64,000 bases of DNA from Wenzhouxiangella sp. AB-CW3. GTDB taxonomy: Bacteria > Pseudomonadota > Gammaproteobacteria > Xanthomonadales > Wenzhouxiangellaceae. The notes beneath the pieces are model-generated. The model was not told where the DNA came from, did not search any database, and saw nothing but the letters and a program-made list of their open reading frames with translations. Shown piece by piece: positions 1-64,000 of this stretch; within the stretch, counting starts at the first letter, position 1; each line of letters begins with the position of its first letter. The DNA lies in NCBI RefSeq assembly GCF_014725735.1, contig NZ_CP061368.1, forward strand, positions 2,061,225 to 2,125,224, given 5' to 3'. The position numbers were made by a program, and so were the translations under genes.

Positions 1-336
1 GGCAATCGCCTGCGTGCGCGAGCGCTTTTCCTTCCAGACCTGTAGCTGACGCTCGTAGTCATGGCGTGCGGCCTGGACCTGGTTTTCCTGCTGATCCACG
101 GCCTGCTTGAGCCGATCCAGAAATGTGGCGTAGTTCTTCAACCAGGACGCCTTGACTTCCCCCTGGCGTGCCTGATCGAGCTCGCGATGGTAATTGGCCA
201 GGTACTCGCGCAGATCGGCCAGCCGAGTCTCCTGGGCATCGAGTCGCTGTTGCAATGCCGCCAGCTGGCTTGAGGCCTCGTTCTGTTCGTTCTCGGCATG
301 CCCGGCCACACGGTTCAGTCGCTCGGATCTTGTCAC
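1..336 (-). CDS. fliJ: Flagellar export protein FliJ (C-terminus beyond window)
   Basis: The visible 112 residues are highly charged and Gln/Glu/Arg-rich with heptad-like spacing, as expected for the antiparallel coiled coil of FliJ. FliJ is the soluble stalk of the flagellar export ATPase, lies in the centre of the FliI hexamer and helps escort export chaperones. The start is a GTG at 336: an AGGGG ribosome site lies about 9 bases upstream, and the nearby ATG codons run into a stop. The gene follows fliI by 68 bases on the same strand, the usual fliI-fliJ order. Full-length FliJ is about 147 residues, so roughly a quarter is missing at the window edge. Identity rests on composition and position more than on a sequence motif. 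Confidence 0.75.
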   Translation of the reverse strand, partial: MTRSERLNRVAGHAENEQNEASSQLAALQQRLDAQETRLADLREYLANYHRELDQARQGEVKASWLKNYATFLDRLKQAVDQQENQVQAARHDYERQLQVWKEKRSRTQAIA

Positions 337-404
337 CTTGTCATCCCCTTTTCAGTCATCTGTCGAAATCTCGGCAATCCGCGTCTGCCCTACATACAAG
401 CAAG

Positions 405-1772
405 TCATGTGCCAGACTGTCCGGACTCGGCCTCGGATCCCAATAATGCCTCCAGCTGCTCGAAGCTGTTGGCCAGCGGCACCGCCTCTTCACGCGTCTG
501 ACGCAGGAAATCCAGCAGTTTCGGACGATAAGCGACGGCCTCGTCAATGCGTGGATCATTGCCCTGGCGATAGGCACCCACGGCAATAAGGTCTTCGTTC
601 TGACGATAAGTGGCATGAATTTGCCGGAACCGGCGAACTTTTGCCTGGTGTGATTCGGAGGTGATATCCATCATCGATCGGCTGATCGAGGCTTCGACAT
701 CAATGGCCGGATACACCCCGGACTCGGCCATCTGGCGCGACAGCACGATATGGCCATCCAGAATGGCACGCGAGGCGTCGGCAATCGGATCGGCACTGTC
801 ATCGCCTTCGACCAGTACGGTGTAAAAGGCGGTAATCGAGCCGCCCCCCCGAACACTGTTGCCCGCACGCTCGACCAGTGTCGGCAAGCTGGTGAACACC
901 GAAGGTGGATAGCCCTTGGTTGCCGGTGGTTCGCCCACGGCCAGGGCCACTTCACGCTTGGCCTGGGCGAACCGGGTCAGCGAATCCATCAGCAGCAGCA
1001 CCTTCAAGCCCTGATCGCGGAAGTGCTCGGCAATGGCCGTGGCCAGCCAGGCGCCGCGCATGCGCATCAGGGGAGCACGATCGGCCGGACTGGCCACAAC
1101 CACCGCCCGCCGCATCCCTTCCTTGCCCAGCGTGGATTCGACGAAGTCGGCCACTTCACGTCCACGTTCCCCGATCAGGCCAACCACGATCACGTCGGCC
1201 TCGGTAAAACGCGTCATCATGCCCAGCAGGGTGGACTTACCCACACCGGAACCGGCAAACAGGCCAAGACGCTGCCCCCGGCCCACGGTGAACAGGCTGT
1301 TGATGGCGCGAACCCCCACATCCAGTGGCTCACGGATCGGGGTTCGCTCCAGCGGATTGATGGTGTCACCCTGCAGACGGGTGCGAGATTCGGCGCGTAG
1401 CGGTCCGCGTCCGTCCAGCGGCTCGCCGGCGCCGTCGATGACCCGTCCCAGCAAGGCCCTGCCCGCCGGTGCATCCAGCACGCCGCCGCCGGGCATGACC
1501 CTGGCGTTCGGCGACAGCCCTCGTATTTCCTCGGTTGGCATCAGGTAGACGCTGTCTTCGGCAAAGCCCACGACCTCGGCTTCGATCCGCCGGTCGTGCT
1601 GATCAACCACCCAGCAGCGCTCGCCCAGGGCCGCTTCCACGCCGACCGCCTCCAGCGTCAGCCCGACGACCCGGCGTAGCCGACCATACGCTTTTACACT
1701 GCCTCCGGCGGCCGCAAGCGACCGTCGCTGTCTGAGACTGTCGGCCCAGCGTTTTGCTCTTGCCGAACTCAT
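405..1772 (-). CDS. fliI: Flagellar export ATPase FliI
   Basis: 455 residues, the usual FliI length. It resembles the beta subunit of F1-ATPase: a short N-terminal beta-barrel region, a Walker A loop GSGVGKST near residue 175, the ERGREV motif characteristic of type III export ATPases, and a Walker B strand ending in [11 protein letters not shown]. It energises unfolding and delivery of flagellar substrates to the FlhA/FlhB gate together with FliH and FliJ at the cytoplasmic face of the basal body. Its ATG overlaps the fliH stop by four bases (ATGA), which points to translational coupling. Nothing is missing or unusual in the sequence. Confidence 0.97.
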
Positions 1773-2437
1773 TGATCGTCCTCGTCGCCGGCATCACCGC
1801 CTCGCGCCCGGTCGCTACCCAGCACACGCGTGGCGATCTCGGCAATACGCGATTCCAGCGTGGCATCGACTCTGGCACTGTTCGAGCTGACCCGGCAACT
1901 GCCACGCTCAAGCACCGGGTCCTCGCGGATATCCCAGGCGATCTCGCCTTCGGGATTGGCGAGCACCTCTCGAACCAGCCGGGCATCGTCGGGGTGCAGG
2001 TGTACACGAACTTCGCGACTGTTGGAAGGCAGTGCTTCCAGCGCCTCGCGTACCGCGGCAATGACATGCTCGGGCTCGGTGCGCAGCTCGCGTCGAATGA
2101 CCTGGCGAGCAATGGCCAGGGCCAGGGAGGCGAGCTCCTCCTCGACCGCCTGATCAACCTCGTCCAGCGGCCGGGCCATGGACTTTGCGATGCGCGTCAG
2201 CTTCTGGGCTTCGGCACGCACTGCCTTCTCGCCTGCCTTGCGACCGTCGGCTTCGCCGCGCGCCCAGGCTTCTTCCCAGGCCCGCTTCTGCAGCTCCTCG
2301 AGCTCACGGGCACTGTGAATGTAGGAGGGTCGCTCCTTCCGGCCCGCCGCGCGCGACTCCGGGCTGCCGGCTGCAACCGATGGCGCCTGCCAACGCTCGA
2401 CCTCGCCCAGGTCTTCGCGCTCAAGCAGATCAGACAT
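1769..2437 (-). CDS. fliH: Flagellar assembly protein FliH (FliI negative regulator)
   Basis: 222 residues. The N-terminal third is variable and charged. The middle has long Glu/Ala/Arg-rich helices with small-residue spacing ([20 protein letters not shown]), as in the FliH/HrpE/YscL stator family. The C-terminal half has the family pattern [15 protein letters not shown] followed by [11 protein letters not shown]. FliH dimers hold FliI in check and tether it to the C-ring protein FliN. It overlaps fliG by 8 bases and fliI by 4, so all three are read from one transcript starting at the sigma-54 promoter ahead of fliE. Confidence 0.93.
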
Positions 2438-3443
2438 ATTCCTCTCCCTTGCCGCCGAGCTGAATCTCGCCCTGGTCGGCCAGCCGTCGTGCCGTGGTCA
2501 GAATTTCCTTCTGCGCGGCCTCCACATCGGAGATGCGAACCGGACCCTTGGCTTCCAGGTCCTCCTCGAGCATTTCCGCGGCGCGGCGCGACATGTTGCC
2601 GAAAATCTTTTCCTTGATCTCGTTGTCCGCGCCCTTCAACGCCACCACCAGGGTGTCGGACTGCACATCGCGCAACAGGGACTGAATGCCTCGATCGTCG
2701 ATCTCCTTGAGATTGTCGAACACGAACATCTGTTCCTGGATCTGGTCGCCCAGCGCCTGGTCGCTCTCGCGCACCGCCTCCATCACTTCTTCTTCGGTAC
2801 TGCCCTCGACCAGGTTGAGAATCTCGGCGGCCGAACGGATGCCGCCTACACTGGACGACTTCAGGTTCTCGTTGCCGGCAAACTGCTTTTCCATGACCTG
2901 GTCAAGTTCATTGAAAGCCGATGGCGGAATGCCATCGAGTGTTGCAATTCTCATGATCACGTCGGGACGGACCTGGTCGGGCAGCGCGCTCAGCACCTCG
3001 GCGGCATGATCGCTTTCCAGGTAGGCCAGTACGATGGCAATGATCTGCGGGTGCTCCTGGCGAATCATCTCGGCGACGCTGCGTGGATCCATCCACTTCA
3101 ACGCCTCCAGTCCCTTGCTCTTCTGGCCCAGCAGAACCCGGTCGATCAGACTTGAGGCCTTTTCGCCCAGGGCCTGGGTCAGCACCCGGCGGACGTACTC
3201 GTCGGCACCCACACCCAACGATGTTTCCTCGTCCACGGTGGTCACAAAGTGCTCCAGAACATCGGTGGCCTCGTCGCGCGACACCGATTTCATGGTCGCC
3301 ATGGAAGTGCCGATCTTCTGAACCTCCTTGGCGCCGATGTGCCGGAGCACTTCGGAAGCTTCGTTCTCGCCTAGCGACATCAACAGAATTGCCGCTCGCT
3401 CGGTCCCTGAAATTTTCTGGGCGAAGGTCTTCTGATCAACCAT
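2430..3443 (-). CDS. fliG: Flagellar motor switch protein FliG
   Basis: 337 residues, standard length. The N-terminal domain (GTERAAILLMSLGENEASEVLRHI) binds FliF. The middle domain carries the EHPQ motif in QEHPQIIAIVLAYL that contacts FliM. The C-terminal domain has the armadillo helices and the charged torque helix (FDNLKEIDDRGIQSLLRDV) that interacts with the stator MotA. It forms the rotor ring on the cytoplasmic side of the MS ring. Both neighbours overlap it by 8 bases (fliF upstream, fliH downstream), consistent with strict stoichiometric co-translation. Confidence 0.97.
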   Translation of the reverse strand: MVDQKTFAQKISGTERAAILLMSLGENEASEVLRHIGAKEVQKIGTSMATMKSVSRDEATDVLEHFVTTVDEETSLGVGADEYVRRVLTQALGEKASSLIDRVLLGQKSKGLEALKWMDPRSVAEMIRQEHPQIIAIVLAYLESDHAAEVLSALPDQVRPDVIMRIATLDGIPPSAFNELDQVMEKQFAGNENLKSSSVGGIRSAAEILNLVEGSTEEEVMEAVRESDQALGDQIQEQMFVFDNLKEIDDRGIQSLLRDVQSDTLVVALKGADNEIKEKIFGNMSRRAAEMLEEDLEAKGPVRISDVEAAQKEILTTARRLADQGEIQLGGKGEEYV

Positions 3444-5061
3444 CTTCGTTCACCCACTGCTTGACGACCTGTGCCACCCGCTTGGGGTCCTGGTTGACCG
3501 CCGAGCGCGCCTGATTGATGCGTTCCTCGTAGCGTTGTTTGGGGTCCATGGGCGCCTGCTCCCGCTCGCGCAGCCGATCATCCTCGTCGGGCAACATGGC
3601 CGTACCGCCCGCTCCGGCGGGCAACGCCTGTTGCTGCGTGGCGGGCGCAGTAAACAGCAACTGGCGGAACAGCGGCCGCACGACCAGCAGGATCAGCAAC
3701 AGGACCACGAACACCGAGGCGACGATGCGCAGGATGCCCAGAACATCAAGCCGTTCGAGCAGCGTGAAATCATCAGTCGTGCCGGCATCGTCCATCTCGA
3801 CCTCGCGGAAGGGACGGTTGACGACGCTGACACTGTCGCCACGATCGACATCAAAACCAACGGCCTCACGCACCAGTCCGGTCAGGTGCTCGATTTCATC
3901 CTCGCTGTAGGGAACAGGCCGCATCACGCCCTCCTCGTCTGCCTCTCGCGGCTGATCGACAACGACAGCCACCGACAGGCGGCGGACACTACCAATTGGA
4001 GTCTGACTATGGCGTATGGTTCGACCGATTTCGAAGTTTCGGGTCGAGCGCCGCGACATCGGCACCTCGGGGTTGTTCTCATCGGCTTCGTCATTCTCGG
4101 CAACATCGGCATCGGCCTGGTTGCTGAGCGCGCCGGGAATGCCGCGCACCCATTCACGTCCGCCCGGCTCTTCGCTGATCTGCTCGCTGCGTATCACCTG
4201 CCCTTCCGGGTCGAACAGTTCCTCGGTTTCCTCGCGCACGGTAAAATCGATGTCTGCCGTCACCTGGGCCCGAACGCGTCCTAAACCGACAATTGGCGTC
4301 AACAGATCTTCGACCCGACGCGCCAGACGCTCTTCCACCTGCTGTGCCCGCTGGTAGGCCTCATCGCCAGTGCGACTGCCACCGCCGGCAGAATCCGCGG
4401 ACAGCAACGTTCCGTGCTGGTCTATGATCGAAACCTGGGCACGTTCCATGTCAGGCACGGATGAAGCGACCAGGTTCATGATCGCCTCGACCTGGGCACC
4501 TTCCAGACGACGCCCGGAATGCAGATTGAGCAGCACCGAAGCACTGGCGGGCCGGCGATCGCGAACGAACACACTCTCGCGCGGCACGGCCAGGTGCACC
4601 CGCGCGGCGCGCACCGCGCTGATCGACGCAATAGTGCGCTGTATTTCGACCTCCAGGGCACGCTGGTAGCGGGCATTCTCCATGAACTGGCTGCTGGTCA
4701 GCCCTCTCTCCTCGCCCAGCATCTCGAACCCGGTGCCTGCGGCACTGGGCAGTCCTTCCGATGCCAGCGCCAGTCTTGCGTCATGAAGGTGATTGTCCGG
4801 CACCCGCACGACACCGCTGCCGGCCTCGTAGCTGTTCGGAATGCCGGCCGCATCCAGGGTCTGGACAATCTCCACGGCATCGCGATCAGACAGGTTGCTG
4901 TGCAGGATGCTTTCGGTATCGCCCCAGGACCAAAGCACCATGCTGACCCCCGCGGCCACTGCGGCTGCAATGCCCACCAGCACGAGCAACTGCCTGAGCC
5001 CGGGGACCTGGTCGATCACCGCCAGCCGGGAGTTCACTGTCATCACGTCCTGTGCTGCCAT
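3436..5061 (-). CDS. fliF: Flagellar MS-ring protein FliF
   Basis: 541 residues. One transmembrane helix lies near residues 24-47 (LLVLVGIAAAVAAGVSMVLW) and a second near 445-470 (ILRIVASVFVVLLLILLVV). The large periplasmic ring-building region between them contains the YscJ/FliF motif VRVPDNHLHDARLALASEGLP and PRESVFVRD. The cytoplasmic tail (RYEERINQARSAVNQDPKRV) is the FliG-binding segment. FliF is the first structure assembled in the inner membrane and houses the export gate. The start at 5061 was taken because the protein begins there with a typical hydrophilic leader; an in-frame ATG 18 bases downstream is an alternative. Confidence 0.96.
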   Translation of the reverse strand: MAAQDVMTVNSRLAVIDQVPGLRQLLVLVGIAAAVAAGVSMVLWSWGDTESILHSNLSDRDAVEIVQTLDAAGIPNSYEAGSGVVRVPDNHLHDARLALASEGLPSAAGTGFEMLGEERGLTSSQFMENARYQRALEVEIQRTIASISAVRAARVHLAVPRESVFVRDRRPASASVLLNLHSGRRLEGAQVEAIMNLVASSVPDMERAQVSIIDQHGTLLSADSAGGGSRTGDEAYQRAQQVEERLARRVEDLLTPIVGLGRVRAQVTADIDFTVREETEELFDPEGQVIRSEQISEEPGGREWVRGIPGALSNQADADVAENDEADENNPEVPMSRRSTRNFEIGRTIRHSQTPIGSVRRLSVAVVVDQPREADEEGVMRPVPYSEDEIEHLTGLVREAVGFDVDRGDSVSVVNRPFREVEMDDAGTTDDFTLLERLDVLGILRIVASVFVVLLLILLVVRPLFRQLLFTAPATQQQALPAGAGGTAMLPDEDDRLREREQAPMDPKQRYEERINQARSAVNQDPKRVAQVVKQWVNEDG

Positions 5062-5113
5062 GGTCCTGATTACCTGTTCATTCGCGGTTCGACCTCACCA
5101 ATCGCAATGGCGA

Positions 5114-5431
5114 TCAGATCGGCATGTTCTGGATTTCCTTGTAAGCCTCGACCAGCTTGTTTCTTACTTCGGTCATGGCTTCGAACGAGACTCGTGCCTT
5201 CTGCATGGCGATCATGACCTCGGTCAGATCGGCATTCGGGTCACCCTGCTCGAAGGCTGAACTGAGCTCGGCGGCCTGCTGCTGATTGTTGTTGACCTGC
5301 TCGATCGACTGGCTCAGCAATTCGGAAAACTGGGTTCCGGCAGTCCCCTGCGTCGACTCCGGCTGACCGGTCGCGTCGCTCTGCAGCGCCCGCATCTGGG
5401 ACAGCACCTGCTGAATGGACATTTCGCTCAT
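5114..5431 (-). CDS. fliE: Flagellar hook-basal body adaptor FliE
   Basis: 105 residues, the normal FliE size. The C-terminal half has the family pattern DPNADLTEVMIAMQKARVSFEAMTEVRNKLVEAY. FliE connects the MS ring to the proximal rod and is the first substrate of the flagellar exporter. It has a strong AGGAGG ribosome site 12 bases before its ATG. It is the first gene of the fliEFGHIJ operon, whose probable sigma-54 promoter lies about 60 bases upstream inside the end of fleR. Confidence 0.95.
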   Translation of the reverse strand: MSEMSIQQVLSQMRALQSDATGQPESTQGTAGTQFSELLSQSIEQVNNNQQQAAELSSAFEQGDPNADLTEVMIAMQKARVSFEAMTEVRNKLVEAYKEIQNMPI

Positions 5432-5473
5432 CGCTTCCTTTCCTCCTCGGGGCGTCGAGCCGCCACCACGCTC

Positions 5474-6841
5474 TTACCGGCCAGACGCTGCAAATTGCGG
5501 GCCAGCCTTGCCGGGAATGTTCAGACCGGCATCGCGCATGCGCGAAAGCTTGTATCGAAGCGTTCGCGGGCTGATCCCCAGTCGCCTGGCCGTTCGCCCG
5601 CGATGCCCGCCCTCGGCCTGCAGTGCAGCCAGAATCACATCGCTTTCGCGATCCTCGACGGCTTCGTGAAGATTCTCGGTCGCGGGACGCGGGCTGTTCG
5701 CAGCCGTGGCGCTGCCGGGGACCGTTTCGAAGTAAAGCTCCGCAGGCCCGATCTCACTGCTCTCGCCAGCAAGCACCAGGGCGCGCTGGATGACATTGTC
5801 GAGCTCGCGAACATTGCCCGGCCAGTGGTGCTCCAGCAACCGCTGGAGCGCCTCGGTGGTCAGTGAGGGCCGTGCTGCCCTGCCGCGCCAGTGTCGCAGC
5901 AGCGAACGCCGGGCCAGCGGCTCGATATCGCCGGGACGCTCGGATAGTGGGGGCAGGTTCAGCGGGAAAACATTGAGTCGGTAGAACAGATCTTCCCGGA
6001 AACGCCCCGCTGCGACTTCGGCCGGCAGATCACGGTTGGTGGTGGCAATGACACGCACATCGAGCCCGATGGTGCGGTTGCCACCCAGCCGCTCGATCTC
6101 GCGCTCCTGCAGAACCCGCAGCAGCTTGGCCTGCAGCGACAGGTCCATCTCGGAAATCTCATCGAGCAGCAGCGTGCCGCCATCGGCATGCTCGAACTTG
6201 CCGATGCGAGCCTGGGTCGCACCCGTAAACGCGCCCTTTTCATGGCCGAACAGTTCGGCCTCAAGCATATGTTCGGGAATCGCGGCACAGTTCACGGCCA
6301 CGAACGGCTGTCCGGCCCGATCGCTCTCGGCATGGATAAATCGGGCATAGGCTTCCTTGCCGCTGCCGCTGGGCCCGCTGAGCAGCACGCTGATATCTGC
6401 ATGCGCCACCCGGGTCGCCAGCCCCAGCAATTCCCGGCTGCGTGGATCCTCGGCCACCAGACCTTCGGATTCGACCGCCGGAGCGTCGAAACGGCGGACC
6501 ATGTCCAGGAGCTCTGCGGACGAGACGGGCTTGACCAGGTAGTCAATCGCCCCCTCACGAATGGCCTGCACCGCCTGGGGAACACTGCCGAATGCGGTCA
6601 TGAGCACCACGGGGATGCCCGGATGGCGCAGCTTGATACGGGTGACCAGTTCCAGGCCGTCCCAGGGCTGCATCTGGATGTCCGATACCACAAGGGAAAC
6701 CGCTGTGTGCTCCAGCAGTTCAAGCGCTTTCGGACCATCGGCCGCCACGCTGACATTGATATCGTCCAGCTCCAGCGTTTCGCGCAAGGCCTCGCGCAAG
6801 TCGGCATCGTCCTCGACGATCAGCACATGAAATTCGGTCAT
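5474..6841 (-). CDS. fleR: Sigma-54-dependent response regulator FleR
   Basis: 455 residues in three parts. A receiver domain has the acidic pair ED-D at 10-12, phosphorylation site Asp54 and conserved Lys near 104. A sigma-54 AAA+ domain has a Walker A of the form GPSGSGKE and the GAFTGA loop that touches RpoN. The third part is a C-terminal Fis-type helix-turn-helix (GHRGRTARRLGISPRTLRYKLSRM). In Pseudomonas FleR drives the middle class of flagellar genes (rod, hook, export) with RpoN after phosphorylation by FleS. The gene overlaps fleS by four bases (ATGA). Confidence 0.93.
   Translation of the reverse strand: MTEFHVLIVEDDADLREALRETLELDDINVSVAADGPKALELLEHTAVSLVVSDIQMQPWDGLELVTRIKLRHPGIPVVLMTAFGSVPQAVQAIREGAIDYLVKPVSSAELLDMVRRFDAPAVESEGLVAEDPRSRELLGLATRVAHADISVLLSGPSGSGKEAYARFIHAESDRAGQPFVAVNCAAIPEHMLEAELFGHEKGAFTGATQARIGKFEHADGGTLLLDEISEMDLSLQAKLLRVLQEREIERLGGNRTIGLDVRVIATTNRDLPAEVAAGRFREDLFYRLNVFPLNLPPLSERPGDIEPLARRSLLRHWRGRAARPSLTTEALQRLLEHHWPGNVRELDNVIQRALVLAGESSEIGPAELYFETVPGSATAANSPRPATENLHEAVEDRESDVILAALQAEGGHRGRTARRLGISPRTLRYKLSRMRDAGLNIPGKAGPQFAASGR
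5489..5504 (-). promoter_or_regulatory. Sigma-54 (-24/-12) promoter of fliEFGHIJ
   Basis: On the minus strand the sequence reads TGGCCC-GCAAT-TTGCA, against the consensus TGGCAC-N5-TTGCA. The GG and GC doublets have the required 10-base spacing. It lies within the last codons of fleR and would start transcription near 5477, about 45 bases ahead of the fliE ATG. A class II, RpoN/FleQ- or FleR-dependent promoter is expected here from Pseudomonas. Confidence 0.75.
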
Positions 6842-7998
6842 GCCATCTCTCCTGGCAGCCTGGCTGCCCCTTCCCGACCGGCCGCCGTGACGTGCAGCGG
6901 CAGGCTGAGTGAAAACAGCGCACCTTTGGGTGCATGTCGCAGCAGTTCGAGCTGGCCGCGATGCGCCTCGGCCACCGACCGGGCGACTGCCAGGCCCAGC
7001 CCGGTTCCGTCACTGCGACCGGAATGAAACGGCTCGAACACCCGATCGGCCTCGCCAGCGGCAATGCCTGGACCATCGTCTTCAACCCGGATATCCACCC
7101 ACCCGTTGTGGCTGCGGGACACCTCGAGTCGAACCGTGGCCGCTTCGTCCGCTTGCCAGGCATTCTCGATCAGGTTGCACAGAGCGCCAGTCAGCGCCCG
7201 GCGATCGCCGCGCACCACCAGCCCGGGGAGGACGGCACCCGTACGAAGACGCCGGCCCTGCCGGAAGGCCGGTTCCAGCGTCTGACGCACACTGTCGATC
7301 AAACCGGCCACATCGACGTTCTCTGCGACAGCACATCCGCCGCGCACAAATCCCAGCATGTCGCGAGTCATCTGCTCGAGATCACGCAAGCGGGCCATCA
7401 GGCGCTGCCCGAATCGCCGACGCTGGTCGGTATCCAGCGACCGTTCGGTCAGGTGATCGGCATAGAGCACTGCCGAAGACAGCGGTGTGCGGACCTGGTG
7501 GGCCAGGCGGGCGGCCATTTCGCCCATGGCCGCCAGGCGTCGGTGACGGTCCAGTTCCGCCTGCAGACGACGCGCTTGACTGACATCGGTCAGAAGGAAG
7601 ATCGTTTCGGACTGTCCTTCAAGCTCGCGGCGAGAAAGCGTCAACTCGAGATCGCCGATAGACACGTCACGGCCGTCATCCGAAATCTGGCCGGCGGCTG
7701 CTTCCAGCGCCGCATTCCAGTCATTGCCGTTGAGGTCATCGCCCAGCCATTGGCGCGCCGTGGCATTGCAGTCATTGACCAGGCCATCGCCATCAACCAC
7801 CACCACCCCGCCGGGCAAAGAATCAATCAAGGCACCCAGACGATCAGCAAGCTGTGCCTTTTCCTGGCGCGAACGGGCCAGTTCTCCGGCCAGGTCGGCC
7901 GCCCGCTTTTCAAGGTCACGATAGGCCGACGACAGCTGCTCGGAAAGCCGGTTGAAGGCACCAAAGGCTTCTTCAAGTTGTTCATGAGATCGCTGCAT
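6838..7998 (-). CDS. fleS: Sensor histidine kinase FleS
   Basis: 386 residues, soluble, no membrane segment. A coiled-coil N-terminus (1-60) is followed by a PAS domain (about 60-140), then the phosphoacceptor H-box GEMAARLAHQVRTPLS with His167. The ATPase domain shows N box NLIENAWQA, DDGPGIA and GTGLGLAVARSVAEAHRGQ. This matches FleS, the cytoplasmic kinase of FleR. The ATG at 7998 was chosen because AGGTGG lies 10 bases before it; the reading frame could extend 48 bases further only by using a TTG with no ribosome site. The gene follows a -24/-12 promoter, so the pair appears to be under RpoN/FleQ control. Confidence 0.9.
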   Translation of the reverse strand: MQRSHEQLEEAFGAFNRLSEQLSSAYRDLEKRAADLAGELARSRQEKAQLADRLGALIDSLPGGVVVVDGDGLVNDCNATARQWLGDDLNGNDWNAALEAAAGQISDDGRDVSIGDLELTLSRRELEGQSETIFLLTDVSQARRLQAELDRHRRLAAMGEMAARLAHQVRTPLSSAVLYADHLTERSLDTDQRRRFGQRLMARLRDLEQMTRDMLGFVRGGCAVAENVDVAGLIDSVRQTLEPAFRQGRRLRTGAVLPGLVVRGDRRALTGALCNLIENAWQADEAATVRLEVSRSHNGWVDIRVEDDGPGIAAGEADRVFEPFHSGRSDGTGLGLAVARSVAEAHRGQLELLRHAPKGALFSLSLPLHVTAAGREGAARLPGEMA

Positions 7999-8041
7999 CG
8001 TCAACCGGCCACCTGGCCTGATGGGTGTCATCAGAATAAGA

Positions 8042-8057
8042 GGCAAAATTCGTTCCA
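8042..8057 (-). promoter_or_regulatory. Sigma-54 promoter of fleSR
   Basis: The minus strand reads TGGAAC-GAATT-TTGCC with GG and GC exactly 10 bases apart, one mismatch in each half of the consensus. It is 44 bases upstream of the fleS ATG in the short gap after fleQ. This agrees with fleSR being a FleQ/RpoN target in Pseudomonas. Confidence 0.7.
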
Positions 8058-8074
8058 GCCCGATGAGGTCCGCG

Positions 8075-9196
8075 TCAGTATTCCGTCGCGCTCAGGCCGT
8101 GCTTTTTCATCTTTTCCACCAGAGTGGTGCGCCTGAGACCCAGCAACTCGGCGGCATGAGCCACCGTGCCCCCGGTTTCCTCCAGCGCCTGGCGAATCAG
8201 ATCGGTCTCGACGTTGCTCAGGTAGGATTTCAGATCCACGCCCTCATCCGGCAGTTCGGGCAAGGCACGCTCTTCGAAGGGCAGATCCGGCGACGCGGTC
8301 GCGACACGACGACCCAGCGCATCCTCGTCGGTTGGCAGCTCCTGGCGATAGCGTGGCGGCAGGTCGCGGGCCTGGACACTGCGTCCGGCCCGCAAAATGG
8401 TCATGCGCTCGACCAGGTTCAGCAGTTCGCGGACATTGCCCGGCCAGGCATGCGTACTGAGCGCGGCCAGGGCCCCTTCCGAGAAGCGAGTCTCGCCCAT
8501 GCCGCGGCGACACAAGGCAGCCCGAAAATGCTCGACCAGCGGCGGCACATCCTCGGGCCGTTCGCGCAGCGGAGGCACCTGAATCGGAAAGACGTTGAGC
8601 CGGTAGTACAGATCTTCACGAAACTCTCCACGCTCGATGCGCGTCTCGATATCCCGATGTGTTGCGGCAATGACCCGCACGTTGCAGCGCAGGGTTTCAG
8701 TACCGCCGACGCGTTCAAACGAACGTTCCTGCAACACGCGCAACAACTTGACCTGCATCGCCACCGGCATGTCGCCAATCTCGTCCAGGAACAGGGTGCC
8801 GCCCTCGGCCAGTTCAAAACGTCCGCGACGCCGCGCCAACGCACCGGTAAAGGCGCCTTTCTCGTGACCGAACAGTTCGCTTTCCAGCAGCTCGGAGGGA
8901 ATCGCACCACAATTGACCGGCACGAACGGCCGATCGGCGCGATCGGACATGTCATGAATGGCCCGGGCCACCAGCTCCTTGCCCGTGCCGGATTCACCCA
9001 GCACCAGTACATTGCTGTCGAACTCCGCCACCTGCCGGATCAGCGCACGCACTTCGCCGATGGCCTCCGACTCGCCGATCAGGCCGGTCAGGTCGGAACT
9101 GGCTGGTGGTTCGGTCATGAAACCGTCCACGCTGGCTGATTTCGAATCAACCGGTATTTCGATGGCTGCATCCATGGTTCGATCTCCAGTACTCAT
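8075..9196 (-). CDS. fleQ: Flagellar master activator FleQ, short form without N-terminal domain
   Basis: 373 residues. Only about 37 unstructured residues precede the AAA+ domain ([16 protein letters not shown]), whose Walker A is GESGTGKE at 67-74. GAFTGA, the Walker B strand [12 protein letters not shown] and a long match to FleQ follow. The C-terminal segment ([20 protein letters not shown], then [19 protein letters not shown]) is the FleQ-type DNA-binding domain. Pseudomonas FleQ is about 490 residues and has an extra receiver-like N-terminal domain that is absent here; rpoN ends 25 bases upstream, so no room exists for it. The start at 9196 has a GGGAGG site; upstream codons overlap rpoN and do not look coded. 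Confidence 0.88.
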
Positions 9197-9221
9197 TGCT
9201 ATGCTTCCCTCCCAGCCGGAA

Positions 9222-10592
9222 TCAGTGGTGGGCGGCAATCCGCTCGCCCCGCTCGACCGCCAGCAAACGTTCGGCCACCGGGGGAATACCCATCGCTTCG
9301 CGGTACTTGGCCACTGTGCGCCGGGCAATGCGTACACCACGCTCGGACAGCAATCTGGCGATGCGACCATCACTCAGCGGCTGACCCGCTTCCTCGCCCT
9401 CGACGATGCGACGAATCAGCGCCCGCACCGCTGTCGACGAACAGCGCCCGCCATTACGGGTACCCAGCCGACTGGAAAAGAAGTACTTGAGCTCGAAGTT
9501 GCCTCGCGGCGTATGAATGTACTTGCGCGTGGTGACCCTGGACACGGTCGACTCGTGCATGCCCACGGCCGCGGCAATCTCTTCGAGCACCATCGGACGC
9601 ATGGCAATTTCGCCATGTTCCAGGAAACCACTCTGGTGTCGCATGATGGCTCCGGCCACCTTGAGCAACGTTTCGTTGCGCATCTGCACGCTGCGCACCA
9701 GCCAGCGAGCCTCCTGGAGCTGACCATGCATGGCCCGGTGGCCCTCGGCCTGCTCGGCCATCAGGCGCTCATAGAGTTCATTGACCCGGAGTCGCGGCAA
9801 CACCTGCGGGTTGAGCTCCACCACCCAGCGTCCACGACACTGCCGCACCACGACATCGGGCACGATGTACTCGGCATCGACTGCGCCGTAGCGCCGACCA
9901 GGCCGCGGGTCAAGCAGGCGCAACGCTTCCATGGCGGCGCACACCGTGGCCGCATTCTCTCCAATGGAGGCCGCCAATTCTTCAGTATCGGCACCAGCCA
10001 GGCTTTCCAGACCCAGCGCCAGCAATGCGTCGGCCGCTTCACGCACCTTTGATGACAGCTCGCGCCGCCGGAGTTGCACCGAAAGGCATTCGGCAATATC
10101 AACCGCACCGCAGCCGACGGGATCCAAGCCCATGATGACCTGCCGCACCGCCTCGAACTCCGCAGCATTGGCCGGAGCGCCCGGGACCAATCGGCGCAAC
10201 CCGTCAGGATCGGCAGCCAGCAGGCCATCCTCGTCCAGCGCATCAATGATCAACTCGGCGATCTGAAGATCGCGCTCCGAAAGGGACGACATGCCCAGCT
10301 GCCAGGCCAGGTGCGCATGCAGGTCGGCATCGGGTGCGGCCTGTTCGCGCTCCGGCAGCACCCCACCCGGGCTGGCCGATGCTGCAGGCCCGACCGTTTC
10401 GCGTTCCGCCCCCCCCGAGTCCCCGATCTCGTCGGCTTCTTCGGTTTCCAGAAAGACATTGTCATCGAGCGCTTGCTGCAACTCGCCATCGAGCTCGATC
10501 GAGGAAAGCTGCAGCAGGCGGATGGCGCGTTGCAACTGTGGCGTGACGGTCAGTTGCTGGCCGGTGCGAATCTGAAGCCCATTGTGCAGCAT
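9222..10592 (-). CDS. rpoN: RNA polymerase sigma-54 factor (flagellar-cluster copy)
   Basis: 456 residues. The Gln/Leu-rich region I ([29 protein letters not shown]) binds activators. An acidic linker, the core-binding domain and the helix-turn-helix ([20 protein letters not shown]) follow. The RpoN box [10 protein letters not shown] at about 423-432 reads the -24 element. A 24-residue tail follows the box, longer than usual. The ATG at 10592 has AGGGG eight bases upstream. Usual rpoN genes lie next to lptB and hpf; this one sits directly before fleQ, as rpoN2 does in Xanthomonas, so it may be a paralogue dedicated to flagella. Confidence 0.93.
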
Positions 10593-10685
10593 GGCGTACC
10601 CCTTTTCGTGTCGTTTCGTCAAAAATCCGACAAGCGCGAATTCAGTGACAGTTTTACGCCGTCAGCGCTTTGACACGATCAGGAA

Positions 10686-10746
10686 AACCCTGAATCAGGG
10701 TTCGGGGAAACCCTGAATTTGATCTGGGGGAGCCCTGAAAAAGGGC
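10686..10746. promoter_or_regulatory. Three CCCTGAA boxes with dyad symmetry upstream of rpoN
   Basis: CCCTGAA occurs at 10688, 10711 and 10733, a spacing of 23 and 22 bases or about two helical turns. The first copy is part of a perfect 17-base palindrome (AACCCTGA-A-TCAGGGTT, 10686-10702). The third pairs with AGGGC over five bases (10732-10746). The cluster lies 94-154 bases upstream of the rpoN ATG and 47-107 bases downstream of the response-regulator gene. It could be an operator array for rpoN or a weak terminator of the preceding operon; the regular phasing favours the operator reading. Confidence 0.4.
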
Positions 10747-10792
10747 GGAGATAGCGAGACCTGTGAATCAGTGCACAATTCGGGCCAGGCCA

Positions 10793-11443
10793 TCAGCCCT
10801 CGGCACTGACCAGTCCATGGCGCACCGCAAAACGCACCAGACCCGGCAGGTCGCGCACCCCCAGACGATCCATCAGGTTGGCCCGGTGAGACTCCACGGT
10901 CTTGACCGACACATTGAGCAACTCCGCGCACTGACGCGTCGAATGCCCCTCGGCCACGAGCTGCAACACCTGCCGCTGACGGGCAGTCAATCGGTCCAGC
11001 GGACCATCGGAGTCGGCCAGACGACCCAGGTAGTCATCAACCACCTGCCTGGAAATGGCCGGACTGAGGTAGGTTTCTCCTGCCGCCACCGAGCGCAGCG
11101 CCAGCTCCAGCTCCATCGTGGCCGAGTCCTTGAGCAGGTATCCGGCCACACCAAGCCTCAGGGACTGAACAATGTACTCCTCGTCAGCATGCATCGATAG
11201 CATGATCACGCGAACATCGGCGTCACGTCGGCGAATGCGTGCCAGCGCCTCTAGCCCGTTGAGTTCCGGCATGCTGATATCCATCAGCACGATATCCGGC
11301 TGGTGCTCGGCAACCAGGGCCACGGCTTCCAGCCCGGTGCCGGCCTCTGCCACCACTTCAGCATGCCCCATACCATCGATCAGGGCCCGCATGCCGGCAC
11401 GCATCAATGCATGATCATCGGCCAGCAGAATACGCTGCTTCAT
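10793..11443 (-). CDS. NarL/FixJ-type response regulator in the flagellar cluster
   Basis: 216 residues. The receiver domain has DD at 9-10, phosphorylation site Asp55 (LMDISMPELNGLEAL) and conserved Lys (YLLKDSA). The C-terminal LuxR-type helix-turn-helix reads LTARQRQVLQLVAEGHS and VSVKTVESHRANLM. Its ATG overlaps the stop of the upstream histidine kinase by four bases, so the two form a two-component pair. Position between rpoN and the fliS operon resembles the VsrD-type regulator placed in Xanthomonas flagellar clusters, which suggests a motility role. No target can be read from the sequence, although the CCCTGAA boxes just downstream are candidates. Confidence 0.88.
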   Translation of the reverse strand: MKQRILLADDHALMRAGMRALIDGMGHAEVVAEAGTGLEAVALVAEHQPDIVLMDISMPELNGLEALARIRRRDADVRVIMLSMHADEEYIVQSLRLGVAGYLLKDSATMELELALRSVAAGETYLSPAISRQVVDDYLGRLADSDGPLDRLTARQRQVLQLVAEGHSTRQCAELLNVSVKTVESHRANLMDRLGVRDLPGLVRFAVRHGLVSAEG

Positions 11444-12582
11444 GTACCCAGCACCCCGTCCTGGGCCGCCAATGGCGATGAGGGAAATTCTTCAGTACCC
11501 GCATGCAGCGGCAGGCGGGCCGTGATGCGAGTACCCACACCCCGCGTAGAGAGTAGCTCGAATGCCCCACCAAGGAGGCTGACCCGCTCTTCCATGCTCA
11601 GCAGTCCCAGGCTCCGGCCCCGGCCGGCATGCTCTTGAGCCCGGTGGGCATCAAAGCCCTCGCCATCGTCACGGATCAACAAATCCAGTTGCCCATGCCG
11701 ACATCCCACGCGTACCTCCACATGCTCGGCACCGGCATGCCGACGAACATTGGTCAGGGCCTCCTGAACCACGCGAAAACAGGCCGTCTCCACTTCTGCC
11801 GAAGGTCGCTGCCCGTCAAGGTCCACATGCAGGTCCAGCTTCATACCAGCGCGCTTGTGTTGCGCAATCAGCCAATTCAATGCGGCCTCCAACCCCAGAT
11901 CATCCAGTACGGAGGGCCGCAGCTGCAGCGACAACTCACGCACGTGCCGGATGAGCCGATCGACCTCGGCCGTGGCCGTGTCCAGAATGCCGTCAACACC
12001 CGGTCCACCACGCACTGCCTGCATGCCCATCTTGATGGCTGTCAGGGTCTGACCCCATTCATCATGAAGTTCTCGCGCCAGCTTTCGTCTCTCCGCTTCT
12101 TGCGACTCCAGCAATCGCCGGGAAAGATGCTCCAGTCGCTGCCGGTAGGCCTCGCGCTCCTGGTCGAAACACTTGCGCTCTGTAATGTCCTCGAACATCA
12201 GGAGCAGGTAGATCAGTTCGCCGTCGCGGTCGTGGATTTCCTCGGTATTGAGACGAATCCAGCGCGTCTGCCCATCCTGACGAAGCAACCTGAACTCTTC
12301 CCAGCTTTCGGCCTGCTCCGGGCTGCCGGAATCCAGTGAGCGTCGCAGTCGCAGAACCATGCGGCTGCCATCCTCGCCGTCGACGAGATCACCGATCGAA
12401 CGGCCCAGAAGATCGCGATTGGCGTGGCCGATCAGGCGCCTGAACTCCTGATTGGTGTGTGCCAGACTCAGATCAGGCTCGACCAACACCATGGCGATGG
12501 GGTTGTAGCGAAAGACCTTGAGAAACTGGATCTCACTCGACTTCAATCGCGTTTCCACCGATCCCGTCGCACTCCGGTTCAT
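11440..12582 (-). CDS. PAS-domain histidine kinase, NarX-type (HisKA_3)
   Basis: 380 residues, no membrane helix, so a cytoplasmic sensor. A PAS domain (about 18-135: NPIAMVLVEPDLSLAHTNQEF, ending FEDITERK) is followed by a dimerisation helix with the HisKA_3 motif RRKLARELHDEWGQTL, His173. The ATPase domain has EALTNVRRHAGAEHVEV and DDGEGFD, then GRSLGLLSMEERVSLLGG. It is the partner of the overlapping NarL-type regulator. A GGGGGA ribosome site precedes the ATG. The ligand of the PAS domain cannot be deduced. Confidence 0.88.
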   Translation of the reverse strand: MNRSATGSVETRLKSSEIQFLKVFRYNPIAMVLVEPDLSLAHTNQEFRRLIGHANRDLLGRSIGDLVDGEDGSRMVLRLRRSLDSGSPEQAESWEEFRLLRQDGQTRWIRLNTEEIHDRDGELIYLLLMFEDITERKCFDQEREAYRQRLEHLSRRLLESQEAERRKLARELHDEWGQTLTAIKMGMQAVRGGPGVDGILDTATAEVDRLIRHVRELSLQLRPSVLDDLGLEAALNWLIAQHKRAGMKLDLHVDLDGQRPSAEVETACFRVVQEALTNVRRHAGAEHVEVRVGCRHGQLDLLIRDDGEGFDAHRAQEHAGRGRSLGLLSMEERVSLLGGAFELLSTRGVGTRITARLPLHAGTEEFPSSPLAAQDGVLGT

Positions 12583-12669
12583 GCCATTCCCCCTTTGCTC
12601 GTGTCATTCTGGATACGGACTATGGGGGAATTGTAGCGTTGTGGCGGCCAAGGGGCCAGCCAGGGGGTA

Positions 12670-13203
12670 TCAGTCGTTGCGGCGTGCAGCGGCCACCATG
12701 CGACGATGATGGCGGAATATATGGCGTGAAAGCGCATCGCGCAGGGGTTGCGGCATGGTGTCGGGCTTGAAACGGAGCCAGCGCTTTCCATCGTGCTCGC
12801 AGTCTTCCTCGATAGCACCGGGTAGTGCCAGCGGAGCGGGAATGGCCGGGTGCAGGTGCAACCGAAGCGTGCCGCGCTGTCCGACTTCAAACTCGTGCTC
12901 GGGGTCAGCGAAGTCCATGGCATCCACCGAAAGACGAACCAGGCGCGATTCCGGACGAGCTTCCTCGCGTTCAAGCAGACGGGCCACCATGTCCAGCACC
13001 AGGTGGAGCTTGGCATCCAGACGCGCCAGCTCCTGGTGCAGCTCGGGCTGTTCTTCCTTCAGGCGCTCGATCGGCAACTCCTCGACAGCGGCCACACCAT
13101 TGAGAATCGAGAGATTGGTCGATTCGAGATGATGCCGATCGAGGTCGCTATCAGGACGCTCCATGATCCAGCTCAGCGGAAGCCGATCTTCGTAATGGAC
13201 CAT
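12670..13203 (-). CDS. PilZ-like protein lacking the c-di-GMP binding arginines
   Basis: 177 residues. The N-terminal half is a helical, charged segment with heptad character (EEQPELHQELARLDAKLHLVLDMVARLL). The C-terminal half resembles a PilZ beta-barrel, with VRLSVDAMDF in place of the usual (D/N)xSxxGxxF strand. The RxxxR motif that grips c-di-GMP is absent. Xanthomonas flagellar clusters carry similar helical PilZ-like proteins. It ends a probable fliS-fliT-pilZ operon, 15 bases after the fliT-like gene. A structural or protein-binding role in motility is more likely than nucleotide sensing, but no function is established here. Confidence 0.6.
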   Translation of the reverse strand: MVHYEDRLPLSWIMERPDSDLDRHHLESTNLSILNGVAAVEELPIERLKEEQPELHQELARLDAKLHLVLDMVARLLEREEARPESRLVRLSVDAMDFADPEHEFEVGQRGTLRLHLHPAIPAPLALPGAIEEDCEHDGKRWLRFKPDTMPQPLRDALSRHIFRHHRRMVAAARRND

Positions 13204-13218
13204 GGCACACCTCCGAAT

Positions 13219-13539
13219 TCAACGCCGATCGGCGACTTCCATGTAAGCCCGGGCCGAACGCGCACCGCGCCTGGCCGAACCCAGTTCCTGCTCCAGCCGA
13301 CTCCTGAGCTCGGTGAGCAGTCCAATCAGCTCGCGATCTTCGTCGAGCAATTCCCGGATGCCTGCCGCCAGCATATCACCGTCTCCGTCCAGGTCAGAAA
13401 ACAGCGCCACGACCTGCTGGTGACGCTCCACGGCCAGGTCTCCGGCCGTTTCCAGATCGGCCTGGCGCACCTGCTCACGAATGCGCTGCCCGATCTGGCG
13501 GATCGCTTCCATCTGCTCAGGGCGGGCATCGGCGTTCAT
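13219..13539 (-). CDS. FliT-like flagellar chaperone / hypothetical
   Basis: 106 residues, almost entirely helical and rich in Arg, Glu and Leu (ALFSDLDGDGDMLAAGIREL, then LIGLLTELRSRLEQELGSAR). Its four-base overlap with the end of fliS, small size and helical nature fit FliT, the chaperone of the filament cap FliD. FliT is poorly conserved, so the call rests mainly on position. It would be co-transcribed with fliS from the FliA-type promoter at 13994-14020. A general flagellar hypothetical is the alternative. Confidence 0.55.
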   Translation of the reverse strand: MNADARPEQMEAIRQIGQRIREQVRQADLETAGDLAVERHQQVVALFSDLDGDGDMLAAGIRELLDEDRELIGLLTELRSRLEQELGSARRGARSARAYMEVADRR

Positions 13540-13949
13540 GAGGCGTCGTTACCCGATGCCGCCTGAGCCCGCGCTTCCGGCGGAATGGCATTCCAACCAT
13601 CCCTGATTTCGGTAATCAGGCCATGCACCTCGCGCATCTTGGCGGCATCGTTCTCGAAATTGGCCTCGGTGAGACGACGCTGCATGTAATCGTATAGCGA
13701 GGCCAGGTTGGCGGCAATGCTGCCATCGCCCGCGCCATGATCCAGGCTGGCATCCAGCGTGTCGATGATCGAGACCACGCGCCCCAGGCATTCTCCCTTG
13801 CGTGCAACCTCACCGCGTTCCGTATGACCAATGGCACGCATCAGATATTCGGCAGCACCGTCGAACAGCATCGAGATCAATCGATGCGGATCGGAGTACT
13901 CGGCATTCGCCACGCTGTTCTCACGGTAGGCATTGAGCATTTCATTCAT
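13536..13949 (-). CDS. fliS: Flagellar export chaperone FliS
   Basis: 137 residues. It has the FliS signature near the N-terminus (NAYRENSVANAEYSDPHRLI followed by SMLFDGAAEYLMRAI) and the four-helix pattern with SLYDYMQRRLTEANFENDAAKMREV. FliS binds the C-terminal helices of newly made flagellin, prevents premature polymerisation and delivers it to the FlhA gate. It is the first gene of a fliS-fliT-pilZ operon. A near-perfect FliA promoter lies about 45 bases upstream, so it belongs to the late class with flagellin. Confidence 0.95.
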   Translation of the reverse strand: MNEMLNAYRENSVANAEYSDPHRLISMLFDGAAEYLMRAIGHTERGEVARKGECLGRVVSIIDTLDASLDHGAGDGSIAANLASLYDYMQRRLTEANFENDAAKMREVHGLITEIRDGWNAIPPEARAQAASGNDAS

Positions 13950-13993
13950 GGTGTTGTCCCGTTACCAGACCTGCAATGTGCATCCTGTCCACT

Positions 13994-14020
13994 TTAGCGG
14001 CCCGCTTGACGGCATCTTTA
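13994..14020 (-). promoter_or_regulatory. FliA (sigma-28) promoter of fliS
   Basis: The minus strand reads TAAAG (14020-14016), 15 bases, then CCGCTAA (14000-13994). The enterobacterial consensus is TAAAG-N15-CCGATAA, so only one base differs and the spacing is exact. Transcription would begin near 13985, about 35 bases ahead of the fliS start. Confidence 0.8.
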
Positions 14021-14127
14021 GGGGCGCTGGAGCTGGATTCACCTGTTCTGGGATCAGGTTTCTGCCACTTGGCAGCCCCGCTTCAGACCAGAGCCTGCAG
14101 TGCAGAATCAATACCGACTCAAGCCGC

Positions 14128-15486
14128 TCAGCGCCGACCCTGCCCTTCAAGGGCGGCAAACTGCTGGGCCAGAAACTCGCTGGTCTGGTTCATCTGCGCG
14201 ATCATGGAATCCAGGGCACCGAACTGACGCTGGTAACGCGCTTCGACCGACTGCATCCGGGTGTCGAGCCTGACCCGCTGTTCGGCAATACTGTCCAGAC
14301 GGGACTGCAGGCCGGCCACCCGGCCCTCCATGAGGCTGCCGGGGCCCAGCACGGATCCCAGATAGGAAGACAGGTTCGTGGCAATTCCGCGATCGCCGCC
14401 GAAGACCTCGTCGAGCACGCCCGGACGCTCGTCCAGCGCCCGGTTCAGCGCCTGCTCGTCCAGCTCGAAGCGGCCCTCGGCATTGCTGGTAATGCCCAGC
14501 GCCGGCAGGCTGTTGAATCGCGGATCGGCGCCTTCCACCAGGCCATTGAGAATTCGCTGGACCTGGGACATGGCACCGCGCACCGTGGCATCGCCCTGCA
14601 GCGGACCGCCCTGCTCGGCCACCGGATCGTAACCGGCCAGGTTGCGGTTAATGTCGGCCAGCGCATTGAATCGCTCGACCAGGCGCTGAACTGACTCGAT
14701 GGTCGACTCGCGGTTCTCGCTGACCGTAAGGGTCTGTATCTCGCCCGGTGCGGCCCGTTGCAGATCCAGCGTTACGCCGTCGATGGCACCCTCGACCTGG
14801 TTGGATGCACTGGAGAACTCAAAGGTCTCGATCCGCACCCGTGCATCGGCGGCGGCCGTAAGCTCATCGAACGACGTCAGGGCAGCCAGCCCACCGTCAC
14901 CGCCGCTGGCGCTGACCTCGATGACATTCTCCGCGCCGGTATCCCGGGCGGTAAGCACCAGGCGACTGCCGCCATCCTCGTTGATGATATTGGCCGTCAC
15001 GGCACGATTGTCAGGCGCGCTGTTGATCGCATCGCGGATATCGGCCAGGCTGTTGTTGCCTTCCTGGACATTGATGCTGAACGATGAGTCGCCCACTGAA
15101 AACGCAAGCGTTCCGGTACCCACCGGATCAGTGCGACTGGCAAATGGGTCGGTGGCCACCTTGTGGGCCGAAGCCAGTTCCAGCACTTCGATATCAAACT
15201 GGCCGGGTGCCGTGCCACTTTGGGCGCTGGCAGTAAAGACTTCCGGGTCGGAGCTGGTCGCCGAGCGTTCCGACAGGCCGCCACCACGCTCCAGCGAACG
15301 GGCGGTATCACCCAGCGCCGACAGCGCACCCTTGAACTCGGCCATGGCCGTAAGCTGGGAGCTGAAGCGGGCCTCGCTGCGATTGAGACGATCCTCTACC
15401 GGCTGGCGCTCGGCGGCCACCAGATCACGGACCAGACGGTCCATGTCCATGCCGGAACCCGCGCCCATCGATTGAATCGTTGCCAT
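14128..15486 (-). CDS. fliD: Flagellar filament cap protein FliD (hook-associated protein 2)
   Basis: 452 residues. The N-terminal FliD domain begins with IQSMGAGSGMDMDRLVRDLV and has the QPVEDRLNRSEARFSSQLTA helix. The C-terminal FliD domain contains the flagellin hook-IN segment and the coiled-coil end (SVEARYQRQFGALDSMIAQM followed by NQTSEFLAQQF). FliD forms the pentameric cap at the filament tip that inserts flagellin subunits. The ATG at 15486 was preferred to a GTG 27 bases upstream because AAGGAG lies 9 bases before it. It follows flaG with an 84-base gap. Confidence 0.95.
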   Translation of the reverse strand: MATIQSMGAGSGMDMDRLVRDLVAAERQPVEDRLNRSEARFSSQLTAMAEFKGALSALGDTARSLERGGGLSERSATSSDPEVFTASAQSGTAPGQFDIEVLELASAHKVATDPFASRTDPVGTGTLAFSVGDSSFSINVQEGNNSLADIRDAINSAPDNRAVTANIINEDGGSRLVLTARDTGAENVIEVSASGGDGGLAALTSFDELTAAADARVRIETFEFSSASNQVEGAIDGVTLDLQRAAPGEIQTLTVSENRESTIESVQRLVERFNALADINRNLAGYDPVAEQGGPLQGDATVRGAMSQVQRILNGLVEGADPRFNSLPALGITSNAEGRFELDEQALNRALDERPGVLDEVFGGDRGIATNLSSYLGSVLGPGSLMEGRVAGLQSRLDSIAEQRVRLDTRMQSVEARYQRQFGALDSMIAQMNQTSEFLAQQFAALEGQGRR

Positions 15487-15570
15487 ATCGTCATACTCCT
15501 TGGCTGAACTCACCGGCCAAACGGCGACCGTAATCCAACCCTAGCAAAAAGTGTGCCTGCCTGGGCAGGC

Positions 15571-15933
15571 TCAGGCCCGGCGGTTGATCAACACGCCTTC
15601 GGCACCGGCGCTCATAGCCATGCGCTGGGCCTCGTCCGGCGGTATGGTTCTGAGCACCTCGCCGGACTCGGAATGCTTGACCAGGATCACCACCCGGCCG
15701 CGTTCCTCGTTGACCTGAAATTCCAGCTGGCGGCCCGACTCGCGCACGAACTCGGCCAACTGGTCGGCCAGCTTTTCCATCATGGCCCGCTGGCTTTCTG
15801 CCGGTGATTCGCGCGTTTCGAGCTGTTCGACGCTGGGCGCCGACCGCTCCCCGGTTGCCTTGCGCAACGGTTCCGGGCTTTGCTCCCCCGCCCGGGCCAG
15901 CTTCATCTGTACAGTCGAAAGCGTGTTGTCCAT
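15571..15933 (-). CDS. flaG: FlaG family flagellar protein
   Basis: 120 residues. The N-terminal half is disordered and charged. The C-terminal half has the FlaG pattern LEFQVNEERGRVVILVKHSE followed by SGEVLRTIPPDEA. FlaG proteins lie between flagellin and fliD and influence filament length in Pseudomonas, Vibrio and Campylobacter. No promoter of its own is visible, so it probably depends on read-through from fliC past the hairpin at 16003-16028. Confidence 0.9.
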   Translation of the reverse strand: MDNTLSTVQMKLARAGEQSPEPLRKATGERSAPSVEQLETRESPAESQRAMMEKLADQLAEFVRESGRQLEFQVNEERGRVVILVKHSESGEVLRTIPPDEAQRMAMSAGAEGVLINRRA

Positions 15934-16002
15934 GAGACACCCCTCAACCTGGTTCCTGATGCACCAAAGGGCCGGACGGAAGACCGCCCGACCCCCTGGG
16001 CC

Positions 16003-16028
16003 CGATCACCCGCCGGAGCGGGTGATCG
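16003..16028 (-). terminator. Strong hairpin after fliC, without U-tract
   Basis: An 11-base perfect stem (CGATCACCCGC pairing with GCGGGTGATCG) with a four-base loop starts 13 bases after the fliC stop. No run of T follows on the minus strand. It may protect the 3' end of the abundant flagellin mRNA or cause partial termination before flaG-fliD. Confidence 0.6.
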
Positions 16029-16040
16029 ATTGTCGGCTGC

Positions 16041-17855
16041 TTACTGCAGCAGTCCCAGCACATTCTGCGGCTGGGCGTTGGCCTGCGAGAGGACCGAGAT
16101 ACCGGCCTGCTGCAGGATCTGGGCGCGGGTCAGATTGGCCGTTTCGGCCGCAAAGTCCGCATCCTGGATCCGGCTGCGCGAGCTCTCCAGGTTTTCCACC
16201 GTGGCATTGAGGTTGGCGATGGTCGACTCGAAGCGGTTCTGCACCGCACCGAAGTCGCTGCGCAGGTCGCTGACCGAGGTCAGGGCAGCGTCGACACGGA
16301 AGATCGTGTCGTTGGCACCGTCGACGTCCAGCACGTTGGTGCCGACCAGGCTGCCACCGGCTTCGGAGACGGCGTCAAAGCCCAGCGTGGCGGCATCGCC
16401 ACCGGCGGTCACCGTGATGGTTTCCTGGGCGCTGAGCACGATTTCGTTGTCGTCGTTGAGGCTGGCACGACCTTCACCGGCCAGAGCCAGGTTGATGGCA
16501 TCGACCAGACCCTGCGCGCTGTCGTACGTGCCGTCAGCCACGGCTACCGCACTGGCGTCACCGATCTGGATCGAGAAGTCTCCGGCGACTTCGATCGTGC
16601 TGCCGGCAACCGACGCTTGCGCTTCGTCACCTTCAGTGGTCGTGGTGAGACCATTGAAGAAGGCGTCATCACCGGAGATGCCGATTACGCCATCGCCTTC
16701 ATCGTCGGAAGTAAAGACCAGCTCGCCGGCGGTATTCGCGGCAACCGAGAACCCGCTGCCAGCAGCGTTGATGGCAGTGACCAAGTCCGAGATGCTTCCA
16801 GACAAATCACTGTTCAGCGTGATTTCAGAACTGAATCCAGTTCCGGTGGCCGTCGGGCCGGTGACCGTGAAAGTGACATTGGCCGAGGAATCGTCAGCCA
16901 CGCCTGCGACATCATCGGTATCTCCGGCTGTCAGCAGCCCAGCATCAGTTCCACCAAAGCTGAAGTTGCCGGCGCTGTTGTCGAGGGCTGTGAATTCAAT
17001 TCCATCGCCTGAAACACTCGTGCTGAAATTGGCCCCTGTGGTTAAAGCCGCAGCATCACTGATTGCGACTGAAAGGGAATTAAGTGACGAGTTATCTCCA
17101 GACACCAGCTCCACCGTAACCGTAGTTCCACCAGGCGCGGTAACGGTAAACTCTGTGCCTGTACCGAAGTCGCCAAGCGTCAGGTCGTCGGTGGTAAAGG
17201 TAGCCGCGCTACCCGACACCGTAGAAAAATCAAGCTGAGCCAGATCGATTTCACCGGTGGTCGAAACGGCGGCAGCACCCGAAACACCATCCTGACCCTC
17301 AGAGATCAGGCCACTCGTGTCGACCGAAGAGGTCGTGGCCACCGCACCGATGGAATCCAGGCGCATGCTGGTGTTGAGGTCCACGCCGATGGTCTGTCCG
17401 ACGTTGGCACCAACCTGGAAGGTGGCGTTGCCGAAGGTGCCATCGAGCACGTTGCGGCCGTTGAACGAGGTCTGCTCGGCAATGCGGTCGATCTCGGCCA
17501 GGCGCTGCTGCACTTCCTGGTCCAGCGCGGCGCGGTCGGCATTGGAATTGGTGGCGTTGGCCGACTGCACGGCCAGCTCACGAATCCGCTGCAGGTTGTT
17601 GTTGAGCTCACCCAGCGCACCCTCGGCGGTCTGTGCCAGGGAAATGCCGTCGTTGGAGTTCCGAACCGCCTGGTTCAGGCCGCGGATCTGCGTGGTGAAA
17701 CGCTCCGAAATCGCCAGGCCGGCCGCATCGTCCTTGGCGCTGTTGATGCGCAGGCCCGATGACAGACGCTCCAGCGAGGTCGCCAGGGCACCCTGGGACT
17801 GACCCAGGTTACGCTGAGCGTTCAGCGAAAGAATGTTGGTGTTAATAACTGCCAT
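16041..17855 (-). CDS. fliC: Flagellin FliC
   Basis: 604 residues. The N-terminal D0/D1 segment ([20 protein letters not shown] through about residue 170) and the C-terminal D1/D0 segment ([20 protein letters not shown], ending NVLGLLQ) are typical. The central 350 residues are a large Thr/Ser/Asp/Gly-rich, acidic surface domain. There is no cysteine and a single tyrosine (Tyr444). The ATG at 17855 has AAGGAGG nine bases upstream; the frame stays open for 204 bases beyond it but that stretch is the untranslated leader. Transcription fits the FliA promoter at 17981-18007. A TPR-sulfotransferase gene is divergently placed next to it. Confidence 0.97.
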
Positions 17856-17980
17856 GACTGTATGCCTCCTTGGGATGTTGTCAGTCGTTACCCGCTTGCC
17901 GGCCCTGCGTCCCCGATACCCCCCTTTTCTCTTGGCTCCCGGGGTGCATCGGCGCGAACCGAAACTCGCGTTCAACCCCG

Positions 17981-18007
17981 GTAGCGGAACATTCCAGAAT
18001 TCCTTTA
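17981..18007 (-). promoter_or_regulatory. FliA (sigma-28) promoter of fliC
   Basis: The minus strand reads TAAAG (18007-18003), 15 bases, then CCGCTAC (17987-17981), with the same spacing as the flgM and fliS elements. Transcription would start near 17972, leaving a leader of about 117 bases before the ATG. A GG/GC pair slightly upstream (18045-18057) has the wrong spacing for sigma-54. Confidence 0.72.
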
Positions 18008-18143
18008 GCGATTTTTTCCGGTTTTTTTTCAACGCGCCGAGAAAGCCAATACCGGCCACATCACCGAAATCATTGCGTGAAACCCATCACGCAAATGGAT
18101 ATCCGGAACATGCCGTCAGATCGTCCGGAAAACACCCGAATGC

Positions 18144-18262
18144 GTAGACCGGGGATGCATCCCCGGTGAACAAGCGCCAAACCACCGCCCAAAACGCCGG
18201 CGATGCAACGCCGGCCTACGCCAGACGCCACAACCCAGGTAGACCGGGGTTGCATCTCCGGT
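18144..18262. repeat. Cluster of three REP hairpins
   Basis: Three imperfect palindromes are of the same types as in the large array at 21300-22551: CCGGGGATGCATCCCCGG, CGCCGGCGATGCAACGCCGG, and a CCGGGGTTGCATCTCCGG copy. Each is flanked by the conserved GTAGACC or CCTACG edges. They are non-autonomous elements probably mobilised by the RAYT encoded at 20772-21287. Confidence 0.85.
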
Positions 18263-18283
18263 AAACAAGCTTGAATGCCCCCC

Positions 18284-18299
18284 TGGCAAAAAAATTGCA
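18284..18299 (+). promoter_or_regulatory. Sigma-54 promoter of the TPR-sulfotransferase gene
   Basis: The sequence is TGGCAA-AAAAA-TTGCA. It differs from TGGCAC-N5-TTGCA at one position and has exact GG-GC spacing. Transcription would begin near 18310, about 28 bases before the ATG. It places this gene in the same RpoN regulon as the basal-body operons. Confidence 0.75.
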
Positions 18300-18337
18300 C
18301 AATAACCTGCAGACCAGAACCCGATTCGGAACCCGCC

Positions 18338-20479
18338 ATGAGCACCGAAAAACTCGCCCGCGCCCACAATCTTCTCGAACAGGGCAAACTGTCCGAAGCC
18401 GAAACCCAGTACCGCGAAATCCTGGCCCTGGAACCGGGACATGCCAGCGCCCACCATGGTCTTGCACGCGTGGCCCTGGCTTCCGATCAACCGGCCGCCG
18501 CGGCCGAGTTGCTGCAGAAGGCACTGCATGCCGAACCCGGCAACCCGGACCACTGGCTGGCCCTGGCGCGTGCCCTGACCCTGGCCGGCTTTCCCGATGA
18601 TGCCGGGAAGGTGCTGGCCGAAGGTCAGGCCGCCGGGGTTCTGGGCGACGATTCCGGTCCCAAGGCGGAACTGCCACACCATGCGAAGAAAGAGCTGGCC
18701 GACGCCAACAAGGCCGCATCGCGTGGCCAGTTCCGTCGGGCCGAGAAAATCATGGCGGATCTGGTCCGCCGCTGGCCAGAACACTTTGAAGTTCAGCAAC
18801 TGCTGGGAAAGATCCTTGCCCGCCAGCAAAAGCACCGCGAAGCCATCGAGCCGCTTTACGAGGCTCACAAGCTCGACCGCAAGAATACCGAGGTACTGGC
18901 CATTCTCGGTAGCTGTCTTCAGAGCCTGCGGCAACTGGGCGATGCACGAAAGTGCTTTGAACAGGTGCTGGCCATGGAGCCGGACAATGCCGGGGTGCAC
19001 AATCAACTGGCCTCCGTTCTTCACAGTCTCAACGAAGACCAATCCGCCCTTGAACATGCCGAGCGGGCGCTGGCCATCAAGCCCGATTTTCCCAGTGCCC
19101 TGATCAACAAGGGCAACGCGCTGCGCGGCCTGAAACGAACCGATGCGGCCAGAGAAGCCTACCAGCAGGCAAGACACTTGCAACCTGATTACTTCGCCGC
19201 CGAGGCCAACCTCGGCACTGTGGACCGCGATGACGGCCACACCTTGAGTGCGCGCGACCATTACAAGCGCTCACTGGAACTGAAGCCGGACCAGCCGGAC
19301 ATTCTTCATAACCTGGGCTCGGTTCATATGGATCTTGGCGAGCCGGAAGAGGCATTGGCCTGTTACCGGGAAGCCGCGCGACTGGCCCCGCATCGAATCG
19401 AAACCCTGGAAGCCGTCGGTGATCTCACCACCTGGGCCGATGCTGAAGACAAGCATTTGCAGGCACTGACCGAAGCGCTTGATGCCGGGCACCTGCCTTT
19501 GCAGGAACAGGTGTTCGCCGGCTTCGCACTGGGCAAGGCACTGCTGGACCTCGGTGAAGAAGACGCCGCCTTCCAGCGCTACCAACAGGCCAACCTTTGC
19601 GCGCGCAAGCTCTACGGCAAACATCAGCCTGAGCTGGCGATCGGGCTTCTGAAGGTCTTTGGTGGATTCATGAAACCGGGATTCCTCGAAAAAAGAAAGG
19701 ACTTCGGGGACACCGATGCGTGTGAGATCTTCGTGATGGGCTTTTCACGCAGCGGCAAGTCGCTGGTCGAAAGCCTGATCACCGGCGACCCGGACATCAC
19801 GCCATGCCGGGAACAGCGCGATTTCATGGTATTCGGGCACAGCAGACTCGGCGCCGAGAAGAACAAGTTCTCGTCCCGCCATCTCATCAATTACATCCGT
19901 GAACTTGAGGCAGATGAGAGTCGACGGGAAGCCGCACGCTATCTGGACCAGTACAACCCCGAACGAATGCCTCGGACGCTGACCAACCCGGGCAACCTCC
20001 CCTTGCTGGGCTTTCTTCCACTCTGGATGCCCAAGACCCCGATCATCTTCTGCCGCCGGGACCTGATGGATCTTGGCCTGTCATGCTATTTCAAGCGCTA
20101 TGCACAGGGCCACGAGTACAGCTACGATCTCGCTGCCCTGGGCCAGGAAATCCGGCTCAACGATGCCTTTATCGACCTGTGGCTGGAATACCTTCCCAAC
20201 CCCATGCTCGAAGTGCACTACGAGGACGTCGTGCGCCAGCCCGAGCAAACCGCCCGGACGATTCACGAGTTTCTTGGCCGCGAATGGAAGCCGGAGTATC
20301 TGGACGTGCTCGACACCCGCCAGGACCTGGCCGCCGCGCTGGGCCCGGCCGGCTCCGTCGATGCACCAATGGCCCTGCGCGATGACTTCATCGGCTTTTC
20401 AAAGCCTTTTCATCACCGACTTGAGCCCCTGGTCAAGGGATACGAAAGCATCAACATCAAGAAAACGTCGGACGAGTAG
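18338..20479 (+). CDS. TPR-repeat sulfotransferase family protein, possibly acting on flagellin
   Basis: 713 residues. The N-terminal 430 residues are tetratricopeptide repeats (for example AHNLLEQGKLSEAETQYREI and AREAYQQARHLQPDYFAAEA), a protein-binding superhelix. The C-terminal 260 residues are a sulfotransferase-like domain: the PAPS-binding loop reads EIFVMGFSRSGKSLVESLIT, and a later conserved stretch is LEVHYEDVVRQPEQTARTIH. No signal peptide, so cytoplasmic. It starts 482 bases from divergent fliC and has a -24/-12 promoter like the basal-body genes. The inferred role is transfer of a sulfo group to flagellin or its glycan, by analogy with TPR-type modifying enzymes of flagellar islands. 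The ATG at 18338 starts the first repeat; an upstream in-frame codon overlaps the promoter. Confidence 0.75.
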   Translation: MSTEKLARAHNLLEQGKLSEAETQYREILALEPGHASAHHGLARVALASDQPAAAAELLQKALHAEPGNPDHWLALARALTLAGFPDDAGKVLAEGQAAGVLGDDSGPKAELPHHAKKELADANKAASRGQFRRAEKIMADLVRRWPEHFEVQQLLGKILARQQKHREAIEPLYEAHKLDRKNTEVLAILGSCLQSLRQLGDARKCFEQVLAMEPDNAGVHNQLASVLHSLNEDQSALEHAERALAIKPDFPSALINKGNALRGLKRTDAAREAYQQARHLQPDYFAAEANLGTVDRDDGHTLSARDHYKRSLELKPDQPDILHNLGSVHMDLGEPEEALACYREAARLAPHRIETLEAVGDLTTWADAEDKHLQALTEALDAGHLPLQEQVFAGFALGKALLDLGEEDAAFQRYQQANLCARKLYGKHQPELAIGLLKVFGGFMKPGFLEKRKDFGDTDACEIFVMGFSRSGKSLVESLITGDPDITPCREQRDFMVFGHSRLGAEKNKFSSRHLINYIRELEADESRREAARYLDQYNPERMPRTLTNPGNLPLLGFLPLWMPKTPIIFCRRDLMDLGLSCYFKRYAQGHEYSYDLAALGQEIRLNDAFIDLWLEYLPNPMLEVHYEDVVRQPEQTARTIHEFLGREWKPEYLDVLDTRQDLAAALGPAGSVDAPMALRDDFIGFSKPFHHRLEPLVKGYESINIKKTSDE

Positions 20480-20480
20480 A

Positions 20481-20690
20481 GCGCCGGCGATGCAACGCCG
20501 GCCTACGCCAGGTGGCATCATTTCCCGGCTTAGACTGGGGTAGCACAGGGTGAAAGCACGGGACGGCTTGCGCAGCAAGAAGCGCCGCGCTGGAATCCGG
20601 CCGCGCGTGTCCCCGGCGCACGGACTCCGGATGGATGCCCGGGAACGCCGGCCATGCCAGGCCGGCCTACCAGTGGCATCATTTCCCATC
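20481..20690. repeat. REP hairpins between sulfotransferase and RAYT genes
   Basis: Two REP palindromes occur: GCGCCGGCGATGCAACGCC type at 20481-20507, and an AACGCCGGCCATGCCAGGCC type at 20643-20670. Each is followed by a TGGCATCATT-like tail also seen in the downstream array. Between them lies the first copy of an 87-base direct repeat. Confidence 0.8.
20531..20617. repeat. 87-bp direct repeat, copy 1
   Basis: It begins TAGACTGGGGTAGCACAGGG and ends CGCGCGTGTCCCCGGC. It aligns without gaps to 22553-22639 with about ten substitutions. The two copies bracket the RAYT gene and the REP array. Confidence 0.85.
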
Positions 20691-20771
20691 GTAGCTTGGC
20701 ATGATTCGGAAAATTCCTACAACCGTTCGCGCCCTTTTTCTGATGACCCGCCCAGGGTCTCCTCGGAAAAT

Positions 20772-21287
20772 ATGCGCATGGCGCGGTTCAGACGATACTT
20801 TCAACCCGAAGACTGGGTATTCCTGACGCTGGTGACCGGAAACCGCCGGCCCTGGTTGCGTGAAAGTCGAGACAAGCGGCAATTGCTGCAATGCATGCGG
20901 GCCCTCAAGCGTGACCTGCCGTTCCGGCATCTGGCGCATGTGATTCTTGACGATCATCTGCATTGGCTGCTGATTGCCGATGAAGGGCATGACATCCCTG
21001 CCCTGGTGTCTTCGCTCAAGCGGCGGGTATGTTTTGAACGCCGCGATCGCGGCCTTTCGTGGCGGGGGTTGTGGCAGGCGCGGTATTACGACCATATCCT
21101 GCGTGATGATCGCGATTTCCGGGTTCACATGGATTACATCCATTACAACCCGGTGCGGCATGGTTATGTCGCCATGGCGCGTCAGTACCGGTGGTCGAGT
21201 TTTCATGCCTGGGTCGAGCGCGGGTTGTATGAGCCGTGTTGGGGTATGCGGGAACCGGATTCGATTGGTGGGTTGAATCTGGAGTAG
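20772..21287 (+). CDS. REP-associated tyrosine transposase (RAYT, IS200/IS605-like)
   Basis: 171 residues. The HUH motif is HVILDDHLHWLL (His62 and His64). The catalytic tyrosine lies in DYIHYNPVRHGYV (Tyr122 or Tyr125), and the C-terminal WSSFHAWVERG is typical of the family. RAYTs are single-copy, domesticated Y1 transposases that nick and spread REP palindromes. Start choice: the ATG at 20772 is preferred because homology begins at once (MARFRRYF); the frame extends upstream through repeat sequence and is not believed. It sits between REP clusters on both sides, the expected genetic arrangement. Confidence 0.92.
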   Translation: MRMARFRRYFQPEDWVFLTLVTGNRRPWLRESRDKRQLLQCMRALKRDLPFRHLAHVILDDHLHWLLIADEGHDIPALVSSLKRRVCFERRDRGLSWRGLWQARYYDHILRDDRDFRVHMDYIHYNPVRHGYVAMARQYRWSSFHAWVERGLYEPCWGMREPDSIGGLNLE

Positions 21288-21299
21288 ATCGGGGGTGGG

Positions 21300-22551
21300 A
21301 GAACGCCGGCCATGCAAGGCCGGCCTACGAGGTGGCATCATTAGCCGGTGTAGGCGTAGACCGGGGTTGCATCCCCGGTGCACGGACGCCGGATAGATGC
21401 CGCGGAACGCCGGCCATGCAAGGCCGGCCTACAAGGTGGCATCATTAGCCGGTGTAGGCGTAGGCCGGGGCTGCGTCCCCGGTGTAGGGAGCTTGAATCG
21501 ATGCCGGGAACGCCGGCGACGCAACGCCGGCCCACGAATACCGCACCCGCAATATTGCCGGTGGCCGAATCTCAGGCGTAGACCGGGGTTGCATCCCCGG
21601 TGCACAGACGCCGGATAGATGCCGCGGAACGCCGGCCATGCAAGGCCGGCCTACAAGGTGGCATCATTAGCCGGTGCAGGCGTAGGCCGGGGCTGCGTCC
21701 CCGGTGTAGTGCACGGACGCCGAATCGATGCCGGGAACGCCGGCGACGCAACGCCGGCCCACGAATACCGCACCCGCAATATTGCCGGTGGCCGAATCTC
21801 AGGCGTAGACCGGGGTTGCATCCCCGGTGCACGGACGCCGGATAGATGCCGGGAACTACGAGATGGCATCATTAGCCGGTGCAGGCGTAGGCCGGGGCTG
21901 CGTCCCCGGTGTAGTGCACGGACGCCGAATCGATGCCGGGAACGCCGGCGACGCAACGCCGGCCCAGGAATACCGCACCCGCAATATTGCCGGTGGCCGA
22001 ATCTCAGGCGTAGACCGGGGTTGCATCCCCGGTGCACAGACGCCGGATAGATGCCGCGGAACGCCGGCCATGCAAGGCCGGCCTACAAGGTGGCATCATT
22101 AGCCGGTGTAGGCGTAGGCCGGGGCTGCGTCCCCGGTGTAGGGAGCTTGAATCGATGCCGGGAACGCCGGCGACGCAACGCCGGCCCAGGAATACCGCAC
22201 CCGCAATATTGCCGGTGGCCGAGTCTCAGGCGTAGACCGGGGTTGCATCCCCGGTGCACGGACGCCGGATAGATGCCGCGGAACGCCGGCCATGCAAGGC
22301 CGGCCTACGAGATGGCATCATTAGCCGGTGTAGGCGTAGACCGGGGTTGCATCCCCGGTGTAGGGAGCTTGAATCGATGCCGGGAACGCCGGCGACGCAA
22401 CGCCGGCCCAGGAATACCGCACCCGCAATATTGCCGGTGGCCGAGTCTCAGGCGTAGACCGGGGTTGCATCCCCGGTGCACGGACGCCGGATAGATGCCG
22501 CGGAACGCCGGCCATGCAAGGCCGGCCTACGAGGTGGCATCATTAGCCGGT
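21300..22551. repeat. 222-bp tandem array built of four alternating REP hairpins
   Basis: About five and a half units with a 222-base period. Each unit has four hairpins in order: A (CCGGCCATGCAAGGCCGG), B (CCGGGGCTGCGTCCCCGG), C (GCCGGCGACGCAACGCCGGC) and D (CCGGGGTTGCATCCCCGG). They are joined by fixed linkers such as TGGCATCATTAGCCGGTG and ACCGCACCCGCAATATTGCC. I count 6 A, 4 B, 5 C and 7 D copies. The unit near 21850 lacks hairpin A, and in the unit near 22340 B has the D sequence. Open frames across it recur only because the repeat does; none is a gene. The array lies between the RAYT gene and flgL. Confidence 0.93.
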
Positions 22552-22552
22552 G

Positions 22553-22639
22553 TAGACCGGGGTAGCGCAGGGTGGAAGGGCGGGGCGGCATGCGCAGCAA
22601 GAGGGGCCGCGCTGGAATCCGGCCGCGCGTGTCCCCGGC
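22553..22639. repeat. 87-bp direct repeat, copy 2
   Basis: Ungapped second copy of 20531-20617, in the same orientation, at the far end of the REP array and 18 bases before the flgL stop codon. The RAYT gene and all tandem units lie between the copies. Confidence 0.85.
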
Positions 22640-22657
22640 TCTCTTGCGCGAGCCAGG

Positions 22658-23866
22658 TCAGCCCATGAAGTTGAACAGGTTGAGTTGCTGAACTCGCATG
22701 AAGCTTTGCTGGGCGGCCTGCAGGGCGGTCTGCTGGAACTGGAAGCGGCTGATGGCTTCGGCGTAGTCCAGATCGCGCACTTCCGAGACCAGGGTTTCCA
22801 GCGAGAGCTTGACCTCGGAATGGCTTTCCTCGACATCGTCGAAGGTATTCATGCGCGCGCCCAGGTCGGCACGTAACGTCAACAACTGGTTTTCAAAGCG
22901 GTCGAACTGGGCCAATGTGTCGTCGATGGTCTGCCGCTGTGCGGCACGCTCGCTATCGTTGGCCGGGGCCTGTTCCAGCGCTGCGGCGAGGTTTTCCACG
23001 GTGGCAAAGATGGAGGTGTTTCGGGCCGGCTCGACGACGAATTCATCCCCGATCTCGGGTTGACCGCCGATCGTGATCTCCACGCCCTGGAAAGCAATCA
23101 CCGAATCCGGCTCGAAGGTGCCGGTGGCCACAACATTGGGCGGTGTATCGCTGTCGACGACCTGCCAGTCGTCCGGATCGGGCCCGGCGAATTGCAAGGT
23201 GTAGGTGCCCCCGTCATAAACCGCCTGATCGACCTGTTGGCCGACCTGCACCACGCCCGATCCGGTGTTGCCGGCACCCGGCTCGGCACGCACGATGCCA
23301 TTGCCGTCGCGGATGCGCATGTAGGCCTGGTCGCCGGTCAGCGATTCGGCCGCCGTGGTGCCGGGACCGATCACCAGCTCCCGGGCCTGGCTGTCGCCCC
23401 GGTAAACGACCTCGCCGTTCTCGCGCACGAAGGGCTTGTCGCCGGTTCGTGAGCCGGCAAAGATGTATTCACCGCCCCCGTCCTGGCTGTTGGCGGTCAG
23501 CAGCATTTCTTCGACGCGCTGGCGCAGCTCGGCGGCCACCATGGCGCGCTGATCACTGCCCAGGGTGTCATTGGCCGCCTGCACGGCCAGCTCGCGCGCC
23601 CGCTGGACGGTGTTGCCAGTGCTCGACAGCGCCTGTTCGGCCACTCCCATGCGCTGACGCCCGCGGTCAATGTTCTTCTGAAAGACTTCCTGCTGCTTGA
23701 CCGAGCGCTCCAGTTCCTGAAGTCGCGCCGCGCCAACCGGGTCGTCGGACGGGTTGTTGATGCGCCGGCCAGTGGTGAGCTGCAACTGGGTCTGATTGAG
23801 ATTGGACTGCTGGCCCAGTATGCCGTTGAGTCCGGACTGGTACAGCCACTGGGTAGAGACACGCAT
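22658..23866 (-). CDS. flgL: Hook-filament junction protein FlgL (HAP3)
   Basis: 402 residues. The N-terminus MRVSTQWLYQSGLNGILGQQ followed by a flagellin-like helix (TTGRRINNPSDDPVGAARLQ) is diagnostic. The C-terminus has the flagellin-type helix ALQAAQQSFMRVQQLNLFNF. FlgL joins FlgK to the filament. The ATG at 23866 has GGAGG eight bases upstream; an adjacent GTG is in frame one codon earlier. It follows flgK directly, with a three-base gap, and shares the FliA promoter upstream of flgK. Confidence 0.95.
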   Translation of the reverse strand: MRVSTQWLYQSGLNGILGQQSNLNQTQLQLTTGRRINNPSDDPVGAARLQELERSVKQQEVFQKNIDRGRQRMGVAEQALSSTGNTVQRARELAVQAANDTLGSDQRAMVAAELRQRVEEMLLTANSQDGGGEYIFAGSRTGDKPFVRENGEVVYRGDSQARELVIGPGTTAAESLTGDQAYMRIRDGNGIVRAEPGAGNTGSGVVQVGQQVDQAVYDGGTYTLQFAGPDPDDWQVVDSDTPPNVVATGTFEPDSVIAFQGVEITIGGQPEIGDEFVVEPARNTSIFATVENLAAALEQAPANDSERAAQRQTIDDTLAQFDRFENQLLTLRADLGARMNTFDDVEESHSEVKLSLETLVSEVRDLDYAEAISRFQFQQTALQAAQQSFMRVQQLNLFNFMG

Positions 23867-23869
23867 CAC

Positions 23870-25738
23870 TTACCTCCCGACTGCCTGCAGCAGAGACTGG
23901 AAAATGGTATTGGCCGTTTGCACCACGCGCGCATTGGCCTCGTAGGCCTGCTGAAAGCGCATCAGGTCGGCGGCCTCTTCCTCCAGGTTCACCCCGCTGA
24001 CCGACTCCAGAGCCTCCTGCGAAGCCGCAAGCTGGGCCTGGCCGGACTCCAGCGCGGTTTGCGCCGCAGCGGTGGTGCCACCAATATCGGCCAGCATGGC
24101 ATCGGCCTGCTCGACGATGGAACGCTGTCCGCCTTCGAGTATGCCGTTGTCGCGCACGTCCGCCATGGCCAGTGCGTTGCGGTTGTCACCGGCACCGCCG
24201 GTGTTCGACCCCACGGTGAACTCGTCACCGGCCGCCGGTGTACCGCTGATCTGCACGCGCCAGCCATTGACGTCGATATCGTCGCCGCTGGTATAGGTGA
24301 ATGTGTTGCCATCGATTTCGTAGGTGTTGGCATCGATGAAGGTGATATTCACCTCCTCGAGCAGGTCCGGATCATCGATATCGAGAATCTCGCCGCCCGA
24401 TATCTCGGCATTGCCGGTATTGCCAATATCGGCACCGGTGCTGAGCGGGAATGCCGCGGCGATCTCTTCGGGTCGGTTGATCAGCAATGACATGTCTTCC
24501 GCGGCATTGCGCGTCGGTCGGATGCGGAAGCTGTCGCCGGCAGCGGCAGCACCGCTGCCGACCTCGATCTCCATACCGTCGATACTGAAGTTGCCATCCG
24601 GGTCGGTGGCAACGGTTTGCCCGGTGCTGGTATTGAGCAGAGACCACTCGGTGCCGTCGAAGCGTGCCTGATAGTCGTCACCACTCAATGCAGCCGGGTC
24701 GGTGATGGCCACATCCAGCTCGGCCGTGCCCGTATTGCCGGTGGCAGCATTCACCTCGGGGGCACCCACGGCGAAGAAGTCACCGCCCAGATTGCCGTTG
24801 AGATCCATGCCCTGTCGATGCTGGGCATTGAATTCATCGGCCAGGGCAACGGCGGCACGGCCCAGGTCGTTCTGAACCGGCGCGAGCACTTCCTGGCGGA
24901 AGTCGATCAGTCCACCCAGCTTGCCGCCACTGACCTGGTTGGTCACGACCACACCATCCAGGCGCACCTGTGGATCGGTGCGCCCAAAGCGGCCATCCTC
25001 CACGCTCAGCGTGCTGGCCCGATTGCCCAGCACCAGGGTCTGGCCGCTGCCGATGGAGACATCGATCTTGCCCATGTCCTGCTCGACCACGTCGACGTCG
25101 ACTTCCTTCGACAACTGACTGAGCAGGCGATCGCGTTCATCGAGCAGATCGGGAGGAAACTGCCCCTGGGAAGCACCGGGTGAATTGCCGATGCGGCGAT
25201 TGATGTCGGCAATCGACTCGGCCAGACGATTGATCGTGTCAGCCGAATCGCTCATGCGGGTCGTCGACTCGCGATCGAGCGCATCGAGCCGGCCGTTGAG
25301 GTCGGAAAAGCGTTGGGCCAGGCTTTCGGCCTGTCCCAGCAGGGTCTGGCGCACCGGCGTGGATGCCGGGTCATTGGTCAGGCCCTGCACTGACTCGAAG
25401 AAATTCTGCAGACCACCGGACAGACCGCCGGACTCACTGCCCAGCAGGTCGCCGGTGCGCTCCGACAGGCTATGCAGCGTTTCGAGTCTGGCATTCGATG
25501 ATTGTCCGCCACGCACTTCCGAGGTCAGAAAACCGTCATAGATGCGCCGCACATCGGCAATCTGGACACCATTGCCGATAAAGGCATTGCCCACCCGGCC
25601 GGCCGGACGGCTGGAAAAATCCACGCGTTGACGGACATAGCCGTCGGTCGCGGCGTTGGCCACGTTGTTGGATGTAGTGGCCAGCGCACGCTGGAAGGCT
25701 CTCAGGCCCGAAAGAGATGATTGCAGCATGTCTACCAT
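23870..25738 (-). CDS. flgK: Hook-filament junction protein FlgK (HAP1)
   Basis: 622 residues. The rod-type N-terminal motif is LSGLRAFQRALATTSNNVAN followed by ATDGYVRQRV. The long D2/D3 central part is rich in Asp, Gly and Thr, and the C-terminal axial helix contains VNLEEEAADLMRFQQAYEAN and ARVVQTANTIFQSLL. FlgK is the first junction zone between hook and filament and is exported late. A FliA-type promoter lies 70-97 bases upstream, so flgKL can be expressed separately from the flgB-J operon. Confidence 0.95.
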   Translation of the reverse strand: MVDMLQSSLSGLRAFQRALATTSNNVANAATDGYVRQRVDFSSRPAGRVGNAFIGNGVQIADVRRIYDGFLTSEVRGGQSSNARLETLHSLSERTGDLLGSESGGLSGGLQNFFESVQGLTNDPASTPVRQTLLGQAESLAQRFSDLNGRLDALDRESTTRMSDSADTINRLAESIADINRRIGNSPGASQGQFPPDLLDERDRLLSQLSKEVDVDVVEQDMGKIDVSIGSGQTLVLGNRASTLSVEDGRFGRTDPQVRLDGVVVTNQVSGGKLGGLIDFRQEVLAPVQNDLGRAAVALADEFNAQHRQGMDLNGNLGGDFFAVGAPEVNAATGNTGTAELDVAITDPAALSGDDYQARFDGTEWSLLNTSTGQTVATDPDGNFSIDGMEIEVGSGAAAAGDSFRIRPTRNAAEDMSLLINRPEEIAAAFPLSTGADIGNTGNAEISGGEILDIDDPDLLEEVNITFIDANTYEIDGNTFTYTSGDDIDVNGWRVQISGTPAAGDEFTVGSNTGGAGDNRNALAMADVRDNGILEGGQRSIVEQADAMLADIGGTTAAAQTALESGQAQLAASQEALESVSGVNLEEEAADLMRFQQAYEANARVVQTANTIFQSLLQAVGR

Positions 25739-25808
25739 GACAAACCTCGACTTTGGGTGGCGGCACTTGCGGCAGCAACCGCATCAGGCAGACCCACCAT
25801 TCGACTCT

Positions 25809-25835
25809 TCAGCGGCCGCGGCTGAAAATCCTTTA
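25809..25835 (-). promoter_or_regulatory. FliA (sigma-28) promoter of flgKL
   Basis: The minus strand reads TAAAG (25835-25831), 15 bases, CCGCTGA (25815-25809), in the 140-base gap between flgJ and flgK. The -35 half and the CCG are exact and the spacing matches the fliC, fliS and flgM elements; the -10 end is weaker. In Pseudomonas flgKL is likewise FliA-dependent. Confidence 0.6.
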
Positions 25836-25878
25836 ATGCGATGAGCGGATATGAAGTCATGCTGGATACTCCAAGCAT

Positions 25879-26805
25879 TCAGGTACCGAAATGCGGACGC
25901 ACGCTGTCGACGATGCGCGTGATCTTGTCGGCATACTGCGGATCGGTGGCATAGCCGGCCGCCTGCAATGCCTGGGCGAAGCGTCGTGGGTCATTGCCGG
26001 TGCCAGGCACATCCCGGTAGCGGGCCCGTTCACCCAGGAAGCGGGTGTAATCGGCTACTGCCTCGTCCGGAGAGTCATAGGCACGAAACTCGGCGCGCTC
26101 GCGCACCACTTCGCCATCGATGACTTCGGTGGTCATCACGCTGACGGTCTCGCCGTCCCAGTCACTGCCGGCCTTGATGCCGAACAGGTTCCAGGCCGGG
26201 CGCCCATCGCCGTGATGCATGACATGCCGGCCCCAGCCGGTTTCCAGTGCCGACTGGGCGATGATGGCCTCGGCCGGCACATCCAGCTCGGCGGCAGCAC
26301 GGCGCGCCAGCGGCGCCAGCGTGGAAACAAACTCCGCGGGACTGGAGAACGCCTCGTCACGATAGGCCGGTGACTCGCTGGCCCGGGCAGCAGGAGCGGG
26401 CTCAACCGGCGGTGCCACCGGCAGTTCGGGTCGCGCCGGCACAACTGACTCGGGCCAATGCATCTCTTCCGGATCGGTCGCTTCCGCACCTTCCTGCCTG
26501 GCGGCCTCGGGACTGAGCTGGCGGACCATCATGTCGGCCAGGCCCAGGCCACCGCTGCGCGCCATGTCCATCGCGACCTGCTTATCGAACATTTCGTGGT
26601 AGGTGTCCATCTGGAAGCTGTCGAACAAACCACCCTGGATGGTGGCCGAACGCATCTCCTTGAGCATCATCTGGACAAACAGTGCCTCGAACTGCTCGGC
26701 CACCTCGCGCACGGCCTCGGGCGAGTTCTCGCGGGCAGCCGGACGCAGGTTGGCCAGCGCACTGGTATCGCCGAAAAAAGCAGAGTTTGTCGGCGCAACA
26801 CTCAT
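25879..26805 (-). CDS. flgJ: Rod cap and peptidoglycan hydrolase FlgJ
   Basis: 308 residues with two domains. The N-terminal rod-scaffold domain (about 25-100) contains VAEQFEALFVQMMLKEMRSA. A Pro/Ala/Glu-rich linker is followed by a glucosaminidase-type hydrolase domain (about 155-305) with catalytic Glu188 in IIAQSALETGWG and the AWNLFGIKA loop. It caps the growing rod in the periplasm and cuts peptidoglycan to let it pass. The two-domain form is that of beta- and gammaproteobacteria. It starts 2 bases after the flgI stop. Confidence 0.96.
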   Translation of the reverse strand: MSVAPTNSAFFGDTSALANLRPAARENSPEAVREVAEQFEALFVQMMLKEMRSATIQGGLFDSFQMDTYHEMFDKQVAMDMARSGGLGLADMMVRQLSPEAARQEGAEATDPEEMHWPESVVPARPELPVAPPVEPAPAARASESPAYRDEAFSSPAEFVSTLAPLARRAAAELDVPAEAIIAQSALETGWGRHVMHHGDGRPAWNLFGIKAGSDWDGETVSVMTTEVIDGEVVRERAEFRAYDSPDEAVADYTRFLGERARYRDVPGTGNDPRRFAQALQAAGYATDPQYADKITRIVDSVRPHFGT

Positions 26806-26807
26806 GT

Positions 26808-27944
26808 TCAGATGACCATCAGCTCGGCGCGTAGCGCACCCGCCTGCTTCAAGGCTTCCATGATGGCAACGACATCACCGGGGGCGGCTCCAACCTGGTT
26901 GACCGCCTGAACGATATCGTTGAGCGACACACCGGCTTCGAACAGGAACATCCGGGCATCTTCTTCCACGACCTCGATCTCGGTTCGCGGCACCACCACG
27001 GTCTCGCCTTCGGTAAATGGACGTGGCTGCTCCACCTCGGGGCGTTCGGTAATGGTGACCGATAGCGAGCCGTGCGACACAGCCGCCGGCCTTACCCGAA
27101 CATGGCTTCCAATCACTACCGTGCCGGTACGGGAATTGACGATGACCCGGGCCGGTGCTTCGCCTGGCTGCACTTCTATTTCTTCCAGCATGGCCATGTA
27201 GGCCACGCGCTGGGCCGGATCATCCGGGGCCTGGACCTCGATCGAGACCGCGTCCAGAGGCCGGGCCGTGCCCATGCCCATGACCCGGTTGATTGCCTCG
27301 ACCACCCGATGCGCGGTGGTGAAATCCGGCGTGTGCAGGTTGATCATCAGCGTGTCGGATTCAAGAAATGCAGTCGGCACTTCGCGCTCGACCGTGGCGC
27401 CGTTGGGTATGCGCCCACTGGATGGCACGTTGACCGTAATGCTGGAGCCATCCTGACCGGCCACGCCAAACCCGCTCACGATCAGGTTGCCCTGGGCAAT
27501 GGCGTAAACCTCGCCATCGGCACCGCGCAGCGGAGACATCAGCAGGCTGCCACCACGCAGGCTCTGGGCGTTACCAATGGAATTGACGGTGACGTCTATC
27601 CGGTTGCCCGACTTGGCAAAAGCCGGCAGCTCCGCGTGAATCGTCACCGCAGCCACGTTCTGCAACTGCGGATTGATGTTGTCCGGCAACGTAACGCCAA
27701 ACTGCTTGAGCATGTTGGCGATGGACTGGATCGCATACGGTGCCTGGCTGGTCTGATCGCCGGTGCCATCCAGCCCCACCACCAGGCCATACCCGATCAA
27801 CTGGTTGGGCCGCACGCCCGAGACCGAAGCCAGATCTTTCAGGCGCTCTCCCGGCATGGCCGGATCAAACTCGTCTGCTGAAAGCGGCAGCGACAGGACC
27901 AGGGCCATCAGGGCGAAGGGGACCGAACGGATCAGCAGTTTCAT
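26808..27944 (-). CDS. flgI: Flagellar P-ring protein FlgI
   Basis: 378 residues. The signal peptide is [20 protein letters not shown] followed by LSA; the mature part starts near [20 protein letters not shown]. The family blocks [18 protein letters not shown] and [19 protein letters not shown] are present. FlgI forms the P ring in the peptidoglycan layer around the distal rod. The ATG at 27944 was chosen because GAGGA lies seven bases upstream and it gives a normal signal peptide; an upstream codon at 27959 overlaps the flgH stop. Confidence 0.96.
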
Positions 27945-27958
27945 GAACTTTCCTCGCA

Positions 27959-28630
27959 TCAGAACGGCGTAAGAGGGGACTGGAAGAATCGTGACAGCCA
28001 GCCCTGGCGGTTGCTGTCGGCCAGGGTGCCGGTGGCGCGATAGTCGATACGGGCATCAGCCACTTTGAAAGAAGGCACCGAGTTGTCGGGCCGGATATCG
28101 GCCGGCCGCACGATGCCGGCAATGCGCAGGTACTCGCGACTCTGATTGATCGTGATCCAGCGCTCTCCACGCACCATCAGGTTGCCGTTGGGCAGTCGCT
28201 TGTAGACGGTGACCGTGATGTTGCCGTCCATTTGATGGCTCTGCTCGCTGCTGCCCTCGCCATTGAACTCGTGATCGGAACCCAGCACGTTGGAAAACAG
28301 CGGCAGCCCGCTGCGGCGGGTGGGTTCGTTTCCGAACAATGTCGGGTTGGAGATCTCCGACGAAGTACCGCGTTGGGTGTTGGTGCTGGCGCTGGCACTG
28401 GCCGTGGTGCTTTCGACCAGCCGCACCGTGATGGTGTCGCCGACGCGTTGAGCCTTGACGTCTTCGAACAGACCTCCCCCCCGGCCGGTCTGGTAGATCG
28501 AACCGGTTGGAACGGGTTCCTCGGCCATGACCGGCGGCTCAGGCATGGTTGCAGTCCAGTCGTCGATGGGCTGCGGTGTGGCGCAGGCGACCAACAGACC
28601 AATGGCCGCCAGACTGGCCAACCATTTCAT
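27959..28630 (-). CDS. flgH: Flagellar L-ring lipoprotein FlgH
   Basis: About 223 residues. The lipoprotein signal is [16 protein letters not shown] with the lipobox cysteine at 16. The FlgH core includes [20 protein letters not shown] and [20 protein letters not shown], with the conserved end [20 protein letters not shown]. It forms the L ring in the outer membrane. The start at 28630 gives a standard signal peptide but has no clear ribosome site. An in-frame ATG at 28654 overlaps the flgG end by 20 bases and could be used through translational coupling. Confidence 0.94.
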
Positions 28631-28634
28631 GGGG

Positions 28635-29417
28635 TTACAGGTTATTGTTGACATAACGCAGCATCTCGTCGGAGGTGGCGATGGCCTTCGAATTCATCTC
28701 GTAGGCGCGCTGGGTCTCGATCATGTTGACCAGCTCTTCGACCACGTTGACGTTGGAGCCCTCGACCATGCCCTGGGCCAGCGTGCCCAGGCCGTTGAGC
28801 CCGGGTGTTCCGGTCAGCGCCGGGCCGCTGGCACCGGTTTCGAGAAACAGGTTCTCGCCGCGCGGCTCGAGACCGCCGGGGTTGACGAAATCAGCCAGCT
28901 GGACGGTACCCACCTGGACCGGCTCGGCCTGCCCCGGAAGCCGTGCACTGACCGTGCCGTCGGTTCCGATGGTCAGACTCTGGGCACCTTCGGGAATATT
29001 GATGTTGGGCTGCAGCAGGTAACCGCTGGCGGTCACCATTTCACCCTGCGAATTGATCTGGAATGATCCGTCGCGGGTATAGGCCTGGGTGCCGTCGGGC
29101 ATCTGGATCTGAAAGAAACCGCGACCCTGCACTGCCATGTCGAAGGCGTTGTCGGTCTTGACCAGGTTGCCCTGGGTAAACATCTTTTCGGTTGCCACGA
29201 CCCGTGCCCCGGTGCCGAGGTACAGGCCGGAGGGCATCTCGTTTTCTTGCGAGGTCTGTCCGCCGGCCTGGCGTACATTTTGATATATCAGGTCCTCGAA
29301 CACGGCCCGACCGCGCTTGAAGCCGGTGGTATTGACGTTGGCCAGGTTGTTGGAGACCACCGACATGCGCGTCTGCTGCGCATCGAGGCCGGTCTTTGAA
29401 ATCCACAGTGACTGCAT
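28635..29417 (-). CDS. flgG: Flagellar distal rod protein FlgG
   Basis: 260 residues, standard length. The N-terminal axial motif is [20 protein letters not shown] followed by [19 protein letters not shown]. The C-terminal axial helix is [20 protein letters not shown]. FlgG polymerises into the distal rod. The ATG at 29417 has AGGAG five bases upstream. It lies between flgF and flgH in the conserved flgBCDEFGHIJ order. Confidence 0.97.
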
Positions 29418-29492
29418 GACATCTCCTTGCAAGAGAATGGTTCACAACGGCGACAGGCCGTTTACCGGTACCGCTGCAAAAGCGGTGCCAGG

Positions 29493-30236
29493 TCAACTCA
29501 TTCGCAATAGTTCAGCGGCCTTGCCGGCGTTCTCCTCGGCATTGCGCATCATCCGCACCTGGAGCTCGAACTTGCGCGCCAGGCCGATCATGTCGACCAT
29601 GGCCTCGGCCATGTTGACGTTGCTCGATTCCAGGTGTCCGCTGAGCAACTTGACCTCGGCACTGGCCGGCGGTATGGGACCTTCGGCCACGCCAAACAGG
29701 CCATCCTCGCGGCGTCGCACCTGCTCGGCCTCGACCTCGACCAGGCGAATCCGATCAACCACGGCCTGGGCCTCGGGTCCCTGCCCCATGGGCACCACTG
29801 ATACCGTGCCGTCTTCGCCGATGGTCAGCTTGGCGTGTGGCGGCACGGCAATCTGGCCGCCATCGCCGAGCACCGGATGACCATCGCCGGTCGTGAGCAG
29901 GCCGGTGGCGTCGAGTTGCAGATCGCCACGGCGAGTCAATGACTCGCCTCCTTCGGGGTCCTGAACCACGATCCAGCCCTCTTCCTGGCGCACGGCCACG
30001 TCGAGATCTCGCCCGGTAGTCATGAGTGTTCCGGCATCGAGGTTGACGCCAGCCTCACGAGTCAGGGTATTGACCCGGGTGGGAGCGCCGGGGCCACTGA
30101 CCTCGCGTGAAACCGCAGCGTGCTCGATGGCCTTGTAGGCCGGCGTGTTGGCATTGGCAATATTGTGCGAGGTCACGGCCTGCGCATCCATTACCTGCCG
30201 GGTGCCGGTCATGTTGACGTAAAGCGAGCGATCCAT
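29493..30236 (-). CDS. flgF: Flagellar proximal rod protein FlgF
   Basis: 247 residues. The axial N-terminus is MDRSLYVNMTGTRQVMDAQA followed by VTSHNIANANTPAYK. The C-terminal helix is SNVNMAEAMVDMIGLARKFE. It is a proximal rod subunit exported before FlgG. A strong GGAGGT ribosome site precedes the ATG. Confidence 0.95.
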   Translation of the reverse strand: MDRSLYVNMTGTRQVMDAQAVTSHNIANANTPAYKAIEHAAVSREVSGPGAPTRVNTLTREAGVNLDAGTLMTTGRDLDVAVRQEEGWIVVQDPEGGESLTRRGDLQLDATGLLTTGDGHPVLGDGGQIAVPPHAKLTIGEDGTVSVVPMGQGPEAQAVVDRIRLVEVEAEQVRRREDGLFGVAEGPIPPASAEVKLLSGHLESSNVNMAEAMVDMIGLARKFELQVRMMRNAEENAGKAAELLRMS

Positions 30237-30282
30237 GGACGTTCACCTCCTGGCTGTCACCGGGACATCAGAAATCCGATGA

Positions 30283-31494
30283 TCAGCGGATATTGATAAT
30301 GGTCTGGGTGATGTTGTCGGCCGTCGAAATCATCTGGGCATTGGCCTGGAAATTTCGCTGGGCGGTGATCATGTTGACCAGTTCCTCGGTGAGGTTGACA
30401 TTGGCCGACTCCAGAGCGCCCGACTGAATCACGCCGAAGCTTCCCGTGCGCGCCTCGCCACGAAGCGCCTGGCCCGACTCGAAGGTTTCGGCCCATGCGG
30501 TATCACCGATTTTCTCCAGGCCTTGCGGGTTGGCGAATGAAGTCAGCGCCACCTTGCCCAGGGCATCGGACTGGCCATTGGTAAAGCGCGCAAACACCAC
30601 CCCTTCCTCGCTGATATCAACACCGATGAGTCGACCGCTGGCAAAACCATCCTGGGTCAGGTTGTTGACCGTGAAGGCCGAGCCGAACTGCGTCGTGTTG
30701 GAAAAGTCGGTGTCCAGATCGATGTCGTCGGCACCCGTGGGCGGCGTCCAGATACCGAAATTGAGCGTGCCACCGGGCGGATCGATCAGCGAACCGGACC
30801 CATCGAATTCAATGAGCTCGGCACCACCGACCGGATCATCGTTGATCTGCAGGTGTACTTCCCATTCGTTGTCATTGGCGGTCTTGCGGAAGTAGTAGGT
30901 GGCCTGATGTTCGGTACCGAGGGAATCGAAGATGGTGACTGACCGGGTATGGTTGTAGCTGTCGGGATCGTCGGGATCAAATGCCACGCCCGGCTCGATT
31001 GCATCGGCCGGCAGATTCAACCCGGCCTCCACTTCGCTACTGGCCTGGGGTGCACTGTCGGTGGTAATCAGACGAAGGTCTTCGAGCTGGCCGGTGTTGA
31101 ACTCATCCCCCTGCTCCGGATAGACCTGCAGGCGGGCACCGGTTGCGTTGACGACAAAACCATTGCGATCCACCCCGAATGCACCCGCGCGGGTGTAAGT
31201 GGTGGCGCCGCCGTCATTGAGCGTGAAAAAGCCGTCACCGCTGATGGCCAGGTCGAGATTGTTCTCGGTGAAATCGATATTGCCCTGGGTAATCTGCTGA
31301 TCCACCGAGGCCAGGCGGACACCCTGCCCCGTGGCATTGGACGATACCGACTGCAAACCCGTGGCGAACAACTCCATGAAGTTGGCGCGTGAACGCTTGA
31401 AGCCGGTCGTGTTGACATTGGACACGTTGTTGGCCGTGACATTGAGATCGGATGATGCGGCGTTGAGGCCGGAAAGTGATACCTGAAATGGCAT
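30283..31494 (-). CDS. flgE: Flagellar hook protein FlgE
   Basis: 403 residues. The N-terminus has LSGLNAASSDLNVTANNVSN followed by [17 protein letters not shown]. The C-terminal helix is ESANVNLTEELVNMITAQRN. The middle holds the D1/D2 hook domains (SVTIFDSLGTEHQATYYFRK). It forms the universal joint between rod and filament. Lysine at the typical lysinoalanine crosslink position was not checked. It is preceded by flgD with a 28-base gap. Confidence 0.97.
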   Translation of the reverse strand: MPFQVSLSGLNAASSDLNVTANNVSNVNTTGFKRSRANFMELFATGLQSVSSNATGQGVRLASVDQQITQGNIDFTENNLDLAISGDGFFTLNDGGATTYTRAGAFGVDRNGFVVNATGARLQVYPEQGDEFNTGQLEDLRLITTDSAPQASSEVEAGLNLPADAIEPGVAFDPDDPDSYNHTRSVTIFDSLGTEHQATYYFRKTANDNEWEVHLQINDDPVGGAELIEFDGSGSLIDPPGGTLNFGIWTPPTGADDIDLDTDFSNTTQFGSAFTVNNLTQDGFASGRLIGVDISEEGVVFARFTNGQSDALGKVALTSFANPQGLEKIGDTAWAETFESGQALRGEARTGSFGVIQSGALESANVNLTEELVNMITAQRNFQANAQMISTADNITQTIINIR

Positions 31495-31522
31495 GATGTT
31501 CTCCTTGGAACAGGGTTCTAAC

Positions 31523-32197
31523 TCAGGAAATTTCCTTGGCCTGGTTGAGCAATGCCGAACCCAGACCCCTTAGTTGCATGGTGATTTCGCCTTCATCGGC
31601 GAAGGTAATACTCTGAATCTGCCCCCATAACAGGGTGCCGGCCGGCTCTGACTGGTTGCCGGAATTGAATCGAGCGTCTATTGAGTACTGACCGGGAGCC
31701 ATGGGATTGCCATCATCGTCCAGGCCATCCCATTCGAATCGCGCCCGCCCCCCGTCGTCACGCCCGACAGCGATTTCGCGTACGACTTCTCCGGTAGCGT
31801 CACGAATCCGCACAGTGCCCTGGTTGACGCCGTCAGGCAGTCGTACCGCACCGGCCACCGGGCTGAGGCCGTCATGCTCGATGACATCGGCCTCGACCAG
31901 CGCCGAACGCCCGACCAGCGTGGCCGCCTGCAGTGTCTGGTTCCCGAGCAGAATTTCCGAGTTTTCCTCGACCCGCTCGGTCAAATCGCCGATGCCGCTC
32001 ACGGTCGAGAATTGGGCCATTTGCCCCAGAAAGTCACCATTCTCCATCGGGTCGAAAGGATCCTGGTTCTGGAGCTGGGCAATCATCAGGCGCAGGAAGT
32101 CTTCCTGGCCCAGGCTGTCGGTATGCTGACGCCCGCCCTGGTGGCCGTCGTGCATTCTCACGTTTGAAAGATTCTCTATCTGCGAGATGTCCAGCAT
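31523..32197 (-). CDS. flgD: Flagellar hook cap protein FlgD
   Basis: 224 residues. The N-terminal scaffold motif is LGQEDFLRLMIAQLQNQDPF followed by DPMENGDFLGQMAQFSTV, diagnostic of FlgD. The C-terminal half has the FlgD Ig-like domain (EVVREIAVGRDDGGRARFEW). FlgD caps the growing hook and is discarded when FlgK replaces it. It starts 21 bases after flgC. Confidence 0.96.
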   Translation of the reverse strand: MLDISQIENLSNVRMHDGHQGGRQHTDSLGQEDFLRLMIAQLQNQDPFDPMENGDFLGQMAQFSTVSGIGDLTERVEENSEILLGNQTLQAATLVGRSALVEADVIEHDGLSPVAGAVRLPDGVNQGTVRIRDATGEVVREIAVGRDDGGRARFEWDGLDDDGNPMAPGQYSIDARFNSGNQSEPAGTLLWGQIQSITFADEGEITMQLRGLGSALLNQAKEIS

Positions 32198-32218
32198 TTG
32201 AAGACTCTCCTTAGTTAA

Positions 32219-32632
32219 TCAGCGGCCGAGATTGATGGTTCTCAGCAGCATCTCTTTCGATGTATTGAGAACTTCAACGTTGTTCTGGAACGAGCGCGAA
32301 GCCGAAATCATGTTGGTCATCTCTTCGGCAATATTGACGTTGCTGCGAAAGATGTAGCCCTGGTCGTTGGCCAGGGGATGACCCGGTGCGTACTCGCTGA
32401 CCGGGGGTGCGCCGTTCTCGGTGATCGCGCTGATCCTGACACCACCGGCGGTATCACCACTGATGCTGCGTTCAAGCAGGGTTTCGAAGACCGGCTGACG
32501 GGAACGATAGGCCTCTTCGGCACTGCCGCTGACCGAATCGGAATTGGCCAGGTTGGATGCCGTGGTGTTGAGCCGAACCGACTGCGCACTCATGCCGGAA
32601 CCGGCGATGTCGAATACCTTGAACAGATTCAT
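32219..32632 (-). CDS. flgC: Flagellar proximal rod protein FlgC
   Basis: 137 residues. The axial N-terminus is FDIAGSGMSAQSVRLNTTAS followed by NLANSDSVSGS. The C-terminal helix is NVNIAEEMTNMISASRSFQN. It is a proximal rod subunit. Its ATG overlaps the flgB stop by four bases. Confidence 0.96.
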   Translation of the reverse strand: MNLFKVFDIAGSGMSAQSVRLNTTASNLANSDSVSGSAEEAYRSRQPVFETLLERSISGDTAGGVRISAITENGAPPVSEYAPGHPLANDQGYIFRSNVNIAEEMTNMISASRSFQNNVEVLNTSKEMLLRTINLGR

Positions 32633-33039
32633 GGTGTGCTGCCTCCCTTGATCGCGGCAACCAGCGATCGGATGCGTCCATTGAGGAACTCCAGGCTGGC
32701 CTGATACTGGATGGAATTGCGGGCGAACTCGGCTTTCTCGACCTGGGTGTCCACCGTGTTGCCATCCTGGCTGGGCTGCAGGGAATTGCGATAAATCTTC
32801 TGTGCACCACCGGCGCCATGACTGCCGCCCATGTGACTGGCGTGAGTCACCTGCATGCGATCACCGCTCGCCGCCTGACCCTGTGCCGCCTGAAGTGCAG
32901 CACTGAAGTCCAGATCACGGGCGCGGTAGCCCGGCGTGTCGGCGTTGGCGATATTGGATGCCAGAACTTCGTTTCGCTGCGAGCGAAACTGAAGCGCCTG
33001 GGCATGGATTCCAAAATACTTGTCGAGATTGATACTCAT
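32629..33039 (-). CDS. flgB: Flagellar proximal rod protein FlgB
   Basis: 136 residues. It begins MSINLDKYFGIHAQALQFRS followed by QRNEVLASNIANADTPGYRA, the FlgB signature. The C-terminal part is HMGGSHGAG with KAEFARNSIQYQASLEFLNG. It is the first subunit of the proximal rod and first gene of the flgB-J operon. The ATG at 33039 was chosen from homology; a longer open frame upstream covers the promoter region and is not coding. A perfect sigma-54 promoter lies 60 bases upstream. Confidence 0.96.
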   Translation of the reverse strand: MSINLDKYFGIHAQALQFRSQRNEVLASNIANADTPGYRARDLDFSAALQAAQGQAASGDRMQVTHASHMGGSHGAGGAQKIYRNSLQPSQDGNTVDTQVEKAEFARNSIQYQASLEFLNGRIRSLVAAIKGGSTP

Positions 33040-33098
33040 GATCGCTTGCTCGAGTTCAGGCCCCTTGCCGGGTCCGCTTTTGTCCTGCCCATTGGGGA

Positions 33099-33114
33099 TG
33101 CAAAGCCTGTGCCA
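33099..33114 (-). promoter_or_regulatory. Sigma-54 promoter of flgBCDEFGHIJ
   Basis: The minus strand reads TGGCAC-AGGCT-TTGCA, a perfect match to the -24/-12 consensus. Transcription would start near 33087, about 48 bases ahead of the flgB ATG. Confidence 0.9.
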
Positions 33115-33268
33115 CCCCTTCCGATCTGCCCGGCAATGCACGCATATGCTCAGCCGCATGCCCTGTTGGGCAAATGGATCGCGGATGGCGGTAGCCGGCA
33201 ACGGCCAATCAATGCCGCCCGAAGCGGCAAGATTCTGCCGCCCGGTTCCGGCCCGGTCCCGCTCTGGC

Positions 33269-33284
33269 TGGCACATGCTTTGCA
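33269..33284 (+). promoter_or_regulatory. Sigma-54 promoter of flgA
   Basis: The sequence is TGGCAC-ATGCT-TTGCA, a perfect consensus match. The start point would be near 33295, about 35 bases before the flgA ATG. It shares the middle base pattern (N-GCT) with the divergent flgB promoter. Confidence 0.9.
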
Positions 33285-33329
33285 ACAGACCGACTGCATG
33301 GCGACAGTCCGCCTCCTGGTACAGAGATC

Positions 33330-34025
33330 ATGAATAACCGAGCACTTCTGATCATGTTTTTTACCGCCACGATGCTGTCGGGGCCGCTGTATGCCGACAT
33401 CCACCCGCTGGATGACATTCGTTCGGCAGCTCGGACGCACGTGGTCGAAAGACTGGGTAGCCGGGCAGAGTACGCCCATGCCGAGCCCGGTCAGCTCGAC
33501 CGTCGGCTGCGCCTGTCGCGCTGTGATCAGCCCCTGGACACCTTTTCTGCGGCCGGCAGCAACAGTGGCGGCAACACCAGCGTGGGCGTACGCTGCCCGG
33601 ACTCACCGGGCTGGACCCTGTATGTGCCCGTGCGCGTAGAGATGCGTCGTGAAGTCATTGCCCTGCGGCATGCCATGGGCCGCGACAGCGTGCTGCACGA
33701 CGACGACCTGAAGACCATCGAGGTCGACGTGTCGCGACACGCCCGCGGCTATTTCACCCGCAAGGACGAGTTGGTGGGACGCACTCTGACTCGTGCCGTG
33801 GGCGGCGGCACTGTTCTGAGTCCCGCAGTGGTCGCCCAGCCGGCCATGGTCCGTCGCGGGCAGCGGGTTACCCTGATTGCCGGCGACGGCCCGGTCGCCG
33901 TACGTGCCCCCGCCGAAGCCCTTTCCGACGGCCGCCGCGGGCAACGCGTACAGGTTCGCAACCTGTCGTCCGGCCGGGTCATCGAGGGGGTGGTTCGCAG
34001 TCCCACCGAGGTGACGGTACAATGA
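33330..34025 (+). CDS. flgA: P-ring assembly chaperone FlgA
   Basis: 231 residues. The signal peptide is about 22 residues (MNNRALLIMFFTATMLSGPL followed by YA). The C-terminal SAF domain includes RHAMGRDSVLHDDDL and the end RGQRVQVRNLSSGRVIEGVV. FlgA acts in the periplasm to help FlgI polymerise into the P ring. It is the first gene of flgA-flgM-flgN-flgZ, read away from flgB. The flgM promoter starts 31 bases after its stop. Confidence 0.95.
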   Translation: MNNRALLIMFFTATMLSGPLYADIHPLDDIRSAARTHVVERLGSRAEYAHAEPGQLDRRLRLSRCDQPLDTFSAAGSNSGGNTSVGVRCPDSPGWTLYVPVRVEMRREVIALRHAMGRDSVLHDDDLKTIEVDVSRHARGYFTRKDELVGRTLTRAVGGGTVLSPAVVAQPAMVRRGQRVTLIAGDGPVAVRAPAEALSDGRRGQRVQVRNLSSGRVIEGVVRSPTEVTVQ

Positions 34026-34055
34026 TGCAGCGTGAATTTTTTTGCGATCGTGGCC

Positions 34056-34082
34056 TAAAGTTTGCAGCCAGACGGCCGATAG
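34056..34082 (+). promoter_or_regulatory. FliA (sigma-28) promoter of flgMN
   Basis: The sequence is TAAAGTTT, 11 bases, GCCGATAG. It matches the enterobacterial FliA consensus at 15 of 16 positions with exact spacing. Transcription would start near 34091, 29 bases before the flgM ATG. flgM is a classic FliA target, which forms its feedback loop. Confidence 0.92.
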
Positions 34083-34119
34083 AGTTCACAGAAGCCTGGT
34101 TTTTTCCGGAGGCAGTCCA

Positions 34120-34428
34120 ATGACCGACAAGATCACGGGTGTATCGAGGCAGGTCACCCAACAGCCCACGCGCACTGGTGGCCGGGAATCGGTCAGTCAG
34201 GGCGCGTCGGCCGGGAACGCCACCCATTCAAGGGCGTCTGATTCGGTCAGCCTGACCCGTTCGGCCGAGCAGATGCAGCGCCTTCTGGTCACCGCCGAAG
34301 GCAATGAGGCTGCCGAAACCAGCCGGGTCGAGCAGATTCGTCTCGCCCTGGAAAGCGGCGATTATCGTATCGATGCGCAGGACATCGCCGAGCGGCTGCT
34401 GTCGCTCGACCGGCAGATGGGAGATTGA
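34120..34428 (+). CDS. flgM: Anti-sigma-28 factor FlgM
   Basis: 102 residues. The first half is disordered and Ser/Thr/Gly-rich, which suits export through the flagellar channel. The second half has the FliA-binding helices (SDSVSLTRSAEQMQRLLVTA, then VEQIRLALESGDYRIDAQDI with AERLL). FlgM holds FliA inactive until the hook is complete. The ATG at 34120 has GGAGG eight bases upstream; a longer frame would run through the promoter. Confidence 0.95.
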   Translation: MTDKITGVSRQVTQQPTRTGGRESVSQGASAGNATHSRASDSVSLTRSAEQMQRLLVTAEGNEAAETSRVEQIRLALESGDYRIDAQDIAERLLSLDRQMGD

Positions 34429-34430
34429 AA

Positions 34431-34919
34431 ATGATCCGCGGCCCGCAACAATGCGCCCGGGAACTGGCCGAACTTTTCTCCGGACAGCATGAATGTGCCG
34501 TCGCCCTGCTCGAGGCGCTTGAGCATGAACGCGAAGCGTTGACCTCCGGCGATGCCGCCGCACTCGAGACCGCCACCATTGAGAAGAACGCCCTGGTTGA
34601 GCGCATGGAAGGTCTTGACCGGCGCCAGCAGCAGTTGCTTCGCTCCCTGCCCTCCGGCACTTCCCCCGACAGCATGAGCCAGGTCTTGAGCTGGTGCGAT
34701 GAAGACGGCAGCCTGGCCCGAACCCACGAACAGGCCGCCCAACGCATCATTCAGTGCCAGCAGGCCAACCAGCGCAACGGACTGATCGTTCAGCAACGCC
34801 TCGGTCATGTCCGGCGCGCCCTGAATATCCTGCGTGATGCCCACACCGACATGCTGACTTATGGACCGGATGGTCGCAGCGGCCCGGATGGAGGATCCAG
34901 GCTACTGGCCGAGGGCTGA
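34431..34919 (+). CDS. flgN: Flagellar chaperone FlgN
   Basis: 162 residues, helical throughout with the FlgN pattern (HECAVALLEALEHEREALTS and ALETATIEKNALVERMEGLD). It has the C-terminal HVRRALNILRDAHTDMLTYGPDG stretch, where the closing Tyr-Gly-x-x-Gly is typical. FlgN binds FlgK and FlgL and carries them to the exporter. The ATG at 34431 lies two bases after the flgM stop; a TTG two codons earlier is less likely. Confidence 0.92.
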   Translation: MIRGPQQCARELAELFSGQHECAVALLEALEHEREALTSGDAAALETATIEKNALVERMEGLDRRQQQLLRSLPSGTSPDSMSQVLSWCDEDGSLARTHEQAAQRIIQCQQANQRNGLIVQQRLGHVRRALNILRDAHTDMLTYGPDGRSGPDGGSRLLAEG

Positions 34920-34978
34920 AGCAGGTAACATGGCGGGTTGCCAAACCCCCATTCAGCAGATAATGAGCCTCGCTTGCC

Positions 34979-35668
34979 ATGCGTGACACCGAAATTACCG
35001 ATCATGCCCAGACATACGGGCTGCTCGGCCGCCTTCGGGATCAGCGCGTTCTCTTGCACATCCGCCGGCCTGACCAGGCCGAACCGGATCTCTCCATGCT
35101 GCTGACCGTCGATCCCGAAAGGCGTGAGCTTGTCTTCGACCTGCCCCCCGAACCGGCCAGCCAGCACTACGAGGGCAACGAAGACCTGACGGTCCGGACC
35201 CGGCTGGACGGAATCGACCTGCGTTTTTCGGTTCAACTGCGCGGTCTGACCGATCTCCAGGGCTTCAGGGCGCTGGCCGCCTACTGGCCCAACCGGATCA
35301 TGTACCGCCAGCGACGTCGCAGTTTTCGGGTCAAGCTGGCGGCCCGGGCAGCACCGATCGAGATCTCGATTGACAACGAAACATCGATAAGCGGCTCGCT
35401 GATCGATATCTCGGTGGGCGGGTTCGGCGCCCTGATCAGTCGTGACGTTGACCTGGCGGAGTTCGAGCGGGTCGACTGCAGCCTGGAGCTGCATAACCAG
35501 AGGCTGAAGTTGCAGGCCGAGATCCGGTCGCTGACCGACTCCACCCAGCCGCGCTATAATCGTCTCGGTGCCAGTTTCGTGGAAATGGATCCGGCACAGC
35601 GGCGCCAGCTTGAGCGACTGGTCGCCGAACTGGAGCGACTAGCCATTCGCACCGATCACACGCGCTGA
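34979..35668 (+). CDS. flgZ: Flagellar brake protein, YcgR/FlgZ type, c-di-GMP binding
   Basis: 229 residues. The N-terminal YcgR domain (about 10-105) contains LLHIRRPDQAEPDLSMLLTV. The PilZ domain has an intact RxxxR (Arg113-Arg117 within RRRSFRVKL) and an intact DxSxxG (Asp143, Ser145, Gly148 within IDISVGGFG). YcgR proteins bind c-di-GMP and slow or bias the motor. In Pseudomonas flgZ follows flgMN as here. Both ligand motifs are complete, in contrast to the PilZ-like protein at 12670-13203. Confidence 0.88.
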   Translation: MRDTEITDHAQTYGLLGRLRDQRVLLHIRRPDQAEPDLSMLLTVDPERRELVFDLPPEPASQHYEGNEDLTVRTRLDGIDLRFSVQLRGLTDLQGFRALAAYWPNRIMYRQRRRSFRVKLAARAAPIEISIDNETSISGSLIDISVGGFGALISRDVDLAEFERVDCSLELHNQRLKLQAEIRSLTDSTQPRYNRLGASFVEMDPAQRRQLERLVAELERLAIRTDHTR

Positions 35669-35697
35669 CATTCCAGCCCGACAAGGCAGCAATTCTT

Positions 35698-36978
35698 ATG
35701 ACAGAAAGCAGGGATTCACTTTCCGTTCAGGAGCTTACCGAGGAAGAGCAGGACCGGCATCGCGTCTACATGGCCCGACAGCCCATCTTTGATGGCGATC
35801 TCGAGGTCTACGGATACGAACTTCTCTTCCGTGGTTCAGGTCAGGCTGACCAGGCGGAAATTTCCGGCAGTGCCGGTGCCGGGGAAGCGGCAACCTCCAC
35901 CGTCATGCTCAACTCCATCATGGAGTTCGACCTCGAGAACCTGGTCGGCGATCGCATCGCCTTTTTCAACCTGACGCGCGAGTTCCTGCTCGCCGGCACC
36001 GACCTGCCCTTCAGCAGCACCAATGTGGGTATCGAGGTGCTGGAGAACTCCAAGGTCGACGACGATCTGCTCAACGCACTGGAGCACCTGGCACTGCTGG
36101 GCTACGAGATCGCGCTGGATGACTTCACCTGGGGGCCGGGTGCAGACCGGCTGCTGTCGGTAGCCAGCATGGTCAAGCTCGATATCCAGGATCTGGACCG
36201 GGAAGAACTGCCGCGGATTGTTGCCGAGCTGCAGAACAAGCAGGTCAAGCTGGTGGCCGAAAAGGTTGAAACTCATGAAGAAATGGAGATGTGCCGCCGG
36301 CTGGGCTTTGACTACTTCCAGGGCTTTTTCCTGTGCAAGCCCACGACACTCAGCGCACGTCGTCTGCCGGAGAGCAAGCTCAACACCCTGCGCCTGATTG
36401 CAAAGCTGCAGGAGCCGGATGTCACGCCCGCCCAGCTTGAAGAGATTATCCAGCACGACGTGACCTTGAACTACCGGCTGCTGAGAACGGTGAACTCGGC
36501 CTACTACGGGCTGGCCGTGAAGATCCGCTCGATTTCGCATGCCGTGGTCTACCTGGGTATTCCCACCATTCGCAGCTGGGCCCGGCTGCTGGTGCTCTCG
36601 GGGTTGGAAGACCGGCCCAGTGAACTGGTCAGGCTGGCACTGACCCGGGCCCGCATGTGTCAGTTGCTGACAGAAAACCTGTCAGACGAGGCCAGTGAAG
36701 CGGCCTTTACCGTCGGGCTGTTCTCGCTCCTCGATGCCATGCTGGATATTCCCATGGACAGGATTCTTCCGCAGTTGCCGCTGGACGAACCACTGATCGA
36801 GGCCCTGGAAACCCGCGACGGGCCCTACGGCCGTCTGCTGACGGCCGTTACACGTTACGAACAGGGGGAATGGGACGAGATCGATCATGACCTCTATCCC
36901 GTGGAACGACTGACCTCTGCCTACATGGAGGCACTGGCCTGGGCCCGGGAACAGTACCGGGCCCTGATGTCTGGATAA
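35698..36978 (+). CDS. EAL-HDOD domain protein (CdgJ/YuxH family), probably catalytically inactive
   Basis: 426 residues. The N-terminal EAL-like domain (about 20-225) starts YMARQPIFDGDLEVYGYELL. The signature reads ELLFR instead of EALxR and DDFTWG replaces DDFGTG, so phosphodiesterase activity is unlikely. The C-terminal HDOD domain (about 225-420) contains LEEIIQHDVTLNYRLLRTVN and SISHAVVYLGIPTIRSWARL. Proteins of this type act as signalling adaptors; V. cholerae CdgJ affects motility. It starts 29 bases after flgZ and ends the rightward flagellar group. Confidence 0.87.
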   Translation: MTESRDSLSVQELTEEEQDRHRVYMARQPIFDGDLEVYGYELLFRGSGQADQAEISGSAGAGEAATSTVMLNSIMEFDLENLVGDRIAFFNLTREFLLAGTDLPFSSTNVGIEVLENSKVDDDLLNALEHLALLGYEIALDDFTWGPGADRLLSVASMVKLDIQDLDREELPRIVAELQNKQVKLVAEKVETHEEMEMCRRLGFDYFQGFFLCKPTTLSARRLPESKLNTLRLIAKLQEPDVTPAQLEEIIQHDVTLNYRLLRTVNSAYYGLAVKIRSISHAVVYLGIPTIRSWARLLVLSGLEDRPSELVRLALTRARMCQLLTENLSDEASEAAFTVGLFSLLDAMLDIPMDRILPQLPLDEPLIEALETRDGPYGRLLTAVTRYEQGEWDEIDHDLYPVERLTSAYMEALAWAREQYRALMSG

Positions 36979-37010
36979 TTCGGTGTGCGAATCGTGGTGC
37001 AGGCTGGCCC

Positions 37011-37391
37011 TTACCAGACCTGCACGTCGGTGATGGCAACCGAGAACTCGGCCATGTTGCTGTTGTAGCGCATCATCGGACCGAAGTCGAAATCATGCTG
37101 TTCACCGGGGGCCAGGTTGGCGGTTGCCGCCGGCCAGCCTTCGACGGTTGTCACCACACCGCCGCCGCCATCCAGGGCCTGAATCTCGACCTGCGCGGCC
37201 GCCTCGGAGCTGCAATTGTTGACCAAGGTGCCGGTCACACGCAGCCGCGGACAACGCCGCCCCGAACACTGCTGCACTTCCACGTCGAAGTTCTCGACAT
37301 TGAAGTCCGAACGGGCACACTCGGCCATAGCAACCTCGGCTCCCGCCATCGACATGCACACCGCCATTGCGGCTATGACGTACTTGGTCAC
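37011..37391 (-). CDS. Exported hypothetical protein
   Basis: 126 residues. A signal peptide of about 22 residues (KYVIAAMAVCMSMAGAEVAM followed by AE) is followed by a mature beta-rich domain. The mature part has four cysteines (AECARSD, QQCSGRRCPR, NNCSS) that could form two disulfides, and an FxVxxFDVEV opening. The end YNSNMAEFSVAITDVQVW resembles FxxED-type Ig folds seen in secreted proteins. The GTG at 37391 was chosen because AGGAG lies 10 bases before it and it gives a clean signal peptide; ATG 37409 is possible. No function is recognised. Confidence 0.6.
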   Translation of the reverse strand: MTKYVIAAMAVCMSMAGAEVAMAECARSDFNVENFDVEVQQCSGRRCPRLRVTGTLVNNCSSEAAAQVEIQALDGGGGVVTTVEGWPAATANLAPGEQHDFDFGPMMRYNSNMAEFSVAITDVQVW

Positions 37392-37719
37392 TTCACGTTC
37401 TCCTGTCATTCCTGTTGATAACATTATGTTGTTGGGTAAGTTGGCTGCCCCCCAAATTCGTCGGGGCGCATGCCATGCTTCCACTTCCTTTATCGGCCTC
37501 GGCGAGCGCGGTCTTTAGCAGAATCGACGTCGACTTCATCGCGTTTGTCGGCACGGCGCTTGTATTCGGTCACATCCGATCGCAATTGGGTATAGTGGAA
37601 CCTGCAGATTCGCAGCATTCCACCGTCGGTCCGGTCAGTGACCCGGGATCAGGACGGAGGCCTGCTGGCAATCAGAATACGGCTACCCCGGCAAGACCTT
37701 CCAAGGAGCAAGACAGAAC
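37392..37719. other. Intergenic region, divergent promoters expected
   Basis: 328 bases between two genes read outward. No RNA gene or long palindrome was seen. The only candidate signal is the rightward sigma-70 element described separately. Confidence 0.5.
37569..37596 (+). promoter_or_regulatory. Possible sigma-70 promoter of the host-attachment family gene
   Basis: GTCACA (37569-37574), 16 bases, then TATAGT (37591-37596). Each half matches 4-5 of 6 consensus positions. The start would be about 115 bases before the gene. This is a weak prediction. Confidence 0.3.
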
Positions 37720-38160
37720 ATGACGCAATATCGAATCCTGGTGGCCGATGCGGCCCGCGCGCGCCTGTTTTCTCGTGAAAAGAAGTTCAGTCCCCCGGTC
37801 GAAATCGACAGCCTGGTCCACCCGGAATCGCGACTGAGGCGTCAGGACCTGGTCAGCGACCGTCCCGGCCAGGTGTTCGAGTCACGCACGCCCGGCGAAA
37901 ACATCAATGAAGAGCCCACCGACCCGAGAACGGCCGAAGCGGCCAGTTTTGCTCGTGAACTGGCCCACAAGCTGCGTGAGGATCGAGTCCACGGCGGCTA
38001 CAAGCACCTGATCGTGGTCGCCGAACCGCGTCTGCTGGGGATGCTGCGCAAGGCGCTCGACGACGACACCCGGCAAACCGTGGTCCTGGAGATCAGCCGC
38101 AACCTCACCCGCGCCAAGGTCGGCGAGATTGCCGAAGCAATCGATACCGAGCTCCAGTAG
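37720..38160 (+). CDS. Host-attachment family protein (AtsA-like, Pfam Host_attach)
   Basis: 146 residues with a single alpha/beta domain: RILVADAARARLFSREKKFS at the start, RTAEAASFARELAHKLREDR in the middle, and LIVVAEPRLLGMLRKALDDD near the end. The family was named after an Agrobacterium protein needed for host cell attachment, but it is widespread in free-living bacteria and related to release-factor-like (eRF1 domain) folds. The true role is unknown. A GGAG site precedes the ATG. It converges on recJ with a 26-base gap. Confidence 0.85.
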   Translation: MTQYRILVADAARARLFSREKKFSPPVEIDSLVHPESRLRRQDLVSDRPGQVFESRTPGENINEEPTDPRTAEAASFARELAHKLREDRVHGGYKHLIVVAEPRLLGMLRKALDDDTRQTVVLEISRNLTRAKVGEIAEAIDTELQ

Positions 38161-38186
38161 CCAATCAGCCGGCGAGGCCGTCTGCT

Positions 38187-39905
38187 TCAGTCTCTGTCAA
38201 CCAGGTAGAGAATGCGAAGCTGGGGGCGTGACTGCCCTTTCCAGCGGTTGACCTCCAGAGCGTAGGCCACGTGCAACGGATCGGGCAGCTCCTGGTAACA
38301 AAGTCGGCCGGCGCCGAAAGCGATCGCATCCACGCTCGCTCCCCCGTCGAGTGGCTTGAGGCGCAATTTGAGGTGCCCGGATCCCACTTCGCGTCGCTCC
38401 TGAACCTGGAAGCGGTCATCGAACAGCGGGGCCGGCCAGGTCTGGCCCCATGGGCCGGCACGATCCAGCGCCTCTGCCGTTTCAGTGGTCAGCCAGTGAC
38501 CGTCCAGCGCCCCGTCGCTCCAGACCACGTCCTCTCCGAACTCCCTGCTTTCCAGTATGTTGTCAAAGCATTCCCTGAACGACTCCAGGTTCGCTGACGA
38601 CAGGCTCAAGCCCGCCGCCCGGGCATGACCTCCGAAACGATCGATCAGGCCCGGCTGCCGGGTATCGATCTCGACCAGCAAATCACGCATGTGGATCCCG
38701 GCCGGTGAACGCGCCGACCCCTTGAGCAACCCGCCTGTGGCATCTGCCGGGGCAAACGCGACGACCGGGCGTTGCAGGCGGTCCATCAGGCGGCCCGCCA
38801 CCAGCCCGACCACCCCGGAATGCCAGTCGGGATCGAAGACACACAGTCCGTTCGGCTGACCACGGGTCTGTTCGGCCAGCCGCCTGGCCTGTTCCTCGGC
38901 CTGTTCCTCGGCCAGTTCCTGCATTTCGGCCTGGATGGACTGCCGTTCACGATTGAGCGCATCCAGTTGTCCGGCTATCGCATGAGCCTCGCTTTCGCTT
39001 TCGGCCAGCAGGCACCGCACACCGATCCCCATGTCGTCCAGTCGACCGGCGGCATTGAGGCGCGGGGCGGCGGCAAACCCGAGATCCGCGGCGGTGACAT
39101 GACGAAGGTTGCGACCCGCCACTTCCAGGAGATATCGCACCCCCGGGCTACAGCGGCCGGCCCGAATTCGCATCAGCCCCTGGTGGACCAGGCGGCGGTT
39201 GTTTTCGTCCAGTGGTACCAGGTCAGCCACCGTGCCCAGGGCGACCAGATCAAGCCAGGCATCAAGACGTGGCTGTTTGCCGGCAAACCCACCCTGATCC
39301 CGGACATGAGCACGCAAGCCCATAAGCAGGTAGAACATCACACCGACACCGGCCAGGCATGCCGACGGAAAACGCTCACCCGGCAGTTGCGGATTGATGA
39401 TGGCATCGGCCGCCGGGAGCTGCTCGGAGGGCAGGTGATGATCGGTGACAATGACGCGCATGCCTCGCTGTCGGGCCAGCGCAACGCCCTCCACGGAACT
39501 CACGCCCTGGTCGACCGTCAGGATCAGGTCCGGCACCGGGTCGGGAATCTCGCTGACCAGCTGTGTCCCCAATCCGTAGCCATGGCGCACCCGGTCCGGG
39601 GTCAGCCAGCCCACCCGACGCGCTCCCATGGCGCGCAGCCCGCGTACTGCCAAGGCCGTGCCCGTGGCGCCATCGGCGTCGAAGTCTCCCACCACCAGAA
39701 TGGATTGATTGTCCACGATAGCCTGGTGCAGCAGCCGGCAGGCCTGATCCATACCGCCCAGACTGGGCGGCAGCAAGCCGGCGAGGCTGTAATCCGGTGC
39801 CTGCTTCAGGCCACGCGCGGCCAGAACGCGCGCGGCCACGGGGTGCAACCCCTCCGGGAGGGAACGGGGTACGTCCCGCCGCTTGATGCGAACCTGTCGA
39901 ATCAT
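38187..39905 (-). CDS. recJ: Single-stranded-DNA-specific 5'-3' exonuclease RecJ
   Basis: 572 residues, as in E. coli (577). DHH-family motifs: DFDADG at 74-79, DHH at 155-157 within VTDHHLPSEQLPAADAIINP, and the DHHA1 motif GGHARAAGLSLS in the C-terminal half, followed by the OB-fold. RecJ trims 5' ends for RecF-pathway repair and mismatch repair. Its ATG overlaps the stop of the upstream gene by four bases. The frame is open for 168 more bases upstream but that is the antisense of the neighbour. Confidence 0.96.
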   Translation of the reverse strand: MIRQVRIKRRDVPRSLPEGLHPVAARVLAARGLKQAPDYSLAGLLPPSLGGMDQACRLLHQAIVDNQSILVVGDFDADGATGTALAVRGLRAMGARRVGWLTPDRVRHGYGLGTQLVSEIPDPVPDLILTVDQGVSSVEGVALARQRGMRVIVTDHHLPSEQLPAADAIINPQLPGERFPSACLAGVGVMFYLLMGLRAHVRDQGGFAGKQPRLDAWLDLVALGTVADLVPLDENNRRLVHQGLMRIRAGRCSPGVRYLLEVAGRNLRHVTAADLGFAAAPRLNAAGRLDDMGIGVRCLLAESESEAHAIAGQLDALNRERQSIQAEMQELAEEQAEEQARRLAEQTRGQPNGLCVFDPDWHSGVVGLVAGRLMDRLQRPVVAFAPADATGGLLKGSARSPAGIHMRDLLVEIDTRQPGLIDRFGGHARAAGLSLSSANLESFRECFDNILESREFGEDVVWSDGALDGHWLTTETAEALDRAGPWGQTWPAPLFDDRFQVQERREVGSGHLKLRLKPLDGGASVDAIAFGAGRLCYQELPDPLHVAYALEVNRWKGQSRPQLRILYLVDRD

Positions 39906-40822
39906 GGCCAGCGACTCCAGGCGGCCAGGCGACCGAAGCGCCAGACCCGTTGCCGGTCGGCCAACTCCAGGCCATGGATGCGTCCCAGGCGAAGCGCCCG
40001 CCACGCGCGGCGCAGCAACCGCTCCAGAACGCCCAGATTGTCTTCGGCCGAAAGCGCTTGATCGGCCTGCCACTCAAGCATCTGACCGGGCTGCATGGGG
40101 TGTTTGCCAGGCGATTCGAGAGGCAGAGCCAGCCAGCGCGCCAGTCCGCCCAGAACCGGATCGTGAGCCTGAATGGCCGAAACCCGGGGACTCACCGGGT
40201 CGCTCGGCAGCGGCGAACCTTCCCCCCAGAACCACAATCCGCCCGGACGCGTCAACGACGGCAATGACGGGGCATGCTGGTGAAGCAGTATCTGGGTTTC
40301 GCTGAGCAGACGGCGCCAGCGTTGCTGCTCGGGACCCACTGGCAATCGCAGCTCCATACTCCGCCCCGCGAGCGTCCAGGGCGGCATGAACCGGACATCC
40401 GGGCGTGATTCCAGCCGCACATACCCGCGCAGCTCGTCAGCAAAGCTCAGCGCCATCCCTTCTTCGTGAAACAGGTCAATCAGTTCACGCGCGGCCGGTG
40501 ATTCGGGTGGAAGGCGGGCGCCAGCATCCACCCATACCGCGCCCAGATCGGGTTGGAGCCGAACCGGATCGGCACGCAGCCAGATCCCCGCGGCATCCGT
40601 CGGGCAGTCGAACATGCGGGTCAGCGCCGCCCAGCCCAGCTCCCTGTCCGCGACCAGCCTGGCCGGCATTTCAGTGGCAGCGTGAGTGGCAGCAGGCGGA
40701 CCGGCCACGAGGCGCCGGAGCCGATAAGGCAGCCGAACGACTTCTCGGCGAAGTGCGTCCAGCTCGGGAACCCAGACAATGAATCGCCGCTCAGCCTTCG
40801 TAGCGCACCTCGACGATTTCAT
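39902..40822 (-). CDS. RpfE-like / phosphoglycerate-mutase-like conserved protein
   Basis: 306 residues from the chosen ATG. The pattern ([20 protein letters not shown] early, [20 protein letters not shown] in the middle, [14 protein letters not shown] later) is that of the Xanthomonas RpfE family, annotated as phosphoglycerate-mutase-like or regulatory. Xanthomonas and Xylella carry rpfE between greA and recJ, exactly as here. The start is uncertain: homology-like sequence begins near 40785, just after the greA stop, but no standard start codon occurs there, so ATG 40822 (overlapping greA by 32 bases) was taken. Activity is unknown. Confidence 0.7.
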
Positions 40823-41276
40823 AACTGCGCTTGCCGTTGGGGGCCTGGAAATCCACCTGGTCACCCTCTTCCTTGCCGATCAACGCTCGCGCCAGGGGGG
40901 CGCTGATCGACAGCCGGCCTGCCGAGACATCGGCTTCCAGCTCACCGACAATCTGCCAGGTCACCTCATCGGCATCCTCGACATCCTCGAGCAAGGTGAC
41001 GGTCGCGCCAAACACCACTTTGCTGCCTGCATTGAGCGTGGACACATCAATGACCCGAGAATTGCCCAGGGCCGCTTCGAGCTCCTGGATGCGACCCTCG
41101 ATAAAACCTTGCTGCTCGCGCGCGGCATGGTACTCGGCGTTTTCCTTTAGATCACCATGCGCCCGCGCCTCGGCGATGGCCTCGATCACGGCCGGCCGCT
41201 CGGTCTTCTTGAGACGATCTAGCTCCGCGCGCAGGCGCTCGGCGCCCACCCGTGTCAGCGGTGTCTGGGTCGTCAT
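40791..41276 (-). CDS. greA: Transcription elongation factor GreA
   Basis: 161 residues. The N-terminal coiled coil carries the acidic tip ([20 protein letters not shown] followed by [12 protein letters not shown]). The C-terminal FKBP-like domain ends with [20 protein letters not shown]. GreA rescues backtracked RNA polymerase by stimulating transcript cleavage. It lies 9 bases after carB, so it is likely part of the carAB transcript, as in other gammaproteobacteria. Confidence 0.97.
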
Positions 41277-41285
41277 TTCGTCTCC

Positions 41286-44200
41286 TCAGGTTTGATGCAG
41301 TTCTTCGAGGCTGCGCACGCCTCGCTCGTGCCAATGATCCAGGGCTTTCAACGTCGCCCGTGCGCCGGCGATCGTGGTCGAATAGTTGACCTTGCGCTGC
41401 AGGGCCTCGCGCCGGATCGAAAACGAATCGGAAATGGCCTGGCGCCCCTCGGTGGTGTTGACGATGTAGTCAATCTCGTCATTCTTGATCATGTCAACCA
41501 CGTGGGGGCGACCCTGAATCACTTTGTTGACGTAGTCACAGTCGACGCCGTTTTCAACCAGGAACTGCCAGGTGCCCTGGGTGGCCACCAGCTTGAAACC
41601 ACGCTTGATCAGTTCCCGCGCCACCGGCAGCAGGCGGTCCTTGTCGGCATCTCGCACACTCAGGAACACTCGTCCTGAATGCTTGATGTTGATATGCACC
41701 CCCTGCTGCGCCCTGGCCACGGCCGCACCGAATGACCGACCCACGCCCATGGCCTCACCAGTCGACCGCATCTCCGGCCCCAGAATCGGGTCGACGCCGG
41801 GGAACTTGATGAACGGATACACTGGCTCCTTGATGGAATAGAACGGAGATGAAAGATCTTCTGTAATACCTTGATCTTCAAGTCTTCTCCCAATCATGCA
41901 GCCGGCGGCCACCTGGGCCAGCGGCACACCGGTGGCCTTGGAAACAAAGGGTACGGTCCGTGATGCGCGGGGGTTGACCTCGATCACGAATATCTCGCCC
42001 TCGCGCACGGCAAACTGTACGTTCATCAGGCCGACCACGTTCAATCCCAAAGCCATCTGGCGGGTCTGGCGCTTGAGTTCCTCGATGCAGTCCTCCTCAA
42101 GGGAGAACGGCGGCAGGCTGCAGGACGAATCGCCCGAATGCACGCCGGCTTCCTCAATGTGCTCCATGACTCCACCGATGATGACCTGCTCACCGTCACA
42201 CACGGCATCGACGTCGACTTCGATCGCGTGGTCGAGGAAGTGATCGAGCAGCACCGGCGAGTCGTTGGAGACCTTGACGGCCTCGCGCATGTAGCGGTTG
42301 AGTTCGTCTTCGCCATAGACAATATCCATGGCACGCCCGCCCAGCACGTAGGAAGGTCGAACGACCAGCGGATAGCCGATCTCGCGCGCCAGCACCAGCG
42401 CCTCGTCGGGGTCGCGGGCCGTGCGATTGGGCGGCTGCTTGAGACCCAGGTCATTGAGCAGACGCTGAAAGCGCTCCCGGTCTTCGGCCAGGTCGATGCA
42501 ATCGGGCGTGGTGCCGATGATGGGCGCCCCGGCGGCTTCCAGGTCACGTGCCAGCTTCAGCGGGGTCTGCCCACCGAACTGAATGATGATGCCCTCGGGC
42601 CGCTCGACCTCGACGATGGACAGGACGTTCTCCAGCGTCAGGGGTTCGAAATACAGGCGGTCGGACGTGTCATAGTCGGTCGAGACGGTTTCCGGATTGC
42701 AGTTCACCATGATGGTCTCGAACCCGAGCTCGCGCATGGCCATGGCGGCATGCACACAGCAGTAATCGAATTCGATGCCCTGCCCGATGCGATTCGGCCC
42801 GCCACCGAGCACCATGATCTTGCGCTTGTCGGTGGCCGCGGCCTCGCACTGCTCGCCCCAGGTCGAGTACATGTAGGCCGTCGTGGTCGAAAACTCCGCG
42901 GCACAGGTATCCACGCGACGGAAACCTGGACGAATGCCATGGTTGCTGCGCAAGTCCCGGATCGACCGTTCGCTCACCCCGGCCAGTTCGGCAATGCGCG
43001 CATCGGCAAAACCGTAGCGCTTGAGCTCCAGCAGTCGGTCACAATCCAGCGCGGCAATCCCGCCATCATGGATGGACTGTTCGACTTCGACCAGCTCCTG
43101 GACCTGGTCGAGAAACCAGGGGTCGATTTGCGAAAGTCGGTGGACCTCATCAAAAAACATGCCGCGCCGGAAGGCTTCAGCCACGTACAGCAAGCGATCC
43201 GAGCCGGCTTCTCGCAGTTCACGCTGAATCAGGGTCAATACATCGTCACCCGACTCGAACTCGACCGGGTCGAGGCCGACCAGCCCGGTTTCCAGGCTTC
43301 TGAGCGCTTTCTGCAGCGACTCCTGGAAGGTCCGCCCAAAGGCCATGGCCTCGCCGACTGACTTCATCTGCGTCGTCAGGCGATCGTTGGCCGCCGGAAA
43401 CTTCTCAAAGGCAAAGCGTGGAATCTTGGTGACCACGTAATCGATGGTCGGCTCGAACGAAGCGGGCGTCGCCCCTCCGGTAATCTCGTTGTCCAGTTCA
43501 TCGAGCGTATAGCCCACGGCAAGCTTGGCCGCGACCTTGGCGATGGGAAAACCGGTGGCCTTGGAAGCCAGCGCCGAGGAGCGCGAGACGCGCGGATTCA
43601 TCTCGATGACCACGAGCCGGCCATTGTCCGGGTTGACGGCGAACTGTACGTTGGAGCCACCGGTATCGACACCGATCTTGCGCAGCACGGCAATGGCGGC
43701 GTCGCGCAATACCTGGTATTCCTTGTCGGTCAGGGTTTGCGCCGGCGCCACAGTGACCGAATCACCGGTATGCACCCCCATGGGATCGAAATTCTCGATC
43801 GAGCAGATGATGATGCAGTTATCGGCCTTGTCGCGCACCACCTCGAGCTCGAATTCTTTCCAGCCCAGCAACGACTCGTCGAGCAGCACCTCGTTGGTGG
43901 GCGACAAGTCGAGCCCGTGCTCGACGATCTCGACAAACTCCTCGCGGTTGTAGGCGATGCCGCCGCCCGATCCGCCCATCGTGAACGAGGGACGGATAAT
44001 GATCGGGAATCCGATGCGCTTCTGGATCTCGATGGCTTCCTCCAGCGAATGGGCCACCTCGGCTTCAGGAGACTCCAGGCCGATGTCGCGCATGGCCTCG
44101 CGAAACTCCTCGCGATCCTCGGCCATGTCGATGGCCTGCTTGGAGGCACCGATCATCTCGACGCCGAACTCTTCCAGCACACCCTCGCGGTCGAGGTCCA

Positions 44201-44498
44201 GCGCGCAGTTCAGGGCCGTCTGTCCGCCCATGGTCGGCAGCAGCGCATCGGGGCGCTCCTTCTCGATGATGTCGCGCACCACGTCCCAGCGGATCGGTTC
44301 GATGTAGACCACATCGGCAATCTCCGGGTCGGTCATGATCGTGGCCGGGTTGGAATTGACCAGAATGACCTTGTAGCCCTCCTCCCTGAGCGCCTTGACC
44401 GCCTGCACCCCGGAATAGTCGAACTCGCAGGCCTGACCAATGACAATCGGCCCGGCACCGATAATGAGAATGGATTGGATATCTGTACGCTTTGGCAT
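41286..44498 (-). CDS. carB: Carbamoyl-phosphate synthase large subunit CarB
   Basis: 1070 residues, normal length. Two ATP-grasp halves are visible: [20 protein letters not shown] and [16 protein letters not shown] in the first, [20 protein letters not shown] and [17 protein letters not shown] in the second. The C-terminal MGS-like allosteric domain starts near [20 protein letters not shown]. It makes carbamoyl phosphate for arginine and pyrimidine synthesis. Unusually, it is separated from carA by a 416-base gap that contains a GxxExxY element. Confidence 0.98.
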
Positions 44499-44509
44499 GA
44501 AGTTTTTAA

Positions 44510-44934
44510 CCGCAGATGAACGCAGATGAACGCAGATTAAAGGTCATAGCTGATGGACCATGCGCTTTATTTGCGCTTTCGACTGGCCAAAGTTCACCAG
44601 CAACCCAAGACGAAAAGACCCACAGCGCAGGTAGTTGAGCAATTGTGCCTGGTGCTCCGGAAGAAGTGTGCTGACTGCCTTGAGTTCCACGACCACACTG
44701 TTTTCGACGATAAAGTCCGTTACGAATGCACCTACGACATGGCCATCGTAGCGAACATTGACCTCTGCCTGACGACGGTAGGAAAGCTCTTGTCGGCCGA
44801 ACTCGATCGCCAGAGCGTTCTCGTAAACCGATTCCAGAAAACCGCTTCCCAGCCCGTTGCTCACGTTGTAAACGCAGCCTATGATTTGCTCCGAAACCTG
44901 GTTCAGATCTGCGTTCATCTGCGTTCATCTGCGG
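44510..44934. mobile_element. Small element with perfect 28-bp inverted repeats carrying a GxxExxY gene, inside carAB
   Basis: The left terminus (44510-44537) starts CCGCAGATGAACGCAGATGA and is a 10-base motif (GAACGCAGAT) repeated. The right terminus (44907-44934) is its exact reverse complement over 28 bases. The single gene 44544-44918 fills the interior. The right repeat encodes the last codons and stop of carA and the start codon of the GxxExxY gene. Similar repeats flank GxxExxY genes in many genomes, which points to a mobile or proliferating unit; no transposase is present. Confidence 0.75.
44544..44918 (-). CDS. GxxExxY protein (predicted PD-(D/E)XK nuclease family)
   Basis: 124 residues. 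The name-giving motif is GFLESVY (Gly26, Glu29, Tyr32). The nuclease-like core has Asp68 in [12 protein letters not shown] and the E-L-K triplet at 78-80, as in PD-(D/E)XK folds. The end is [17 protein letters not shown], with the NFG motif typical of the family. Its ATG overlaps the carA stop as ATGA, so it is translated as part of carAB. No biochemical function is established for the family. Confidence 0.85.
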
Positions 44935-46045
44935 TCCCCATCATTTCCACAAAGCGCGCGAACAACGGCCTCAAATCATGCGGCCCGGGGCTGGCCTCGG
45001 GGTGGCCCTGGAACCCCATGGCCGGCTTGTTCTGGATACGGATGCCCTGCAGTGAGCCGTCAAAAAGCGAACGGTGAGTGGGAATCACGTGTTCGGGCAG
45101 TGAATCCTCGTCTACGGCGAAGCCATGGTTCTGGCTGGTGATCATGACCTGCCCGGTCTGCAGGTCCTTGACCGGGTGGTTGGCGCCATGGTGGCCGAAT
45201 TTCATCTTCATGGTTCGTGCGCCGGCTGCCAGACCCAGCAATTGATGGCCCAGGCAGATGCCAAAGGTCGGCACGCTCTTCTCAAGCAGGCCGCGAATTG
45301 TTTCGATGGCGTAGTCGCAGGGTTCGGGATCACCCGGGCCGTTGGACAACATCACGCCGTCAGGATCGAGTGCCAGCACATCGGACAGCGGCGTTCTGGC
45401 TGGCACAACCGTGACCCGACACGCATTGTCGGCCAGCAGGCGCAGAATATTGTTCTTGACACCAAAGTCGTAGCAGACCACGTGATGCCGAGCATCGGCA
45501 TGGCCAAATTCCGTGCTGGAAAGCTCAAAAGTGCCTTCCGTCCATTCGTGACTGGCTTGCGTGGTCACGGTGCTGGCCAGGTCGCGCCCGCTCATCGGCT
45601 CGCACTCACGCGCACGACGAAGCGCCTCGTCCACATCGATACTGTCGCCGGCCATCAGGCAGCCGTTCTGCGCACCTTTTTCACGCAACAGGACGGTCAG
45701 CGCCCGCGTGTCGATACCCGCGATGGCGACTCGCCCCTGCTCTGCCAGCCATTCACCCAGCGACAGCGTGGCACGCCAGGAACTGTGCCGACGGGGATAG
45801 TGGCGAACAATCAGGCCGGCAGCATGTACCGAGGATGACTCCACATCCACCGGGTTGATGCCGGTATTGCCAACGTGAGAAGCAGTCAGGGTGACTAGCT
45901 GGCCGGCATAGCTGGGGTCGGTCAGAATCTCCTGGTAACCGGTCATGGCCGTGTTGAACACCACCTCGCCCACGCTCACGCCAGGCGCGCCGATACCATG
46001 GCCGGAAAACGTCGTGCCGTCTTCCAGCGCAAGAATTGCCTTCAT
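44915..46045 (-). CDS. carA: Carbamoyl-phosphate synthase small subunit CarA
   Basis: 376 residues. The N-terminal domain begins [20 protein letters not shown]. The C-terminal class I glutamine amidotransferase has the catalytic Cys in [15 protein letters not shown] and the later [11 protein letters not shown] triad. It releases ammonia from glutamine for CarB. The last residues TADERR and the stop are encoded by the inverted repeat of the inserted element, so the natural C-terminus has been replaced. The start is ambiguous: ATG 46045 lacks a ribosome site, while an in-frame TTG at 46054 has GGAGG eight bases upstream. Confidence 0.95.
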
Positions 46046-46073
46046 TCGGGACAAATTCACATCCTCCGGGTAC

Positions 46074-46109
46074 AAAAAGCGGGCCCAACCGACAAACGGC
46101 ATGGCCCGC
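46074..46109 (-). terminator. Hairpin plus U-run just ahead of carA (attenuator candidate)
   Basis: On the minus strand, GCGGGCC and GGCCCGC form a seven-base perfect stem around a loop that itself has a small GCCG/CGGT pairing, followed at once by TTTTT. This is an intrinsic terminator. It lies 8-12 bases before the GGAGG of carA and over 120 bases after the end of the DUF1249 gene. Such a place suits an attenuator of carAB better than a terminator of the upstream gene. A TACAAT box (near 46147) upstream could start the leader. Confidence 0.55.
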
Positions 46110-46231
46110 ATTTCTTGCCGAACCACGTCCGGCTTCCGGAGCGCAATTGTAAACCAAGCCGTCGCCGCCGGCCAGTGATTCGGTGACTCATCCGACCTCG
46201 ATCCGGGTGGCGAAGCACGCCGCCAGGCCGA

Positions 46232-46723
46232 TCACGCGCCGTCCGACAGCGCCTCGCTCATCCCTCCGACCGGTGCCGGCACCATGGTATCCGGGCCGTG
46301 CCCCTGGGCAATCAGGTAGTCCAGCCATTTCATCAGGGCGCGGTTCAGGCGCCAGCTGCGCACAACCAGCCCCCCTACCGACAGATCCGGCCCGGCAAAT
46401 CGCTGAATGCCCTGCTCCGGACTAAAGGCCGTGGCCTCGGCCATGGCCGCATCGTGATAGATACGCACGTGAGCATTTGGATTGTGCTGGCGCTCTTCAC
46501 CGATCACGTGCGAAAGGCGCACGAATGTGGTGTAGGCATGTCGCTCGATGACTTCGAGGTAGAGCACCGGCCCGTCGCCGGCACGCGAATAAAGCAGGTC
46601 GCTCACCGCCAGCCCATCGGGCAGCAGGACGTTCAGCGCCTGGTACAGGGCACTGTGAAGCTCGGGCAGCCGTCGCGCCAGAATACGGCTGGACGGATGC
46701 AGTTGACGGGTTGCGGTGAGCAT
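46232..46723 (-). CDS. DUF1249 (YqiB-like) family protein
   Basis: 163 residues. The family core is LEVIERHAYTTFVRLSHVIG, then HVRIYHDAAMAEATAFSP and RLNRALMKWLDYLIAQGH; E. coli YqiB has the same order. YqiB-type genes often lie near cpdA and nudF; here it is between ppsR and carA. Soluble, no signal peptide. The function is unknown; an E. coli link to c-di-AMP or phosphodiesterase operons is only positional. Confidence 0.7.
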   Translation of the reverse strand: MLTATRQLHPSSRILARRLPELHSALYQALNVLLPDGLAVSDLLYSRAGDGPVLYLEVIERHAYTTFVRLSHVIGEERQHNPNAHVRIYHDAAMAEATAFSPEQGIQRFAGPDLSVGGLVVRSWRLNRALMKWLDYLIAQGHGPDTMVPAPVGGMSEALSDGA

Positions 46724-46776
46724 GGCCGGCAGAGAATATCACCGGCCCGTCACAATCTCCAGACCCTGAACCAGAC

Positions 46777-47592
46777 TCAGCGATGATCGCGCTCGAGACC
46801 AAGATCGAGCAGTATGTGACTGGCCAGCTCCTCGATCGAAGAATCAGTGGACGACAGCATTCTCACCCCCTCGCCACGCAGCATGGCCTCGGCCGCCTCG
46901 ACCTCGTAGCGGCACTGCCGCATCGAGGCATAGCGCGAGCCCGGCCGCCGATTTTCACGGATCTGGGACAGGCGTTCCGGATTGATGGTCAGCCCGAACA
47001 GCTTGTTCCTGTGTCGCCGCAGAAACTCGGGCAGTCGGTTCTGCTCCAGGTCCTCTTCTGTCAGCGGATAGTTGGCTGCCTTGACCCCGTAATGCAGCGC
47101 CAGGTACAGGCAGGTCGGCGTTTTGCCCGAACGCGAGACCCCCACCAGGATGACATCGGCATTGTCGAGTCGCTTGGATATGCCGTCATCGTGAGTCAGC
47201 GCATAGTTCGTCGCCTCCATGCGGTCCTCGTAGGAGCTGGAATCGCCCATGCCATGGGCCCGACCGACCTTGTCTGAGCGCTCGGTACCCAGCACTTTCT
47301 CAAGCGGCCCGATGAACGTGCGGAACATGTCGAACACGTGCGCTTGTGTCCCGGCGACGATCTCGCCCACTTCCGGGTCGACAATGGTGCTGAACACGAT
47401 GGGCCGGTTGTCCTGGTCGACACCGGCCCGCTCGATCAGGGAAACCGCATCGCGCGCCTTGCTCGGCGTATCCACGAAGGGCAGGCGCACCTGGCGGAAA
47501 TCAATATCCGAAAACTGCGTGAGCAGGCTGTGCCCGAAGGTTTCGGCGGTAATCGCGGTGCCATCGGAGACAAAGAAAACTGTACGTTTCAT
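46777..47592 (-). CDS. ppsR: PEP synthase regulatory protein PpsR (bifunctional kinase/pyrophosphorylase)
   Basis: 271 residues. The family start [20 protein letters not shown] and P-loop GVSRSGKT at 151-158 are present, with [20 protein letters not shown] near the end. The enzyme uses ADP to inactivate PpsA on a threonine and reverses this with phosphate. It is divergent from ppsA with 62 bases between the start codons, so the control protein and target are adjacent, as in many proteobacteria. Confidence 0.96.
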
Positions 47593-47654
47593 CGGGAGTC
47601 CGTGGAGTTACAATAAGAGTTTGCTCAAATCCATTACGCAAGGAATCTTCTCAG

Positions 47655-50009
47655 GTGTCGGAGTATATCCTTTGGCTTGACGAACTTGGAATGGGGGACC
47701 TGGAAAAGGTTGGTGGCAAGAACGCCTCGCTGGGAGAAATGATTTCCCACTTGAGCGAAACCGGGGTAAGCGTCCCCGGTGGCTTTGCCACCACCGCGCA
47801 GGCCTTCCGGGACTTTCTCGACCAGTCCGGTCTGGCCGAGCGAATCAAGGACCACCTCTCCAGCCTGGACCCGGAGGACACGCGCGCCCTGGCCCGCACC
47901 GGGCAGCAGATCCGCCAGTGGATCATGGAAACGCCGCTGCAGGCCGAACTCGAGCAGTCTGTCCGCGAGGCATACTCGCGCATGCAGTCCGAGCATGGCG
48001 ACAACCTCGCAGTTGCCGTTCGATCCTCCGCCACGGCCGAAGATCTGCCTGACGCTTCGTTTGCAGGTCAGCAGGAAACCTTCCTCAACGTGTGCGGCAT
48101 CGATTCCGTCCTCGAGAAGATCCACGCCGTATTCGCAAGCCTCTACAACGACCGCGCGATTGCCTACCGCGTACACCACGGCTTCGAACACGAACACGTG
48201 GCGCTTTCGGCCGGCATTCAACTGATGGTGCGGGCTGGCAGCGGGGCGGCCGGGGTGCTGTTCACCCTGGATACCGAATCCGGCTACCGGGATGTGGTGT
48301 TCATTACTTCCAGCTACGGCCTGGGCGAGTCCGTCGTCCAGGGCGCGGTCAACCCGGATGAATTCTACCTGTTCAAGCCCAACTTGAAAGCCGGCAAGCC
48401 GGCCATTCTTCGGCGCTCACTGGGCAGCAAGGCCTCGCGCATGATCTACGGCACCGGCAATGGCGGTGGCGTGCACACCGAAGACACGCCGGAAAGCGAT
48501 CGTCAGCGTTTCTCAATCAGTGACGAAGAAGCCACGCAACTGGCCAACATGGCGCTGACCATCGAGGCGCACTATGGTCGGCCCATGGACATCGAATGGG
48601 GCAAGGACGGAGAGACCGGCGAACTGTTCATCCTCCAGGCCCGGCCGGAAACGGTCAAGAGCCGTTCCGGGCAGACCATGGAGCGTTTCCGACTGGAGAG
48701 CACGGGCAAGGTGGTCGCCGAAGGCCGCGCGATTGGCCAGCGCATTGGCCAGGGCAAGGCCAAGGTGATCGAATCGCTGGAGCAGATCCACGATGTGGTG
48801 TCCGGAGATGTGCTGGTTACCGATATGACCGATCCGGACTGGGAGCCGATCATGAAGCGCGCCTCGGCCATCGTGACCAATCGTGGCGGTCGAACCTGTC
48901 ACGCCGCCATCATCGCGCGCGAACTCGGCATTCCGGCCGTGGTGGGCTGCGGAGACGCCACGGAGCGCGTGCCGCATGACACCGAAGTCACCGTTTCATG
49001 CAGCGAGGGCGACACCGGGCGCATCTACGAGGGCAAGCTGGAATTCAGCGTCAGTGAAGATTCTCTCGATGACATGCCCAAGGCCCCGCTGAAGATCATG
49101 ATGAACGTCGCCAACCCCGATCGGGCCTTCGACTTCGCCATGATCCCCAACCATGGCATCGGCCTGGCCCGCCTGGAGTTCATCATCAACCGCATGATCG
49201 GCATCCATCCCCTGGCCCTGCTCGGCTACGATGACCAGGCTGAGGACATCCGCGCAGAAATCGACCGGCGCAGCGCCGGCTACAAGGACCCCGAAAGCTT
49301 CTACGTCGACAAGCTGGCCGAGGGCATCGCCACCATTGCAGCACCTTTCGGGCCCAACCCGGTCATCGTGCGGCTGTCGGACTTCAAGAGCAACGAGTAC
49401 GCCAACCTGATTGGCGGCGAACGCTACGAACCCGACGAGGAGAATCCCATGCTCGGCTGGCGCGGTGCCTCGCGCTACGTCGATGAGCAGTTCAAGCCGG
49501 CATTCGAGCTGGAGTGCCGGGCCATGAAAAAGGTGCGCGAGGAAATGGGCCTGGACCATGTCTGGGCCATGATTCCCTTCGTGCGCACCGTCGAGGAGGC
49601 CAGAGACGTAGTTGAAGTCATGGAGAAATTCGGCCTCAAGCGTGGCGACAACGGCCTGAAACTGATCATGATGTGCGAATTGCCGTCCAATGCAGTCTGC
49701 GCAGAAGCCTTCCTGGAGCACTTCGACGGCTTCTCCATCGGATCCAACGACATGACCCAGCTCACCCTGGGCCTGGACCGTGACTCCAGCCTGGTCGCCC
49801 ACCGCTTCGACGAACGCGACCCGGCCGTCAAGGCCATGCTGTCGATGGCCATCGAAGCCTGCCGCAAACAGGAAAAATACATCGGCATCTGCGGCCAGGG
49901 CCCCTCGGACTACCCCGACCTCGCCCAGTGGCTCCTGGACCAGGGCATCGAAAGCATGTCACTCAACCCCGACACCGTAGTCGACACCTGGCGCAAGCTG
50001 GCAAAGTAG
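47655..50009 (+). CDS. ppsA: Phosphoenolpyruvate synthase PpsA
   Basis: 784 residues. The nucleotide-binding domain starts [20 protein letters not shown]. The swivelling phosphohistidine domain has [20 protein letters not shown] with the active His. The C-terminal TIM barrel carries [20 protein letters not shown] and the Cys loop [18 protein letters not shown]. It converts pyruvate and ATP to PEP, AMP and phosphate for gluconeogenesis. The start is GTG with AGGA 11 bases upstream. A TACAAT box lies at 47609-47614. The adjacent ppsR product is its regulator. Confidence 0.97.
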
Positions 50010-50257
50010 GGCTCGGGAGTGTGAAGTGTGAAGTGTGAAGTGTGAAGTGGCGGGCGTAATGGATCTTGGTGGAGGCTGGTGAGTCGGGGTCTCCTTTTGG
50101 CTCAAGGTGCGAGGTGCGAGGTGCGAGGCACGAGGTGCGAGGTGCGAGGTTCTAGGTTCTAGGTCAATCGAAACCCGTCCCCGAGAATCCACCCGAAAAG
50201 AAAGCCGCAAGCCCATGACACTTAACACTTAACACTTAACACTTAACACTTCACACT
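50010..50257. repeat. Heptanucleotide repeat block between ppsA and orn
   Basis: A 248-base gap almost wholly made of 7-base tandem repeats: GTGTGAA (about four, 50020-50050), GAGGTGC and variants (about seven, 50109-50150), TTCTAGG (two), then ACACTTA (about four) and CACTTCA (about three, to 50268). The last groups are the reverse complement of the first, so the block can fold on itself. It separates two convergent genes and may also work as a bidirectional terminator. Confidence 0.85.
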
Positions 50258-50812
50258 TCACACTTCACACCCCCCAACCTCCCCCATGAACCGTCGGTAG
50301 TAGCGCAGCTCGTCGATGGAATCCCTGATATCCTCGAGTGCCTGATGCGACGATTCCTTGGTAAAGCCTTCGGCAATTTCCGGTGCCCAGCGTCGGGTCA
50401 GTTCCTTGACCGTGGAGACATCGAGGTTGCGGTAGTGGAAGAAGGCTTCCAGTTCCGGCATCAGGCGGGCCAGGAAACGGCGATCCTGGCAGATCGAGTT
50501 TCCGCACATCGGCGAGGCGCCCGCCGCCACGTACTGCTCGAGAAAGGCCAGGGTCTGGCGCTCGGCCGCGGCCAGATCCACCTGGCTGTCCAGGCAGCGC
50601 CGCACCAGCCCCGATTCGGTGTGCGTGCGCGTATTCCATTCATCCATTGCCTCAAGTACGCTGCGCGGGGTGGAAATGGCCAACTCGGGACCGACAGCGA
50701 TTTCCGCAAGCTGAGCATCGGTCACGATGGTGGCAATCTCGATAATGTGATCGGTATCCGGATCAAGCCCCGTCATTTCCAGATCGATCCAGATCAGATT
50801 GTCTTGTTGCAT
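50258..50812 (-). CDS. orn: Oligoribonuclease Orn
   Basis: 184 residues. DEDDh exonuclease motifs: [11 protein letters not shown] (Asp, Glu), [20 protein letters not shown] (Asp), and the final [20 protein letters not shown] with catalytic His and Asp. Orn degrades di- and short oligoribonucleotides, including pGpG from c-di-GMP breakdown, which links it to signalling. It is divergent from rsgA, a widely conserved pairing, with 44 bases between the start codons. The heptamer repeat runs into its 3' end. Confidence 0.96.
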
Positions 50813-50856
50813 ATCGTCGCAAGGGCCGGGAAAACAACTGGTGACTATAACAGCCC

Positions 50857-51756
50857 ATGAACCGGAAAGAGACCCACGTTTCCTGGCGCATGATCCAGGC
50901 GGGCACCAACCGCGGCATCGCCCGCGACCCTTCGGGAAACCTGGCCCCGGTGACATTCCGGCGAAAGGTCGGCCGCCCGCTGCCCGGTGACACAGTCGCG
51001 ATCGATGCGGCCGGGGCGGTGGCCAGAATCGACCCGCGCAAGAACCACTTCGGTCGCGGCGACTCCCGGGGCCTCTTCCGGCCACTGGCCGCCAACCTGG
51101 ACCAGGTATTGATCGTGATCGCCGCCCGCCCCGCGCCCAGCCCCGACCTGCTGCACCGCTACCTGGCAGCCGCCCACATCCAGGGCATCCCGGCCCGGAT
51201 CGTGGTCAACAAGTGCGACCTGCCAACGCCCGACCGCCCGCCCTTCGACGAGCTGGATCAACTCTCCGGAATGGGCTACTCCACCCTCTACACTCAGTGC
51301 CACCCGAGGATCGAGATTGACCCACTGGCGACCCATCTTGAGGGACGAACCAGCCTGCTGGCCGGCCAATCCGGCGTCGGCAAATCATCCTTGCTCAACG
51401 CCTTGCTGCCCGACCTGGAACTTCAAACCGGTTCGCTGTCATCGGTCACCGGCAAGGGCACCCACACCACCACCAGCGCCACCCTGTACCAGTACGGCAA
51501 CGATGGCTGGCTGGTCGATACCCCCGGAGTCTGGGAGTTCGGACTATGGCAGATGCCAGCCCACACCCTGCAGCAAGGATTCCCGGAGTTCTCCCGGGCC
51601 GCCACCCAGTGCCGCTTTCGCGACTGCCTGCACCAGACCGAACCCAACTGCGGCGTACGCGCCGCCGTCACCCAGGGAGACATCCCCCAATTCAGACACA
51701 CCGCCTGGCTCAGACTGCTGGACGAACAGAGGCGGATTGGGAAGAAGAAAATGTGA
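50857..51756 (+). CDS. rsgA: Ribosome small subunit-dependent GTPase RsgA
   Basis: 299 residues. N-terminal OB-fold, then a circularly permuted GTPase: VVNKCDLP (G4) precedes [16 protein letters not shown] (G1) and VDTPGV (G3). The C-terminal zinc site is [16 protein letters not shown] with three Cys and one His. It checks late maturation of the 30S subunit. The gene is shorter than E. coli RsgA (350) at its N-terminus but complete in motifs. Confidence 0.95.
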
Positions 51757-52018
51757 AGTGTGAAGTGTGAAGGGGCGGGCTTCGGGGGCTGTGTGGGAGA
51801 TTGAGGCGGGGGTGGCTTTGGTGGGGGTTGTCGGGTGTTAGGTGTTAGGGATCATGGGCTTGCGGCTTACTCTTTCAGTGAGCTCTCAGGTTTGGGTTTC
51901 GATTGACCTAGGGCTTAGAACCTCGAATCTCGTACCTCGCACCTTGAGCCCAAAGGAAACCCCGACATATCAACCTCCACTAAGCCCCAATACGCCCGCC
52001 TCTTAACACTTAACACCA
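51757..52018. repeat. Degenerate heptamer-repeat spacer after rsgA
   Basis: It opens with GTGAAGTGTGAAGTGTGAAG, and has later GTGTTAGGTGTTAGGG (51833-51850), ACCTCGAATCTCGTACCTCG (51921-51940) and CTTAACACTTAACACC (52002-52018). These are the same 7-base families as at 50010-50257, with more decay. No gene is visible. The IS4-like element inserted at its right end; the continuation is at 55793-55918. Confidence 0.7.
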
Positions 52019-52178
52019 CTAGTGTCCGGTTAAAAGTGCTCTGAATTGTTAATGGCCAACTAAACTGACCCACTATTGGCCAACAATTTTGACCCACCCC
52101 GGGTGGCTTTGGCCACAAAACACTGTAGCGTCCCGTGCCAGACAAATAAGCCGGGACAGATCATTGAAGGAGTGGGTT

Positions 52179-53705
52179 GTGATTCACAAAATCAAAGCAT
52201 TACACGATCAGGGGCGGGGCCTATCGGTCCGGGCGATCAGCCGGGAACTGGGCATTGCCCGTAACACGGTTCGCAAGTACCTGAGACTGAACGAGATGGC
52301 GATCAGCCAGGCCCAGGAGGATCCCTCGCGTAGCAAGCGTCTGGACGAGTATCGAGATTTCCTCATCCACCAGCTCAAGACGTATCCCCGGCTGAGCGCC
52401 ATCAAGCTGGCTCGGCGACTGCGTGAGAAAGTGGGCGAGTTGCCAGCCTCTGAGCGTAGCCTGCGCCGCTACGTGCGAGCACTCAAGGAGCAAATCGCCA
52501 ACGGCCAGACTCGTTATTACGAGCCGGTGGTTGACGCCGTACCCGGCGTTCAGTGCCAGGTTGACCCCGGCGAGCTGCGCGGAGTGATGATCGCAGGGGT
52601 GGAGCGGGTGGTCTACTTCGTGGTCTTCGTTCTGGCCTGTTCACGGCTGATGTACGTGGGGGTGCGATTCCAGCCTCTGGACACCGAGGCGTTCATCCAG
52701 CTTCACGACGAAGCCTTCCGCTACTTTGGTGGTGTGCCTGAGGAGTGTGTATACGATCAGACCAAGCTCGTGGTGATCCACGAGCGGTACCGAGAGCTGA
52801 CGCTCAATCAACGCTTTCACCAGTACGCCACGACTGCCGGTTACCGGATCCATGCCTGCGAGGGCTATGATCCCGAGAGCAAGGGCAAGGTGGAGGCCGG
52901 GGTCAAGTACGTCAAGCAGGACGCCCTTTACGGGGAGTGCTTCGAGAGCGAGACGGCGCTGTGCCAGCACCTGCAAGGCTGGTTGGAGGCCGTGGCCAAT
53001 GTTCGCAAGCACGGCGCCACCGGTCGCCAGCCGCGGGCCCACTTCGAGGCCGACGAGCGCGCACACCTGCGTCCCTACATTGTGGCGCAAAGCCTGCTTC
53101 AGGCTCGCCCTGACCACGAGACCCGCCGGGCCGACAAAACCGGGCTGATCTCGTGGAAAGCCAACAAGTACTCAGTGCCCCTGCGCTGGCAGCGGGCCCA
53201 GGTGGGTGTCTCTGAACAGGAGGGGCACCTGCATATCCATGACCTGGAGAGCGGCGAGCACATTGCTGAGCACGTGCTGTGTCTGGAGAAAGGCCGCACG
53301 ATCAAGAACAACCACCACTACCGGGATCCGGCCCAGCGCATCGCGGATCTGGAAGCGGCCATCTGCCAACAGCTGCCCGACGGTCAGGGCGAGACGCTGT
53401 GCCACCTGCTCAAGGTGACCTCGCCGAGGATCTACAAGGACCAACTGGCAGGCCTGCGTGATCTGCTCAACCGGCATGGACCCGTCGACGCCGAACTGCT
53501 GCAGACACTGACTCAGCAGCCCCGGTTGACCGCCAGCACCGTGCAACGCTACCTGGAGGCGTGGCAGCAAGCTCGAGACCGCGGGCGAGCCCCCGATACC
53601 AACACAACGCCTGATCACGAGGACCGAATGCCTGTCTCGGCCCTGCAAGCCTATGCTCAGGTTGGCCGCTCCAGTGGCCAGGAGGTGACCCATGAGTCGG
53701 CTTGA
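52179..53705 (+). CDS. istA: IS21 family transposase IstA
   Basis: 508 residues. An N-terminal helix-turn-helix (GRGLSVRAISRELGIARNTV followed by RKYLR) precedes the RNase H-like integrase core with aspartates near VQCQVDPGELRG and YDQTKLVV and a glutamate in ESKGKVEAGVKYVK. The GTG at 52179 was chosen because GAAGGAG lies six bases upstream. It overlaps istB by 14 bases, the usual IS21 arrangement. Confidence 0.93.
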   Translation: MIHKIKALHDQGRGLSVRAISRELGIARNTVRKYLRLNEMAISQAQEDPSRSKRLDEYRDFLIHQLKTYPRLSAIKLARRLREKVGELPASERSLRRYVRALKEQIANGQTRYYEPVVDAVPGVQCQVDPGELRGVMIAGVERVVYFVVFVLACSRLMYVGVRFQPLDTEAFIQLHDEAFRYFGGVPEECVYDQTKLVVIHERYRELTLNQRFHQYATTAGYRIHACEGYDPESKGKVEAGVKYVKQDALYGECFESETALCQHLQGWLEAVANVRKHGATGRQPRAHFEADERAHLRPYIVAQSLLQARPDHETRRADKTGLISWKANKYSVPLRWQRAQVGVSEQEGHLHIHDLESGEHIAEHVLCLEKGRTIKNNHHYRDPAQRIADLEAAICQQLPDGQGETLCHLLKVTSPRIYKDQLAGLRDLLNRHGPVDAELLQTLTQQPRLTASTVQRYLEAWQQARDRGRAPDTNTTPDHEDRMPVSALQAYAQVGRSSGQEVTHESA

Positions 53706-54432
53706 ACAGACCCAGTCCCAGTACCGCAGCCTGCGCCTGAGCGCCACCGCCGGGCACCTGGGTGAGCTGCTGGCCCAAGCCGAAGCCAACGAGCTGTCCT
53801 ATCTGGAGCTTGCCCGGCAGATCGCCGAGCACGAGCTGGCCGAGCGCACCCGCCGCCGCATCGACCGGCACCTGAAACAGGCACAGCTGCCGGCGCACAA
53901 GCCGCTAGAAGCGTTCGACTACCGCCACCAGACCACCATCACCAAGCGTCAGGTCAGCGCCCTGCTGGACTTCGGCTTCATCGATGAGCGCCAAAACCTG
54001 GTGTTCATCGGTCCGCCCGGGGTGGGCAAAACGCACTTGGCCATCGGCATTGCTCTGAAGGCCATTGAAGCCGGCTACAAGGTGCTGTTCCGCACGGCAC
54101 TGGCGCTGGTCGAAGACCTGGAGCTGGCCGAGATGAAAGGTGAACTGAAAAAACGGCTGAGACAGTTGGGTAAGTACGATGTGCTGGTGATCGATGAGCT
54201 GGGCTACCTGCCCATGACCCGGCAAGCCCGCTACAACCTGTTCCAGCTGATCAATAGCCTGTATGAGTACCGCTCAATCATCCTGACCACCAACAAGGAC
54301 TTCAGCAACTGGGGAGCCTTCTTCCACGATGACGCCGTGGCGGTACCGATCATTGACCGCGTCATCCACCACTCACACATCTTCATGCTGGGAGGAGAGA
54401 GCTATCGCTTGAAACAGAAAACCACGAGCTAG
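53692..54432 (+). CDS. istB: IS21-like helper ATPase IstB
   Basis: 246 residues. An AAA+ ATPase with Walker A GPPGVGKTHLAIG near residue 107 and Walker B VLVIDELGYLPM, then the sensor region SIILTTNKDFSNWG. It is related to DnaC and assists IstA in target choice. The stop lies 61 bases before the right IS end. Confidence 0.95.
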   Translation: MSRLEQTQSQYRSLRLSATAGHLGELLAQAEANELSYLELARQIAEHELAERTRRRIDRHLKQAQLPAHKPLEAFDYRHQTTITKRQVSALLDFGFIDERQNLVFIGPPGVGKTHLAIGIALKAIEAGYKVLFRTALALVEDLELAEMKGELKKRLRQLGKYDVLVIDELGYLPMTRQARYNLFQLINSLYEYRSIILTTNKDFSNWGAFFHDDAVAVPIIDRVIHHSHIFMLGGESYRLKQKTTS

Positions 54433-54610
54433 ACGACACACGGTGGGTCAAAATAAATGGCCAAAAGTGGGTCAAAATAGATGGCCATTGACATGAATCC
54501 CGAAAATCGCATGTTTTACAGCACATTACAAGCGGAAAAAGGTGTCCCCGATTTGAACGCGGAGTTCGCGGTGTATAACCAAGCCGATACCGTGCCCTCC
54601 GGAGTGGCAA

Positions 54611-55780
54611 ATGAACATCGGCAAGACGCTTTTTGCTCAGATTATGGATTTCCTTCCCTGGAAGACTTTCCACCGCACCGTCGACCGATACGACGGCAAC
54701 CGGCGAGTGCGAACTCTGAGCTGCGCCGAACAGTTCCGCTGTATGGCCTTTGCCCAGCTGACCTACCGCGAGAGCCTGCGGGACATCGAAGCCTGTCTCC
54801 AGGTTCAGTCTGCAAAGCTTTACCACATGGGCTTTCGCCAGCCGATTCGTCGAGCAACTCTTGCCGATGCAAACGAGTCGCGAGATTGGAGAATTTACGG
54901 CGACTATGCCCAGCATCTGATTGCACAAGCGAGAAGCCTCTATGTCGACGAATCCATAAGCTCGGGTCTTCCCGATACGGTTTACGCACTCGACTCAACC
55001 ACCATCGACCTATGTCTGTCGATGTTCCCATGGGCACCATTTCGCACGGCAAAAGCGGCAGTCAAACTTCATACCCTGCTGGATCTGCGCGGATCGATTC
55101 CCAGCTTCATTCATATCTCCGACGGCAAGCTGCACGACGTCAATGTTCTAGACTTGCTGATTCCGGAGGCAGGTTCGTTTTACGTGATGGATCGGGCCTA
55201 CCTGGACTATGCTCGACTATTCAATCTGGCCCAGGCCGGCGCCTTCTTTGTAATCCGGGCCAAATCAAACCTGGACTTCCGGCGGGTCTATTCTGCTGCT
55301 ACAGATCGGCAAGCTGGGCTGATCTGCGACCAAACTATTGCGCTCTGCGGCCAGCGTCCAAGCAAGTACTATCCTCAACACTTGAGACGCATTCGCTTCA
55401 AGGACCCGGAAACCGGAAAGACCCTGGTATTTCTCACCAATCAGTTCCAACTCCCGGCTCTTACGATCTGCGCGTTGTACAAAAGCCGGTGGCAGGTCGA
55501 GCTGTTCTTCAAGTGGATCAAGCAAAATCTCCGTATCAAGTGCTTCTTCGGCCGATCGGAGAACGCAGTCAAGACACAAATTTGGATTGCTGTGTCGACC
55601 TATGTGCTGATCGCCATCATCAAAAAGCGTTTGGACCTCGATATTTCGCTGCACGCAATGCTACAGATTATCTCCATAACTGTATTTGAAAAAACACAGT
55701 TGAAACAGGCGGTTACGATCGACCGAAGCGATCTGGATCAGATCAAAGACGGTAACCAATTGAATCTATTCGGCTTTTAA
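54611..55780 (+). CDS. IS4 family transposase (DUF4372-type N-terminus)
   Basis: 389 residues. The N-terminal part (FLPWKTFHRTVDRYDGNRRV, then LSCAEQFRCMAFAQLTYRES) is of the DUF4372 type. The DDE core has YALDSTTIDLCLSMFPWAPF (first Asp), YVMDRAYLDYARLF (second Asp) and the Y-(2)-R-(3)-E-(6)-K signature YKSRWQVELFFKWIKQNL. Intact. GGAG precedes the ATG by eight bases. A long frame overlapping it in another phase is only a shadow. Confidence 0.92.
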   Translation: MNIGKTLFAQIMDFLPWKTFHRTVDRYDGNRRVRTLSCAEQFRCMAFAQLTYRESLRDIEACLQVQSAKLYHMGFRQPIRRATLADANESRDWRIYGDYAQHLIAQARSLYVDESISSGLPDTVYALDSTTIDLCLSMFPWAPFRTAKAAVKLHTLLDLRGSIPSFIHISDGKLHDVNVLDLLIPEAGSFYVMDRAYLDYARLFNLAQAGAFFVIRAKSNLDFRRVYSAATDRQAGLICDQTIALCGQRPSKYYPQHLRRIRFKDPETGKTLVFLTNQFQLPALTICALYKSRWQVELFFKWIKQNLRIKCFFGRSENAVKTQIWIAVSTYVLIAIIKKRLDLDISLHAMLQIISITVFEKTQLKQAVTIDRSDLDQIKDGNQLNLFGF

Positions 55781-55792
55781 ACCGGACACTAG

Positions 55793-55918
55793 TGACTTAA
55801 CACCTAAAACCTAACACCCATCTCCCAACCCGCCCCGCAAGGCAACACGAATCACTCTCCCTCAGACGCCCGACCACGCCCGCCCCTTTACACTTCACAC
55901 CTCACACTTAACCGCCCC
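55793..55918. repeat. Right part of the heptamer-repeat spacer
   Basis: It contains ACTTAACACCTAAAACCTAA (55794-55813) and TACACTTCACACCTCACACT (55888-55907), the same 7-base families as before. It directly adjoins the IS4-like element, so the insertion split one spacer between rsgA and the SDR gene. Confidence 0.7.
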
Positions 55919-56587
55919 TCACCACGGCAAGGTCTCTCCGTTGGCATGGCGAAAGCTGCCAGTGTTCTCCATACTCAACTCTTCGATGCGTTCCAGCAGG
56001 CCGGCGGCTGCTTCGGCCGGCTCGATGTCGCCGCGGTTGCCGGTCATGCCGGTGCGCACGTAGCCCGGGTGCAGGAGTCCGACGGCGATGTTACGGTCTG
56101 CCAGTTCATGCGCCAGGCTGACGCCGGCGATGTTGACTGCGGCCTTGGACATCCGGTAGGCGTAGGCGCCACCCGAGGAGTTGTCGGCGATCGACCCGAC
56201 CCGGGAGGAAATGATGACCACCCGGCCGCCATCGTTCAGATGATTGCGCAGTGTCTGCGTGACCCGCAGGGGCGCCAGGGAATTGACTTCGTACTGCAGC
56301 CGCCAGTCGTCCAGCTCATCCTCGATGGTGTCCAGGCTGGACGGCACCAGGACTCCGGCATTGTTGACCAGCAGGTCAATGCGCGTGCCGCGCAGGCGAT
56401 CAGCCAGGTCTGCCAGTCCCTCTGAGTACGTGATGTCGACCCCCTCCTCGACCTGCGCTTCGGCGGCATTGAGTTCGGGCGAGGACGTCCGGCATACGGC
56501 AACGACCCGGTAGCCACGATCAGATAGCTGGCGGACCAGCTCCAGTCCGATGCCACGATTGGCACCTGTTACAACTGCCGTTCTCAT
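55919..56587 (-). CDS. Short-chain dehydrogenase/reductase
   Basis: 222 residues. The Rossmann nucleotide site is VTGANRGIGLELVRQ, then NNAGV, and the catalytic residues are Ser in VVIISSRVGSIAD and Tyr-x-x-x-Lys in YAYRMSKAAVN. It resembles the SDR group of carbonyl-reductase or C-factor (CsgA-like) proteins. The substrate is unknown. The ATG at 56587 has GGAG nine bases upstream; the open frame continues a further 580 bases without support. Confidence 0.9.
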   Translation of the reverse strand: MRTAVVTGANRGIGLELVRQLSDRGYRVVAVCRTSSPELNAAEAQVEEGVDITYSEGLADLADRLRGTRIDLLVNNAGVLVPSSLDTIEDELDDWRLQYEVNSLAPLRVTQTLRNHLNDGGRVVIISSRVGSIADNSSGGAYAYRMSKAAVNIAGVSLAHELADRNIAVGLLHPGYVRTGMTGNRGDIEPAEAAAGLLERIEELSMENTGSFRHANGETLPW

Positions 56588-56704
56588 GCGATACCGCTCC
56601 TTTTGTGCAGAAAAGTCTGAATACCAACTCCTTATGCTACTATTTTTGTGTGACCTGACCATCAACTCCCCGGCAAACCGGGGCCAACCAACCGAGGGAT
56701 GACC

Positions 56705-57025
56705 ATGTTCGGAACGACTAAGGGCAAACTGATCTGGGGGGTCGTTTTTCTGGCGATGATTGGTACCGCGGCAGCCGATGTGCTGCTGATCGAGAAGGTG
56801 AGAGAACGCATGGCTCGTAATCTGCCGGACAATGGCCTTAGCATGTCCCAGGTCGAGCAGCGGTTCGGTGAACCCTTGGAGCGTCGCCCTGCCGTGGGCG
56901 AGCCTCCCATCACACGCTGGGACTACGAGGATTACAGCGTATTTTTCGAGCACGAACTGGTTATCGAGAGCGTGGTTCATCACGAAGCCGTGGTTCGCGA
57001 AGCGGAAAGGCGCAACTCGCCATAA
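56705..57025 (+). CDS. Small membrane-anchored or exported protein, SmpA/BamE-like core
   Basis: 106 residues. An N-terminal hydrophobic segment (LIWGVVFLAMIGTAAADVLL) may be a signal peptide or anchor. The rest has GLSMSQVEQRFGEPLERRPA and WDYEDYSVFFEHELVIESVV, which resembles the fold of SmpA/OmlA-type periplasmic proteins that monitor ligand with a G-x-P motif. The second ATG (56705) is chosen because GAGGG lies seven bases before it. It is 18 bases ahead of aguA but the link is only positional. Confidence 0.55.
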   Translation: MFGTTKGKLIWGVVFLAMIGTAAADVLLIEKVRERMARNLPDNGLSMSQVEQRFGEPLERRPAVGEPPITRWDYEDYSVFFEHELVIESVVHHEAVVREAERRNSP

Positions 57026-57043
57026 AGGACAGGATGATTTGCG

Positions 57044-58024
57044 GTGTCGCATACCGAGTACAGACTGCCGGCTGAATGGGAACGACAAAGTGCGACCGTG
57101 CTGGCCTGGCCGCATGAAGAGACGGACTGGGCGAACTGCCTGGACGAGATCCGGCACGAGTACCTTCACCTGATTGATGCCATCCTGCCTCGTCAGCAGG
57201 TCATTCTACTCACGCACCCGGGTGATACCAGCGCACGCAAGGTGCTGGGCCGCCGCGCACGCCTGCACATGGTCGATATTCCGTTCAACGACACGTGGTG
57301 CCGCGACTATGGCCCCATCACCCTGGTTGGGCCCGAATCGCGCCTGGCCCTGGATTTCAATTTCGATGGCTGGGGCGGCAAGCACCCGGCGGCACTGGAC
57401 AATCGCGTCAATACGCAACTGGCGCGGCACCACCTTTTTTCCAGGCTGGACTTCCGTCAGTACCTGTTCGAGCTGGAGGGGGGCGCGATCGACAGCGACG
57501 GACGTGGCACCCTGCTGGTCAACTGGCACTGCATGCATGCCCGCCACTCGCACCTGACCCGCGGCGAGATCGAGCACGAACTGCACCAGTTGCTCAATAT
57601 CGACCATGTCATCGGCATCGACATCGAACCGATGAGCGGAGATGACACCGACGGTCACATCGATACGCTGACCCGCTTCATTTCCCCGGACATCCTGGTC
57701 TTTCAACTCCAGGCCTCAGAGAAACGCAATCAACAGTTGCGCGACCAGCTCGAAGGCCTGCGAAGCGCCGATGGCCAGGCTTTCGAGCTGTATGCGCTGC
57801 CCCATGCCGAAGATATCAATGCGGATCTGCCGGCAAGCTACGCCAACTTCCTGTTCGTCAATGGCGCCTGCCTGGTACCGGCATTCGGCAGCGACCACGA
57901 CGAGGTCGCGCGCGGCATTCTGGCCGACCTGCTCCCGGATTTCGATGTCCGTTCCGTGCCCGCCGGCATCATGATCCGGCAGTCCGGCGGCCCACACTGC
58001 GCGTCCATGCATATTCCGGCCTGA
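57044..58024 (+). CDS. aguA: Agmatine deiminase
   Basis: 326 residues. Family blocks: YRLPAEWERQSATVLAWPHE, NDTWCRDYGPI, LDFNFDGWGGKHP, LEGGAIDSDGRG, DDTDGHIDTLTRF, and the catalytic Cys319 in SGGPHCASMHIP. It converts agmatine to N-carbamoylputrescine and ammonia. GTG start at 57044. aguB follows 10 bases later, so the two steps of the pathway from agmatine to putrescine are in one operon. Confidence 0.95.
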   Translation: MSHTEYRLPAEWERQSATVLAWPHEETDWANCLDEIRHEYLHLIDAILPRQQVILLTHPGDTSARKVLGRRARLHMVDIPFNDTWCRDYGPITLVGPESRLALDFNFDGWGGKHPAALDNRVNTQLARHHLFSRLDFRQYLFELEGGAIDSDGRGTLLVNWHCMHARHSHLTRGEIEHELHQLLNIDHVIGIDIEPMSGDDTDGHIDTLTRFISPDILVFQLQASEKRNQQLRDQLEGLRSADGQAFELYALPHAEDINADLPASYANFLFVNGACLVPAFGSDHDEVARGILADLLPDFDVRSVPAGIMIRQSGGPHCASMHIPA

Positions 58025-58034
58025 GCGTGCAGGC

Positions 58035-58919
58035 ATGAATCGAATCCTGAGAATCGCGCTGATTCAGCACGCCATGAGCCCGAATGCATCGGACAACCGG
58101 CGCATCAGCGCCGAGGGCATTGTCCAGGCGGCCCGGTCCGGCGCCGAACTGGTCGTGCTGCCCGAGCTTCATGCCAGTGAGTATTTCTGCAAGTACCAGG
58201 ATCCAGACCTGTTCGACCTGGCCGAGCCACTGGATGGCCCCAGCGCCAGCATGTTGTCGGAAGCAGCGGCCGAGCATGGCGTGGTCGTGGTCGGTTCGAT
58301 CTTCGAACACCGCGCACCCGGGCTTGCCCACAACACCGCCCTGGTGTTCAATGACGATGGTTCACGCGCCGGCATCTATCGCAAGATGCACATACCCGAT
58401 GATCCGGGCTACAACGAGAAGTTCTACTTCACCCCCGGGGATCTGGGCTTTGAGCCGATTGAAACCAGCATCGGGCGGCTGGGCGTGCTGGTGTGCTGGG
58501 ACCAGTGGTACCCGGAAGCCGCACGGCTGATGGCTCTGGCCGGCGCCGAAATTCTCCTCTACCCCACCGCCATCGGACTGAACCCGGAAGACGACGAAGC
58601 GGAACAGCTCAGGCAGCTTGATGCCTGGCGCACGCTGCAGCGTGGTCACGCGGTCGCCAACGGCATTCCGGTGGCAGCATGCAACCGCGTAGGATTCGAG
58701 CCCGACCGGTCCGGCAACAACCTCGATGCGGAATTCTGGGGCCACAGCCTGGTCATCGGCCCGCAGGGCGAGATCATCGACGAAGCCGGCACGGAGGCCG
58801 AAGTCCTGATCGTCGATATCGACATGGGCCGCAGCGAACGGGTCAGAAGAATCTGGCCGTTTCTCAGGGACCGGCGGATTGATGCTTATGGGGATCTTCT
58901 CAAGCGCTGGCGAAAGTGA
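58035..58919 (+). CDS. aguB: N-carbamoylputrescine amidase
   Basis: 294 residues. Nitrilase-superfamily triad: Glu44 in VLPELHASEYF, Lys117 in IYRKMHIPDDPGY, Cys154 in VCWDQWYPEAAR. It hydrolyses N-carbamoylputrescine to putrescine, CO2 and ammonia. The substrate assignment follows from its pairing with agmatine deiminase and the ELHASEYF/QWYPEAAR motifs typical of AguB. Confidence 0.95.
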   Translation: MNRILRIALIQHAMSPNASDNRRISAEGIVQAARSGAELVVLPELHASEYFCKYQDPDLFDLAEPLDGPSASMLSEAAAEHGVVVVGSIFEHRAPGLAHNTALVFNDDGSRAGIYRKMHIPDDPGYNEKFYFTPGDLGFEPIETSIGRLGVLVCWDQWYPEAARLMALAGAEILLYPTAIGLNPEDDEAEQLRQLDAWRTLQRGHAVANGIPVAACNRVGFEPDRSGNNLDAEFWGHSLVIGPQGEIIDEAGTEAEVLIVDIDMGRSERVRRIWPFLRDRRIDAYGDLLKRWRK

Positions 58920-58925
58920 GGAGAG

Positions 58926-59140
58926 TGACGGGCGGCATCCGGTCGAGCACGGGCTGGGCGAGTGATCGACCGAGTTGACTCGTATGGGCCGGGTGGCCCT
59001 TGAGTCGACACGATTGGCACGTTGCCGCCCAGAGGTTGATCGGCTTCGACAAAGCCTTTGGTGTATCGGATGGACCGGGATGGCTCAGGTGGTACAACCG
59101 CCACTCGCCCAGCCCGTGCTCGACCGAATACCACCCGTCA
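58926..59140. repeat. Inverted-repeat unit with 39-bp arms (MITE-like)
   Basis: The arms begin TGACGGGCGGCATCCGGTCG (58926) and, on the opposite strand from 59140, TGACGGGTGGTATTCGGTCG. They match at 36 of 39 positions; the inner 25 are identical and the three differences are transitions. About 137 bases lie between. Size and arms resemble a miniature inverted-repeat element. No clear target duplication was found. Confidence 0.6.
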
Positions 59141-59219
59141 TGAGAGGTAGAAGAAGGCTTAAGAGCGAAATGCCGGCACCGTCTCCCACATAGAGTTATA
59201 CACCTACTCCCACACGTCA

Positions 59220-59265
59220 GGTGGTGAGCGGTCTTGCCCGGCCCCGGGCAAGACCGCTCGCCACC
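59220..59265. terminator. Long hairpin between aguB and the oxidoreductase operon
   Basis: GGTGGTGAGCGGTCTTGCCC plus GG pairs with its complement at 59244-59265 over 22 bases with one mismatch and a two-base loop. It lies 13 bases after the stop of the minus-strand operon. No T-run follows on either strand, so it may stabilise mRNA or act as a weak bidirectional terminator. Confidence 0.55.
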
Positions 59266-59277
59266 CAGCCCCCATCC

Positions 59278-59865
59278 CTATGCCCCGCGATGGCCCAGCG
59301 ACTCGATCCGTTGCAACCACCGTTGCCGCCCTTCCGGCTTTCCGGCATTGGCCAGGCCGACGAAACAGTGCTTGACCGGCTTGATGCCGCAGAACTTCAG
59401 GATATTGCGTTTAAGGTTGCGATAGCCATGGGCTCCGAAGTACCAGCGATAGAACAGGCCCGGCATGCCCATGGTGATTATCACGCGTGCCGACTTGCCC
59501 TTGAGCAATCCACCCCCCGGCCCTTCGCGAGCCTCCTCGTCGAAGGCAAACCCCGGTCTCAGCAGTTGTTCCAGAAAGGCCTTGACCATGGCCGGCATGG
59601 TTCCCAACCAGAGCGGAAAGATCAGCACCAGGTGGTCGGCATTCCTGACTTTTTCCTGGGCCTGGACGATATCGTCGGCGACTTCCGTCTGCTGCCAGTC
59701 GGCTTCACTGGTCAGCATGGGAAAGTCCAGCTGCGAAACGATCACTTCGTCGATGGTGAAACCCGCCTCTTCCGCCCCCTTGCGATAAGCGGCGGCCAGG
59801 CCGTGACAGAAATGAGAGGTCTCCCGATCAGGATGCCCCTGAATGATCAATATGCGTCGGTTCAC
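59278..59865 (-). CDS. Flavodoxin-like NAD(P)H oxidoreductase (MdaB/KefF family)
   Basis: 195 residues. The flavodoxin_2 fold starts RILIIQGHPDRETSHFCHGL and has the FMN-loop region LVLIFPLWLGTMPAMVKAFL and MGMPGLFYRWYFGAHGYRNL. Family members reduce quinones or protect against oxidants. The start is a GTG with AGGAG upstream, overlapping the previous gene by four bases (GTGA). It is the last gene of the amidoligase operon. Confidence 0.88.
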   Translation of the reverse strand: MNRRILIIQGHPDRETSHFCHGLAAAYRKGAEEAGFTIDEVIVSQLDFPMLTSEADWQQTEVADDIVQAQEKVRNADHLVLIFPLWLGTMPAMVKAFLEQLLRPGFAFDEEAREGPGGGLLKGKSARVIITMGMPGLFYRWYFGAHGYRNLKRNILKFCGIKPVKHCFVGLANAGKPEGRQRWLQRIESLGHRGA

Positions 59866-60563
59866 GATAGCGTCTCCTGTTCCACGAATTCGGCCAGCTC
59901 CTGCAGCAGACTGGACCAGTCCCCGCGGTCGCACAAGGCCTGATTGATTTCCAGCTCCACGCTGATCAGTCGCGATTCCGGCAGGAACTGCCGATGCTGC
60001 TGCCCCATGCCATTGCTGCTACCCCGGTATGGATAGTTCCTTCGCACACGCAAATCCGGCAGATGCGAGCGAATCCTGGCGGCCAGCCCCCCGCACCATT
60101 CGCGTTCATGCTTTCGTGCCGGGTCATAGAGCAGGCCGATATCCGCATGGCGCTCCCTGCCCTCAAGAACCGGCACAAAACTGTGACAGGCCAGATGCAG
60201 TATTCGCCCGGGCAGCGTGTTCAGATACATGCGATAGCGACCCCAGTGGGGATGCCAGTATTCGAGATCCAGCCGATGCCTTTCTGCGGCCGGAAGCCGG
60301 CGAGTAAACTCCGAAAAATGTTGCCGATGGTCCGCCGAGCGGTTGAGGTCCACCAGCAGGCGCGTGACTCTGCCCACAAGCAAGGGCGCTTTGAGCCGCT
60401 GCGCCAGCACCTCGGCCACCTGCAGCGAGCCGCGATCGTATCCGCGATGGCTGTCGAGCTCTGACTCGTGCCCCAAGAACAAGTGCCGCCACTGGACGGG
60501 CACGAAGCTGCTGGCATGTTCGCAGCTGATCAAATACGAAACAGGTGATTGTTCTGGAGGCAT
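59862..60563 (-). CDS. N-formylglutamate amidohydrolase family protein
   Basis: 233 residues. Family blocks: SCEHASSFVP, YDRGSLQVAEVLAQRLKAPL, RLLVDLNRSADH, ACHSFVPVL and YPYRGSSNGMG. Zinc-type ligands are the Glu-His of CEHAS and the HSF histidine. The classic enzyme ends histidine degradation (HutG), but no hut genes are nearby. The gene overlaps the GCS2-family gene by 34 bases, so the substrate is probably a product of that pathway. Confidence 0.88.
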   Translation of the reverse strand: MPPEQSPVSYLISCEHASSFVPVQWRHLFLGHESELDSHRGYDRGSLQVAEVLAQRLKAPLLVGRVTRLLVDLNRSADHRQHFSEFTRRLPAAERHRLDLEYWHPHWGRYRMYLNTLPGRILHLACHSFVPVLEGRERHADIGLLYDPARKHEREWCGGLAARIRSHLPDLRVRRNYPYRGSSNGMGQQHRQFLPESRLISVELEINQALCDRGDWSSLLQELAEFVEQETLS

Positions 60564-61777
60564 TCCGCCATCTCTCCATAGACCTTCCTGATTGCAGAAT
60601 CGGTAGCGGTCGGTGTCAAGCGACCGACAATGGCCTCCGCCAAGGAGCCTCGGTCGACAATGCGCTCCATGATCTCAGCCATCGGACTGCCTTCCATCAG
60701 GCCATCGGCAAGCAGATGCTGCCAGCAGGCCTGGCCAGTCATGGGCTGAACCAGACCAAACAGCCTAAGGTAATCGAGATCCTCGATCATGCCCTGGCCA
60801 CCGTGCCGCGCGAGCTGGAACAGCACTCGCGACATGTTTCCATGATCAAGTGCCTGTTGCCGGTCAAAATGTGCCTCAGGGGCGTCGTAGAAGCGACGAA
60901 CCAGCCTTGTCAGGGCATCAGCCACCGCCAGGTCCGCGGCGGGGCATTCCTGCACGTCGACCAGCCGGATTTCAATGGTTTGTCGCTCGAATCGGGCAAT
61001 GGCACCCCGTGAATTGAGCCAGTCGTCGGTCAGCAGGCCGTGCGGATCACGGGGTGCGATGGCCCGGTACATCGGGTGCAGAATGTGCTCATGATATTGC
61101 GCGATGCCGGTCACCGCCTCAGGCACGATCAGGCCGGCTATCTCGGGGATGGCGCCCTGATTGCCACGATAGTGGAACAGGCGACGATCACACCAACCGG
61201 TCAGACGCCCCTGCTCCAGCGGGGAAGACGCGGCCAGCGCCGGAATCAGTGGCAGCACCACGCGAACGGCCGCATGCAATCGGCGAAACTCCGCTTCGTT
61301 GGCAAACGGCAGATTGATGTGGGTGGACTGAAGATTGGACCAGCCATGGCCGCGACAACCGAATATCCGGTCGTAGGCATCATAGATTTCGTTCTGACCA
61401 TGCGACCACAGGACGGTGTCCGCATGCGGATCAAACCAGGGATGCATGGCGGTAGGTAGCAGCATGGCATCGTGAGCAGCCAGCCGGCCGTTGATCTCTT
61501 GAATGGCCCGGGCAAACAGGCTGTCGAGGGAATCCAGCCCGGGCGCCGGCCCGTTGGTCTTGAGCTCGATGACGTGAGCGGCCAGCTCGTTGGACCAGGC
61601 AACAGGGCCCTGAGCAACCTCGTTGACGACCGTTCCGGCATCATCGCGCAGCAGGCGATCGGCCAGTGGCCTGGCCGAGAGACTCCGGCGATCGACGATC
61701 ATGTACTCCAACTCGATTCCATAGCCGGTGAATGCCGACAGATGCGGTTGCGGTGTGATCGGATTCAGAACCGGCAT
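60530..61777 (-). CDS. GCS2-family carboxylate-amine ligase (glutamate-cysteine ligase-like)
   Basis: 415 residues. The start motif GYGIELEYMIVDRRSLSARP has the acidic metal-binding Glu pair; STHINLPFANEAEFRRLHA and IARFERQTIEIRLVDVQECP follow. This is the GCS2/COG2170 fold of glutamine-synthetase-like ligases that join an amine to a carboxylate. True gamma-glutamylcysteine synthesis is possible, but the operon with an ATP-grasp ligase suggests a different peptide product. It starts 6 bases after the ATP-grasp gene. Confidence 0.88.
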   Translation of the reverse strand: MPVLNPITPQPHLSAFTGYGIELEYMIVDRRSLSARPLADRLLRDDAGTVVNEVAQGPVAWSNELAAHVIELKTNGPAPGLDSLDSLFARAIQEINGRLAAHDAMLLPTAMHPWFDPHADTVLWSHGQNEIYDAYDRIFGCRGHGWSNLQSTHINLPFANEAEFRRLHAAVRVVLPLIPALAASSPLEQGRLTGWCDRRLFHYRGNQGAIPEIAGLIVPEAVTGIAQYHEHILHPMYRAIAPRDPHGLLTDDWLNSRGAIARFERQTIEIRLVDVQECPAADLAVADALTRLVRRFYDAPEAHFDRQQALDHGNMSRVLFQLARHGGQGMIEDLDYLRLFGLVQPMTGQACWQHLLADGLMEGSPMAEIMERIVDRGSLAEAIVGRLTPTATDSAIRKVYGEMAECLQNNHLFRI

Positions 61778-61783
61778 GTTGTT

Positions 61784-63250
61784 TCAATTCCCCAGTTTTC
61801 GCGCGGTCACGCGCTTGAGGAATACCGCCATGATCTCTTCATACAGCCTCTTTCCCACGACCGCATCTTCGCAACCGGCGTCAAGAGACGGATTGTCGTT
61901 GACCTCGATGACGACCACCCGACCATTGACCTCCTTGAGATCAACACCGTAGAGCCCATTGCCGATCAGCCCGGCCGCCTTGAGCGCGGCCCTGATCACT
62001 GTGCCTGGAACGTCATCCACACTGAGGGTGTCGGCCATACCCTCCAGGATGCGATTGCCCTTGTGCTGAATGATCTGCCAGTGTCCGCGGGCCATGTAGT
62101 AGCGACAGACGTACAGGACACGACCATCGATCACCCCGACGCGCCAGTCAAACTCGGTCGGCAGGTACTCCTGGGCCACGACCATGTCCGAGCCGTTGAG
62201 CAGCTCTCTTATCGACCGGCTCAGGGATTCAGCATCGTCAACTCGCACCACACCCCGAGAAAATGCACTGTCTGGCTGTTTGAGCACCACCGGCAGCCCC
62301 AGCAGAGGCTCGATCTGGTCAGCATTGTCACGATGAACCAGCAGCGTCCTGGGGACAGCCACCCCATGCCGTTGAAGCAGTTCGGCCAGGAAGACCTTGT
62401 TGGTGCATTTGAGTATGGAATCCGGGTCGTCCATGACCACGAGGCCCTCGGCCATGGCCTGGCGGGCAAAGCGGTAGGTGTGGTGATTCACGGCCGTGGT
62501 CTCGCGGATAAACAAGGCATCAAACTGGGCCAGCCTGCCGATCTCCTCGGGGCCGATGAAATCGACCTGGAAACCACAAGCCTCGCCGGCACGCTGGAAA
62601 CGCGCAAGCGCCCGGGCATCCGATGGCGGGCTGGTTTCCTCGGGATTGACCAGCACGGCAAGGTCGAAGCGGCTCTGGTTGCGACTGCGTCGCGCCGGCC
62701 GCGGGCGCTTGCCGGAAAAGTAAAGTTGTGCTGATTCAGCCACGAAATCCATGTGCTGAGATGGAATCTCGCTGAAGGGAATGGGCGCAATTCGACGAAG
62801 CACCCAGCCATCGCGTCCACGCAGAAAGCGGGCTCGCAACAGGGGCGCTGGGAACAGATTGAACAAGGCCCGGGCCAGACGATCATGGCGACGCGCAAGG
62901 TTGCGACCAAAATACACGCTCAAGTCGAACTGGTCCGACTGCAGAGGCTTCAAGCTGCGGTCGATCAAACGTCCAAGCTCCGAGGTCGTCAGGCGCACCA
63001 GATTCTGAGCCCGAAAATCCAGCAACGTGGATACGGAAGGCAACGGTTTGTGGCCGCGCGCCTCGGCCAGAAGCGAGACGTAATAACCGTTGGACTGATA
63101 GCCGTAGCTGCGGCAGAGGTTGAACACACGGGTTGCGCGCCTTTCAAGCCAGGCAGGGTCGGCGAGGTATTGCCGGGCGCTGACCTTCTCGACCCCATGG
63201 ATCTCCAGAGGCCAGTCACCGGCACTGGAGAGCACAATCAGCTGGCGCAT
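61784..63250 (-). CDS. RimK-like ATP-grasp ligase with RLAN N-terminal domain
   Basis: 488 residues. The N-terminal 200 residues (RQYLADPAWLERRATRVFNL, then GYYVSLLAEARGHKPLPSVS) match the RimK-like ATP-grasp N-terminal domain. The C-terminal ATP-grasp has LLGLPVVLKQPDSAFSRGVV, AQEYLPTEFDWRVGVIDGRV, and the metal-binding end VVVIEVNDNPSLDAG. RimK-type enzymes add amino acids to carboxyl groups of proteins or peptides. The ATG at 63250 is chosen from the conserved MRQLIVLSS start. First gene of a four-gene operon. Confidence 0.9.
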   Translation of the reverse strand: MRQLIVLSSAGDWPLEIHGVEKVSARQYLADPAWLERRATRVFNLCRSYGYQSNGYYVSLLAEARGHKPLPSVSTLLDFRAQNLVRLTTSELGRLIDRSLKPLQSDQFDLSVYFGRNLARRHDRLARALFNLFPAPLLRARFLRGRDGWVLRRIAPIPFSEIPSQHMDFVAESAQLYFSGKRPRPARRSRNQSRFDLAVLVNPEETSPPSDARALARFQRAGEACGFQVDFIGPEEIGRLAQFDALFIRETTAVNHHTYRFARQAMAEGLVVMDDPDSILKCTNKVFLAELLQRHGVAVPRTLLVHRDNADQIEPLLGLPVVLKQPDSAFSRGVVRVDDAESLSRSIRELLNGSDMVVAQEYLPTEFDWRVGVIDGRVLYVCRYYMARGHWQIIQHKGNRILEGMADTLSVDDVPGTVIRAALKAAGLIGNGLYGVDLKEVNGRVVVIEVNDNPSLDAGCEDAVVGKRLYEEIMAVFLKRVTARKLGN

Positions 63251-63469
63251 GACAGCGATAGACTTCGGCACTCATTCAGACGCCAGCGCGCTGGGCTCAA
63301 CATTGGCTTTGAAGCCTTCACCGGAGAAACACCTCGCACCCGGTCCATGAAGGTTTGATTATGAACCTCATCCATTCTTTCGACCAGTAGTCGCTGCACC
63401 CTTAGATTCCAGGGGAAAATCCGCTACACTGCCCCGCTGTCCTGCCTGCAACGACCACCGACCATCACG
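63251..63469. other. Divergent intergenic region before the TraB-family gene
   Basis: 219 bases. A TACACT box at 63425-63430 with TTAGAT 17 bases upstream is a weak candidate promoter for the rightward gene. No repeat or RNA gene was seen. Confidence 0.4.
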
Positions 63470-64000
63470 ATGACACCGGAACACAAGGAACTGTTTGCCG
63501 GAGAGCCGGTCGAGCACGTCCAGCGAGACGGCGTGGACTATGCCCTGCTGGGCACGGCCCATGTCTCCCGGACCAGCGCCGAAGCGGTTCAGAGACTGCT
63601 GGAGAGCGGGCACTACGATGCCGTGGCCATCGAGCTGTGTGCATCGCGCTACCAGAGCCTGACCCGCGACAATGCCTGGCGCGACATGAACCTGTTTTCC
63701 ATTATCCGGCAAGGCAAGGCCGGGATGATGATGGCCTCGCTGGCACTGTCGGCCTACCAGAAGAGAATCGCCGAACAGTTCGGGATCGAACCGGGTGCGG
63801 AAATGAAGGCCGCGATCGAGGCCGCACGCAAGGCCGGCTTGCCCGTGCAGCTCATCGATCGAGAAATCGGCATCACGCTGCGACGTGCTTCAAGGCGGCT
63901 GTCGCTGTGGAAGCGCTGGCTGATGATCAACGGCCTGATCGTGTCCATGTTCAGTCGCCAGGAGATCCCCGAGGAAGACATCGAGCGACTCAAGCAGGGC
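63470..64000 (+). CDS. TraB/PrgY (pheromone shutdown) family protein, 3' end beyond window
   Basis: 177 residues are visible. The family start is DYALLGTAHVSRTSAEAVQR followed by AVAIELCASRYQSL and DREIGITLRRA. The Tiki/TraB fold has GxxH and Glu residues (GTAH, IELC) resembling metallopeptidases. Bacterial members such as PrgY remove or block peptide pheromones in Enterococcus; in Gram-negative bacteria the role is unknown. The frame is open at the window edge; typical members have about 390 residues. Confidence 0.88.
   Translation, partial: MTPEHKELFAGEPVEHVQRDGVDYALLGTAHVSRTSAEAVQRLLESGHYDAVAIELCASRYQSLTRDNAWRDMNLFSIIRQGKAGMMMASLALSAYQKRIAEQFGIEPGAEMKAAIEAARKAGLPVQLIDREIGITLRRASRRLSLWKRWLMINGLIVSMFSRQEIPEEDIERLKQG

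Follow-up and report, generated by a model that had tools for sequence, protein, structure and literature searches.

A TPR-sulfotransferase gene beside flagellin in Wenzhouxiangella sp. AB-CW3, with a sigma-54-type promoter element and an altered active site: a candidate flagellar modifying enzyme

The question raised by this locus is whether a TPR protein with a sulfotransferase-like domain, encoded beside the flagellin gene of Wenzhouxiangella sp. AB-CW3, belongs to the flagellar system and which small group it would transfer. The window is the whole 64,000-nucleotide stretch of NZ_CP061368.1 analysed here (positions 2,061,225 to 2,125,224), and the region is a flagellar cluster. The reading we prefer, with a probability of roughly 0.45, is that the gene encodes a protein-modifying enzyme of TPST fold within the flagellar regulon, whose donor chemistry is altered and may depend on an NTP. 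The features of the locus are as follows (positions of the window).

5474..6841, minus strand: sigma-54-dependent response regulator; no single NCBIfam equivalog cut-off was reached
9222..10622, minus strand: RpoN (sigma-54), by NCBIfam match, within the flagellar cluster
16041..17855, minus strand: flagellin gene fliC, with Flagellin_N and Flagellin_C, the divergent neighbour of the TPR-sulfotransferase (TPR-ST) gene
18284..18299, plus strand: sigma-54 (-24/-12) promoter-like element TGGCAAAAAAATTGCA, an exact consensus match 38 bp before the ATG
18338..20479, plus strand: TPR plus sulfotransferase-fold protein of 713 aa, from ORF translation, Pfam and structure prediction
20778..21287, plus strand: REP-associated tyrosine transposase (RAYT), NF047646, downstream of the TPR-ST gene
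22658..23869, minus strand: flgL, TIGR02550, the other border of the flgL-fliC gap

In the 713-aa protein the TPRs occupy approximately residues 1-360 and are followed by a linker and then by the Sulfotransfer_3 domain at residues 464-652 (Pfam E 1.1e-21; 78.5 bits, above the curated cut-off of 27). The ATG at 18338 is the likely translation start, since an alternative longer reading frame from 18275 would enclose the promoter element; the stop codon ends at 20479. The protein is presumably cytoplasmic. Its own genome has three Sulfotransfer_3 matches in total, and the rest of the matches to the 713-aa protein there (E 1e-3) are confined to the TPR part, which also holds the matches to two PHROGs families of unknown function. 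The first-pass annotation had described a TPR protein fused to a sulfotransferase domain and divergent from fliC, and this description is borne out: the domain and many TPRs are present, and the two reading frames point away from each other at a distance of 482 bp.

The flgL-fliC gap of the window contains the TPR-ST gene plus the RAYT, and no glycosyltransferase was seen in it. REP-like repeated GCCGGCCTACG... segments were noticed by eye at 18150-18270, 20480-20690 and 21290-21490, where they flank both the TPR-ST gene and the RAYT, and the promoter element begins immediately after one of them. RAYT genes were also seen at other flagellin loci, namely in the flgL-fliC gap of genome G278 beside its TPR-ST gene (L114 8501-9241) and in or near the flagellin region of G467 (L181 16196-16657), both genomes being of another family. 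The repeats and the transposase of the window would suit a non-flagellar enzyme that was carried into the gap by chance through mobile elements. We consider such an origin very improbable, and the RAYT is probably irrelevant to the function of the TPR-ST gene.

The first evidence against a chance arrival is the promoter element itself. The spacing of TGGCAAAAAAATTGCA is that of a -24/-12 promoter, and exact matches to TGGCAN6TTGCW occur five times in the window against 0.39 expected, a number that none of 100 shuffles reached. With one mismatch allowed there are 13 matches against 9.2 by chance, which is no excess, and therefore weight is given only to the exact matches. Three of the others precede flgG (29475, minus strand), flgB (33099, minus strand) and flgA (33269, plus strand), and the fifth, at 399 on the minus strand, lies just 3' of fliI near the window edge. 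The earlier statement that a near-consensus element precedes this gene, as it precedes the basal-body operons, is thus confirmed with exact matches. At the level of sequence the window TPR-ST gene has both a flagellar-type promoter element and a place in the flagellar cluster, and RpoN would transcribe it along with the hook and basal-body genes.

Among relatives the link to flagellin is irregular. Flagellin was found in 20 of the 101 genomes of the relatives sample, the window genome counted, and flagellin regions were examined in 17 of the other 19 flagellated relatives (all except G058 and G084; some contigs end inside the region). By profile search the TPR-ST is absent from the flagellin regions of these 17, and the flgL-fliC gap of the flagellated same-genus genome G018 has no TPR-ST gene, so that the gene is not a fixed member of the cluster in this clade. 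The first-pass annotation had asked whether the gene always neighbours fliC, and these relatives rule out a constant neighbourhood. In the gap of G018 (L037 13408-14118) the end of a reading frame resembles a PIN-domain protein by eye. PF13469 is frequent in the sample (81 of 101 genomes at E 1e-8), and the nearest same-family homologues (G041, G037, G010 and G011; at most 11 candidates per genome scored) are 28-32% identical and belong to genomes without a flagellin match. A scan of genome contigs for close orthologues gave two canonical TPR-STs only, with flagellar neighbours absent in the surrounding DNA examined.

The class-wide sample gives a different picture. At least 74 of 370 genomes, including that of the window, match the domain half at E 1e-15; because scoring was limited to five candidates per genome, these counts are minimum values. 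Flagellin is present in 45 of the 73 other genomes with a match, and six of the 68 matches in these 45 lie within 15 kb of flagellin against 0.68 expected (Poisson 7.5e-5, which assumes independent matches, an assumption violated by tandem genes). Five lie within 10 kb and four within 5 kb. This enrichment speaks against a non-flagellar enzyme, while the absence from the flagellin regions of the 17 relatives and the position of the remaining 62 matches, more than 15 kb from flagellin or on another contig, speak for it. Clusters of several TPR-sulfotransferase genes were also seen at L095, L098, L103 and L092, with flagellar genes absent from the 20 kb of sequence covered there.

Members of the linked group are described individually because their arrangement recurs. 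The order in G278 is flgL, RAYT, TPR-ST and fliC, with the TPR-ST gene divergent from fliC, the same as in the window, and in G203 the TPR-ST gene stands between flgL and fliC. G295 has a TPR-ST of the variant type described below immediately upstream of fliC at a contig end, and G351 has a variant one flanked by fliD and a sigma-54 regulator. In G357 a canonical TPR-ST lies near two flagellins and three TPR-GT41 (Glyco_transf_41) proteins. The weakest case is G410, where 13 kb with other genes separate TPR-ST and flagellin. Five further cases were found via relatedness and are outside the enrichment count: G892 (genus of G351), with a variant TPR-ST between fliS and a sigma-54 regulator; G467 and G468 (family of G278), with the gene inside the flgL-fliC gap; G498, with the gene directly 5' of fliC; and G147 (family of G357), with the gene downstream of fliS. 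The last four came from 18 regions fetched around TPR-STs of further relatives. Occupation of the same gap in G203, G278, G467 and G468 and the proximity of variant members to flagellar genes in G295, G351 and G892 are both difficult to reconcile with chance insertion. The flagellar link proposed earlier therefore stands for the cluster location, the sigma-54 element and the recurrence beside flagellin in other families, and it does not extend to the 62 unlinked homologues.

Two observations belong to these loci. The canonical TPR-ST genes of G467 and G468 (L181, L182) are on the same strand as both flgL and fliC. One of the three TPR-Glyco_transf_41 proteins of G357 (L118, L202) has 1322 aa, and its C-terminal part is sulfotransferase-like by eye, without a Pfam match there.

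Promoter scoring was extended to distinct TPR-ST genes over an interval running from 200 bp before the ORF to 100 bp into it, with weights for sigma-54-like sites that we set ourselves from the sigma-54 consensus; 115 of 117 genes were scored and two were without upstream DNA. A score of at least 18.5 was reached by four of 12 flagellin-linked genes (window, G278, G892 and G410) and by one of 103 others (Fisher 0.0003), and a score of at least 17 by six of 12 against 11 of 103 (Fisher 0.0023); for some of the 103 "unlinked" genes, linkage was judged only from the locus sequence around the gene. The site of G498 falls within its ORF, and no good sigma-54-like site was present between -200 and +100 bp in the linked genes of G203, G295, G357, G467, G468 and G147.

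The type of reaction was approached from the predicted fold. The domain was modelled with pLDDT 90.1 and pTM 0.89, and the whole-chain model is weaker (pTM 0.51). The domain model has the sulfotransferase fold, and in Foldseek TPSTs come first among the 50 best of 783 matches, all 50 being sulfotransferases, sulfotransferase domains or retinol dehydratase. No kinase is among these best 50, so a kinase fold as nearest relative was not found there. By profile comparison TPST1/2 are likewise the closest solved proteins, TPR proteins aside. The active site was therefore aligned with TPST2, whose catalytic residues are given as R78, E99, K158 and S285 (PMC5562738). The aligned features are the following.

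19739..19762, plus strand: loop GFSRSGKS (G468-S475), with Lys474 replacing the usual Thr/Ser and R471 aligned with TPST2 R78
19811..19813, plus strand: Glu492, kept, aligned with the catalytic Glu99 of TPST2
19982..19990, plus strand: T549-N-P551 where most members have D-K-x-P, with T549 at the place of TPST2 Lys158

For comparison, 116 distinct domains remained of 194 ORF matches once duplicates and reading frames no longer than 300 aa had been removed. The loop position after RSG is Thr or Ser in 110 of the 116, and 109 combine this loop T/S with the DKxP lysine. Loop Lys occurs in five (window, G411, G445, G295 and G351), and all five have Thr for the DKxP lysine; two further non-standard domains have T/T and A/G at the loop and DKxP positions. 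A sixth variant member with the same Lys/Thr exchange was found later in G892. Three of the five variant relatives of the window protein are flagellin-linked (G295, G351 and G892), and G411 and G445 are unlinked. The "PAPS loop GFSRSGKSL" of the first-pass annotation is thus present as a loop, but with its Lys it is not the usual PAPS loop. All six variant proteins share the loop GxxRSGK[ST], which is Walker-A-like: the string GxxxxGK[ST], which we take to be Walker A, occurs in 6/6 as a string match only. The variant of G445 (L110 8554-11514, 986 aa) has, by eye, more TPR-like sequence and a methyltransferase-like part after the transferase domain.

Alignment A3 has 46 rows, the six variant members and 40 chosen at random among rows whose loop fits T, S or K, so that the loop letter of the 40 is partly set by selection and the K158 and S285 letters are free. 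All 46 rows retain R78, E99 and the 3'-PSB Arg. The K158 position is T in 6/6 variant rows and K in 40/40 others. S285 is S in 40/40 others and in one of six variant rows (G295, loosely aligned there), a correspondence that depends on a weakly conserved stretch. QVRQP retains its Arg in 1/6 variant rows against 37/40 others, and the 3'-PSB Ser is present in 3/6 against 37/40. The window protein keeps two of the four TPST catalytic residues, R78 and E99; K158 is Thr and S285 is not kept.

Such losses could mean a pseudoenzyme, in which catalysis has been lost and the domain serves as a flagellin-binding chaperone or regulator. The two missing catalytic residues, the lost QVRQP segment and a Pfam score of 78.5 bits, below the 164-165 bits of G203 and G278, fit this explanation. 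Against it, none of the six proteins departs from the loop R-S-G-K, from E99, from the Thr at the K158 position or from the 3'-PSB Arg, although identity between the window protein and its variant relatives is no more than 21-30%. Decay would not leave such a pattern, which points to a working enzyme and no relic, and a pseudoenzyme is in our view improbable.

The variant group is small (six members) and thinly spread. In a quick tree of the 116 domains the window domain grouped with exactly the four variants other than that of G892 (SH-aLRT 98); their branches are all long, a point on which the tree program warns. After removal of the trait and C-terminal columns, the six-variant clade had p-AU 0.50, which neither supports nor rejects one origin. 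When the phylum was searched with the variant profile A2, at least 156 of 397 genomes gave matches (at most five candidates per genome scored). Among its best 30 loci the loop Lys is in the window only, T/S is in 28, and L226 did not match the loop expression; the variant is therefore rare or too divergent for this search.

The donor was considered through APS kinase, which PAPS requires. APS kinase (PF01583) was found in two of the six variant genomes, that of the window (G000) and G351, and was not detected by this search in G295, G411, G445 and G892, the assembly of G892 being 90% complete. It was found in 78 of 83 other genomes (74 of 79, plus G018, G203, G278 and G357; Fisher 0.0007 against 2/6), a set of carriers of TPR-ST or Sulfotransfer_3 matches in which the loop was read in part, which excludes G467, G468 and G147 and in which G419 was scored as positive from fragments. 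This test can miss through a gap in search or assembly, because G411 has a canonical TPR-ST in addition (loop WRSGTT, DKRP), and yet no APS kinase was found there. Fisher is 0.0047 without G411 and 0.031 without G411 and G892, which is of the same genus as G351.

These results bear on the possibility that the window protein is a PAPS-dependent flagellin sulfotransferase, in which Lys474 takes over the role of Lys158 and tyrosines or a glycan of flagellin are sulfated. We regard it as possible and somewhat doubtful. The fold and the closest solved relatives are those of TPSTs, R78, E99 and the 3'-PSB Arg are retained, and PAPS should be available in the window genome since APS kinase is found there. 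Canonical-loop TPR-STs stand at flagellin in seven other genomes (G203, G278, G357, G467, G468, G498 and G147), and APS kinase is present in G203, G278 and G357, the three of these that were checked. On the other hand, the K158 and S285 equivalents are gone, the loop has Lys, the 3'-PSB Ser is lost in 3/6, and APS kinase was not found in 4/6 variant genomes, including the flagellin-linked G295 and G892. The sulfo-transfer first proposed for this gene is weakened by these points. The linked family overall looks like PAPS enzymes, as judged from the canonical loop of at least eight other flagellin-linked genes, and the strongest candidates for a flagellin sulfotransferase with unaltered PAPS residues would be the genes of G467 and G468. 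The seven canonical cases (G410 apart) suggest a flagellin-side TPR-ST system whose common form is sulfation and which the window carries in a modified version.

We therefore return to the flagellar enzyme with altered donor chemistry. We infer its client from place and promoter: a flagellar protein, most likely flagellin awaiting export, would be bound by the TPR superhelix, and the TPST-fold domain would move a small charged group onto Ser, Thr or Tyr, or onto a glycan on it. The catalytic lysine would have shifted from the DKxP motif to the P-loop (GxxRSGK[ST]) with loss of the S285-type element, and this relocation and loss suggest a chemistry unlike canonical PAPS sulfation. Judged from the residues, the loop lysine could touch the bridging oxygen of PAPS like K158, or the phosphates of an NTP. 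Between phosphoryl-type transfer from an NTP and the use of PAPS with a relocated lysine, we slightly favour the former, because of the APS kinase pattern and the eroded S285 and QVRQP elements; counted against an altered donor, the best 50 of 783 fold matches are PAPS enzymes or their relatives. A more specific proposal, that a sulfotransferase lineage relocated its lysine into the P-loop and may now phosphorylate flagellin with NTP before export, as a flagellin kinase, is unlikely. Both sulfation and phosphorylation add 80 Da, so a +80 Da mass test must discriminate between them by ppm accuracy or by chemistry.

The surface charge of flagellin influences filament shape, adhesion, phage attachment and innate sensing. 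If our reading is true, the flagella of several bacterial families bear a charge modification made by flagellin-side TPR enzymes, the active site has been rebuilt in one lineage of them, and the locus offers a testable instance of donor switching within the sulfotransferase superfamily.

In the titles and abstract openings of the literature searched, which included few subscription journals, no sulfotransferase acting on bacterial flagellin was found. Related modifications are reported. Halobacterium archaellins and other glycoproteins carry sulfated N-glycans made with dedicated sulfotransferases (PMC11980604, PMC6591318); the likeness is in sulfo groups on glycans of swimming-filament proteins, and the difference is an archaeal N-glycan pathway and a filament unrelated to the flagellum. 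FliC of Pseudomonas aeruginosa is phosphorylated (+80 Da), which affects both secretion and biofilm, but at site T27 in the ND0 domain, and the available text of that report names no kinase (PMC5049796). Flagellin glycosylation loci with TPR-type GT41 resemble the present case in having their genes at flagellin, as with the GT41 proteins and canonical TPR-ST of G357, and differ in that the reaction predicted for the window enzyme is not glycosyl transfer. Bacterial TPR-sulfotransferases (TPR plus PF13469 Sulfotransfer_3) have an architecture identical to that of the window protein, but the loop T/S with DKxP lysine is theirs in 109/116 and the window type is seen in 5/116. The nearest non-TPR proteins by profile, and the nearest by predicted fold, are TPST1 and TPST2 (PDB 3ap1, 5wri, 8w5z), with which the window protein shares the loop Arg, the catalytic Glu and the 3'-PSB Arg; in contrast to them it is bacterial and fused to a TPR superhelix, and it has Thr for Lys158, Lys for the loop Thr81 and a lost S285 element.
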